A DNA stretch of 39,773 bases from an uncultured bacterium (GTDB taxonomy: Bacteria; Verrucomicrobiota; Lentisphaeria; Victivallales; UBA1829): NCBI GenBank assembly GCA_949290385.1, contig CASERY010000079.1, positions 1 to 39,773 of the forward strand, given 5' to 3'. Within the stretch, counting starts at the first letter, position 1. Each line of letters starts with the position of its first letter. Of this stretch, positions 1 to 39,773 are shown piece after piece. The notes under the pieces are model-generated. The model saw only the letters and a program-made list of their open reading frames with translations. It did no database searches and was not told the DNA's origin. The translations under genes and the position numbers were made by a program.

Positions 1-1220
1 ATCCCGTACAGAATAGCCATCTGGCGGACAACCGCAGAGTCAAAACTTAACCCATAAACGGTACAGTCCATTCTTTGTGCCGCAAGGAGTCTGCAGGTCC
101 TGCCTGTAGCTGTATTGCAGATAATGGCGCGGATCGGAAGAGATTTAACGCATTCAGAGGTGCTTTTCACCAGATAGGCTGTAACGGGGGTATTCAATGT
201 ATCTGTTTCTGAAATATGATCAAAATGCAACGCTCCTGTTTTTTCTGTTTCCTGAATAATTCGGGTCATCATTTCAACTGCCTTCACCGGATATTTGCCT
301 TGTGCTGTTTCTCCGCTGAGCATTACTGCACTGGTTCCGTCAAATACGGAGTTTGCCACATCACTGACTTCCGCACGGGTCGGGCGGGGATTTTCCTGCA
401 TACTCTGAAGCATCTGAGTTGCTGTAATGACTGGTTTTGCATGACGAATGCATTTGCGGATCATTTCTTTTTGGAGAATCGGAACTTCTTCAAGAGGAAT
501 TTCAATACCCAAGTCTCCACGTGCAACCATCAAGCCGTCTGCGGAATCCAGAATTTCATCCAGATGATCGACCCCTTCTTCATTTTCAATTTTTGCGATG
601 ATGGAGATCCTGTTCTGCGGATCATTCCTGGCCAGTTCCTGGCGGACCGCCTGGATATCTGCGCTGGATCTTACAAAGGAATGTGCAATGAAGTCAACCT
701 TTTCAGCTGTGGAAAATGCAAGAAAGGCCTTGTCCTTTTCTGTCAGGGCAGGGGGAGTCATATGGGCTCCAGGAACATTGACAGATTTACGGGGAAGAAT
801 GGAGCCGTCGTTCATGGCCTGGCAGCGGACAAGAGTCTAAGATGCATCAAGAATTTTCAGTTCCATCGCGCCATCATCCAGTACAATTTTTTTTGCACCG
901 GAGATTTCCTGGGCAAAACGGGGAAAACTAACCTGAAAATCTCCATTTTCCCCAATGGTTACCTGGTCTCCTTCCTTGAGAACAATGGGATTTTCAAAGC
1001 CGCAGGTACGAATATTGGGGCCTTTTGTGTCAATCATGATGGCAATACGGTCTGATACCTTGCGGATAGCCTGAATTAAAAGTTTGGCATCTTCCAGCGT
1101 CCCATGAGCGGTGTTGATGCGCGCTACATCCATGCCAGCGTCGTAGAGTTCGCGGATGAAGGATTCAGAAGGATTTTTGGTGGAAAGAGTCGCCACAATT
1201 TTTGTTCTTTTATCCGGCAT
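1..1220 (-). CDS. pyk: Pyruvate kinase, C-terminus outside window, one in-frame UAG
   Basis: Glycolytic enzyme converting phosphoenolpyruvate and ADP to pyruvate and ATP in the cytoplasm. The start at 1220 has an AAGGAG ribosome site about 10 nt upstream and opens with MPDKRTKIVATL. Visible family motifs are RINTAHG, the substrate/K+ region IDTKGPNIRT, the B-domain stretch with VNVPGAH, the active-site IIAKIENEEG, MVARGDLG, and TATQMLQSM followed by RPTRAEVSDVANSVFDGTSA and MLSGETAQG. All of these lie in one frame from 1220 to the left edge except for a single TAG at 837-839 (codon 128, in the B domain). The motifs after that codon are essential for catalysis, so the gene only makes sense if UAG is translated. 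The C-terminal allosteric domain runs off the window. Confidence 0.93.
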
Positions 1221-1448
1221 GATGAATCAGGCTCCTTAATAGATGGGTGAAAATCGTTTGACTTTTTGAAATATACTTGATCCATGAGAAAATGCAATCA
1301 GAATTTGATGGAGTTTCCGAACTTGAACAAAATAAAGCAGAAAAAGGAAGCTGAACAATTTATTTTTAACGGATGTAAGAGTTAATTCCTTGAAATTCAC
1401 TTTGCTTTTTTCTATAAATGAATGATTTTATGTGATTTATTCAATTCT

Positions 1449-2093
1449 TCAGGAAAATTCTTTTTTCAGTTTTGCTATTTCTTCAGTCAGACGTTCTGCC
1501 ACACGCTGCTTGTAAACATAAACACTGCTGGGTGCCAATTGAAGTTTACGGGCAATTTCTGCAACGGGCACTCCTTTACTGCAAAGAGTAAAGGCCTGCA
1601 TTGTACGCCGGTCAAATTTTGATTCGATTTTCTTTAAAGCAAGTTCCGGCAGATAACGCAACCATTCTTCTTCAGCCATGGCTTCCACTTCTGGAGGAGT
1701 AGAAAGATGGGCAATTTCAGATTCACTGTCCGGAAAAATTTTATCCAGGCTGATTCCGGAAAGAGCAAGGTTGCTGCTGCCTCCTTTGCTGCGAATGAAG
1801 TTTTTAGCCGTGTTGCCGGCAATTGTACAAAGCCATGCACGGAAACGACCTTTTTCCGGTTGATAGTTAAAGTCTGGCATGGCATCCCAGATCTTTATCA
1901 GGGCTATCTGCACGATTTCTTCCGCGTCATAGTGAGAAAAACCCATATGCAGAATAAAATTATAAAGATATTTCCGATAACAGACTACAAATTCTGTCCA
2001 GGCAGATTCATTCTGCTGATCTCTTATTTTTCCGACCAGAGAGATTCGAGTCCGCAAAGGATCCATGTCACTACCTGAATGAGAGTCTTTCAT
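1449..2093 (-). CDS. ECF-like RNA polymerase sigma-70 family factor
   Basis: Short sigma factor of 214 aa, or 205 aa if the internal ATG at 2066 is used; that one is preceded by AGGTAG and matches the usual start of these proteins. Region 2 is visible around residues 30-90 (WTEFVVCYRKYLY, then DAEEIVQIALIKIWDAM and FRAWLCTIAGNTAKNFIR). Region 4 lies near the C-terminus as a helix-turn-helix (VAEIARKLQLAPSSVYVYK). The pattern resembles the many RpoE-like factors of PVC bacteria. No anti-sigma partner is adjacent. The gene ends at TGA, is uninterrupted, and diverges from the phosphoribosyltransferase gene. Its regulon cannot be read from the window. Confidence 0.85.
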   Translation of the reverse strand: MKDSHSGSDMDPLRTRISLVGKIRDQQNESAWTEFVVCYRKYLYNFILHMGFSHYDAEEIVQIALIKIWDAMPDFNYQPEKGRFRAWLCTIAGNTAKNFIRSKGGSSNLALSGISLDKIFPDSESEIAHLSTPPEVEAMAEEEWLRYLPELALKKIESKFDRRTMQAFTLCSKGVPVAEIARKLQLAPSSVYVYKQRVAERLTEEIAKLKKEFS

Positions 2094-2437
2094 ATTCCTG
2101 GAATCCTGAAGTTTAGTAAATGAAAAGCATGAGACAAAGCCAGTCTTGAGCAGATATATGCCTGCTCAGATAAACTATATAACGTCTTTGGATGAATTCC
2201 ATCACAGGTATTCAGAATTTAGTAAAATTAACACTTTTCTCATTGGAATGGCTCTTTTCACGATCTTTTTTCCTCTCCTTGGCTGGAGAATGAAATTCTT
2301 CATGACTGAATGAGATAGGCTTTGCAGTCAATAGACGCTATTTTTTGTGATGGATAAAGTGATAAAAAAGATTGGCATTTTACAAAAGTCCAGCTATAGT
2401 AAATTCTCAATCCCCATAACGATCCGGATAACTTATA
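2094..2437. other. Divergent intergenic region, 344 bp
   Basis: Separates the sigma-factor gene (minus) from the phosphoribosyltransferase gene (plus). It is AT-rich and non-coding in all frames I followed. It holds the strong plus-strand promoter annotated separately at 2372-2400. I see no clear terminator or riboswitch. Confidence 0.6.
2372..2400 (+). promoter_or_regulatory. Sigma70-type promoter for phosphoribosyltransferase-codB operon
   Basis: The -35 TTGGCA (2372-2377) and -10 TATAGT (2395-2400) are separated by exactly 17 nt. The ATG follows at 2438, leaving a leader of about 30 nt. The assignment rests on consensus match and position only. Confidence 0.6.
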
Positions 2438-3415
2438 ATGCTGAAATCCTTTAAAAAGAATGATGCTGCACATTTGTACAGAATGGACAGTGCGGCCCCT
2501 CTCCAGGTTTTTATTGCAACCTCGTCCGGGACACGGATGATCTGCAACGACCCTTCCATTGCCGGTATGTGCTATACCAATCTTCTGTGCCAGTCCTGCA
2601 CCGAGATTCTCCGGCTTTTTGATTTTGGCTTGAAAGAACGTGAGACATGTGTAGTCAATATCCTGCGCGGAGGGCTGAATTTCGGCCTTCGTGAAGCTTT
2701 ATACCATGCTTATGGATGGCTGTATCATACAACCAGTTTTATCAGCGCTCAGCGCGCCAGAAATTCACAGGATCCGGAAGAATGGCATATTACAGAAAAC
2801 GCCTATCGCAAGGTTTACTTTCCCCACACGGCTTCCTGGGTGATCGGAGATGTGGTCGCCACTGGAACGTCTCTTCGCTATGCGCTGGAAGAACTGCTGA
2901 AAGAAGCAGAAAAGCAGTGTCTGGATCTCCGCAATATTGTTTTTTTTACTTACGGAGGGACTAAAGCTGCTGAAATTTTAGAGGAAGTGGACCGCCGTTG
3001 TAGAAAACTTTTTGCTCACTACCAGAAAACAAGCCTGATTTATCTGGAAGGGTGTTTTCAAGTGGCATAGCCTGATACAAAGCTTTCCGTGCGCCTTACG
3101 GGGACAGATCTTTTGCGTCTGAATTCAGTGATGGCTCCGGAGTTTATTGAGTCTCAGTATGAAAATCCTGCATATCCTATTGAGCGGTGTATTATTTATG
3201 ATGCAGGATCAAGAGCGTTCTGGCTGCCTGAATATTGTCATGATGTGATCGACTATTGGAAGCAGAATCTTTCTTTTGCGGAGCAGGGGATGACTTATGC
3301 ACAGCTTTTAGCGGAACGTTTTCCATCTCTGGATGTTTCCCGCTTTTCCGGAGCAGACTTGAAGACAATCGCACGTACTCAAATTCAAAAAATGGAAAAA
3401 ATGATCAAAGGATAA
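2438..3415 (+). CDS. Phosphoribosyltransferase-domain protein with one in-frame UAG
   Basis: Predicted cytoplasmic protein of 325 aa with a type I phosphoribosyltransferase fold. The PRPP-binding loop is visible as VIGDVVATGTSL around residues 135-146, and the upstream VNILRGGLNFGLREAL resembles the flexible loop/PPi region. A TAG at 3068-3070 (codon 211) splits the frame. The same frame continues for another 114 codons through NSVMAPEFIESQYENP and LPEYCHDVIDYWKQN to TAA at 3413-3415, with no start or ribosome site suited to a second gene. The CodB-like permease begins 9 nt downstream, suggesting co-transcription and a role in uptake and salvage of a base or nucleoside. The exact substrate is not identifiable. 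If UAG were a real stop, the enzyme would lose a C-terminal third of unknown function. Confidence 0.8.
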
Positions 3416-3424
3416 GTATTTCCT

Positions 3425-4708
3425 ATGGATAGTAAAACTGAGATGGCAGACCGGGATTTTTCCTTGGAATTCGTACCGCTTGAACAACGTCGGGGATTCT
3501 GGTCCATGTTTTTTGTTATGATGGGCTTTACTTTTTTCTCCGCCAGTATGTGGACGGGAGCCAATCTGGGATCCGGTCTTACACTTTCAGGCTTTGCAGC
3601 GGCAACCTTATGCGGAAATCTGATTTTAGGAGCATACTGCGGCAGTCTGGCATTTATGGCTTCTAAAACGGGATTGTCCATTCACTTGCTTTCCCGTTAC
3701 ACTTTTGGGGTTAAGGGCAGTTATATTCCGTCTTTTGTGCTTGGATTTACACAGATCGGCTGGTTTGGGGTAGGAATTGCCATGTTTGCTGTTCCCGTAC
3801 AGGCATATCTGGAACAGTTGCATATTCAATGCAGTATCTGGGTTCCAGTTGTCATCGCCGGAATTCTGATGACAAGTTCTGCGTATTTCGGGATCCGGGC
3901 ATTGATGATTATTAGTGTAGTGGCTGTGCCGGCAGTTGCTGTTTTTGGCGGCATTTCCGCATTCAAGGTGTTTCTGGATAACGAGAATGCCTGGAATATT
4001 CTGAAGAATTTTACCCCGGAAACACCGTTGACATTAAGTGCTGCAGTTGCACTTGCTATTGGCTCTTTTATTTCTGGAGGAACCTGCACACCGGATTTTG
4101 TTCGTTTTGCAAAAAATCCGAAGAATGCGGTTTTTACAACTGTCCTGGCATTTTTCATCGGAAATTCTCTGATGTTTATTTTTGGCGCAGTCGGAGGTAT
4201 GTTTTTCAAAACGAACGATATTTCCAATGTCCTTGTAGCTCAGGGTATGCTGATTCCCGGTATTATTGTGCTAGGATTGAATATCTGGACTACAAATGAC
4301 AATGCTTTATATACCTCAGGCCTGGGATTTGCCAATATTACTGGATATCCTAAAAAGTATTTGGTTCTGGTAAACGGTCTTATCGGTACGGTTCTTTCCG
4401 TATGGCTGTACAACAATTTCTGTGGATATCTGAATTTCCTGAATACCATTATCCCGCCTGTAGGGGCTGTTCTCATGACGGATTTTTTCCTTTTTAGAAA
4501 ACAGCATTATGAGGATTTAAAACAAGTTCAGCTTCCTGCTGTTCAGTTATCCGCTGTTGCAGCCTGGGTTTGCGGGTCTGCCGTTGCATTTATTCCCTGG
4601 GGACTGCAGGCTATTAATGGAATGATTACGGCTGCGGTTGTGCTGATTGTTTTCAAAAAGATTTTTCCGGAGAAATCTGATTCTGGCAATCCATCTGAAT
4701 CGGTTTAA
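3425..4708 (+). CDS. CodB-like cytosine/purine permease (NCS1 family)
   Basis: Integral inner-membrane transporter of 427 aa with about 12 hydrophobic segments. The NCS1/CodB signature is visible in the order MWTGANLGSGLTLSG, GLSIHLLSRYTFGVKGSY, FTQIGWFGVGIAMF, SGGTCTPDFVRFAKNPKNA, and NIWTTNDNALYTSGLGFAN. CodB imports cytosine by cation symport. The substrate here could be another pyrimidine or purine base, because no cytosine deaminase lies nearby and the upstream partner is a phosphoribosyltransferase. It starts 9 nt after that gene, contains no UAG, and ends at TAA. A 9-bp hairpin follows at 4770. Confidence 0.9.
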   Translation: MDSKTEMADRDFSLEFVPLEQRRGFWSMFFVMMGFTFFSASMWTGANLGSGLTLSGFAAATLCGNLILGAYCGSLAFMASKTGLSIHLLSRYTFGVKGSYIPSFVLGFTQIGWFGVGIAMFAVPVQAYLEQLHIQCSIWVPVVIAGILMTSSAYFGIRALMIISVVAVPAVAVFGGISAFKVFLDNENAWNILKNFTPETPLTLSAAVALAIGSFISGGTCTPDFVRFAKNPKNAVFTTVLAFFIGNSLMFIFGAVGGMFFKTNDISNVLVAQGMLIPGIIVLGLNIWTTNDNALYTSGLGFANITGYPKKYLVLVNGLIGTVLSVWLYNNFCGYLNFLNTIIPPVGAVLMTDFFLFRKQHYEDLKQVQLPAVQLSAVAAWVCGSAVAFIPWGLQAINGMITAAVVLIVFKKIFPEKSDSGNPSESV

Positions 4709-4769
4709 CGTCATATGGACTTTTCCTGTAAAGGTCAAGCAAGACGAATCTTTTAGGGTTATCAGGTAT

Positions 4770-4793
4770 GTGGAATAAGCGTTTTTATTCCAC
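4770..4793 (+). terminator. Hairpin downstream of codB-like gene
   Basis: Perfect 9-bp inverted repeat GTGGAATAA / TTATTCCAC around a 6-nt loop, 61 bp after the permease stop. The T-run lies about 16 nt further on instead of adjacent, so it is a weak candidate terminator. Confidence 0.4.
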
Positions 4794-5390
4794 TGTTCTC
4801 CCATTCTGATTTTTTAAGAATCATGATAACGGATGTTTTATCTATCTCTCTATATGTTCATTGCTTCCATTTATATCATATTTGAAAGATTTTTTACTTA
4901 TATTTTTCCATTTACTTCGATTTTACAGAGAATTTATGGAGAATACTTATGGCTTCACATGTAAAATTCAGGAAAACTTGAATAAATAAAAAAACGAAAT
5001 GTGCCACCAGTTTTTTATGAATAGTATAATTCCTGATAAGTCGGTAAACGGCTCAGCTGTTTGACCATTGGATGTAAAATGTAGAGAGCAGGGTATGATT
5101 ATTTTAAATTGTTAAATATTGAGACGAGTTTCAAAAAATTCAGACTGTATGTTGGTAGAGGCTCCAATAGAATGCTGTTCGTCAAGATGACTATCCAATT
5201 TTTCCAGCGTGTAGTGTAAGCCTGGGAGAAAATATATACCACGTCTTGTCTTCAAGGCCAATATGGCAATATTGCCGGACCGACTGAGACGGGCTTGAGC
5301 ACTGAGAAAAAATTTAACAGTTTCAGTAGCTTTCCTGCAGATACATCGGAATCTAATGCAGGAATACAAGATCAAATTTTCAGCTTTGTA

Positions 5391-5413
5391 CTTGTAATTT
5401 GTCAAATTACAAG
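5391..5413. repeat. Perfect 23-bp palindrome
   Basis: Arms CTTGTAATTTG and CAAATTACAAG flank a single T. All 11 pairs match. It could be an operator for a dimeric regulator or a hairpin. No promoter consensus is adjacent. Confidence 0.8.
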
Positions 5414-5571
5414 CAAATTCCTCCTTCTTCAAGCCATATATCTATTTCAGCAACATATCTTATCATGTCGTCTGGCTGCAACAGTGATTATGAGTCTTCA
5501 AGCTAATGCTGTTTCAAGCTTCATAATATTAGCGTCATCAATAGTTTTTACACTGAAGCAAAATCAAGAAT

Positions 5572-5605
5572 AAAAAAAGTGCAGATCTGTAATAGATCTG
5601 CACTT
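5572..5605 (-). terminator. Rho-independent terminator of TPR gene
   Basis: A 12-bp perfect stem (AAGTGCAGATCT / AGATCTGCACTT) with a 5-nt loop lies 34 bp past the stop of the TPR gene. On the minus strand it is followed by a run of seven T. Confidence 0.85.
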
Positions 5606-5638
5606 GAAATGGAAATCTTCGGAGAGCTCCAGAAAAAG

Positions 5639-7054
5639 TCAGTTGGCTGCGGCTTTTTTCTTGGATTGATAAAACTTATCAATGCGCTGTGAAACATCGC
5701 GGAATGCAATATCTGCTGAATAAATCTGTTTGAAGCAGTCCATGGCTTTTTCCATGTTCCCGATAGATTCATAGGTAATTCCCATATGGTACAGCGTATC
5801 CATTTTGACTTTATCCATGACCGGCATTTCTGAGATGGCTTTTTCAAACTGTTCGATAGCCATGTCATCTTGACCTTTTTCATGGAAACAGCGACCCAGA
5901 TAGACAATGGCAAGCAAACGTTTCTGAGGATTACGCTGAGCAAGCTGGAACTGTTCCATGGCTTTCTCGATCTCATGACCTTCCCAGTAAAGTTCAGCAA
6001 TTTCATAACGGAGCTGAAGATCCTGAGGATAAAGTTTTATGCGTTCCTCATAGCGGCCAAGGCGGTAGGCATAAATTTCATCTTTGATTTTCTTGACTTT
6101 TTCTTCTGCATCAGGACCTTTCGCAGCCAGAATATCGTCTGCCTGTTTCTGGAGAATAGCACAATGAGCTTTCTCAATGGCCTTATCAATAGCAGGGTCG
6201 AGTGTCCCGACTTTTTTCACAATGAACTGGTAGGTATCAATACATTTCTGGTAGTCGCCGATTTTCATATAGAGATCGGCTAATTTACGGTACATATCAA
6301 GCGATTCATTCCCGCGTTCGATTTCGTCTTCATACAGTTTGATATTATGGCGAATATCGTCTTCAGCGCGAATGATTTTATCTCCCATTTTACTGTCGAC
6401 TTTATTTTCATCGGTCTTCTTGATTTTTTCAGTAAAGGACTTTTCTTCATCCGTATCCCAGCCGCCTTCTTCCATCGTGGCGATAGCGGCTGCCTCACGG
6501 AGTGCTCCCTGCAGTTCCAGATCATCCGGATGAAGAGCACTGAGTTTCTGACGTACTTTCAGGTAGTTTCTTCCATCCTTCAATTCTTCATAACGCTTTG
6601 CCAGATTATTCAAATACGTTTCATTTTCCGGAGCCATTTCTGTGAGAAGTTCCATGGCTTCGAGTTCAATAAAAAGCGTGTCAGTCTTTTTTCCTGCATC
6701 TTTCAGCAGATTGAGTCCGGGAGCAGAGTACAAATTAATCGCCAGTGCTTCTTCTGCGGCCTAAAGCGCTTCCATTGGTTTCTTTGCGAGGCAACCGCGA
6801 CCTTTCATGAGAATCCCAAGGGATTTTGTCGTACCGAGAAAACGGGTAAACGGAGACTGGCGATTGGCTTTTCTGCGTTCTGCATCACGAAGTGCATTAC
6901 GGGCATCCATGAAGCCCGGTTCCTTTTGCACAACGCCTTTAAGGAGCTCAATGCCATAGTCCTCAGCGCCTTTTGAGATGACTTCCAGAGCTTTCTGATA
7001 AATACCGCGAATTCCGCTGGATACATCTCTCAGCGATTTTTTTTCAATAGCCAT
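5639..7054 (-). CDS. Tetratricopeptide repeat protein with one in-frame UAG
   Basis: Predicted 471-aa helical repeat protein without signal peptide or membrane segment. The start at 7054 has GGAGG 8 nt upstream. TPR-like helix pairs are visible throughout, for example ELLTEMAPENETYLNNLAKR, LADLYMKIGDYQKCIDTYQ, AELYWEGHEIEKAMEQF, and IVYLGRCFHEKGQDDMAIEQ. A TAG at 6761-6763 (codon 98) falls inside a TPR second helix (MEAL-x-AAEEALAIN), at a position that is normally solvent-exposed. The frame then runs on unbroken to TGA. TPR proteins are scaffolds and the partner is unknown. It diverges from mnmE across a 137-bp promoter region and has its own terminator. Confidence 0.85.
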
Positions 7055-7111
7055 AATAAAACAGGCCTCCAATCCCGTTAGTAATTTTGTAAAACTGTAG
7101 TATATTAGTTG

Positions 7112-7141
7112 TATATATAATGTACCCTGATTGAAAATCAA
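7112..7141 (-). promoter_or_regulatory. Putative promoter of TPR gene
   Basis: On the minus strand, -35 TTGATT (7136-7141) and a TATATA -10 box (7112-7119, spacing 16 or 18 nt) lie about 60 nt upstream of the start. Confidence 0.4.
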
Positions 7142-7191
7142 GTGCCGGTATTTGAAATTCGAAAAAAATTTAACCGTATTCTAATGAAATG

Positions 7192-8583
7192 ATGTATTCA
7201 GAGCAGAATTCAGACCTTTTAGAGGATACAATAGCTGCAGTGTGCACAGGGCCTGGCGGCGCGCTGGCGGTCGTAAGAATATCCGGCCCGGAGGCCCTGC
7301 GGATTGTGTCTGCCGTCTGGCATGGGACGCATCCATTTCCTTAGAAGCCTGCCAGAGTTCTTCACTTCGGGCATATCCTGGATGAGCAGGGGGAAAACTG
7401 TCTTGCCGTGTATATGCCGGGACCGCACAGCTATACGGGAGAGGATGTTGCAGAAATTCATGTGCATGGCGGAGATTTTGCTCCTGTGCGTGCTTTGAAT
7501 GCAGTGCTGGACCGCGGTGCCCGGATGGCTGAACCTGGAGAATTTACGAAAAGAGCTTTCCTGAACGGAAAAATCGATCTGACGCAGGCAGAGGCTGTTA
7601 TGGACTTGATTCAGGCTAAAACAGCTTCTGCGGGAAAGCTGGCAGAAAAGCAGATGGCTGGACGTTTGGGATCCAAGATCCGCAAAATCAGAATATCTTT
7701 GATCGGCGCACTGGCCGAAATAGAATCCCGTTTGGACTTCCCGGATGAGGATTTGGATTTTGTCGTTCCGGAAGAATTGACTGCGGTGCTGTCTTCAGCA
7801 GAAAGAGAAATCGAGAATCTTTTAAAGTCCGGCAGGTCCGGCAGAATTCTTAGAAACGGTGTCCGGTTGGTTCTGGCTGGTTCTCCGAATGCCGGCAAAT
7901 CCAGTTTGCTGAATGCACTGCTTGGGTTTGACAGGGCTATCGTAACAGAAGTACCGGGAACAACGCGTGACACATTGGAAGAAAATCTCACCATTCATGG
8001 TATTTTGTGTAAGATTACGGATACCGCCGGCCTTCGCGAAAACAGTTCTGATTTGGTAGAGGGAATGGGCATAGTACGCACAAAAGAAAGCATTCAGTCG
8101 GCCGAAATAGTTCTTTGGCTTCTGGATGCATCGCGCCCGGACTCGTATAAGGAAGACCTGGATCGTTTGAAGAGAGAATTGCCAGAAGGAATGCCTTGTA
8201 TTGTTTGCTGGAATAAAACAGACCTTTTGTCTGACAGACAGCTTGCAGACTTGCCTGAGGTGCCGAATTCGTTGAATTCAGTAAAAATTTCAGCTCTGAA
8301 CGGGACTGGCCTGAATGAGCTTTCTGACCAAATTGAACAGCTTGTTTGGCGTCGTGCAGACCATAGTGAAAGTGACTGTGCCATTGCAGAGCGCCATGAA
8401 AAACTTTTGAAGGAAGCTGCAGTCCGTCTGGAACAGGCAGAGTCTGAAATTAAACGGCTTGCCTGGGAACTTGCTGCAAGCTGTCTTCATGAGGCTGTAT
8501 TCAGTCTTGGGACGATTACCGGGGAGAATGTTCAGCCCGATATCCTGGATGAAATTTTTTCCAGATTCTGCATCGGGAAATAA
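7192..8583 (+). CDS. mnmE: tRNA modification GTPase MnmE with one in-frame UAG
   Basis: GTPase that, with MnmG, installs the carboxymethylaminomethyl group at U34 of certain tRNAs. The 463-aa product matches the usual length of about 450-460. The N-terminal domain has DTIAAVCTGPGGALAVVRIS and the formyl-THF-binding region with GPHSYTGEDVAEIHVHGG. The G domain shows G1 AGSPNAGKSS, G2 TTRD, G3 DTAGLRE and G4 NKTD, and the catalytic C-terminal Cys is present in CIGK. A TAG at 7342-7344 (codon 51) separates the first 50 residues from the rest. Without reading it the protein would lack its N-terminal domain start. An ATG at 7189 is an equally possible start, and the ribosome site is weak. It ends at TAA. 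Confidence 0.92.
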
Positions 8584-9050
8584 GAAAATTCCCAGAGGAA
8601 TTTCTGAGCCGGAACAGGAAAGAAGGGAAGTATCGGTCTTTCTTTTCCCAGATCCATTTTTTCTCCTTCATCCATGAGAAAAGGAATATCCCCAATCCTG
8701 AAAGCATATCTGTCGTGAAGAAAATTCCTTCTTTCTCCATGAGAAAAGGAATACCATGGGGAGAGCTGAGAAAGAGAGAGGGAGGTGCAGGATCCTTTTT
8801 CTGGAACAGAAAAAAATGTTGAAAATGCTATGTTTTTATGACTGCCTGCAGAGAAATATATGACTGGAATCCGGTTCTCTTTTGACTTCCCATAGGAAAA
8901 TGTGAGTTCAGTGAATCATGCACCCCGCAACAGAACGGGATTGCTTGCTGCAAGAGATTTTTCAGCAGAGACCTGTCCTTTTAAGGTTTATGATTGAGTG
9001 TCTCCTCCAAGGGAGAGTGAAAAACAACATCCTTTTTCATGAAAATGTTG
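8584..9050. other. Intergenic region between mnmE and gspK, 467 bp
   Basis: Convergent gene ends. It holds two copies of a 17-bp direct repeat (8672-8688 and 8737-8753) and the gspK terminator hairpin at its right end. No credible ORF was found. Confidence 0.55.
8672..8753. repeat. Two copies of a 17-bp direct repeat
   Basis: CCATGAGAAAAGGAATA occurs at 8672-8688 and 8737-8753, 65 bp apart, identical in both copies and each preceded by a TTCT-rich tract. Its function is unknown. Confidence 0.75.
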
Positions 9051-9051
9051 T
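9021..9051 (-). terminator. Terminator of the T2SS operon
   Basis: On the minus strand, a 7-bp stem ACAACAT / ATGTTGT with a 14-nt loop follows the gspK stop directly and leads into TTTTTC. The stem overlaps the last bases of the gspK stop codon region. Confidence 0.6.
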
Positions 9052-10208
9052 CAATGGGTAAAGTATTCATAGAATTCAAAGGCATAGATGGAGGTGCTCT
9101 GAAGCCGGAAAACAGCATCGAGTTTCACCCCGGGTTCTCCATCGGCCGGTTCAATGCGTACACGGTAAAAGCCGGATTCTGTGTTGGATAAGTTTTCCTG
9201 AACTTTTTCCAGCAGGGAATCTTTAAGAGATTTGGAAAGAAGCGTCTGATCTTTTCTCCAGAGGGCGAGGGCCTCTGAAAAGTCCTTTTTTTCGTCATCT
9301 GTCAAATCTGCGGCTGCGGCCAGAGAATCTAAGTCAGAGGAATAAATGGAATCAATCTGAGGGATCGAGGCCATACCGGACGGAGGAATGAGCTGAAAGA
9401 ATGCTGAGACATCCGAGACATTCAATGATACAAAATAAATAAATCCTGGTATATCAAAGAGCTCTTCACGGAATTCCGGATCTCTGTTTTGAGGAAGGAA
9501 TGGCCTGTTTATAGCAAGAAATTCTTCTTTTTCCATACCGTCAACTGTTCTCTGGCTGTCTGCATCAAAAAAATCGGTTATGCGGTCTGTCACACGGTCC
9601 TGCAGCTGGGTTTCGGAAAGGTCTGTGCCTTTGTCCTCATTGACTGCCTGACGTCTTTCTATCAGACGTTGCATTAAAGTCGAAACTGGCTGAATTTGAA
9701 AGGCTCCAGCTTCATCGGTTACCCGGACGAACATTTGCTTCGTTTCTGAATTAGTTCCGGCTGTAGATACAGAAACTTCCCGGTCAATGCCGTCTGCAAG
9801 CCATCGTTCGGCATCCGCGTAGAAATCGTTTATTCCGTGATACTCATTTTCTCCAAGTGTCCTGACAGGATGAGTCCGGTTGTCTTCCCGGAGGTAAAAA
9901 AGCACTCGATTTACAGCACTTTCAGCGGCATAAAAACTCCGGCTTTGCTTCATAAGATTTTCTTCTTCCGCTACAAGGTAAAGTCCCATGGTGGCCGCCG
10001 ATGCCGCCAGAATCCCGAGCGCTGAAAGCGCAAGCAGTGTAAGAATTAAGGCACTGCCTTGAATCCTTTTTTGTTGTTTCCAATGTGGAGCTGCCTCCCT
10101 GTGCCGGAGAAATAGTCGTATCCGGAAAATATCTTTCCAGAACCAGAGGCTTTGCAAAGCAGTTGGATTCTTTTTCAGAGAATCTTTTTTACAGATCTCG
10201 TGTATCAT
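9051..10208 (-). CDS. gspK: T2SS minor pseudopilin GspK-like
   Basis: Minor pseudopilin that caps the T2SS pseudopilus tip with GspI and GspJ. The hydrophobic N-helix is visible as QGSALILTLLALSALGILAA, with glycine before the predicted cleavage site. The GspK core follows: MKQSRSFYAAESAVNRVLFY, RVTDEAGAFQIQPVS, and a helical region ending in DIPGFIYFVSLNVSDVSAF. It is preceded by an unusually long cytoplasmic leader of about 45 residues. The start is uncertain: ATG 10208 overlaps the gspJ end by 20 nt, and ATG 10220 is also possible. It is the last gene of the operon, ends at TGA and contains no UAG. Confidence 0.8.
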   Translation of the reverse strand: MIHEICKKDSLKKNPTALQSLWFWKDIFRIRLFLRHREAAPHWKQQKRIQGSALILTLLALSALGILAASAATMGLYLVAEEENLMKQSRSFYAAESAVNRVLFYLREDNRTHPVRTLGENEYHGINDFYADAERWLADGIDREVSVSTAGTNSETKQMFVRVTDEAGAFQIQPVSTLMQRLIERRQAVNEDKGTDLSETQLQDRVTDRITDFFDADSQRTVDGMEKEEFLAINRPFLPQNRDPEFREELFDIPGFIYFVSLNVSDVSAFFQLIPPSGMASIPQIDSIYSSDLDSLAAAADLTDDEKKDFSEALALWRKDQTLLSKSLKDSLLEKVQENLSNTESGFYRVRIEPADGEPGVKLDAVFRLQSTSIYAFEFYEYFTH

Positions 10209-10842
10209 TTCTTTTCCCATAGGCTGTATAATAGGATATTCCTGTTGTTCGGCGTAGAAATTTTTCTTCCGTGCCATCCTGATACGTTATAATCCAGGCA
10301 ACTGCAAGAGGCAGAATATTTCGGTTCTCTTCGTCCCAGTCTTCCTGCCAAACAAGTTCACCATTTTCATATTCCGCATAGAGAAACTGGATTTTCTCCA
10401 CATGATCTGCCAGAATTTCTTCATGCAATGATTCCGGGAGGGGGTCTTCTTCAAAATAAAGAATCGGCGCATCACGGTATTGAAGAATAAGCTGATGATT
10501 TCGGAGCCCCATTGCTGCGTAACCAATTGCCGGGCCTTTCCCCTGAACCGGATCATGACGATATGCAGCAATCATCGTTTGAGGGTTGCCGAAAAAGACG
10601 GGTTTGCTTTCGCTGTTTTCATCCAAATGATGAATGGGAAGCATATTCCGTACAATTTTATCGGCGGCGTGTTCCATTGCCAGATATTCCTGGAGGCGTC
10701 CGGTCATTTCCTGCTGAATTTTCCAGCTGCCCGTCAAGGAAAAAAACGATCCTGCAGCCATTCCTGCAAGAATCGCAAAAATCATTACTGCCAGAACAAC
10801 TTCTATTAACGTAAAACTGCAGTTTTTCTTTTTACAGTTCAT
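10189..10842 (-). CDS. gspJ: T2SS minor pseudopilin GspJ-like
   Basis: Predicted 217-aa pseudopilin. The N-terminal helix begins CSFTLIEVVLAVMIFAILAG, with serine instead of glycine before the conserved F. The rest has the GspJ pattern: AADKIVRNM, AMGLRNHQLILQYRD, and VAWIITYQDGTEE. The start at 10842 has GAGGAA 8 nt upstream and lies inside the end of gspI when gspI is read through its UAG. It ends at TAA. It likely forms the tip complex with GspI and GspK. Confidence 0.8.
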   Translation of the reverse strand: MNCKKKNCSFTLIEVVLAVMIFAILAGMAAGSFFSLTGSWKIQQEMTGRLQEYLAMEHAADKIVRNMLPIHHLDENSESKPVFFGNPQTMIAAYRHDPVQGKGPAIGYAAMGLRNHQLILQYRDAPILYFEEDPLPESLHEEILADHVEKIQFLYAEYENGELVWQEDWDEENRNILPLAVAWIITYQDGTEEKFLRRTTGISYYTAYGKRNDTRDL

Positions 10843-11293
10843 TTTTCGGTTCCTCACAGTCTGCATCCCTCCAGCAGTCAATCTATAGAGAATCCAGTAC
10901 TTGTTTATCACTTCGGCGCAGCAGAGTCAGCTGGAGCGTCATCAGCTGAAGTCCTACAGATGGATTTTCGAACCCACTTGAAAATTCCGGATCTGTATAT
11001 TTCCTGCGAACAATAAAATCCGGATGCAGAAATCTGGAATCCAGATCAGCGGATGGGTCTGCAAGAAGAGCATATTCTGCCGCATTGATTAATTCATGAC
11101 TGTACCGCCAGGAATCCATTCCGTCTGTAACTCGGAAAGACGCAGCAGCAAATTGTGAAATCAGGAATCCCAGACCTATGCAAAATAGAAAGAAGGCAAT
11201 CAGAACTTCCAACAAAGTAAAGATTTTTCGGTTTCGACCGACGGAGGCAGACTGGTTGAATTGAAAAACAGGAGAAAAAGGCAAAAAAATCAT
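10832..11293 (-). CDS. gspI: T2SS minor pseudopilin GspI-like, UAG near C-terminus
   Basis: Predicted 153-aa pseudopilin with an N-terminal helix KIFTLLEVLIAFFLFCIGLG; isoleucine replaces the usual glycine before F. The start ATG overlaps the gspH stop by 4 nt (ATGA). A TAG at 10883-10885 (codon 137) would end the protein at DSL. Reading through adds 16 residues and ends at TAA, overlapping the gspJ start by 11 nt, which fits the tight packing of the rest of the operon. This is the weakest of the UAG cases, because a true end at 10883 would also leave a plausible protein. Confidence 0.7.
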
Positions 11294-11907
11294 AAGGATA
11301 TCTCCTCATATTGAATGGGGATCGGCTTTTTCTGAATATCTCCGGGGATGTCATGAATTTTGCGCAAAATTCTTCCGGTAAGGGGGGAACAGTGCAATTC
11401 TACTGTCCGTTGGTTTGAATCATCCCGTATGTAAATCGTCCGTTCCTCCATTTCTCCTGCAGGAGAGATGATTAGCTCACTGGGTTTTGGCGGTTCTTGG
11501 ATTTCTTCTCCCTGACTGGATTTGAGAAGTTTGCGGAATGCCGCACTGACAGAATTTTCAGCTTCATTGCTTACATAGTCGGGAATTTCTTCAAAAGTTA
11601 TCTGAATAGAGTCCGGAATCCGCAAAGACTTTGTTTTGGATATGCTGTTCCATTTCCAGGTTCTTGTATCCGGATTGTAAACAATTTTCTGCATCTTCTG
11701 TGTGCGTGTCTATTCCATTCTTGCTGAACGGATGAACTCCAGAAGCTCATCCGAATGGTTTTCTGCTGTAGGTGCCGATGTTCCTCCCCCACCTGGCGCC
11801 ATGTAAAGAAGGGACATGGCACTGATCAGAACTGCAATAGCCAGAACTGCAACCATTTCAATCAAGGTGAAGCACCGGCAATCAAACTTTTTTCCCATGG
11901 ATATCAT
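11290..11907 (-). CDS. gspH: T2SS pseudopilin GspH-like with one in-frame UAG
   Basis: Predicted 205-aa minor pseudopilin. The N-helix is CFTLIEMVAVLAIAVLISA with cysteine before F. A TAG at 11710-11712 (codon 66) follows FIRSARME, exactly where GspH/FimT proteins have the helix motif ARxxA. The same frame continues as KIVYNPDTRTW, then TIYIRDDSNQRTVELHCSP and LTGRILRKIHDIPG, a typical GspH beta domain. Read as a stop, the product would be a helix only. The start is 11907 or 11898. It ends at TGA, overlapping gspI. Confidence 0.82.
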
Positions 11908-12122
11908 GAAAGAAAAATCCCTTGACTCATTGAAAACAGAATGGATTTAATTTTTTACGAAGCCAGACAATTCTTCCGGATTCCGGCTGGAAGAACAAGT
12001 ATCTGTGTTCCCAAAGAAGTAGACTGTTCCGCTGGATATGCAGAAAATGCTTTATCCGACTTTCATGTGCGCACAAAAGCCCAGAATGAGAAATCCGGAG
12101 TAGAAGTTTCTACAGACCTTCT
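11908..12122. other. Unexplained gap between gspG and gspH, 215 bp
   Basis: This is the largest gap inside an operon whose genes otherwise mostly overlap. The minus strand shows two partly open frames: one is broken by TGA and TAA, and the other has a TAG but no ATG/GTG start. A 64-codon frame is open on the plus strand from 11941. None resembles a known protein. It may be a decayed pseudopilin-type gene or a leader region. Confidence 0.4.
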
Positions 12123-12542
12123 TCAATTCTGTTGATTTTTGCTGCTCAGATCAGCGGCATATCCTTCTCCGCCAGCTTTTCCGTCTTCACCGTAACTGAT
12201 AATTTCATATTCTCCATCACCAAGCACATTATAAATATAATCATTTCCCCAAGGGTCTTTAGGAAGGGACTTGCCCTTCAGAAAAGGCCGCCAGCGCTTG
12301 TCGTTGTTTGGGTTCGTAATCAGCAGGATCAGTCCTGGATCCTGCGGGGGAATTGATCCCATTTTGACGGAATAGTCAAAAACAGCCTGATCCAGCATTT
12401 CCAATTGTGCCTGAGCCGCAGTGACACGGGCATCTTTTAAATAGCTGAAGTACATGGGTGTGGCAATTGCTGCAAGAAGGGCAATCAGCAGTACCACAAT
12501 CACCATTTCAATCATAGTAAAGAATTGAATTCTGTGTTTCAT
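12123..12542 (-). CDS. gspG: T2SS major pseudopilin GspG
   Basis: Major subunit of the pseudopilus, 139 aa. The start at 12542 has GGAGG 8 nt upstream. The N-helix reads FFTMIEMVIVVLLIALLAAI with phenylalanine where glycine is expected at -1. The GspG calcium/C-terminal signature is clear: GSIPPQDPGL, WRPFLKGKSLPKDPWGNDYI, and EIISYGEDGKAGGEGYAADL. It ends at TGA and has no UAG. A prepilin peptidase (GspO) must process it but is not in the window. Confidence 0.93.
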   Translation of the reverse strand: MKHRIQFFTMIEMVIVVLLIALLAAIATPMYFSYLKDARVTAAQAQLEMLDQAVFDYSVKMGSIPPQDPGLILLITNPNNDKRWRPFLKGKSLPKDPWGNDYIYNVLGDGEYEIISYGEDGKAGGEGYAADLSSKNQQN

Positions 12543-12638
12543 AAAAAAATCCTCCACATCTCTGTCGAATATTTTCTGAATATATCTCTGTTGTTTTCAG
12601 CTTCCGGCCTTTTACAAACTGGAATGTCCGGATTATGA

Positions 12639-13856
12639 TCAGCGTATGGCATTCATTTTCCAGATGGCCAGGAATACAGAAAGCACCACAGCCATAACCA
12701 TAAGAGCCAGAATCATAATGATCAACGGCTCAAGCATAGCCAGAAGACGTTTAAACTGAATGCGTGTTGCGCTCTATTGCTCCTGAAACAACCGGTCGAA
12801 CATTTCTCCTACATCTCCGGATTCCTCTGCAACTTTCAACATGGCGGCAGATCCGGGAGGGAGAAATGCTATTTCTCCAAGGACATCTGAAAGTTTTTCT
12901 CCTTCCTGGATTTTGGAAGAAACCGATTCAAAACTTTTCCGAATCACATTGTTTGTCAGCAGATCCTGAGCAATTTTCAACGCGGACAGCAACGGTACGT
13001 GGCTTTTTGTCATAATGGCCATTGCCTGAAGAAATGTACTGATCTGGACAGAAATTACAAGGGGGCCGGCCACAGGAACTTTTAAAATAATTTGATCCCT
13101 CCATGTCCGGAGAAGTCCCTGATGGCTCATTCTTTTTTTTACAAGAATAAGCAGCAGAATAATGATCGGAATAAAAAACCAGTTGCCTGTGAGAAAACTG
13201 CTGATGGAAAGCATGGCTCTTGTCAGGGCTGGCAGTTGAGCTCCCATATCTTCAAAAACTTTGGCAAACTGAGGGATAAAAACGGTGAAAAGCAACAGAA
13301 CCACTGCCAAGGTGACACAGGCAACAATAACAGGATAAATGGAACTGGTTACAATAAAATTTTTAAAATCTCTCTGTTCCGCCAGAAATTTTCTCAAATC
13401 ATTCATCACTGCAGGAAGACATCCTGCTTCTTCTCCAGTCCGGATCAATCCTGCCACAATAGGCGGGAAAAGATCCGGCATTCCCTGAATCAAAGAAGAA
13501 AAACTTTTTCCCTCATGAAGATTTTTCCGGAGATCACGCAGAATTTCTGCCGAATCCTGTGTAGACGCACTTTCCTCCATGACAGACAGCTATTTCTCCA
13601 GAGGCACATTGGCACAGAGCAGAGGCGCAAGTCTGTTTGCAAATTCGAGAACATCGAACTTTTTTCGAACTTTGAACTGGAACCAGTTCCCGGATCTGGA
13701 AGGTGTTCCCTGATTCTAATGCAGTTCCTTCAGGGGAATCAGTCCCTGCTTGTGCAGTTTGATTCTTGCTTCCTGATCGCTTTCAGCCTGGATTAGCAGT
13801 TCCTTCTGTTTTCCGGAACGATCCATTACTAAATAACGGAAAGAGTCGCTGTTCAT
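12639..13856 (-). CDS. gspF: T2SS inner-membrane platform protein GspF with three in-frame UAG
   Basis: Polytopic inner-membrane protein of 405 aa, the normal GspF length, reached only by reading three TAG codons: 13716-13718 (codon 47, linker after PLKEL), 13590-13592 (codon 89) and 12774-12776 (codon 361). The ATG overlaps the gspE stop by 4 nt. The family pattern is clear: FANRLAPLLCANVPLEK-x-L, GLIRTGEEAGCL, FIVTSSIYPVIVACVTLAVV, the second GspF domain with AGPLVISVQISTFLQAMAIM and MLKVAEESGDVGEMFDRLF, and the last membrane segment RLLAMLEPLIIMILALMVMA. Codon 89 falls where this family usually has Ala. It ends at TGA. Confidence 0.93.
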
Positions 13857-15505
13857 CCTGCCGTATCTCCAATTGACATGCCGGAAACAGAGCGCAACAA
13901 TTCAGATTTTGTTGTTTCACCGTTTTCAACTTTCCGCAGACCGTCTTCCAGAAGCGGAATCATACCTTCAGCAAGTGCAATTTTTTCAATTTCCGTATTG
14001 GTAGCCCGGCGATGGATGGCGTCTCTCAGGGGATCGGTCATTACGAGAAGTTCAAAGATGCCGGATCTGCCTCGGAATCCGGAAGATCCACATTTTCTGC
14101 ATCGGCCAAGCCCTGTCTGTCCGCTGCCGTGACATACTGGACAGATTTTCCGTATAAGGCGCTGTGACAACACTCCGGCCAGCGATGCTGTAATTAAAAA
14201 AGGTTCAATGCCCATGTCAATCAGTCGAATGACTGCTCCAACGGCATCGTTTGTATGGAGAGTGCTCAGCACCAGATGTCCTGTAAGCGCTGCATTGATG
14301 GCGATGTCTGCTGTTTCCTTGTCTCGGATTTCTCCCACCAGAATCACATCCGGGTCCTGCCGCACAATGGATCTGAGACCATTGGCAAATGTCAGTCCGA
14401 TTTTTGGATTGACCTGCATCTGGGCAAGTCCCGGAAGCTGATATTCCACCGGATCTTCAATGGTGATGATTTTCCGGTGACGGTCATTCAGACTGCACAT
14501 AACACTGTAAAGTGTGGTTGTTTTTCCGCTTCCGGTAGGGCCAACTACCAGAATAATGCCATGCGGCAGCTTAATCAGTTCTTCAAATTTTGTGAGCAGA
14601 GTCTGGTTCATACCCAGTTCCCGCAAATCAAATTTCATGGCATTCTTATCCAGAAGACGAAGTACGATACTTTCACCGTTCAAAATAGGGATTGTGCTGA
14701 TTCGAATGTCTATTTCCCTGGAGCCTGCCTGAAATGACGTGCGTCCATCCTGAGGCAGACGTCGCTCAGCTATGTTCAGTCCTCCCAGCAGCTTGATGCG
14801 GGAGGCTATTGCCGGATAGTCACTGACAGGCAGTTTGAGATAGTCGTTAATAACTCCGTCAACACGAAAGCGGATGGCTAATTCATTCTCCTCCGGTTCA
14901 ATGTGGATGTCGCTGGCACCTGCTTCGAGTGCCTGCGTGAACATCTCACTGACCAGACGGACAATGCCTGTTTCATCAGCCAGTCTGCGAAGTTCATCTT
15001 CTTCGGAGAGATTTCCGGTATTTTCCAGATTTTTTTTGTTTTCCTTTTCTGTGTCCTGTCCAAGATAAAGTCTTTCCACCATGCGGTCCACCATGCTTCT
15101 CCGGGCAAGATCAAAGCAGATTTTCCGTTCAAAAAAACTTTTCAGAACCGATTGAACTTTTACCAGTTCATAGGGATGGGCAACTGCCGCATAAAACATT
15201 TCATCTGTCAGTTTCAGAGGAAGAATAGAATGAGCCGATAGAAAGGTCCCGGAAAAGCCCTCTATTTTTTCCGGAAGCTCAAAAAGTTTTTCATCAAAGG
15301 GCTCTACATTCAACGCCTCGCAGTAAATATTCAGCAGGTCCGTTTCACCTAGGCGCCCCTGATCCAGAAGCTGACGATCTGCTTCTGCAGGAGCCATCCC
15401 GGAGGCCAGCCATTGCGGATAGCAGTCCCGAAAGCGTTTACAGAGTTTATCTTTGATTTTTGCGGATGCCTCCGCAATATTTTGAGGGGTTACTTCCAGA
15501 AACAT
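13853..15505 (-). CDS. gspE: T2SS assembly ATPase GspE
   Basis: Cytoplasmic hexameric ATPase driving pseudopilus assembly, 550 aa. An N-terminal domain is followed by the ATPase core: ASDIHIEPEENELAIRFRVD, Walker A GPTGSGKTTTLYS, Asp box ITIEDPVEYQL, Walker B region DPDVILVGEIRDKETADIAI, and His box GHLVLSTLHTNDAVG. The tetracysteine zinc element is present (CPVC and CRKC), followed by GFRGRSGIFELL. It starts at 15505 inside the end of gspD (16-nt overlap) with a GGGGGA ribosome site. It ends at TGA and contains no UAG. Confidence 0.96.
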   Translation of the reverse strand: MFLEVTPQNIAEASAKIKDKLCKRFRDCYPQWLASGMAPAEADRQLLDQGRLGETDLLNIYCEALNVEPFDEKLFELPEKIEGFSGTFLSAHSILPLKLTDEMFYAAVAHPYELVKVQSVLKSFFERKICFDLARRSMVDRMVERLYLGQDTEKENKKNLENTGNLSEEDELRRLADETGIVRLVSEMFTQALEAGASDIHIEPEENELAIRFRVDGVINDYLKLPVSDYPAIASRIKLLGGLNIAERRLPQDGRTSFQAGSREIDIRISTIPILNGESIVLRLLDKNAMKFDLRELGMNQTLLTKFEELIKLPHGIILVVGPTGSGKTTTLYSVMCSLNDRHRKIITIEDPVEYQLPGLAQMQVNPKIGLTFANGLRSIVRQDPDVILVGEIRDKETADIAINAALTGHLVLSTLHTNDAVGAVIRLIDMGIEPFLITASLAGVLSQRLIRKICPVCHGSGQTGLGRCRKCGSSGFRGRSGIFELLVMTDPLRDAIHRRATNTEIEKIALAEGMIPLLEDGLRKVENGETTKSELLRSVSGMSIGDTAG

Positions 15506-17733
15506 TGAGTGGGATCCCCCTTGGTTGTAAAGCGATTTTTACTGCGGTCATCCTGAGAGAATTCTATAATGGTGTTGACCGAGTGTTCATAGCCTTTGGT
15601 CATCTGCTCCAGCTGGCTTTCTTCCGTGATGATATTGCCTGTAATGAGGATGAGCATTTCACTGCGGGTGGCAGAGGAGTTCGTAGAGCCCAGCATGCGC
15701 CGGAGGAAGGGTATGTTGTTGATTAAAGGCAATGTATCCAGGTTGTCAGATACTTTTTCACGGATCATGCCGCCGCAGACAACGGTTTGACCATCTCTCA
15801 TACTCAGGGTCGTGATAACTTCGCGGGTTGAAACTTGAGGCGAGTCAATGGTGGAAGTTGTATTTGCCTGAGCCTCAGAAACAGACTGTTCTATGGAAAG
15901 AGTAATGCGTCCACCCCGGGTGATTTTCGGCGTAACTTTCAGAAGAACGCCGGTATCTTTATAGGATACACTTCGTACAAGGGTTGTTCCGGTAGTGCTT
16001 GAACTGGAGGTGTCTGTAATATCTGCGGTAATAATAGGCACTTCATCTCCGACATTCATGGATGCGGTCTGATTGTTCAGAACGTTCAGCACCGGATTTG
16101 AAATAATTTTAATATTGTTCTGCCCGGCAAGGGCATTGACATAGGCAAGTTTGCTATCCGGGTTTGACGGGTCATAAATCCAGAATTTAGCCCCGTACTG
16201 ATCTGAATTCGTCCCGGGGGTTAAGTATTTCCAGTCTGTTCCGGAACTGGATTCCCAGCCGTTGATAGCGTTTTGGGTCATGAATTCCATACCGAACTGG
16301 ACCGTGTCTGTCAGTGTAATTTCAAGAACAATGACTCGGAGCTGAACCTGTGCCGGAATTGTGTCGAGTCTGTCCAGATAGGCTTTTATGGTTGCATAAG
16401 TTTTGGGGCGTGTTCTGATGGACAGTCGATTGGTGTTGTTGTCCGCCCAAATTCTCACAGGAGTATCAAAAACGGACCCGGGAACTGTTTCCGCATTCGA
16501 TTTTATGGTGGATGGAGTGCCAATGTCTGTTTTTTCCAGAACTTTTCCTGCAGCATCAAAACCAACCATGGAACCTGTTACTGTGAACATGGTGGACAAG
16601 GCATTTACAAGAAAGTCGGCACGGCTGTGAACAATGTCATAAATATAAAGCTGTTCCTGTTCCTGCTCGCCGTTATCCAGTGTGCTGACCCATTGGCGGA
16701 GTTCCCGGAGGGCGTCCTGATTGGCTGCAGAGGCAATCAGCAGATTGAGCCGGTTCACGGAAGTAAGCGTGATCATGCCTGGATTTTCCTGGGCATTACC
16801 GGTACTTGCTACGGAGAAGCCCAGAATAGGAAGAATCTTTTTCAGTTCCGCTTCTATTTGAGATGGAGCAATTTCCTGACAAACGATAATTTCTCTGTTG
16901 AGATTTTCTGTCGCTGGTCTGTCTAGTTCCTGAATAATGCGTTCAATTTGCGGCATAGTCTGGACGGTATCCAGAATCAGCAGGGTGTTGCTGGAAGTCA
17001 GTTCAATAATGCGCAAATCTCTTGGAAGAAGTTTCCGAATAGATTCTGAGAGCTTGGAAACCGTGATATTTTTCAAGTGGAAAACACCCAGCTCTACGTT
17101 GGGATTCATATTGTCCAATGTCAATTCTGTGGGAATGGCAGATGCATTGCGGACTCGCAGAATTTTTCCATCAAAATTCATAGATAGATTGGAAACCCGG
17201 ATCAGATTGGCAAAAATGGTCCACAATTCCTTTTTGGATAAGGTATCATGCATGGAAATGGTCGCAGTTGCGGTGATATCTCCTTCCAGAACATAACTGA
17301 AACCCAGCATCTGGGCGAAAACAGGAATAATCTGGCTCAGTTTGGCTCCGCTGAAATTAAAATCTGCATTTACCGTTTCATCTTCACTGAAGTAGTTTTC
17401 GCCTGTAGTCCCGATCAGTGGCTCTGTGGAATCCTTCTGGATGACAGGGGTCATACGTTCAGGTACAGCGAATTCCTTTTCCTCAAGGGGAAATTTTTCA
17501 CTGGAAATCTGTTCTGATGCTATTTCTGCCGTTCTTTTGGTTTCTTTCCCGTAAGTATCATGAAACCATTTCTCCCGGAGCTCATCAGGAACTTCGTTTT
17601 GACCCAGGCGATTGTCCTGGTCCCTGAGATCAGACAAATTGCATCCGGAATTGCAGAGGATGGCTGTCAAGGCAAGAAGGAACAGAATCCGGCGGCCGAT
17701 CCTTATGTTTAAAAATAATCGTACAGTACTCAT
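15490..17733 (-). CDS. gspD: T2SS secretin GspD, predicted lipoprotein
   Basis: Outer-membrane secretin of 747 aa. The N-terminus is a lipoprotein signal (LLALTAILCNSGC), so the secretin may be lipidated and need no separate pilotin. N-domains follow (FNFSGAKLSQIIPVFAQMLG, ELGVFHLKNITVSKLSESIR). The secretin core at the C-terminus shows VQLRVIVLEITLTD, ISNPVLNVLNNQTASMNVGD, and DGQTVVCGGMIREKVS, then LPLINNIPFLRRMLGS. An 18-bp gap separates it from gspC. It ends at TAA. It is the longest gene here and has no UAG. Confidence 0.95.
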   Translation of the reverse strand: MSTVRLFLNIRIGRRILFLLALTAILCNSGCNLSDLRDQDNRLGQNEVPDELREKWFHDTYGKETKRTAEIASEQISSEKFPLEEKEFAVPERMTPVIQKDSTEPLIGTTGENYFSEDETVNADFNFSGAKLSQIIPVFAQMLGFSYVLEGDITATATISMHDTLSKKELWTIFANLIRVSNLSMNFDGKILRVRNASAIPTELTLDNMNPNVELGVFHLKNITVSKLSESIRKLLPRDLRIIELTSSNTLLILDTVQTMPQIERIIQELDRPATENLNREIIVCQEIAPSQIEAELKKILPILGFSVASTGNAQENPGMITLTSVNRLNLLIASAANQDALRELRQWVSTLDNGEQEQEQLYIYDIVHSRADFLVNALSTMFTVTGSMVGFDAAGKVLEKTDIGTPSTIKSNAETVPGSVFDTPVRIWADNNTNRLSIRTRPKTYATIKAYLDRLDTIPAQVQLRVIVLEITLTDTVQFGMEFMTQNAINGWESSSGTDWKYLTPGTNSDQYGAKFWIYDPSNPDSKLAYVNALAGQNNIKIISNPVLNVLNNQTASMNVGDEVPIITADITDTSSSSTTGTTLVRSVSYKDTGVLLKVTPKITRGGRITLSIEQSVSEAQANTTSTIDSPQVSTREVITTLSMRDGQTVVCGGMIREKVSDNLDTLPLINNIPFLRRMLGSTNSSATRSEMLILITGNIITEESQLEQMTKGYEHSVNTIIEFSQDDRSKNRFTTKGDPTQCFWK

Positions 17734-17751
17734 GTGAAAGGGGATCCTTAA

Positions 17752-18372
17752 TTATTGTTTTTTGACAACCGGCGGTTCGGCTCCAAGACTGATGCTCCAT
17801 GATTTTTTATCTTTGACAAGAACCACAGAATCTTCCTGTATTTTATGCAGATAAACTCCGCTTCCAATCTCATCTCCAACCCTGAAAAGATCCGCATAGC
17901 GGTCTCCATTAGCTTCCGGCAGAGTGTTTCCGCCAGTAATTGAGACGCCCATAGAACCATTCATCAAATAGATTCCAGTCAGTTTCAGTCTGGGCCAGTC
18001 ATCCGGATATGCACCCAGTGGCACAATCTGCTATTCTTCTTCAGCTTTACGTTTGGCTTCTTCTTCCTGGGCAAGTCTTTTCTATTCTTCTTCGGCAAGT
18101 TTCGCATCCTGTTCAGTTGTAGCAGATGCTTCCGGCGTTTGAAGAGTATCTGTTCTGGATTTTGAAAAGAGGTCTTTCTTGTAAATGCCGCTGTAATCCG
18201 GAGGATCAGTCTTTTCCTCTTCGGGATAGACCAGGGAAATCTGTAAATCTTCGTCTTCCCCTGGAACCGGATAGGGTTCCAGTCGGTCATCTTTTTTCAA
18301 GGCGATGACAAGAATTGCAAAAGCAAGAATATTCAGGCACAGCCCGAGAATGAGTTTTCGCTTATTGCTCAT
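17752..18372 (-). CDS. T2SS GspC-like inner-membrane protein with two in-frame UAG
   Basis: Predicted 206-aa bitopic protein: one N-terminal membrane segment (LILGLCLNILAFAILVIAL), a proline-rich periplasmic linker, a charged Glu/Lys/Ala coiled-coil segment (about residues 90-115), and a C-terminal beta domain like the GspC homology region (LKLTGIYLMNGSMGVSI, RVGDEIGSGVYLHKI, DSVVLV). GspC links the inner-membrane platform to the secretin. TAG at 18082-18084 (codon 97) and 18031-18033 (codon 114) both lie in the coiled coil. The internal repeat EEE-x-KR versus EEEAKR suggests Ala at the first. The start overlaps the gspM-like stop by 4 nt. It ends at TAA. Confidence 0.8.
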
Positions 18373-19034
18373 GACAGACCTTCCTTGCTGCAGGGGGATT
18401 TTTCTTGTGAAGCCTGAAACGAAAGATTCTTCCAACCCAGAAAAGACAGTTTTTCTTTACCGTCATAGGAGGAATGGGCCATGTAGGGGCGTCTTCTTTC
18501 CGGAATGATGCACAGCACGCATACGGTACCGGAGATCGTTAAAGATTCACTGTTAGTCTTAATCGTTAGATTCTTCCAGTAAAGAAACGGCGTATCATTG
18601 GAAAACGACTGCAGAAAGCCAACCACTTGTTCTGTTTTCCCATCGGCTGAAAAAGTGACTTCCAAAAGCACCATGTTCTGATCGAGATTCTGTCTGCGGA
18701 TGTTTCCCATATTTCTGCTGCGAATTCCGTTTTTAAAGGCGGATGTTTCCAGCCGTTCGCGGAATAGCAATGCTGCATTCTGAATGCTTTTAGCGGAAAG
18801 ACTGCCCTTTTTCATTTTCCAGAGCGGTGTCAGTTCTTCCATCAGGATACGATTATCTTCCAGGGTAAGTTCAATGTCTGAACGCGTAGATTCAATTTGT
18901 CTGGAAAGTTTTTCCAGACGGCTAGGAGTCAATGGCAGTCTGTCCAGACAAAGCGTCCATATACAGAAAAGACAGACCAGGACGGATACTACAACCGGAA
19001 GTCCGCCGGAGAGATGATTTTTCATCTTTTTCAT
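18369..19034 (-). CDS. T2SS GspM/PilO-like protein
   Basis: Predicted 221-aa inner-membrane protein with one N-terminal membrane segment (LPVVVSVLVCLFCIWTLCL), a coiled-coil stretch (SRLEKLSRQIESTRSDIELT), and a ferredoxin-like region (MVLLEVTFSADGKTEQVVGF, SESLTISGTVCVLCI), the usual layout of GspM or PilO. Identification relies on architecture and on position between the GspL-like and GspC-like genes, because sequence conservation in this family is low. 4-nt overlaps on both sides. It ends at TGA. Confidence 0.7.
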   Translation of the reverse strand: MKKMKNHLSGGLPVVVSVLVCLFCIWTLCLDRLPLTPSRLEKLSRQIESTRSDIELTLEDNRILMEELTPLWKMKKGSLSAKSIQNAALLFRERLETSAFKNGIRSRNMGNIRRQNLDQNMVLLEVTFSADGKTEQVVGFLQSFSNDTPFLYWKNLTIKTNSESLTISGTVCVLCIIPERRRPYMAHSSYDGKEKLSFLGWKNLSFQASQEKSPCSKEGLS

Positions 19035-20077
19035 GGCTGGATTCCTTTCAGTGTTACCGTATAGGTCGTTTCCTGTGTATCTGGCTGAACCGATTTGCGC
19101 AGGTCCGCTTGAAACAAGGTGGACTCCATCAGAGAACGAGGCAGATTCTAATCATCTTTGGCAGAGTGAATAGTCACTTCCGCCTGGTCAGCAGTTTGAC
19201 TGTAGCCTGTTACAAACATATACTCGGGAAGGGTGGCATTCAAATCCTGCAGGATGGGAAGAACCTTGCTTCCAAAAAGTTTCATATCTGATATTTTAGT
19301 CTATAGTTCTCTGGATTCCATTAAAGTTTTTTGAATATTTCTGGCTTCTCTGAGTTTTTCATTCAGTTCGTTGTTTTTTTCTTGGAGTCGCTGAAAATCT
19401 GAGGAGAACGTCTGATATCGCTCAATGGAGATCCAAAGAACTGCCATCAGGCATATCAGCAGTGAAACACGATAAAAAACTTTCCATTTCTTATACCGAA
19501 CAGGCTGCAATTCAAAGGGAACCGGACATCCGTGCAGATGAATATTTTTCAAAGATGGATCTATACTGATCGCAGAAAGAAACAGCTGGAGCGGATTATC
19601 ATCCAAATCCGCAGATTCCTTTTTCGCAGCTGGAACATTGTCCGTGCTGTCATCAGGGAGTGTTTCCTGAAGAAGCTGGGATGGGATAAAGTAATCACAG
19701 CTTAATCCCGCTTCCTTTACTTTGGGATATAGAGAATCCACTTCACTTTTGAGAACAGCAAATATTCGGTAGGATCGGTCATCTTTGGAAAGTTTTCTGA
19801 ATCCCCAGTAGACTTTTTCCAAAGGGAAGGGGATATTATTTTCCAGTTCAAAGCGTATGGCCTGAATCAGATTCTGGCCGGAAAGCGGAGCTGGAAGAGA
19901 GACTTCGAATACGGCTGTTTTTCGAGTTTTTGCAATAAGACAGCTTACGTCCAGATAGGACGCTGGCGTATTGTTGTTATAGTCCCCGGGATCCAGCATG
20001 GCTGTATGCCGGGATACGGATCCTGTCCTGGCAAACAGATTTCCATCCTGAGAAATGACAATGACACCGAACCGCAT
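19031..20077 (-). CDS. T2SS GspL-like protein (PilM/PilN layout) with two in-frame UAG
   Basis: Predicted 348-aa protein, first gene of the T2SS operon. The N-terminal half resembles the actin-like cytoplasmic domain of GspL/PilM (FELENNIPFPLEKVYWGFRK). Then comes one membrane segment (YRVSLLICLMAVLWISIE), a coiled coil, and a PilN-like periplasmic ferredoxin-type domain (VLPILQDLNATLPEYMFVTG). TAG at 19301-19303 (codon 259, coiled coil) and 19148-19150 (codon 310) are in frame. The periplasmic domain exists only if both are translated. The ribosome site is weak. The ATG at 20077 is the first start after an in-frame TAA. It ends at TGA, overlapping the gspM-like start. Confidence 0.78.
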
Positions 20078-20167
20078 GAAACTGGAAACTCTTTATTTCT
20101 GAAGGTTAAAGCGTAAAACCTGCAATAACAGCCGACTGCGCAATAGAGGATTGACGATCCTGATACA

Positions 20168-20203
20168 TTGGGTATATTATACCCAATCCGGATTTATTTT
20201 CAA
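20168..20203 (-). promoter_or_regulatory. T2SS operon promoter with palindrome over the -10 box
   Basis: On the minus strand, -35 TTGAAA (20198-20203) and consensus -10 TATAAT (20176-20181), with 16-nt spacing, lie about 100 nt upstream of the gspL-like start. A perfect 19-bp palindrome (TTGGGTATA, T, TATACCCAA; 20168-20186) covers the -10 element, a typical place for a repressor operator. Confidence 0.55.
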
Positions 20204-20232
20204 GAAAAAATACTGTGAAATTCCAAATTTTT

Positions 20233-20254
20233 CTGAAATAAAATTTTATTTCAG
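20233..20254. repeat. Perfect 22-bp palindrome
   Basis: Arms CTGAAATAAAA and TTTTATTTCAG with no spacer, about 100 bp past the lipoprotein stop and just upstream of the T2SS promoter. No T-run follows on the minus strand, so it is not a classical terminator. It could be a regulator site. Confidence 0.7.
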
Positions 20255-20352
20255 CTTCTGTTCTTTCATGAGAATAAAATTCGGAAAATGCTTCCGTTTT
20301 CTGACAAAAACGAATTATTCAATTGAAGATGTTGAATCGAATCCAGAATAGG

Positions 20353-20856
20353 TCAGCGAAACCAGGATCCGACGACTTGTCTTTCACCGTCTCTCTTGAT
20401 CAGACTGATTTGGAAAAGTGTTTCAAAAACGGTTGTTTTTCCATTGATGTTTCGGACAAAGCTTAGCTTCCATAAATGGGCCGAGAAGACCGGATTATGA
20501 AGTCCTGTAAGATATTCCTATTGCTGAAAACTGCCAAGATTTGTGCGCAGTTCCATAAAATCAGACTGGTTGACCTGCTGCTTGTATTCCGGGGAAAGAT
20601 ATTCACAGAAGGCGGCGAAATCTTTTTCCTGAAACGCCAGAAGCATTTGTTCTCCAATCTGGATAGCTTCCTGGTCATCGGCTTTCTGCGCTGCATCTTC
20701 AGGAACTGCTGCCGGTTCATAGGTGGCGCTGTTGTCTCCTTGGGTACTCATACTGGAAGATGTGCAGGAGACTGCACTGGATCCAAGGAACAGCGCAGAA
20801 AGTGCAACGGCAAAAAGGGGATTGATGGACAGCACATTTCGCATAAGTTTTTTCAT
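20353..20856 (-). CDS. Predicted lipoprotein of unknown function with one in-frame UAG
   Basis: 167-aa protein with a lipoprotein signal peptide (hydrophobic stretch then SAVSC at residues 21-25). The start at 20856 has GGGAGG 6-7 nt upstream. The mature part has a Ser/Thr-rich linker and a small alpha/beta region (MLLAFQEKDFAAFCEYLSPE, then VFETLFQISLIKRDGERQVV) that recalls NTF2-like or DUF4878-type lipoprotein domains, although I cannot assign it. A TAG at 20518-20520 (codon 113) sits after SFQQ. The frame continues through the beta strands to TGA at 20353. It lies upstream of the T2SS operon on the same strand but is separated by 275 bp and a promoter. Confidence 0.75.
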
Positions 20857-21042
20857 TGAGAACCTCCCAGGCGCAGATTCCCCTATGGGATTCTTGCCAT
20901 TTTTTAGCTGTGTTTTGGTCTTTTTATCGTATTTTATACCATTTCCCAATGGAGGAACAGTAAGGCTCAATCTGTTCCCTTCCAACAGACATTGTGATGA
21001 AAGGAAAGAAATACATTCAGAGAATGCTTTTCATTCATAATC

Positions 21043-21561
21043 TTAATCATTCTTTACATACCCGATGTAGGGAAGATTCCTGTAGAGTTCATTGGAATCC
21101 AAACCATATCCGACAATATAGCAGTCTGGAACCTGAAAACAATGCCATTCAGAGATTTCCTGCTTCTTTTTTTCCGGGGGAAGAATTTTGTCAAGCAGAA
21201 CACAGGACCGCACATCCACGGCTCCTGCATTCCGGAAATGCTGTTTGGTTTTTTGCAGTGTAAAACCTGTATCCAGAATGTCATCCAGAATCAGCACATG
21301 ACGTTCTTTTACAGATAGTTTTATATTGGAACGTATTTGCAGCTTTCCTGTGGACTGATTGTCCGCATAAGACGAAACTGCAAAAGAATCCACATACATG
21401 GGCAGATTGATTTGTCGGATCAAATCTGAAGCAAAAAGCATTCCCCCGTTCAGCAGCACGATTACGCTGAGCGGTTTTCCACGGTAGAAATCCTGAATTT
21501 CCGAGGCAAGTTTATGAACTCTTTCCTGAATTTCCTGTTCATCGAATAAAATATGAATCAT
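21043..21561 (-). CDS. hpt: Hypoxanthine phosphoribosyltransferase
   Basis: Purine salvage enzyme converting hypoxanthine or guanine plus PRPP to IMP or GMP. 172 aa, the normal length. Motifs: VIVLLNGGMLFASDLIR, the flexible-loop region VSSYADNQSTGKL, the PRPP motif VLILDDILDTGFTL, and the base-binding DCYIVGYGLDSNELYRNLPY. The ATG at 21561 is chosen because AGGAAA precedes it; a TTG at 21579 is also open. It ends at TAA and contains no UAG. Confidence 0.93.
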   Translation of the reverse strand: MIHILFDEQEIQERVHKLASEIQDFYRGKPLSVIVLLNGGMLFASDLIRQINLPMYVDSFAVSSYADNQSTGKLQIRSNIKLSVKERHVLILDDILDTGFTLQKTKQHFRNAGAVDVRSCVLLDKILPPEKKKQEISEWHCFQVPDCYIVGYGLDSNELYRNLPYIGYVKND

Positions 21562-21902
21562 GTCCGTTTTCCTGTTCAATATGTGGTGGAATAATTCAGC
21601 GTTTTATCTGGTCCGGATTTAGAAGAAGTTTCCGGCAGGGGGAATTTTTCTCTGGAACGAGTCCAGGTCCTTCAGGCTGAATATTTCTCATAAGTCGGAA
21701 TACAAATATCATTCAATGATCATAAAATGAAAAATGCGGAAAGTTTCGAAGAATCTGTTCAGCAATTCAAATTCATTGACTTTCCGCATCCTGAAGTTCC
21801 TTTCGCATGTTTTCCAAAGACTTGAGATAAGCCCGAGAAAACATGCATTGAAAGAACTGTTCCCACTGACATTGCGTCAGATGTTTGCTCTGTGGGAATA
21901 TT
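21562..21902. other. Intergenic region downstream of nagA, 341 bp, structured
   Basis: Contains an 11-bp perfect inverted repeat (ATGCGGAAAGT at 21734-21744 and ACTTTCCGCAT at 21779-21789) with a 34-nt loop. Nearer the nagA stop, nested pairing TTCCCAC/GTGGGAA with an inner CTGAC/GTCAG stem lies at about 21858-21896. No reliable ORF was found. Confidence 0.5.
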
Positions 21903-23051
21903 TCAGCCGAGGCGTTTTTCTCCGTTGACGAAGACCTTGACAACGTTGAAGTCGTTGTCAAGAACCGTGATGTCAGCGTAGTAGCCAGGTTCAATACGTC
22001 CGATACCTTTCAGTCCCAGAGCCTGAGCCTGGTTCCAGGAGGTTGTCTTCACAAGATCGGAGAGTTCCATTTCCGTGATGTTGTAGACATTTTTCAATGC
22101 TACATTGAGCTGGAGGACACTGCCTGCGAGCGCACCATTGGAAGTGAGTCTGGCGGCCCCATCTTTTACAAGGACTTCCAGTCCGCCCAGATCGGAAATA
22201 CCCTCCGGCATTCCGGAAGCTCTCATGGCATCTGTGATCAGCTGAATCTTATTGATATCCTTAAGGCTGAATACAAGGTTGATCATATCAGGACAGATAT
22301 GCAGTGTATCGCAGATAAACTCAATAAAGACATCCTCACAGGCAAAACCTGCTCCCACAAGGCCGATATCCCGGTGATGCAGTGCGGTCATCTGGTTGCA
22401 GAAATGGCTCAGATTGCGCAGCCCGTGCTCATGGCCTGCAAGGAACTGTTTAAAGGTGGCTGCACTGTGTACGCAGGACGGTGTAATCCCTTCAGAAAGA
22501 AGTTCTGCCGCAAATTCCGGAGCCCCTTCCATTTCAATGGCAAAGGAAACTTTTTTCACCGGGAAAATCTTGGCGAGTCTTTTGACTTCTTCGATATCCG
22601 GCTTGCGGACGTAAGCCGGGTTCTGGGCTCCCAGACATTTTGGATTGATAAAGGGGCCTTCCAGATGAACTCCGGGCACTTTGCATCCTTTGACTCCGGA
22701 TTTTACATAGTTTGCTGCAGTCTGAAGTGCTTTTGCAAGAACCTCTTCCGGGAGTGTCAACGTAGTCGGCAGAAGGGTTGTAACACCTTCTTTGAGCTTG
22801 TCGACAGCCATTGTTGTAATGGCTTCATCCGTGGCGTCACAGAAATCGAAACTGGAGCGACCATGACAGTGGATGTCTACAAATCCAGGCATAGCCATGT
22901 TTCCATTGAGATCGATTACCTGATCTGCGGCGGGCAGAGCGTCGCCGGGCGCGTAAATACGTTTGATCTTTTCTCCTTCAATGAGGATCGCTGCGCCGTT
23001 CAGATCTGTATCCGGAGATATGAGACGGCAGTTTTTCAAAAGAATGCTCAT
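21903..23051 (-). CDS. nagA: N-acetylglucosamine-6-phosphate deacetylase
   Basis: Amidohydrolase converting GlcNAc-6-P to glucosamine-6-P and acetate, part of amino-sugar use and cell-wall recycling. 382 aa, matching the family. Motifs: metal-binding MPGFVDIHCHGR, VPGVHLEGPFINP, TPSCVHSAATF, LSHFCNQMTALHHRD, the catalytic-Asp region IQLITDAMRASGMPEG, and the C-terminal GRIEPGYYADITVLD. The start at 23051 has GGGAAC upstream. No nagB or transporter is adjacent. It ends at TGA. Confidence 0.93.
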   Translation of the reverse strand: MSILLKNCRLISPDTDLNGAAILIEGEKIKRIYAPGDALPAADQVIDLNGNMAMPGFVDIHCHGRSSFDFCDATDEAITTMAVDKLKEGVTTLLPTTLTLPEEVLAKALQTAANYVKSGVKGCKVPGVHLEGPFINPKCLGAQNPAYVRKPDIEEVKRLAKIFPVKKVSFAIEMEGAPEFAAELLSEGITPSCVHSAATFKQFLAGHEHGLRNLSHFCNQMTALHHRDIGLVGAGFACEDVFIEFICDTLHICPDMINLVFSLKDINKIQLITDAMRASGMPEGISDLGGLEVLVKDGAARLTSNGALAGSVLQLNVALKNVYNITEMELSDLVKTTSWNQAQALGLKGIGRIEPGYYADITVLDNDFNVVKVFVNGEKRLG

Positions 23052-23468
23052 AATAGTTCCCTGGTTCCTTCCCAATACGGTAAATAATTTGTCGTGAGTA
23101 AAAAGTGGAAGACTTTTCACGTTATACTGATAAGATAGCAATGGAAGGATCTTTTTTCAACAGAAAATATGATAAAGTTTCGTTCTTTTCAATTCATTTT
23201 TCTACAAGAAGAAGAGGGGTGTGTCATCAGCATATGAAGAAAGATGAAATGGATTTTTTTCATAGATAAATAGGCGGGATGCAGAAAGATTTTTTCTTCG
23301 GGATGGATGAATAATCCAGAGAACGTGAACACACAAAAATCTGAAGCTATCCTGAAAATTGGCAGGACAGTGCAGAGAGGAATTCAAAAAAATGACAGCA
23401 TAATGACAGAATGAAGAAAATAGTCTCAGCACTTTTTTTCTATGCGACAAGCTGAAAAGGATTAAATT
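23052..23468. other. Intergenic region between lysR-type gene and nagA, 417 bp
   Basis: Holds the nagA promoter at 23132-23160. The rest is AT-rich and I see no credible gene or clear terminator. Confidence 0.5.
23132..23160 (-). promoter_or_regulatory. Putative nagA promoter
   Basis: On the minus strand, -35 TTGAAA (23155-23160) and -10 TATCTT (23132-23137) with 17-nt spacing, about 80 nt upstream of the nagA start. Confidence 0.5.
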
Positions 23469-24368
23469 TCAAAGTTTTTCTTTAACTTGCCTTTTGCAGA
23501 AAGCAAGGAAGTTTTCTGCAAACTGATAGTGTTCTCCTGCCAGATAAATGAAATCAATACTTCGTGTAAGACTCCCTTCTTTGAATTGGAGGATATCCAG
23601 TTTATTCAGCGCTGTTTCATTTTGGACAGCAAGTCTGGAGATGACACTAATGCCGTATCCGCCGATAACCAGTTGCTTCAGAGCATCGAAGCTGTTGGTT
23701 TCAATGAGACAGTTTTCTTCGGGCTGTGGCAGATTCAATTTCTGGAGAAAACGGTCGAAATGGTAACGTGTCCCGGAATCAGGTTCACGGAGGACAAATT
23801 TTCCATGGCCCTGTAAATATTGCTTCAATGATATTTCAGCAGGGTAGGTTCCTTTGGGCGCAACAGGAACAAGTTCATCTTCCATGATTTTTTCAGAGAT
23901 GAAGAGATTCCGGTCAAAGGGACCTTCGATTAAGGCGGCATCCAGAACGCGCTTTTTGAGAAGATCACAGATTTCATGGGTATTGGCCACATGAATACTG
24001 AGCTTATCATGGATATTCCGGAGCATGTATTTTGCCGCAAGTTCAGGAAGGATGTATCCGCCAGCCGTCAAAGTGCCACCTACTTTATAATGGTGAACTC
24101 TTTGTGAAGCATTATGTATTTTTCTTTCAATTTCAGATACTTCTAAAAAAAGACGTTCACACTCATCTCGTAGAGCTTCTCCAGCCGCAGTCAATGTGAT
24201 CTGTCTGGAACTGCGTTTGAAGAGTTTTACGTGGAACTCTTTTTCCAGAGATGCAATCTGCTGCGTGACGTTGGGCTGTGTCATACCGAGAGCCTCTGCA
24301 GTTTCTGAAAAATTTTGAATGGCCGCTGCCATTTTAAAGATTTCAAGCTTTTTGTTGAGCATGGCCAT
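23469..24368 (-). CDS. LysR-family transcriptional regulator
   Basis: 299-aa LysR-type regulator. The winged helix-turn-helix occupies residues 1-65 (IQNFSETAEALGMTQPNVTQ, then LEKEFHVKLFKRSSRQITLT). The effector-binding domain follows, with TLTAGGYILPELAAKYM and LREPDSGTRYHFDRFL. The start at 24368 has AGGAGG upstream. It diverges from a YeiH-family transporter gene with 132 bp between the starts, the classical arrangement in which the regulator controls its divergent neighbour and itself. It ends at TGA and contains no UAG. Confidence 0.92.
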   Translation of the reverse strand: MAMLNKKLEIFKMAAAIQNFSETAEALGMTQPNVTQQIASLEKEFHVKLFKRSSRQITLTAAGEALRDECERLFLEVSEIERKIHNASQRVHHYKVGGTLTAGGYILPELAAKYMLRNIHDKLSIHVANTHEICDLLKKRVLDAALIEGPFDRNLFISEKIMEDELVPVAPKGTYPAEISLKQYLQGHGKFVLREPDSGTRYHFDRFLQKLNLPQPEENCLIETNSFDALKQLVIGGYGISVISRLAVQNETALNKLDILQFKEGSLTRSIDFIYLAGEHYQFAENFLAFCKRQVKEKL

Positions 24369-24417
24369 AAAAATTTCCTCCTGCGACAAATGAAGTATCA
24401 TTAAAACTTATAAATCT

Positions 24418-24447
24418 ATAATATACTCTAATTTGTAATATGGTCAA
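24418..24447 (-). promoter_or_regulatory. Putative lysR-type gene promoter in divergent region
   Basis: On the minus strand, -35 TTGACC (24442-24447) and -10 TATTAT (24418-24423), spacing 18 nt. The AT-rich region around it would also have to hold the LysR binding site for the divergent transporter gene. Confidence 0.5.
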
Positions 24448-24500
24448 ACAGCTGTACCGTAAAGCTCAAATACCAAAAACAATATGAGGAGATGTGTATC

Positions 24501-25526
24501 GTGGAAGTCCATGCATGTGAACCCTAGAACCCTGACGCAAACAAACGGGATTATTTTCGCAAAGGTGTTTTTCTCTTGCTGACTGTGGGATTTTTTGCAG
24601 TTCCCTGGGCAGTTGAGCCGACCAGAGATTATGCTCCTGGAATTGCTGTCCTTGCAGGAATTGCATTCGCTGTGTTCTGGGGAAATCCGTTCAGTAAAAT
24701 CACTTCTAAAATCACTTCCACACTTCTTGGCGCTACTATTGTGGGAATGGGATTCGGCATGAATCTGGTCTCTGTCCTGCGTGCAGGAGCGAACGGGATT
24801 GTATATACTTAGATCGGTATTTGCGCCGGAATCGGACTGGGTGTGCTGATCGGGAAAAAACTGAAACTTCCCCGGGATACCATGTATCTAGTCAGTGTTG
24901 GAACCTCCATTTGCGGAGGAAGCGCTATTGCTGCTGCAGCTCCGGTTCTGAAAGCAAAAGCTCATGAAGTGGCTATTGCATCTGCCACGGTTTTCGCTTT
25001 AAATGCAGTTGCTCTGCTGGTTTTCCCTGCGGTAGGTCATGCATTGAATTTTTCACAGGAACAATTCGGCTATTGGGCTGCGCTGGCCATTCATGATACC
25101 AGTTCTGTTGTTGGCGCAAGTTTTCAGTATGGACCAACTGCTCTGGAAGTCGGAACTACGGTAAAACTGGCCAGAGCTCTCTGGATTGTGCCTGTAACAT
25201 TGTTCCTTTCCTGCTTTGTGGCCGGAACTGCTGAAGGAGAAAAACGCAAAATCCAGCTGAAAGTTCCCTGGTTCATCCCGGGATTTCTCATTGCTTCCGC
25301 CATTGTAACACTGCTTCCGGTACTTGCTCCCGCCGGAGGAGTCCTGAAAGAAATATCCAAGTATTTAATGATTACCACGCTGTTCCTGATTGGATCAAAT
25401 CTGAGCCGTGAAAAATTAAAAGAAATTGGATTGAAACCAGTTCTTCAAGGGGTTATTCTGTGGGTGATTCTTTCAGTCGCGTGGTGTTCGGCTATTTATC
25501 TGGGATGGGTCAACTGCGTTCAGTGA
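24501..25526 (+). CDS. YeiH/UPF0324-family membrane protein (putative sulfate exporter family) with two in-frame UAG
   Basis: Polytopic inner-membrane protein of 341 aa, the usual UPF0324 length. The GTG start at 24501 has GAGGAG 9 nt upstream; an in-frame ATG at 24492 lies too close to that site. The family core is clear: PGIAVLAGIAFAVFWGNPFS, TLLGATIVGMGFGMNL, and SVGTSICGGSAIAAAAPVLK, then WAALAIHDTSSVVGASFQYG and MITTLFLIGSNLSREKLKEI. TAG at 24525-24527 (codon 9, N-terminal tail) and 24810-24812 (codon 104, inside a membrane segment after GIVYT). In the membrane segment a small or hydrophobic residue is expected. It pairs with the divergent LysR gene, as in yeiE-yeiH. It ends at TGA, followed by a strong terminator. 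Confidence 0.9.
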
Positions 25527-25566
25527 TCGTTGAAAATTTTGTTTGCAATCTTTCTTCCTTCTTTTT

Positions 25567-25601
25567 TGCATCTTCTGGAAAGTTCCGGAAGATGCATTTT
25601 T
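25567..25601 (+). terminator. Rho-independent terminator of yeiH-like gene
   Basis: A 13-bp stem (TGCATCTTCTGGA / TCCGGAAGATGCA, one G-U pair) with a 4-nt loop is followed at once by TTTTTA, 41 bp after the stop. Confidence 0.87.
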
Positions 25602-26206
25602 ATATCAGGAATATTATGTATATAAATGCATTCAGCAAGAACAAGGCGTAATTGAAGTCTTGTTCAGGATGCATTAAAAATATATGCAGAACCTGCAGAT
25701 CTTGTCTGAAAAGGAAGGGAAATGAAAGATTTTGAATAAAGGGATTCAAAAAAAATAAGTTCTGGATAAAAAGAAATCCTTGTTTACGATATTCATGTAC
25801 ACCTGTTTAACGAGTTATTACTGTGTTCTGAACAGGATGAAAAGATTTTGGAGACTGGAAAAAGAATTGAATCATGCAGTCGCTATGCAGTCAATGAGAA
25901 TTATTCCAATGCAGAAAGCCTTCTTCCATATTTATCCAGTACAGGAGAGAAGAAAAACAGGTTCTGGAATGGAATGAGTGAAAAAAACAAAATTCCGGAA
26001 GCAAGAGAAAAAGAATACTTATCTGTAGAAATATGGATGCAATCAACTGTCGGAAGCGTAAAAAATTCCTGCTGAAATCTCAGGATCTCAGCAGGAATTT
26101 TTGTTTTTTAACAAAACATCTCGTTCGTAAGGTACTGAAAGTTCTCAGTATTTCCTTCTTTATGAAGGGAAAAAAGAATACTGAAAAACATCTGAATGTA
26201 CTTTCC
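25602..26206. other. Orphan segment between two terminators, no assignable gene
   Basis: Bounded by the yeiH terminator and followed by the strong hairpin at 26061-26102. It contains an imperfect long hairpin (ATGCAT and GAACAAG arms at 25626-25645 and 25659-25674) and short open frames, the longest 25848-26075 (plus, 75 codons), which ends inside the terminator stem. No family match and no clear ribosome site. A small RNA or short unknown gene is possible. Confidence 0.4.
26061..26108. terminator. Strong bidirectional terminator hairpin
   Basis: A perfect 15-bp stem (AAAAATTCCTGCTGA / TCAGCAGGAATTTTT) with a 12-nt loop has T-runs on both strands. On the minus strand it can end the aldolase transcript (gene stop at 26207). 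On the plus strand it would end whatever is transcribed from the segment to its left. A second hairpin (TCAGTATT / AATACTGA) lies at 26145-26184. Confidence 0.82.
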
Positions 26207-27502
26207 TCAGGGAATCAGATTGAATGCGGTAATGATATCCTGAATGGCATCATCACCCATTAGTTTCAGTTCACCGAGTTTCCCTGCAGTAATAGCGCCT
26301 TTTGCACTGTATTCTGCAACTTCCAGACGATCCAGCGCCTGAAGAAGATCTTTGCCTGCTGTCAGAACAAAATCATTTTTCACCATGACTACTGGAAGTC
26401 TTGGTGAAACCGTTTTAACGAACTCCTGCAGATTTTGATACTGGACTCCAAAATCAAATACTGGCACTTCTCTGAGGAGCAGATAGCTTTCCGGAATCAG
26501 GCGGGTATCAAATTTGACATCTGCCACACCATAAGCCATAAGAGCTGTTGGATGGGCAAAAATCAAAGCATTGAGTTCCGGCTGCTGGTCAAAAATAGCT
26601 TTAGAAAGCCAGGCGTTTGAATCAAGTTCTCCACATCCGGTGTATTCATATCCTTTAACAGAAATCAGCTCCTGGGGTTCGACAGTTCCCCGGTCGCAAC
26701 CGGCTGATGTGATGACGAAATGATCTCCATCCACACGCACGGCACAGGTTCCTTCCGTGCTGGAGAAGAGTTTCTGACGATAAGCTCGCTGTGTGAGTTC
26801 ACAGACTTTAGCACGTACTTCAAGTTCTTTGGTCCCTGGAAGAACGCAAGGCCCTTTGACGAATGCCTTATTGTGATTTTCAAGAGCTTGCTGAATCTGT
26901 TCCTCTGCAAGATAATGAGGCGTTCCGAGACTGATTGCATCGCTGATCATGCGTGCTGTGAAATCATAGGTTTCAAAACGCTGGAAAGCATCGAGCAGAG
27001 AAGATCCACAGACAACAGCACCATGGTTTTCCAGAAGGACTGCTTTGAAGCCTTTTTCAAACTCTGCCTGGATTTTTCCGCCCAGCACAGTGGATCCGGG
27101 GCATCCATATCCAGCCATGGAAGGAGTCCCGACAATTCTGCGTGAATGGGCAAGGACATTCATATTCGGAATTTTCTTCGCAATGGAAAATGCTACCAGC
27201 ATAGGCGGATGCGCATGAACAACGGCCTTCGCTTCCGGATTTGCCTTATAGATTCCCTGATGGAATGGATACTCGCAGGAAGGTTTATGCTTGCCGATAA
27301 CGGTACCATCCTTTTTGATACAGACCACATCTGCCGGAGTCAGGGTACCTTTATCAATCCCGCTGGGGCTGATCCACATATCTCCATTTTCATCCAGAAT
27401 GGAAAGATTTCCACCGCTGGTTGTAGTCATGCCGTAGTCATAAATTCTTTTCATGAATTTAACAATTTGTACAGCCGGGTGCTGAAAGTCAAACTTGTTC
27501 AT
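26207..27502 (-). CDS. Tandem class II aldolase/adducin-domain protein
   Basis: 431-aa cytoplasmic protein with two class II aldolase domains. Domain 1 (about residues 5-210) has the substrate loop TSGGNLSILDENGDMWISPS, the metal pair HAHPPML, and the ENHGAVV motif with its catalytic/metal His. Domain 2 (about 215-431) keeps the fold (VITSAGCDRGT, FAHPTALMAYGV), but the first metal His and the HG pair are replaced (IFAHP and KNDFV), so it is probably inactive. Family members cleave sugar phosphates such as fuculose-1-P or act as epimerases. The substrate cannot be told. The start at 27502 has AAGGAG upstream. It ends at TGA. Confidence 0.87.
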   Translation of the reverse strand: MNKFDFQHPAVQIVKFMKRIYDYGMTTTSGGNLSILDENGDMWISPSGIDKGTLTPADVVCIKKDGTVIGKHKPSCEYPFHQGIYKANPEAKAVVHAHPPMLVAFSIAKKIPNMNVLAHSRRIVGTPSMAGYGCPGSTVLGGKIQAEFEKGFKAVLLENHGAVVCGSSLLDAFQRFETYDFTARMISDAISLGTPHYLAEEQIQQALENHNKAFVKGPCVLPGTKELEVRAKVCELTQRAYRQKLFSSTEGTCAVRVDGDHFVITSAGCDRGTVEPQELISVKGYEYTGCGELDSNAWLSKAIFDQQPELNALIFAHPTALMAYGVADVKFDTRLIPESYLLLREVPVFDFGVQYQNLQEFVKTVSPRLPVVMVKNDFVLTAGKDLLQALDRLEVAEYSAKGAITAGKLGELKLMGDDAIQDIITAFNLIP

Positions 27503-28007
27503 TCGTAAAACTCCTTGAATAAAAATGAAATCAGTTTCTGCTTTTTCTTCCCTGATAAAATACCATATCATTGAATTTTTTTCAATGGACGCCTTATGGA
27601 AAGATTGATGGATTCCAATATAAGAAAGCTGAAAAAAGATTTTCTCCTACGGAATCTTTTCTCGGCGGAAACTCTTCTTTGGCAGTAGAAAAAATGGTCT
27701 TTGATCCCTTGCAATGATTGCAAAAAAAGCGATTGTTATCCTTCTGAAGATCGATCATCATAATATAAGGTGCCTGAACAGAAAGACAAAAAAGACCTGG
27801 GTTCAATTTTTTCAGAAGGAATTGAAGTATTTATCCAATTTGGCTTTTGAAGACTTTCAGGTTGTCCCTCTGTTTCATTCCGGGAGAGCAGGAAAGAAGT
27901 AATTTAGGAAAAATTATACAACCCAATAATTAGACATGAAAAAACATGAATCAAAAATAAAAGGACCCCTGAAAAAAATCACGAATACAGAATAGAAAGA
28001 GATATTT
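27503..28007. other. Intergenic region, 505 bp
   Basis: Apart from the aldolase promoter it is AT-rich with competing short frames. The minus frame 27594-27806 carries a CNHC pair but has no ribosome site, and I do not support it as a gene. Confidence 0.45.
27557..27585 (-). promoter_or_regulatory. Putative promoter of tandem aldolase gene
   Basis: On the minus strand, -35 TTGAAA (27580-27585) and -10 TATTTT (27557-27562), spacing 17 nt, about 55 nt upstream of the start. Confidence 0.5.
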
Positions 28008-28406
28008 TCAATTATTTTTATCAGCATCGAAAATGCTGCGAAGTTTCTAAGCGAGAACTGGCAGACGATGAGGCTTCGGCAAAAAACCGGCAGCACCTTT
28101 TTCCAGAAGGTCGTTGACTGAAGTTGCCGAAACAAATCCGCTTGACAGGAGTACCTTGACATTCGGGTCAATCTCCTTCAGCTGATAAAACGTGCTGTGG
28201 CCACCAAGTTTTGGCATAACCATATCCAGCAGAACCAGGTCAATTTCATGAGGATTTTCACGGTAGATGGATACCGCATCTTCACCATTTTCAGCAAGAA
28301 GCACGGAATAACCAAGATTCTGAAGTGCTTCAATCAGAAAATCCCATACCGTTTCCTGATCATCCACAATCAAAATGGTTTCATGACCGCCGGGAAGTTT
28401 GTTCAT
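28008..28406 (-). CDS. Stand-alone response-regulator receiver protein with one in-frame UAG
   Basis: 132-aa receiver domain without an output domain. The acidic pocket (ILIVDDQETV), phospho-acceptor Asp (LVLLDMVMPKLGG), Ser/Thr switch (VLLSSGFVS) and Lys (GFLPKPHRLPVLA) are all present. The leading GGHETILIVDD resembles receiver domains attached to hybrid histidine kinases. A TAG at 28047-28049 (codon 120) lies at the start of the last helix. Reading it completes that helix (KLRSIFDADKN) and ends at TGA. The start ATG at 28406 is chosen over an upstream TTG. No cognate kinase is in the window. Confidence 0.85.
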
Positions 28407-29000
28407 AGCTGAAATAGTCCTGTTCAAAGTTTCTTTAGGTAAAACGGCTGCTTGTTCTGTATTAATATGGCAGAGATCTTAAAAAATGTCAAGTGAAAAA
28501 ATTGTTTTTCTTTTGATTGTTTGGAATCTTCATGAGCGACTTCAGATACAGCAGACTATGAATATTGACAAAAAATGTAAAATGTAGATTTTTTAAAACG
28601 GCATGCATTGGACTGAAGACAATCAATTACAGGAAGACTCCGGCAAGAAGTTTCTTTGTGGACTGATTGCTGATGGAAGACTTGTTCCAAAGAATATATA
28701 GAAGAAGGACGTTTCGAAGAGGACTTGAGAAAATTTTGAAGAGGTGGCATTTTACAGATATTTGATTTTTCTGGAATTTTTTCTATATTATTTTCAGAAG
28801 GAAACGGAGCAGGAATGCATAACGAGTTATTTTCTATCTGAAGGAACATGTGCTTCCGGAAACATACATCCCATACAACTCTTGGAAATAAGCCATATTC
28901 TCATCGGCATGGGATGAGACAGTCTGATTCCGCTGAAAATCTTCCTGTATTTCGTTATTGCTGTTTTTATGAGTTCATTTTATTGAAAAAGGAGAATGCC
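28407..29000. other. Intergenic region, 594 bp
   Basis: Divergent region between the receiver gene and the nitroreductase. A 97-codon minus frame (28556-28849) is open but Ser/Lys/Cys-skewed, matches no family I know and has only a weak ribosome site. No terminator or clear promoter was recognised. Confidence 0.4.
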
Positions 29001-29612
29001 ATGAAATGCATGAAGAGAAGAACAATAGTGCTACTGTCTCTTGCAGCAGCTGTTTCAATTTGCAGTATACAGCTTTTGTCCGCAGAGGCCATTCAAGATG
29101 CCATTACGACCATTATGACTCGATGCAGTGTGCGCAGTTATTTAGATAAACCCGTTGAAGATGAAAAAATAACAGTAATGCTGAAAGCGGCCATGGCTGC
29201 ACCGACTGCTGTCAATCGTCAGCCTTGGGCCTTCGTCGTCATCCGGAAACAGGAGGTCAAAACGAAACTGGCTGAAAAACTCCGTTCCGCAGCAATGGTT
29301 GAAAAGGCGCCACTGGCGATTCTTGTATGTGGAGATCTGAACAAGCGTCTCAAGGGCGATGGAGCAGACTTTTGGATTCAGGATGTGTCGGCTGCAACGG
29401 AAAATCTGCTTCTGGCTGCCCATGCGCAGGGACTGGGAGCTGTCTGGTGCGGGGTGTTTCCTGTGGAAGAACGCGTAAAAGATGTCCGTTCCATCCTTGA
29501 ATTGCCGGATCATATTGTGCCGGTAGCTTTGGTGTCAATCGGATATCCGGACGGTCCGCAGACCCCGAAGGACAAATGGAATGAAAGTCTGATTCACTAC
29601 GACAAATGGTGA
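29001..29612 (+). CDS. Nitroreductase-family protein with signal peptide
   Basis: 203-aa FMN-dependent nitroreductase-fold protein. The start at 29001 has AAGGAG upstream. The N-terminus has two Lys/Arg-rich turns and a hydrophobic stretch (TIVLLSLAAAVSICSIQLLS) ending in SAEA, a classical signal peptide, so the enzyme is predicted to be exported. The family pattern follows: TRCSVRSYLDKPVED, MAAPTAVNRQPWAFVVI, then DVSAATENLLLAAHAQGLGA, VWCGVFP, and VALVSIGYPDG. Substrate unknown. Single gene with its own terminator. It ends at TGA and contains no UAG. Confidence 0.88.
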   Translation: MKCMKRRTIVLLSLAAAVSICSIQLLSAEAIQDAITTIMTRCSVRSYLDKPVEDEKITVMLKAAMAAPTAVNRQPWAFVVIRKQEVKTKLAEKLRSAAMVEKAPLAILVCGDLNKRLKGDGADFWIQDVSAATENLLLAAHAQGLGAVWCGVFPVEERVKDVRSILELPDHIVPVALVSIGYPDGPQTPKDKWNESLIHYDKW

Positions 29613-29690
29613 GATTCCTGAAGTTCTGAATTTTTCGATTTTTTGACAGGTAAAGAAGAAAACTGCGGATACTGAATCCACGGGATCCGA

Positions 29691-29734
29691 TCCCGGCAGA
29701 ATTGATCAAAATCAGTCTGTCCGGGATTGTTTTA
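29691..29734 (+). terminator. Terminator of nitroreductase gene
   Basis: Arms TCCCGGCAGA (29691-29700) and TCTGTCCGGGA (29715-29725) pair with one bulged base, followed by TTGTTTTAT, about 80 bp after the stop. Confidence 0.6.
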
Positions 29735-29934
29735 TATTGCAGCATACAGCATTATATACAGCTTGTTTTTCGGAGACGCATTTCTTTTTAAAAAAAAAGA
29801 AGAGACAACAGGATGTTGTCCGTAAAAAATCATTGAGCAAGACATGGAACGCTGGCTTGATTTTTATATAAAAACATTTGCGCAGGGAAAGGGGAACAGA
29901 ATGCGTTTTTTTCACTTTTCTCCTGTCTTTATGA

Positions 29935-29963
29935 TTGGCTTCAGGTGAATCTGGATGTATAAT
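29935..29963 (+). promoter_or_regulatory. Strong sigma70-type promoter of waaP-like gene
   Basis: -35 TTGGCT (29935-29940), 17-nt spacer, consensus -10 TATAAT (29958-29963), leaving a leader of about 100 nt before the ATG at 30072. Confidence 0.65.
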
Positions 29964-29971
29964 ACTAAAAT

Positions 29972-30002
29972 GTATTTTTTTCAGAACAACCTGAAAAAAT
30001 AC
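29972..30002 (+). promoter_or_regulatory. Hairpin at the start of the waaP-like leader
   Basis: GTATTTTTTTCAG (29972-29984) pairs with CTGAAAAAATAC (29991-30002), one extra T, 6-nt loop. It lies immediately downstream of the -10 box, so it would form the 5' end of the transcript and could stabilise it or respond to a regulator. Confidence 0.5.
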
Positions 30003-30071
30003 CCAGACAACATTTTATCTGTTAAGTGTTAAGAAAACTCAGGAAGAGAGAAGGCCGGAGGACGAATCAGA

Positions 30072-30905
30072 ATGTGCTTAAAACAGGACTTGAATGCCGA
30101 CTTCCGTCGTCTCTGGGGTGAAGGCAATATCGTTTTCGATCACGCTTTTTCCGTAAATGGAGAGGTGTTCCGGGACATTAAAAACCGTAAAACCATGCGT
30201 TTTACCGTGGATGGAAAAAATTATTTTATTAAAATCCATCGGGGTGTCGGATGGAAGGAAATCTGGAAGAATCTGTTTCAATTGAAACGTCCGGTCATCA
30301 GTGCTGCCAATGAGTATCTGGCAATTCGCAGACTGGAAGAGCTCCATGTGGAGACAATGGTCTGTTGTGCATTTGCTGAACGGGGCAGAAATCCGGCCAG
30401 ACGCGAGTCTTTTCTTGTAACGGAAGAACTGAAGCATAAAATAAGTCTTGAAGATTTCTGCAGAAACTGGAAGAAAAATCCGCCGGCTTCGTCGGTAAAA
30501 CACCGAATTATCAGAGAACTTGCGGATGTCTGTGCCAGAATGCATTTTTCCGGCTTGAATCACCGAGACTGCTATTTGTGCCATTTCCTCCTGGATCAGG
30601 AAAAGTTTGCCAAAGGCGAAATTTCTCTCTGTGTTCTGGATTTACATCGTGCAGAAATCCGGAGAAAAATTCCACGTCGCCTGCAAGTCAAAGATGTGGC
30701 AGGCATTTTCTTTTCATCCATGGATTCCGGCATAACCAGGCGGGATGCTCTTCGTTTTATTGCGCATTATTCTTCTTATGGCAAGCTGGACCGACATTTC
30801 TGGAAATCGGTGGAAAAAACAGCTGAAAAACTTTACAGAAAAGAATTCAAGCGCAATCCGGTTCTGGATGTGTCCTTCAGTCTCCAGAAAGAAGAAAAAA
30901 AGTGA
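30072..30905 (+). CDS. waaP: WaaP/RfaP-like lipopolysaccharide core heptose kinase
   Basis: Kinase-fold protein of 277 aa expected to phosphorylate heptose I of the LPS inner core at the cytoplasmic face of the inner membrane. The family pattern is clear: the nucleotide-binding Lys region TVDGKNYFIKIHRGVGWKEI, EYLAIRRLEELHV, the catalytic loop GLNHRDCYLCHFLL, the metal-binding LCVLDLHRAEIRRKIPRR, and VKDVAGIFFSSMD. The start has GGAGG 10 nt upstream. The gene stands alone. It implies an LPS-bearing outer membrane. It ends at TGA and contains no UAG. Confidence 0.92.
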   Translation: MCLKQDLNADFRRLWGEGNIVFDHAFSVNGEVFRDIKNRKTMRFTVDGKNYFIKIHRGVGWKEIWKNLFQLKRPVISAANEYLAIRRLEELHVETMVCCAFAERGRNPARRESFLVTEELKHKISLEDFCRNWKKNPPASSVKHRIIRELADVCARMHFSGLNHRDCYLCHFLLDQEKFAKGEISLCVLDLHRAEIRRKIPRRLQVKDVAGIFFSSMDSGITRRDALRFIAHYSSYGKLDRHFWKSVEKTAEKLYRKEFKRNPVLDVSFSLQKEEKK

Positions 30906-31268
30906 CAACGGTTTTTCTGAAAACACGTTTTAGAGAACTTTTTTATATGACTTCTCCAAAGGACTCTTTACTTATTTTCCCTGTAGAGAAAAAAAGAGTC
31001 AAAAAAGATAGAGTTTCCTTGTAAGAATCCAGTATCGTCTCGTCTTTAGAAAATCCCCGGCCTTGGAAAATAAGGCTGTGCTGTTAATGAATCTGGACTG
31101 TCTGACCGTCAAGAAAAATGTTGCATAATCTGAACCCGAAATATTGACATGCAGAGGTAAACGATTCAAACTGGGACTGTTTACCTCTGTTTTCTCATTC
31201 GGACAGAACCGCAAGGAACATCCTTTTTAAGTAAGACAACGCAGACGTCCTGCAAGCCATTATGATTA
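30906..31268. other. Convergent intergenic region, 363 bp
   Basis: Lies between the waaP-like stop and the metH/metF stop. It contains the inverted repeat GACTCTTT / AAAGAGTC (30962-30969, 30993-31000) and the terminator at 31152-31195. No gene. Confidence 0.6.
31152..31195 (+). terminator. Terminator in convergent region
   Basis: Perfect 11-bp stem CAGAGGTAAAC / GTTTACCTCTG, 16-nt loop, followed by TTTTCTC on the plus strand. It most likely ends the waaP-like transcript, although it is about 250 bp past that stop. Confidence 0.68.
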
Positions 31269-33104
31269 TTAATAGCCTTTACAGACTTCGATGGCCGTGC
31301 TGACATTGCCGAACGGTGCACTTGTAGCAACCCCCTGGACTTCTGAATGAATCTCTTCCAGAATTTTGCGGGCAATACGGATGCCTTCCATGCGCTGCTC
31401 TATCTTGTCCCCGGCATTTTTCATGGCATTCATAATCCAGTCGGGAACTACAACGCCCGGCACTTCCGTCTACATAAACTGTGCATTGCGGTAGCTTGCA
31501 AAGGGCCAGACTCCGGCAATAACCGGACAGCCAAAATGTCTGATCCTCTTCAGAAATGCCAGAAGTGTGGGCGGATCAAAAACCGGCTGTGTAATGATAA
31601 ACTCTGCACCGGCTTCAATTTTTTCACCCAGTCTGCGGTATTCTCTTTCCGGATCGATTGCATTGGGGTCTGCACCCGCTCCGGAGACAATTGCAGTACG
31701 GATCCCATGTCCGAATGATTTTCCTGCAACATCGACACCCCGGTTCAGACGAGATTGCAATGTAATGAGCCCGATTGAATCCACATCAAAAACTCCGGAA
31801 CTGAATGGATAGTCTCCCAGCTTCGGGGGGTCTCCTGTAATAAACAGAATATTCTTCAGATTTTTTGCCATGCAGCCGAGAATCATGGATTGAATGCTGA
31901 TCAGGTTTCTGTCTCTTGCACAACAATGGATGATGGTCTCCATGCCGGCTTTTTCCTGAATTTCAATGGCTGTTACAACCTGAGAAACACGGCTGCTGGC
32001 CCGGGGACCATCCGGAATGTTCACGGCATCAAAGCCTGCTTCACGGCACAGAACGGCTTTTTGAATTGTATCGGATAGATCAAAGCCTCTGGGAGGAGTC
32101 ATTTCGATGAGTTTCAGCCATTTTCCCTCTTTGAGTTTTTTCCCGAAAGGACTTTTTTCCTCCGTTGGTACAGGATCCAGCAGTTCATTTTGCTGAATTT
32201 CTATCTTTAAAGCCGGTGCATGTTCCGTTTTCGCAAGAGGCTTCAAGGATCTGGCAAGATCTGCAATATGTTCCGGCGAAATTCCACAGCATCCGCCAAC
32301 GGCCCTCGCTCCGAGATTGACATATCGAATGCCGTATGTCGTAAAATATTCCGGGGTAGTCATCGGCATAAAGCGATTGTCTACATTTTTCGGCACACCG
32401 GCTCCCGGCTGAACAATGACAGGCAGTTGAATCGACGAAATCACTTTCTCCAAGGCGGAAAGGGTTGTATCTGGACCAGTTCCGCAGTTTAGTCCGAAGG
32501 CTGCAGGTTCACAGGGAAGTTTTGCAAGTTTGTTCAGGATAACTTGTACGTTCGATTTGTCGGCAAGCAGACCGTCGGAGTCCAACACAAAACTCGGAAC
32601 CCACGCGACGGAAGGCGTTTCTTCCTGAAGAAATGCAAGAACATAGTCCAGTTCCTGCTGATTGGAAATGGATTCAAACAGAAGAAAGTCCGCACCTCCA
32701 ATACAGAGCTATTCGCACTGAGTTTTGAGTGCATTTACTGCGTCCTTTAAACTTGTTCCGGGGGGAAGGGGGCCGATGGATCCGGCAATGAGTATTTCCG
32801 GCTTTCCGGCAGCAGCCTTCCGGGCAAGTGCGACAGCGGCTTCATTAATAGAAGAAGTCTGATCGGCAAGACCGAATGAACTAAGTTTCAATGGATTTGC
32901 GTTGTAGGTATTTGTGGTGAGCACCTCTGCCCCGGCATCCACATACGCCTGATGGATGGCCAGCACAACCTGGGGATTGGCCAAACACAGATTGTCATAG
33001 GAGGTATTGATGAAAAAATTTCTTCGGTAAAGTTCCGTGCCGAATCCTCCATCGAAGATCAGGACATTGCTTTTCAGTTTTTTCTGCAGTTCGTCACTTG
33101 TCAT
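31269..33104 (-). CDS. Bifunctional homocysteine S-methyltransferase / methylenetetrahydrofolate reductase with two in-frame UAG
   Basis: 611-aa fusion of the YitJ type. The N-terminal half is a Zn-dependent homocysteine methyltransferase: IFDGGFGTELYRR, the Zn ligands GLNCGTGP and GGCCG, and EVLTTNTYNAN. The C-terminal half is a MetF domain: IPDGPRASSRVS, ILFITGDPPKLGDYP, then IITQPVFDP and PVIAGVWPFASYRNAQFM-x-TEVPG. TAG at 32709-32711 (codon 132) lies in the methyltransferase barrel helix before GGADFLLFE. TAG at 31470-31472 (codon 545) lies directly before TEVPG. The start at 33104 has AAGGAAAA upstream; an upstream ATG at 33187 is also open. It is the last gene of the fol operon, linking folate synthesis to methionine. 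It ends at TAA. Confidence 0.92.
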
Positions 33105-33192
33105 TAGGTTTTCCTTTTCCCCGGGCGCTTCCGGCGCATTGGTTTCATCGGCTGATTCATTTTTCACGAATATGGCACGGGATTTCATTTTT

Positions 33193-33717
33193 TCAAGAAT
33201 TTTTTGAAAGAGAAAAGCCGGTTTTCCAGACCTGTTGATCTTCCGGGAAGCACAAAGGGCCGAAAGGAATCCCAAAGCAGTGTTCATCCGGGAAGAGATC
33301 CTTCAGCGGATAACAGACAAAGGCCCTTTCACGGAACCGTGGATGCGGCAGTATTAAATCTGCGCTGGAACAGACCGTGTGTTCCATGGCGATTAAATCC
33401 AGATCCAGAGTACGTGGACCGTTGGGAACGCTTCTTTGTCTTCCGAATGCACTTTCAATGCCAAGACACATGCCAAGAAGGGTTTCAGGAGAACGAGTCG
33501 TTTCAATCAGAACGGCTGCATTCAAAAAATCTCTTTGGGCTGAAAAACCAACAGGGGATGTCCGATAGATATTTGATTCTTTCAGAAAGCGGACCCCGGG
33601 AAGATGTTTTATGGCGGCGCAGGCATTCTGAAGATGGATGAGCGGATCTCCCAGATTGCTTCCTAGGGCAAGAACTGCCTGTCTGAACGGGGTGTTTCGG
33701 GTTGTTTGCTGGTCCAT
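33193..33717 (-). CDS. folK: 2-amino-4-hydroxy-6-hydroxymethyldihydropteridine pyrophosphokinase
   Basis: Folate-pathway kinase transferring pyrophosphate from ATP to hydroxymethyl-dihydropterin. 174 aa. Motifs: AVLALGSNLGDPLIHLQNA, IYRTSPVGFSAQRDFLNAAV, the signature GPRTLDLDLIAME, and LPHPRFRERAFVCYPL. The start ATG at 33717 is chosen although its ribosome site is weak; a TTG at 33756 is also open in frame. It follows folB by 194 bp, a gap that could hold an internal promoter. It ends at TGA and contains no UAG. Confidence 0.93.
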   Translation of the reverse strand: MDQQTTRNTPFRQAVLALGSNLGDPLIHLQNACAAIKHLPGVRFLKESNIYRTSPVGFSAQRDFLNAAVLIETTRSPETLLGMCLGIESAFGRQRSVPNGPRTLDLDLIAMEHTVCSSADLILPHPRFRERAFVCYPLKDLFPDEHCFGIPFGPLCFPEDQQVWKTGFSLSKNS

Positions 33718-33911
33718 GGGTTTCAACTTTTCATAAGTATTTGTAGGGGAAGTCAATAACTCAAAAAAGATAAGAGAAAATGGCTCAATGGCACCGGAAA
33801 GCCTTCCTGATTAAACGGGAGACAAAAGGTCTTTGTTTTTTTTCAGTATTCAACTTTCAAGCAAGGCCTTTTTGCAACGGTTTTCCCGGATACATCGCAG
33901 AGTAATCCTCA

Positions 33912-34289
33912 TCATAACACTTTCTTTTCCATTCTTCTCCGGACGATTTCAATGCCGACCCAGTCAAAATCTGCCTGAATCGGAGCATGCGGCTTTTTCA
34001 GGACAATTCGGATGGAATCAATTGGGGAAAATTCTGCGAGAAGGGCATCGGCCACACGCTGGGCAGCCCGTTCCAGAAGATTGTCGGTTTGTGCGGAAAA
34101 AACGCGGCGGGCGGTTTTAATTATTTTGGCATAACTAACTGTATCTTCAATCCTGTCTGTCATGCAGGCTTTTTCCAGATCAATTTCCGCATCCAAATCC
34201 AACACAAAGAGCTGTCCAAGAACTTTCTCTTCAGGATTAACACCATGAAAGGCATGAAGACGCAGATTCCTGACTTGTATTTTATCCAT
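33912..34289 (-). CDS. folB: Dihydroneopterin aldolase
   Basis: Folate-pathway aldolase, 125 aa, the usual length. Motifs: KIQVRNLRLHAFHGVNPEEK, FVLDLDAEIDLEKACMTDRI, DTVSYAKIIKTARRV, NLLERAAQRVADALL, and VLKKPHAPIQADFDWVGIEI. The catalytic Glu of HGVNPEE and the Lys of VLKKP are present. The ATG at 34289 lies 41 nt after folP, with AAGGA about 12 nt upstream. It ends at TGA and contains no UAG. Confidence 0.93.
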   Translation of the reverse strand: MDKIQVRNLRLHAFHGVNPEEKVLGQLFVLDLDAEIDLEKACMTDRIEDTVSYAKIIKTARRVFSAQTDNLLERAAQRVADALLAEFSPIDSIRIVLKKPHAPIQADFDWVGIEIVRRRMEKKVL

Positions 34290-34330
34290 GTTGTTATTCG
34301 GTCCTTCCTTGCTTGATTCTGATCGATCTT

Positions 34331-35209
34331 TTACAAGCACGAGATTCCTGTTTTCGCAGGGATCCGGCATATGGCATCGGCTGTACGGGCTCCCTGAATA
34401 CCTGAAAAGGCATCATGGACCCGGATGATATCGGCACCTCCTGCGATGGCAAGAGTGTGAATCGCCACGGTGCCTGGGTCTCTTCTGGCGGCATTTTTCT
34501 CGCCGGATGCCAATCCGATAAGACGCTTCCTGGAGGCGGCACATAGCAGACAGCACTCGGGATCAGGCTTCAGCAGACGGATATTCCGGATTAGTTCAAG
34601 GTTTTCTTCCGGGGTTTTTCCGAAGCCGATACCGGGATCATAACAGAGGGATTCTGCTGGAATGCCTGTTTTCATATAAGCCTCACGGCAGTGAATAAAA
34701 AATTCGTTCACATGAGAAACAACCCCATCTGGATAGCATCCCTGGAAATCAGCCCCGTGAATACCGCAAGGATTGTGCATTACAATAAGGCCTGCATTGA
34801 AGCGCGCTGTCAGGCGTCCTAGATCCGGCTGGATGATACCGCTGACGTCATTGATGATATCTGCACCGTGATTGAGTGCATATTCTGCACAGGCAGGATA
34901 GAATGTATCCACAGAAAGAGGAATACGCAGATGCCCCTTCAAAATGTCAAGCACTTCTTTCAGACGTTCCAGTTCATCTGCTTCAGAAAGAATAACCGCT
35001 CCAGGACGAGTGGAATTGGCCCCGAGATCCAGGATATCAATGCCCGTCTTCTGCATTTCAATGACATGTTTCAATGCTTGCTCGGGGGTATTGAACAATC
35101 CTCCGTCTGAAAAAGAATCCGGGGTATAGTTCAGGATCCCCATGACATAAGTTCTGTTTCCGAGGGGCAGTTGGTATTTTTTACAGAGAAATTCCGGAAG
35201 CTGTTTCAT
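34331..35209 (-). CDS. folP: Dihydropteroate synthase
   Basis: Condenses hydroxymethyl-dihydropterin pyrophosphate with p-aminobenzoate. 292 aa. Motifs: VMGILNYTPDSFSDGGLF, IDILDLGANSTRPGA, LSVDTFYPACAEYALNHGAD, IINDVSG, LIVMHNPCG, CYDPGIGFGKTPEENLEL, and ASRKRLIG with GGADIIRVHD. The start shares one base with the folE stop (TGATG), indicating translational coupling. It ends at TAA and contains no UAG. Confidence 0.95.
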   Translation of the reverse strand: MKQLPEFLCKKYQLPLGNRTYVMGILNYTPDSFSDGGLFNTPEQALKHVIEMQKTGIDILDLGANSTRPGAVILSEADELERLKEVLDILKGHLRIPLSVDTFYPACAEYALNHGADIINDVSGIIQPDLGRLTARFNAGLIVMHNPCGIHGADFQGCYPDGVVSHVNEFFIHCREAYMKTGIPAESLCYDPGIGFGKTPEENLELIRNIRLLKPDPECCLLCAASRKRLIGLASGEKNAARRDPGTVAIHTLAIAGGADIIRVHDAFSGIQGARTADAICRIPAKTGISCL

Positions 35210-35775
35210 CAGCGGCAGCCCCCGGTAAGAAGGGCCATGACTTCTTCTCTCGTCTTGGCATTGCTGCGCATGGAACCCCGGAGAGCAGAAGTGATGGTTT
35301 TTGCACCGGCTGCCCGGACGCCGCGCATTGTCATGCAGAGATGCTCCGCTTCAATGACCACGGCTGTTCCAAGGGGCTGCATTTTCTGGTCAAGGAAATC
35401 TGCAATCTGGGATGTCAGTCGTTCCTGAATCTGCGGGCGTCTGGCAAAGCAGTTGACAATGCGGGCAAATTTGGATATGCCAAGGACTTTTCCTTTAGAG
35501 GGAATATATGCAATGTGCGCCTTGCCGATAAAAGGCAGCAGATGGTGTTCACAAACGGAATAGAGGGGTATGTCCCGTACAATAACCATTTCCTCACAGG
35601 GTCCCTCATCGAAAAATTTCAGGTATTTTTCAGGATTATCCTCAAGTCCTGAAAAAACTTCTGCATACATATTGGCTACGCGGCGGGGAGTCTCCTGAAG
35701 ACCGTCTTTTGTCGGATCTTCTCCGATAGCGGTTAAAATATCTACTACGGCCTTTTCAATTTTCTATTTATCCAC
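35209..35775 (-). CDS. folE: GTP cyclohydrolase I with UAG at codon 4
   Basis: First enzyme of folate synthesis, converting GTP to 7,8-dihydroneopterin triphosphate. 188 aa when started at GTG 35775, which has GGAG about 9 nt upstream. The fourth codon is TAG (35764-35766). It is followed by the conserved N-terminus [40 protein letters not shown], then the Zn and catalytic residues in [40 protein letters not shown], and [13 protein letters not shown]. No alternative start lies between the TAG and Met at 35670, which would remove a conserved N-terminal part, so UAG must be read. It is first in the operon and ends at TGA, coupled to folP. Confidence 0.92.
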
Positions 35776-36383
35776 GGGTGTATCTCCGAATTCTTGTTTC
35801 AAGAGTGTTTCTTTGCCTCCCGGGGAAATAATATATCCTTCCGGCAGAAAAACTCAAGCATTGGACCTGTGGCCTTTCAAGAATTGCTCCGGAATGGCAG
35901 GCGTGAGAGTCTGAGCCGAGGACACTGAAAAAAAACAGTATACAGGAAAATGTGGAAAACACATGTGTCCAGAAGTAAATTAAATGTTCCGGCTGTTGCC
36001 CCGGTTACGGAAAAAAAGGGCAAAGAGAGATGGCAAATGGTTTTATTTTTTCTCAAGGAATAAGATCTCCGAAGGCATGTGTCTTTTTGCATTCTTCAAG
36101 AAAATTGAACAGCTTTCTGGATTTTTTCGGAAAGACATTGTATATTGTATATCTGTTGTTTCAGAAAACGAATATCCTGGAAAACCACGGTGGTCTGCAA
36201 AAAATCATCAAAGCAAAGAAATTTTCTGTCTGTCCCGTTGCGTTTCCGGCAGCGTTTTTCCTTGAACTTCAAAAGAAAAGCTGCTTCCTTATAAAAATAT
36301 TTTTCCTGTTTTTAAAATAGTTGGCAGCCTGATTTTTGAACAATAGCAATTGACATTGACCGATAGAAAAGGATTGATTTCCG
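35776..36383. other. Divergent intergenic region between folE and cysS, 608 bp
   Basis: Open frames on both strands (35768-35962 minus, 35877-36092 minus, 35984-36265 plus) overlap each other, are Phe/Ser/Lys-rich and match nothing I know. The region should hold the fol operon and cysS promoters, but no -35/-10 pair stands out. Confidence 0.45.
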
Positions 36384-37841
36384 ATGAAGTTTTTCAACAC
36401 ACTTGGACGCCGCCTGGAAGAATTTCATTCCATTCAGGGGAAAAAGGTCGGCATGTATACCTGCGGCCCGACCGTTTACAACTATGCCCATATCGGCAAT
36501 TTCAGGGCGTATCTGTTTGAGGATATTTTAAAACGTACTTTGGAATATCATGGCTATGAAGTTACTCAGGTAATGAATCTTACAGACGTGGATGACAAGA
36601 CCATCCGTGATTCCAGGGCGGCCGGTTTGAAACTTCAGGATTTCACGCGCAAATACAAGGACGCTTTTTTCGAAGATCTGAAAACCCTTCGTATTGAGCC
36701 TGCGGCATATTATCCGGAAGCAACAACCCATATTGCCGAAATGCAGAATCTTATAAAGACTCTTTTTGAGAAGGGATATGCTTATCAGTCTGAAGATAAA
36801 TCGGTTTATTTCTCTATTGCAAAATTCCCTCATTACGGACAGCTGGCAAAAATTGACATGTCTCAGCAGCGCATTGGCGAGCGGGTCCGCAATGATGAAT
36901 ACGCCAAAGACGCCGTAGCCGACTTCGCCTTGTGGAAAGCATGGGATGAAAATGACGGTGATGTCCGCTGGGAAAGCCCATGGGGTCCCGGCCGGCCGGG
37001 CTGGCATCTGGAATGCAGTGCCATGAGCCAGAAATATCTGGGAAAAACCTTTGATATTCATACAGGCGGCATCGACAATATGTTCCCCCATCATGAAGAT
37101 GAAATAGCTCAAAGTGAAGCAGCGAACGGTTGCAAATTCGTAAATTACTGGCTTCATTGCGAGCATTTGACTGTAAACCGCCAGAAGATGTCTAAATCCC
37201 TCGGTAATTTCTATACGATGCGGGATCTTCTTGAAAAAGGTTATTCCGGCGCAGAAATCCGCTGGGTGCTGATCGGAACACATTACCGGTCAAAACTCAA
37301 TTTCGATCTCCGGTCCTTGGACCAGGCACGTACGGCTCTTGGAAAATTCAAATCCCTGTTCGTTCGCCTTTCTCAGCTTCCTGCCGGTTCCGCAGGAGTG
37401 GAGGAAGCCCGTGAGATGACGGCCAAGGCAAAAACTGCATTCGGAGAGGCTTTTGCTAATGACTTGAATGTGGCAGAAGGTCTGGCTGCCGTATTTAAAT
37501 TGAATAAGGAAGTCAACAGTGCTGTTGCAAATGGCAAGATTCAGAAAGATGCTGCTGGCATCATTCTGGATCAGTACCGGGATTTTGACCGCATTCTGGC
37601 ATGTCTGGATGTGGATGCTGCACTGGATTCTGCCTCAGCATCGCAGAGATCTTCTTCGGAAGGAAATAAGCCCGATGCAGAATCTGCAATGCCTGCAGAG
37701 GTCACTGAACTGATTGAGAAACGTGCGGCAGCGAAAAAGATGAAAGACTTTCAGACGGCGGACGCAATCCGGGATCAGCTGAAGGCAATGGGCTGGGCTG
37801 TAGAAGATACCCCTAATGGCCCTAAAGCCGTAAAACTTTGA
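36384..37841 (+). CDS. cysS: Cysteinyl-tRNA synthetase
   Basis: Class I aminoacyl-tRNA synthetase charging tRNA-Cys, 485 aa. Motifs: the Zn-binding Cys in MYTCGPTVYNYAHIGNFRAY (HIGN is the HIGH signature), NLTDVDDKTI, the Zn ligands in GWHLECSAMSQKYLG and HHEDEIAQSEA, the KMSKS loop as RQKMSKSLGNFYT, and a C-terminal anticodon-binding helix bundle with KKMKDFQTADAIRDQLKAMG. The start has AGGA upstream. It ends at TGA and contains no UAG. Confidence 0.96.
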   Translation: MKFFNTLGRRLEEFHSIQGKKVGMYTCGPTVYNYAHIGNFRAYLFEDILKRTLEYHGYEVTQVMNLTDVDDKTIRDSRAAGLKLQDFTRKYKDAFFEDLKTLRIEPAAYYPEATTHIAEMQNLIKTLFEKGYAYQSEDKSVYFSIAKFPHYGQLAKIDMSQQRIGERVRNDEYAKDAVADFALWKAWDENDGDVRWESPWGPGRPGWHLECSAMSQKYLGKTFDIHTGGIDNMFPHHEDEIAQSEAANGCKFVNYWLHCEHLTVNRQKMSKSLGNFYTMRDLLEKGYSGAEIRWVLIGTHYRSKLNFDLRSLDQARTALGKFKSLFVRLSQLPAGSAGVEEAREMTAKAKTAFGEAFANDLNVAEGLAAVFKLNKEVNSAVANGKIQKDAAGIILDQYRDFDRILACLDVDAALDSASASQRSSSEGNKPDAESAMPAEVTELIEKRAAAKKMKDFQTADAIRDQLKAMGWAVEDTPNGPKAVKL

Positions 37842-38173
37842 GAAGAAAAGAAGGGTTGCGCAGATTTCCGCTGGATTGCCCGAATGGCAAGAATCGCGTT
37901 GCAGTCCTGAAAAAGCAGAAATGTATCAAAAACAATCACGGTACTGGGACTTTTTATCCGGTACCGTGGTTTATTCTTCTGCACTTTGCAGATGACCGAC
38001 CGTGTGTCGTGTAGAACGTAAACGTTCAAACCGGGGTCGTATTCCCTCTGCAGAAAAAAAGTGTGGTCTTGCTTCCGTGTTTTGTTCGTGGAGGGTGAAC
38101 TCAGAAAGAACATTGCAGTACATAATTTTGAACGACTCTAGTTTGGAACAATGAAAGGATTTAGGGGGTTTGA
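37842..38173. other. Intergenic region between cysS and radical SAM gene, 332 bp
   Basis: Contains the cysS terminator at 37937-37974. The remainder is non-coding. No promoter is convincing. Confidence 0.55.
37937..37974 (+). terminator. Terminator of cysS
   Basis: An 11-bp stem CACGGTACTGG / CCGGTACCGTG with one G-U pair and a 10-nt loop is followed by GTTTATTCTT, about 95 bp after the stop. Confidence 0.6.
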
Positions 38174-39133
38174 ATGGCGCCTCAGAAAACAAAATGTCTT
38201 TTCGGTCCGATTCATTCCAGGAGACTTGGCAGATCTCTTGGAATTGATCTGCTTCCCTTTAAAACCTGTTCACTGGACTGCATTTACTGTGAATGCGGAA
38301 GAACTACCTGTTTGACAACGGAACGCAGAGAATATTATCCTGTGGAATCTGTTTTCAAAGAACTGGATGCCTTTTTTGATTCTGGCAAAGAAGTTGATTA
38401 CTTGACATTTTCCGGTGTCGGAGAACCCACGCTCCACCCGGGCGTCGGTCCCATTGTAGAGTATATCAAGAAGAAGAACCCGTCTGTAAAAACGTGCCTT
38501 TTGACAAATGGAACAGAATTGGACCATGCAGACTTGCAGGAACATCTGAAACAGCTTGATCTAATCGTGCCTTCACTGGATGGTTCTAATGAAGAAGAAT
38601 TCCTGAAAATAAATCGTCCTGCACCAGGCGTGACTTTCCGAGGGGTGGTTGAAGCCATCCGGGCATTTCGCTTGAATGTGTCCGAAGTTCGGATGGCTCT
38701 GGAAGTTTTTATTGTTCCTGGAGTGAATGATTCCCAAGAATCTTTGGAGCGTTTCAAAAAATTGTTTTAGGAGATTGCACCGGATTGCATTCAGTTGAAT
38801 TCACTGGATCGACCCGGAACTGAAAACCATATTCCTGTGCCATCCAGAGAACGTTTGGAGGAAATAGCCGCCTTTTTTAAAGATACAGTTCCAGTGGAAA
38901 TTATTTCCAGAGCAGGATATGAGCACAGACCCCCTGTAGTGGATGAGAGCGTGGATGAAATTAATGCTCGGATAGAAAAAAGCATTCGTTCCGGGGTTTG
39001 TGATCTTTTCTCTATGGCGAAAAAGCTTCAATTCCGAGAGGATACACTGAAAGAATATCTGAGGCGTCTTGAGCGGGAAGGCCGCGTCGTTCAGATCAGA
39101 GAAGATGTATATCAGTTAAACGGACAGGATTGA
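38174..39133 (+). CDS. Radical SAM protein (COG0731-like) with one in-frame UAG
   Basis: 319-aa radical SAM enzyme. The start has AGGGGG about 7 nt upstream. The 4Fe-4S ligands are in CSLDCIYCECG, followed by the SAM-binding TFSGVGEPTLHPG, LLTNGTELD, DLIVPSLDGSNEEEFLKINR, and VFIVPGVNDSQESL. A TAG at 38768-38770 (codon 199) lies in KKLF-x-EIAPD. The frame continues as IQLNSLDRPGTENHIPVPS, a motif that belongs to this same family, and then a C-terminal winged-helix-like region (DLFSMAKKLQFREDTLKEYL, REGRVVQIREDVYQL). Substrate unknown. It ends at TGA. Confidence 0.9.
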
Positions 39134-39773
39134 ATGATGCGGTAAGGCTTGTGTATTTCACATAGTCCTAATGATCCTTATGACAGGTTCATCCATATGC
39201 CAATTGACTGTATTTTTACATATGGATTTGTGCTGTTTCCGAAAAGGCTGCTGTCATAGCGTCATAGAACCGGTAAGAATTTGAATTTCTACAACTAAAG
39301 AAAGAATGAGTTTGAATTTTTACCCTGAAATATGCTTGAATATGACAAAATCCTCTGAACCAGCTGGAGGAAATCATTATACCATAAGTCATTATACAGG
39401 ATAAGAAATCGTACTGAAGATTTTTCGCAGTGAACTATTATACCGGTCTCATTGGCGTGTAATCTTATCAGAGGCTATGAGGGATTTTCTCGAAAAACAG
39501 TTCACGGGGAATTTCAAAGTGTTTGAAAAGTTCTGTGAAAAATGCCGGATTTGCATTGATCTTGTCCTGCGAAATGCGTTCCAGACGTTTTTTTCTCTTT
39601 TTAATCAGGAAAAAGCATGAAAAAAACATAGAAAACCTTGAAAATATAAAGAGCTGTTGTATCTTATAGAGTTTTCAGCCGTATTCCCGATTATGTCTGA
39701 AAACAGTCTGCGCAGGAAAATCTGGCAGTTTTCCAGTCGCAAGCACAATTATTTATTAAAATTTTGAAAAAAT
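39134..39773. other. Right-end region, 640 bp, mostly non-coding
   Basis: Contains a 9-bp hairpin (ATCCATATG / CATATGGAT, 39191-39199 and 39219-39227) that may end the radical SAM transcript. Three copies of an ATTATAC motif occur near 39377, 39391 and 39436. One small minus-strand ORF is annotated separately. Nothing else was recognised. Confidence 0.5.
39468..39629 (-). CDS. Possible small basic membrane-anchored protein, 53 aa
   Basis: Short ORF with ATG at 39629 preceded by AAGG about 8 nt upstream and ending at TGA. The product would have a short hydrophobic start (MFFSCFFLI), a basic stretch KKRKKRLERI and an amphipathic tail (NANPAFFTELFKHFEIPREL). Codon use looks like that of the neighbouring genes in the second half. 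I do not recognise a family. It could be an unknown small gene or chance. Confidence 0.35.
   Translation of the reverse strand: MFFSCFFLIKKRKKRLERISQDKINANPAFFTELFKHFEIPRELFFEKIPHSL

Follow-up and report, generated by a model that had tools for sequence, protein, structure and literature searches.

UAG is a sense codon genome-wide in the metagenome-assembled genome (MAG) of a Lentisphaeria gut bacterium. The residue inserted is most probably alanine, with loss of release factor 1 (RF1) and a tRNA-Ala(CUA) as the route, a reading to which we assign a probability of about 0.64. The MAG (2.68 Mb, 78.5% complete, GC 46%) is the sole member of its own genus among the genomes compared, and its RF2 shares at most 80% identity with those of Lentisphaeria/Victivallales MAGs, many of which came from ruminant and other gut samples. 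One of its 168 contigs, CASERY010000079.1, is the window, i.e., the whole stretch of 39,773 nucleotides from which the analysis started.

UAG as a sense codon across the genome

With only UAA and UGA set as stops in gene calling, ~850 kb of the MAG contained 312 in-frame UAGs in 212,333 codons (1.47 per 1000), and the sampled batches gave 153 in 109,073, 71 in 50,956, and 88 in 52,304 codons. These UAGs are spread evenly along genes and are present in core genes, including rpoA, secY, pheT, alaS, mreB, ruvA, mnmE, folE, trpE, trpA, and prfB. In frames fixed by homology (27,982 aligned codons of the MAG), 53 UAGs were found inside alignments versus six UGAs and five UAAs, and these leftover UGA and UAA codons look like gaps or shadow frames for the most part. 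This imbalance, together with the similar rates elsewhere in the genome and the even positions, indicates that the UAG pattern did not arise by chance.

Relatives showed no UAG in ~210,000 aligned codons, as the two listed UAGs sit in a piece of the MAG itself (L337). Because relatives are without in-frame UAG and UAG makes up only ~2% of alanine codons, the reassignment appears to be young and restricted to the genus of the MAG; its youth is also suggested by the frequent occurrence of UAG in columns where relatives have other residues. A sister genus (G001, L187) was considered as another UAG user and rejected, since its 28 X residues come from N-containing codons; its gene calls were unchanged when UAG was set as a stop. 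The GspF matches of two standard-code relatives (G045 and G036) contain one in-frame UAG each, which is probably a match edge.

An artefact, whether from assembly error, pseudogenes, contamination, or pyrrolysine insertion, is scarcely credible. The MAG is fragmented, as this explanation would have it, but the signal is specific to UAG, even over contigs and core genes, and lacking in relatives, while the best match to the pyrrolysyl-tRNA synthetase PylS (TIGR02367) reached 20.2 bits against a cut-off of 178.

Release factors

RF1 recognizes UAA and UAG, while RF2 recognizes UAA and UGA. The gene prfB, encoding RF2, was detected in the MAG at 524 bits (cut-off 370) with its SPF motif, whereas prfA, encoding RF1, had no match above the cut-off in the assembly (78% complete). 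The absence of RF1 is in itself weak evidence, because ~6 of 35 family members, as counted among those listed, likewise show a single full-length release factor. The RF2 gene (contig C8, L045 1408-2505) carries an in-frame UAG at codon 42, so that RF2 can be made at full length only if UAG has its new meaning. An internal UGA, as in the usual autoregulatory frameshift, does not occur in the prfB frame.

In-frame UAG codons in the window

The two UAGs bounding 18031-18084, the span given in the sequence-only reading, were both confirmed on the minus strand in the single open frame of a GspC-like gene (17752..18435, minus strand, 227 aa, open to TAA), which matched Pfam T2SSC weakly (23.1 bits, below the 27-bit cut-off). 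Codon 118 (18082..18084, minus strand; EEE*KRLAQ, where the asterisk denotes UAG) aligns with the protein's own repeat unit EEEAKR, and codon 135 (18031..18033, minus strand; EEE*QIVP) lies in the same open frame; the translation spanning both reads LAEEE*KRLAQEEEAKRKAEEE*QIVPLG. The earlier argument for alanine from this coiled coil, which set EEE-x-KR against EEEAKR, fits, as the internal repeat has GCC (Ala). That reading had also counted 21 in-frame UAGs, which is right for the called gene set of the window, although two of them, in the TPR frame (codon 52) and the YeiH frame (codon 12), are probably upstream of the true starts. The sites that it named beyond GspC, in GspF, GspH, the two halves of the MetH-MetF fusion, the YeiH-like protein, the receiver domain, and FolE, are all present.

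Among the secretion and pilus genes, GspF contains UAGs at codon 89 (13590..13592; PLEK*LSV), codon 361 (12774..12776), and codon 47 (13716..13718), all on the minus strand, the latter two being in-frame calls. Codon 89 had been described as an Ala-dominated position, in agreement with the residues of relatives (A,A,A,A,S,S,V), and GspF scored 151.1 bits against Pfam T2SSF with UAG read as Ala and 147.2 bits as Gln. Further in-frame calls on the minus strand are codon 66 of a GspH-like protein (11710..11712; ARME*TRT), to which no homologue was aligned, codon 137 of a GspI/J-like pseudopilin (10883..10885), codons 259 (19301..19303) and 310 (19148..19150) of a PilM-like protein, and codon 156 of a small exported protein (20518..20520). 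For GspD, no relatives were found in the search of other genomes' contigs. Two sister genomes (G018 and G009) gave well over 100 matches to one pseudopilin N-terminus, suggesting that Lentisphaeria may possess a very large pseudopilin-like family.

A homocysteine methyltransferase domain and an MTHFR domain are joined in a single protein at 31269-33287. UAG in its MetH-like S-methyl_trans half (codon 193, numbered 132 in the earlier reading; 32709..32711, minus strand; QCE*LCIGG) had been proposed as an alanine position, and the S-methyl_trans score was indeed highest with Ala (194.2, compared with 192.5 for Gln, 192.4 for Ser, and 192.2 for Lys). At codon 606 in the MTHFR half (31470..31472, minus strand; FM*TEVPG), relatives have K,K,K,R,R. 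The site of the YeiH-like protein (PF03601; codon 107, 24810..24812, plus strand; VYT*IGI) lies within a membrane helix as claimed, but its column (A,F,L in relatives) is uninformative on the residue. Relatives have A,A,K,R at codon 199 of a radical SAM protein (38768..38770, plus strand), and the one relative aligned at mnmE codon 52 (7342..7344, plus strand) has E. The remaining UAGs are in-frame calls, i.e., codon 127 of a receiver domain (28047..28049, minus strand; LA*KLR; no homologue aligned), codon 13 of the longest folE frame (35764..35766, minus strand), codon 192 of a TPR protein (6761..6763, minus strand), and codon 211 of a phosphoribosyltransferase-like protein (3068..3070, plus strand).

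Residues of relatives at UAG columns

About one third of the UAGs in the ~850 kb examined could be aligned, using tblastn alignments with a flank identity of at least 35% and excluding sites with gaps nearby. The likelihood of each residue was gauged by the same measure at the MAG's own sense codons, with no outside matrix. Alanine ranked first with 50 sites (Ser at -14.8 and Gln at -16.8 nats), with 52 sites, and with 95 sites (Ser second at -4.4 and Gln at -14.2 nats), so its lead over the runner-up was 4-15 nats and shrank on adding less conserved genes. Bootstrapping over the 95 sites returned Ala in 62-63% of draws, Ser in 15-26%, and Gln in 13-22%. For each sense codon tested, all 200 draws recovered the residue that it encodes, and the margin was at least 80 nats with the larger set of sites; the small margin of UAG is therefore unlike that of an established codon.

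The sequence-only reading had proposed tabulating the residues of relatives column by column. Carried out on the 70 columns of the MAG covered by at least two homologues, this tabulation, which is independent of any substitution matrix, gave Ala as the majority residue in 15 columns and Gln in four, with three each for Lys, Glu, Ser, and Thr, and none in 32. If UAG encoded Gln, 1.9% of columns (~1.3) would be expected to have an Ala majority (P=5.5e-12 for 15 or more) and 40% a Gln majority (P=5e-11 for four or fewer); if it encoded Lys, the expected Ala-majority share would be 2.0% (P=6e-12). For true alanine codons, 58% of columns are expected to have an Ala majority, compared with 21% observed at UAG (P=4.6e-10), and the shortfall from its own expected majority is proportionally larger for every residue other than Ala.

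The hardest rival to account for in the alanine excess is serine. UAG as Ser or another small residue is nevertheless quite improbable: Ser comes second in the likelihood on 95 sites and several columns are of the A/S type, but Ser holds the majority in only three columns against 42% expected, the Ala-majority share would be 6.7% (P=5.5e-5 for 15 of 70), and its Pfam total is 7.8 bits below that of Ala. Mutation does not favour alanine, as at least two base changes separate UAG from any GCN codon; thus, the excess of alanine columns calls for alanine as the meaning of the codon. The columns without alanine would reflect either a young UAG that often arose where relatives differ or a partly ambiguous reading. 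A one-step origin of UAG, judged by the third codon base of relatives, was unsupported at Lys/Glu columns. Paralogues within the genome were too few to inform on the residue.

Alanine-type columns in relatives include those of TrpE (AAAAA), alpha-galactosidase (AAAS), a WaaG-like protein (AAAA), RpoA (AAAS), and codon 751 of an RND transporter (A/G/S), at which, judging from the aligned residues, Gln would hardly be tolerated. Gln- or Lys-like columns are found in RuvA (KQQQQ), MetF (KKKRR), and a sigma factor (QQQ).

Pfam profiles and solved structures

Twenty proteins were scored against Pfam after translating UAG as A, Q, S, or K, and the domains holding UAG were summed, with ~1 bit of noise per protein from the composition correction of HMMER. 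Alanine was ahead of Gln by 6.9 bits, of Ser by 7.8 bits, and of Lys by 12.9 bits. Ala scored above Gln in GspF, RpoA, TrpE, S-methyl_trans, RuvA, and an amidohydrolase, while Gln scored above Ala by 4.2 bits in the RND transporter, which has six UAG sites. For calibration, sense codons within the domains of ten proteins (the first ten scored) were recoded: the cost per site was 0.77 bit for the 40 GCG codons read as Gln and 1.12 bit for the 120 CAG codons read as Ala, compared with 0.23 bit for UAG read as Gln rather than Ala. In these terms, UAG is between the Ala and Gln codons and closer to Ala.

Solved structures resemble the profiles in outcome: the residues at UAG columns are A,A,A,N,N in TrpE, A in RuvA, A in WaaG, and A or S at PheT codon 719, and A in five structures of alpha-galactosidase among the matches listed. 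Structures without Ala at the UAG column are those of AlaRS (R,R,R,R,Q), PheT codon 351 (L,I,V), and RpoA (F,V,T).

The earlier preference for Ala over Gln is thus upheld by three measures (likelihood, majority columns, and Pfam). UAG as Gln, known from recoded phages and the nuclei of many eukaryotes through drift from CAG to UAG, would follow the simplest mutational path, and it is favoured by the four Gln-majority columns (RuvA, AlaRS, the sigma factor, and a membrane fusion protein) as well as by the RND transporter. However, it is very improbable in view of the rarity of such columns, the excess of alanine ones, and its deficit to Ala, which amounts to 14 nats in the likelihood from relatives and 6.9 bits in Pfam. 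As to the broader claim that UAG means alanine, Ala fits best, but the signal is weaker than that of a mature alanine codon, and as an Ala codon UAG may be young or in part ambiguous.

A mixture fit gave Ala 0.39-0.61, Gln 0.17-0.20, and Ser 0.06-0.11. This fit and the intermediate Pfam behaviour are consistent with ambiguous decoding, in which near-cognate tRNA-Gln (or tRNA-Lys) would compete with a tRNA-Ala(CUA) for the codon and UAG would be kept mainly at tolerant positions; in E. coli without RF1, near-cognate reading of UAG is known to insert Gln and Tyr (PMC6207430). We regard such decoding as unlikely, because UAG also occupies alanine columns of the essential genes rpoA and TrpE, Ala-like and Gln-like sites occur within one gene, and a young unambiguous Ala codon could yield the same mixture.

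tRNA search and proposed mechanism

Alanyl-tRNA synthetase (AlaRS) recognizes the G3-U70 pair and ignores the anticodon, which makes a tRNA-Ala with an altered anticodon the simplest route to the alanine reading. Under the proposed mechanism, RF1 would have been lost, and a tRNA-Ala(CUA), charged by AlaRS via G3-U70, would read UAG, its gene presumably being located in the missing ~20% of the genome. We only infer this mechanism, as the tRNA is not in the assembly: no CUA tRNA was present among the 46 tRNA matches of the MAG (Rfam, ARAGORN, and sequence patterns). This absence says little, because at least five essential tRNAs, as read from the tRNA list, are missing from the assembly too, namely initiator tRNA-Met, tRNA-Ile(GAU), tRNA-Ala(UGC), and tRNA-Ser(GGA, GCU). 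The pattern TCTAR...GTTCRANNC had four matches in the MAG, all rejected; one is tRNA-Arg(UCU) shifted by one base, two are noise, and the fourth (C164:78-121), despite a tRNA-like look, is missing from the ARAGORN calls and its stems are broken. No CUA tRNA of the usual TAGCTCA type was found among 388 genomes of the phylum.

The assembly without a CUA tRNA, together with the presence of tmRNA and a PrfH/ArfB-like protein in the MAG, could also point to RF1 loss with no dedicated UAG tRNA, where near-cognate suppression and rescue factors would cope with UAG as in recoded E. coli. This explanation is highly improbable: it leaves the alanine-majority columns unexplained, as alanine tRNAs are not near-cognate to UAG, and in essential genes a density of 1.5 UAG per 1000 codons would carry a high cost, while the missing essential tRNAs weaken its premise.

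CUA tRNAs with G3-U70 were observed in two phage contigs, IMGVR_UViG_2974604416_000001 (L425; 6910-6984) and IMGVR_UViG_3300002494_000025 (L430; 7073-7148), which also have long UAG-rich frames (37 UAGs in 736 codons and 24 in 1431, respectively) and are candidate UAG = Ala phages. Nine other viral contigs (L418, L419, L420, L421, L422, L424, L426, L427, and L428) carry CUA tRNAs of Ala-like layout, without G3-U70 in those inspected by eye.

Comparison with known codes

In the mitochondria of Hydrodictyaceae/Neochloris green algae, which have a CUA tRNA of Ala type and whose release factor is altered, UAG is read as Ala (PMC6821328). The codon and the inferred residue are the same as in the MAG; however, the algal case concerns a small organelle genome in which the tRNA was found, whereas the MAG, a bacterial genome that exceeds 2.6 Mb, apparently lacks RF1 and has yielded no such tRNA. 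Genetic code 15 (UAG = Gln), known from crAss-like phages and some eukaryotes (PMC9523058, PMC10879173), shares with the MAG a UAG used as sense, but the MAG columns reject Gln as the sole meaning and its sites are in cellular core genes rather than phage genes. Pyrrolysine systems also use UAG as sense; the MAG differs in that no PylS scored above the cut-off and genes of every kind contain UAG.

Known bacterial stop reassignments are of UGA to Trp or Gly, and every one listed in a 2021 survey of >250,000 genomes concerns UGA (PMC8629427). The MAG resembles these bacteria in the change from stop to sense and differs in the codon and release factor involved, and it is neither reduced nor AT-rich. 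No bacterial UAG reassignment was found in the open-access papers searched, and an earlier report may exist elsewhere. The kind of change is thus known, while the pairing of UAG with Ala would be new for a bacterium. We think it reasonably probable that the MAG represents the first bacterium with UAG reassigned from stop to Ala, at an early stage and within one genus, with alanine use still spreading and partial ambiguity possible.

If true, this change of UAG, in a genome of ordinary size and intermediate GC content, would add a new code to those of bacteria. Alanine is an unusual outcome, as none of its codons can turn into UAG by fewer than two mutations; for this reason, the usual drift, as along the Gln route, fails to explain it, whereas a change that begins with the tRNA does. 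Standard gene callers truncate each UAG-bearing gene, leaving the proteome of the organism misannotated. With a young case and unreassigned sister genera at hand, the order of RF1 loss, acquisition of the new tRNA, and spread of the codon would become testable.
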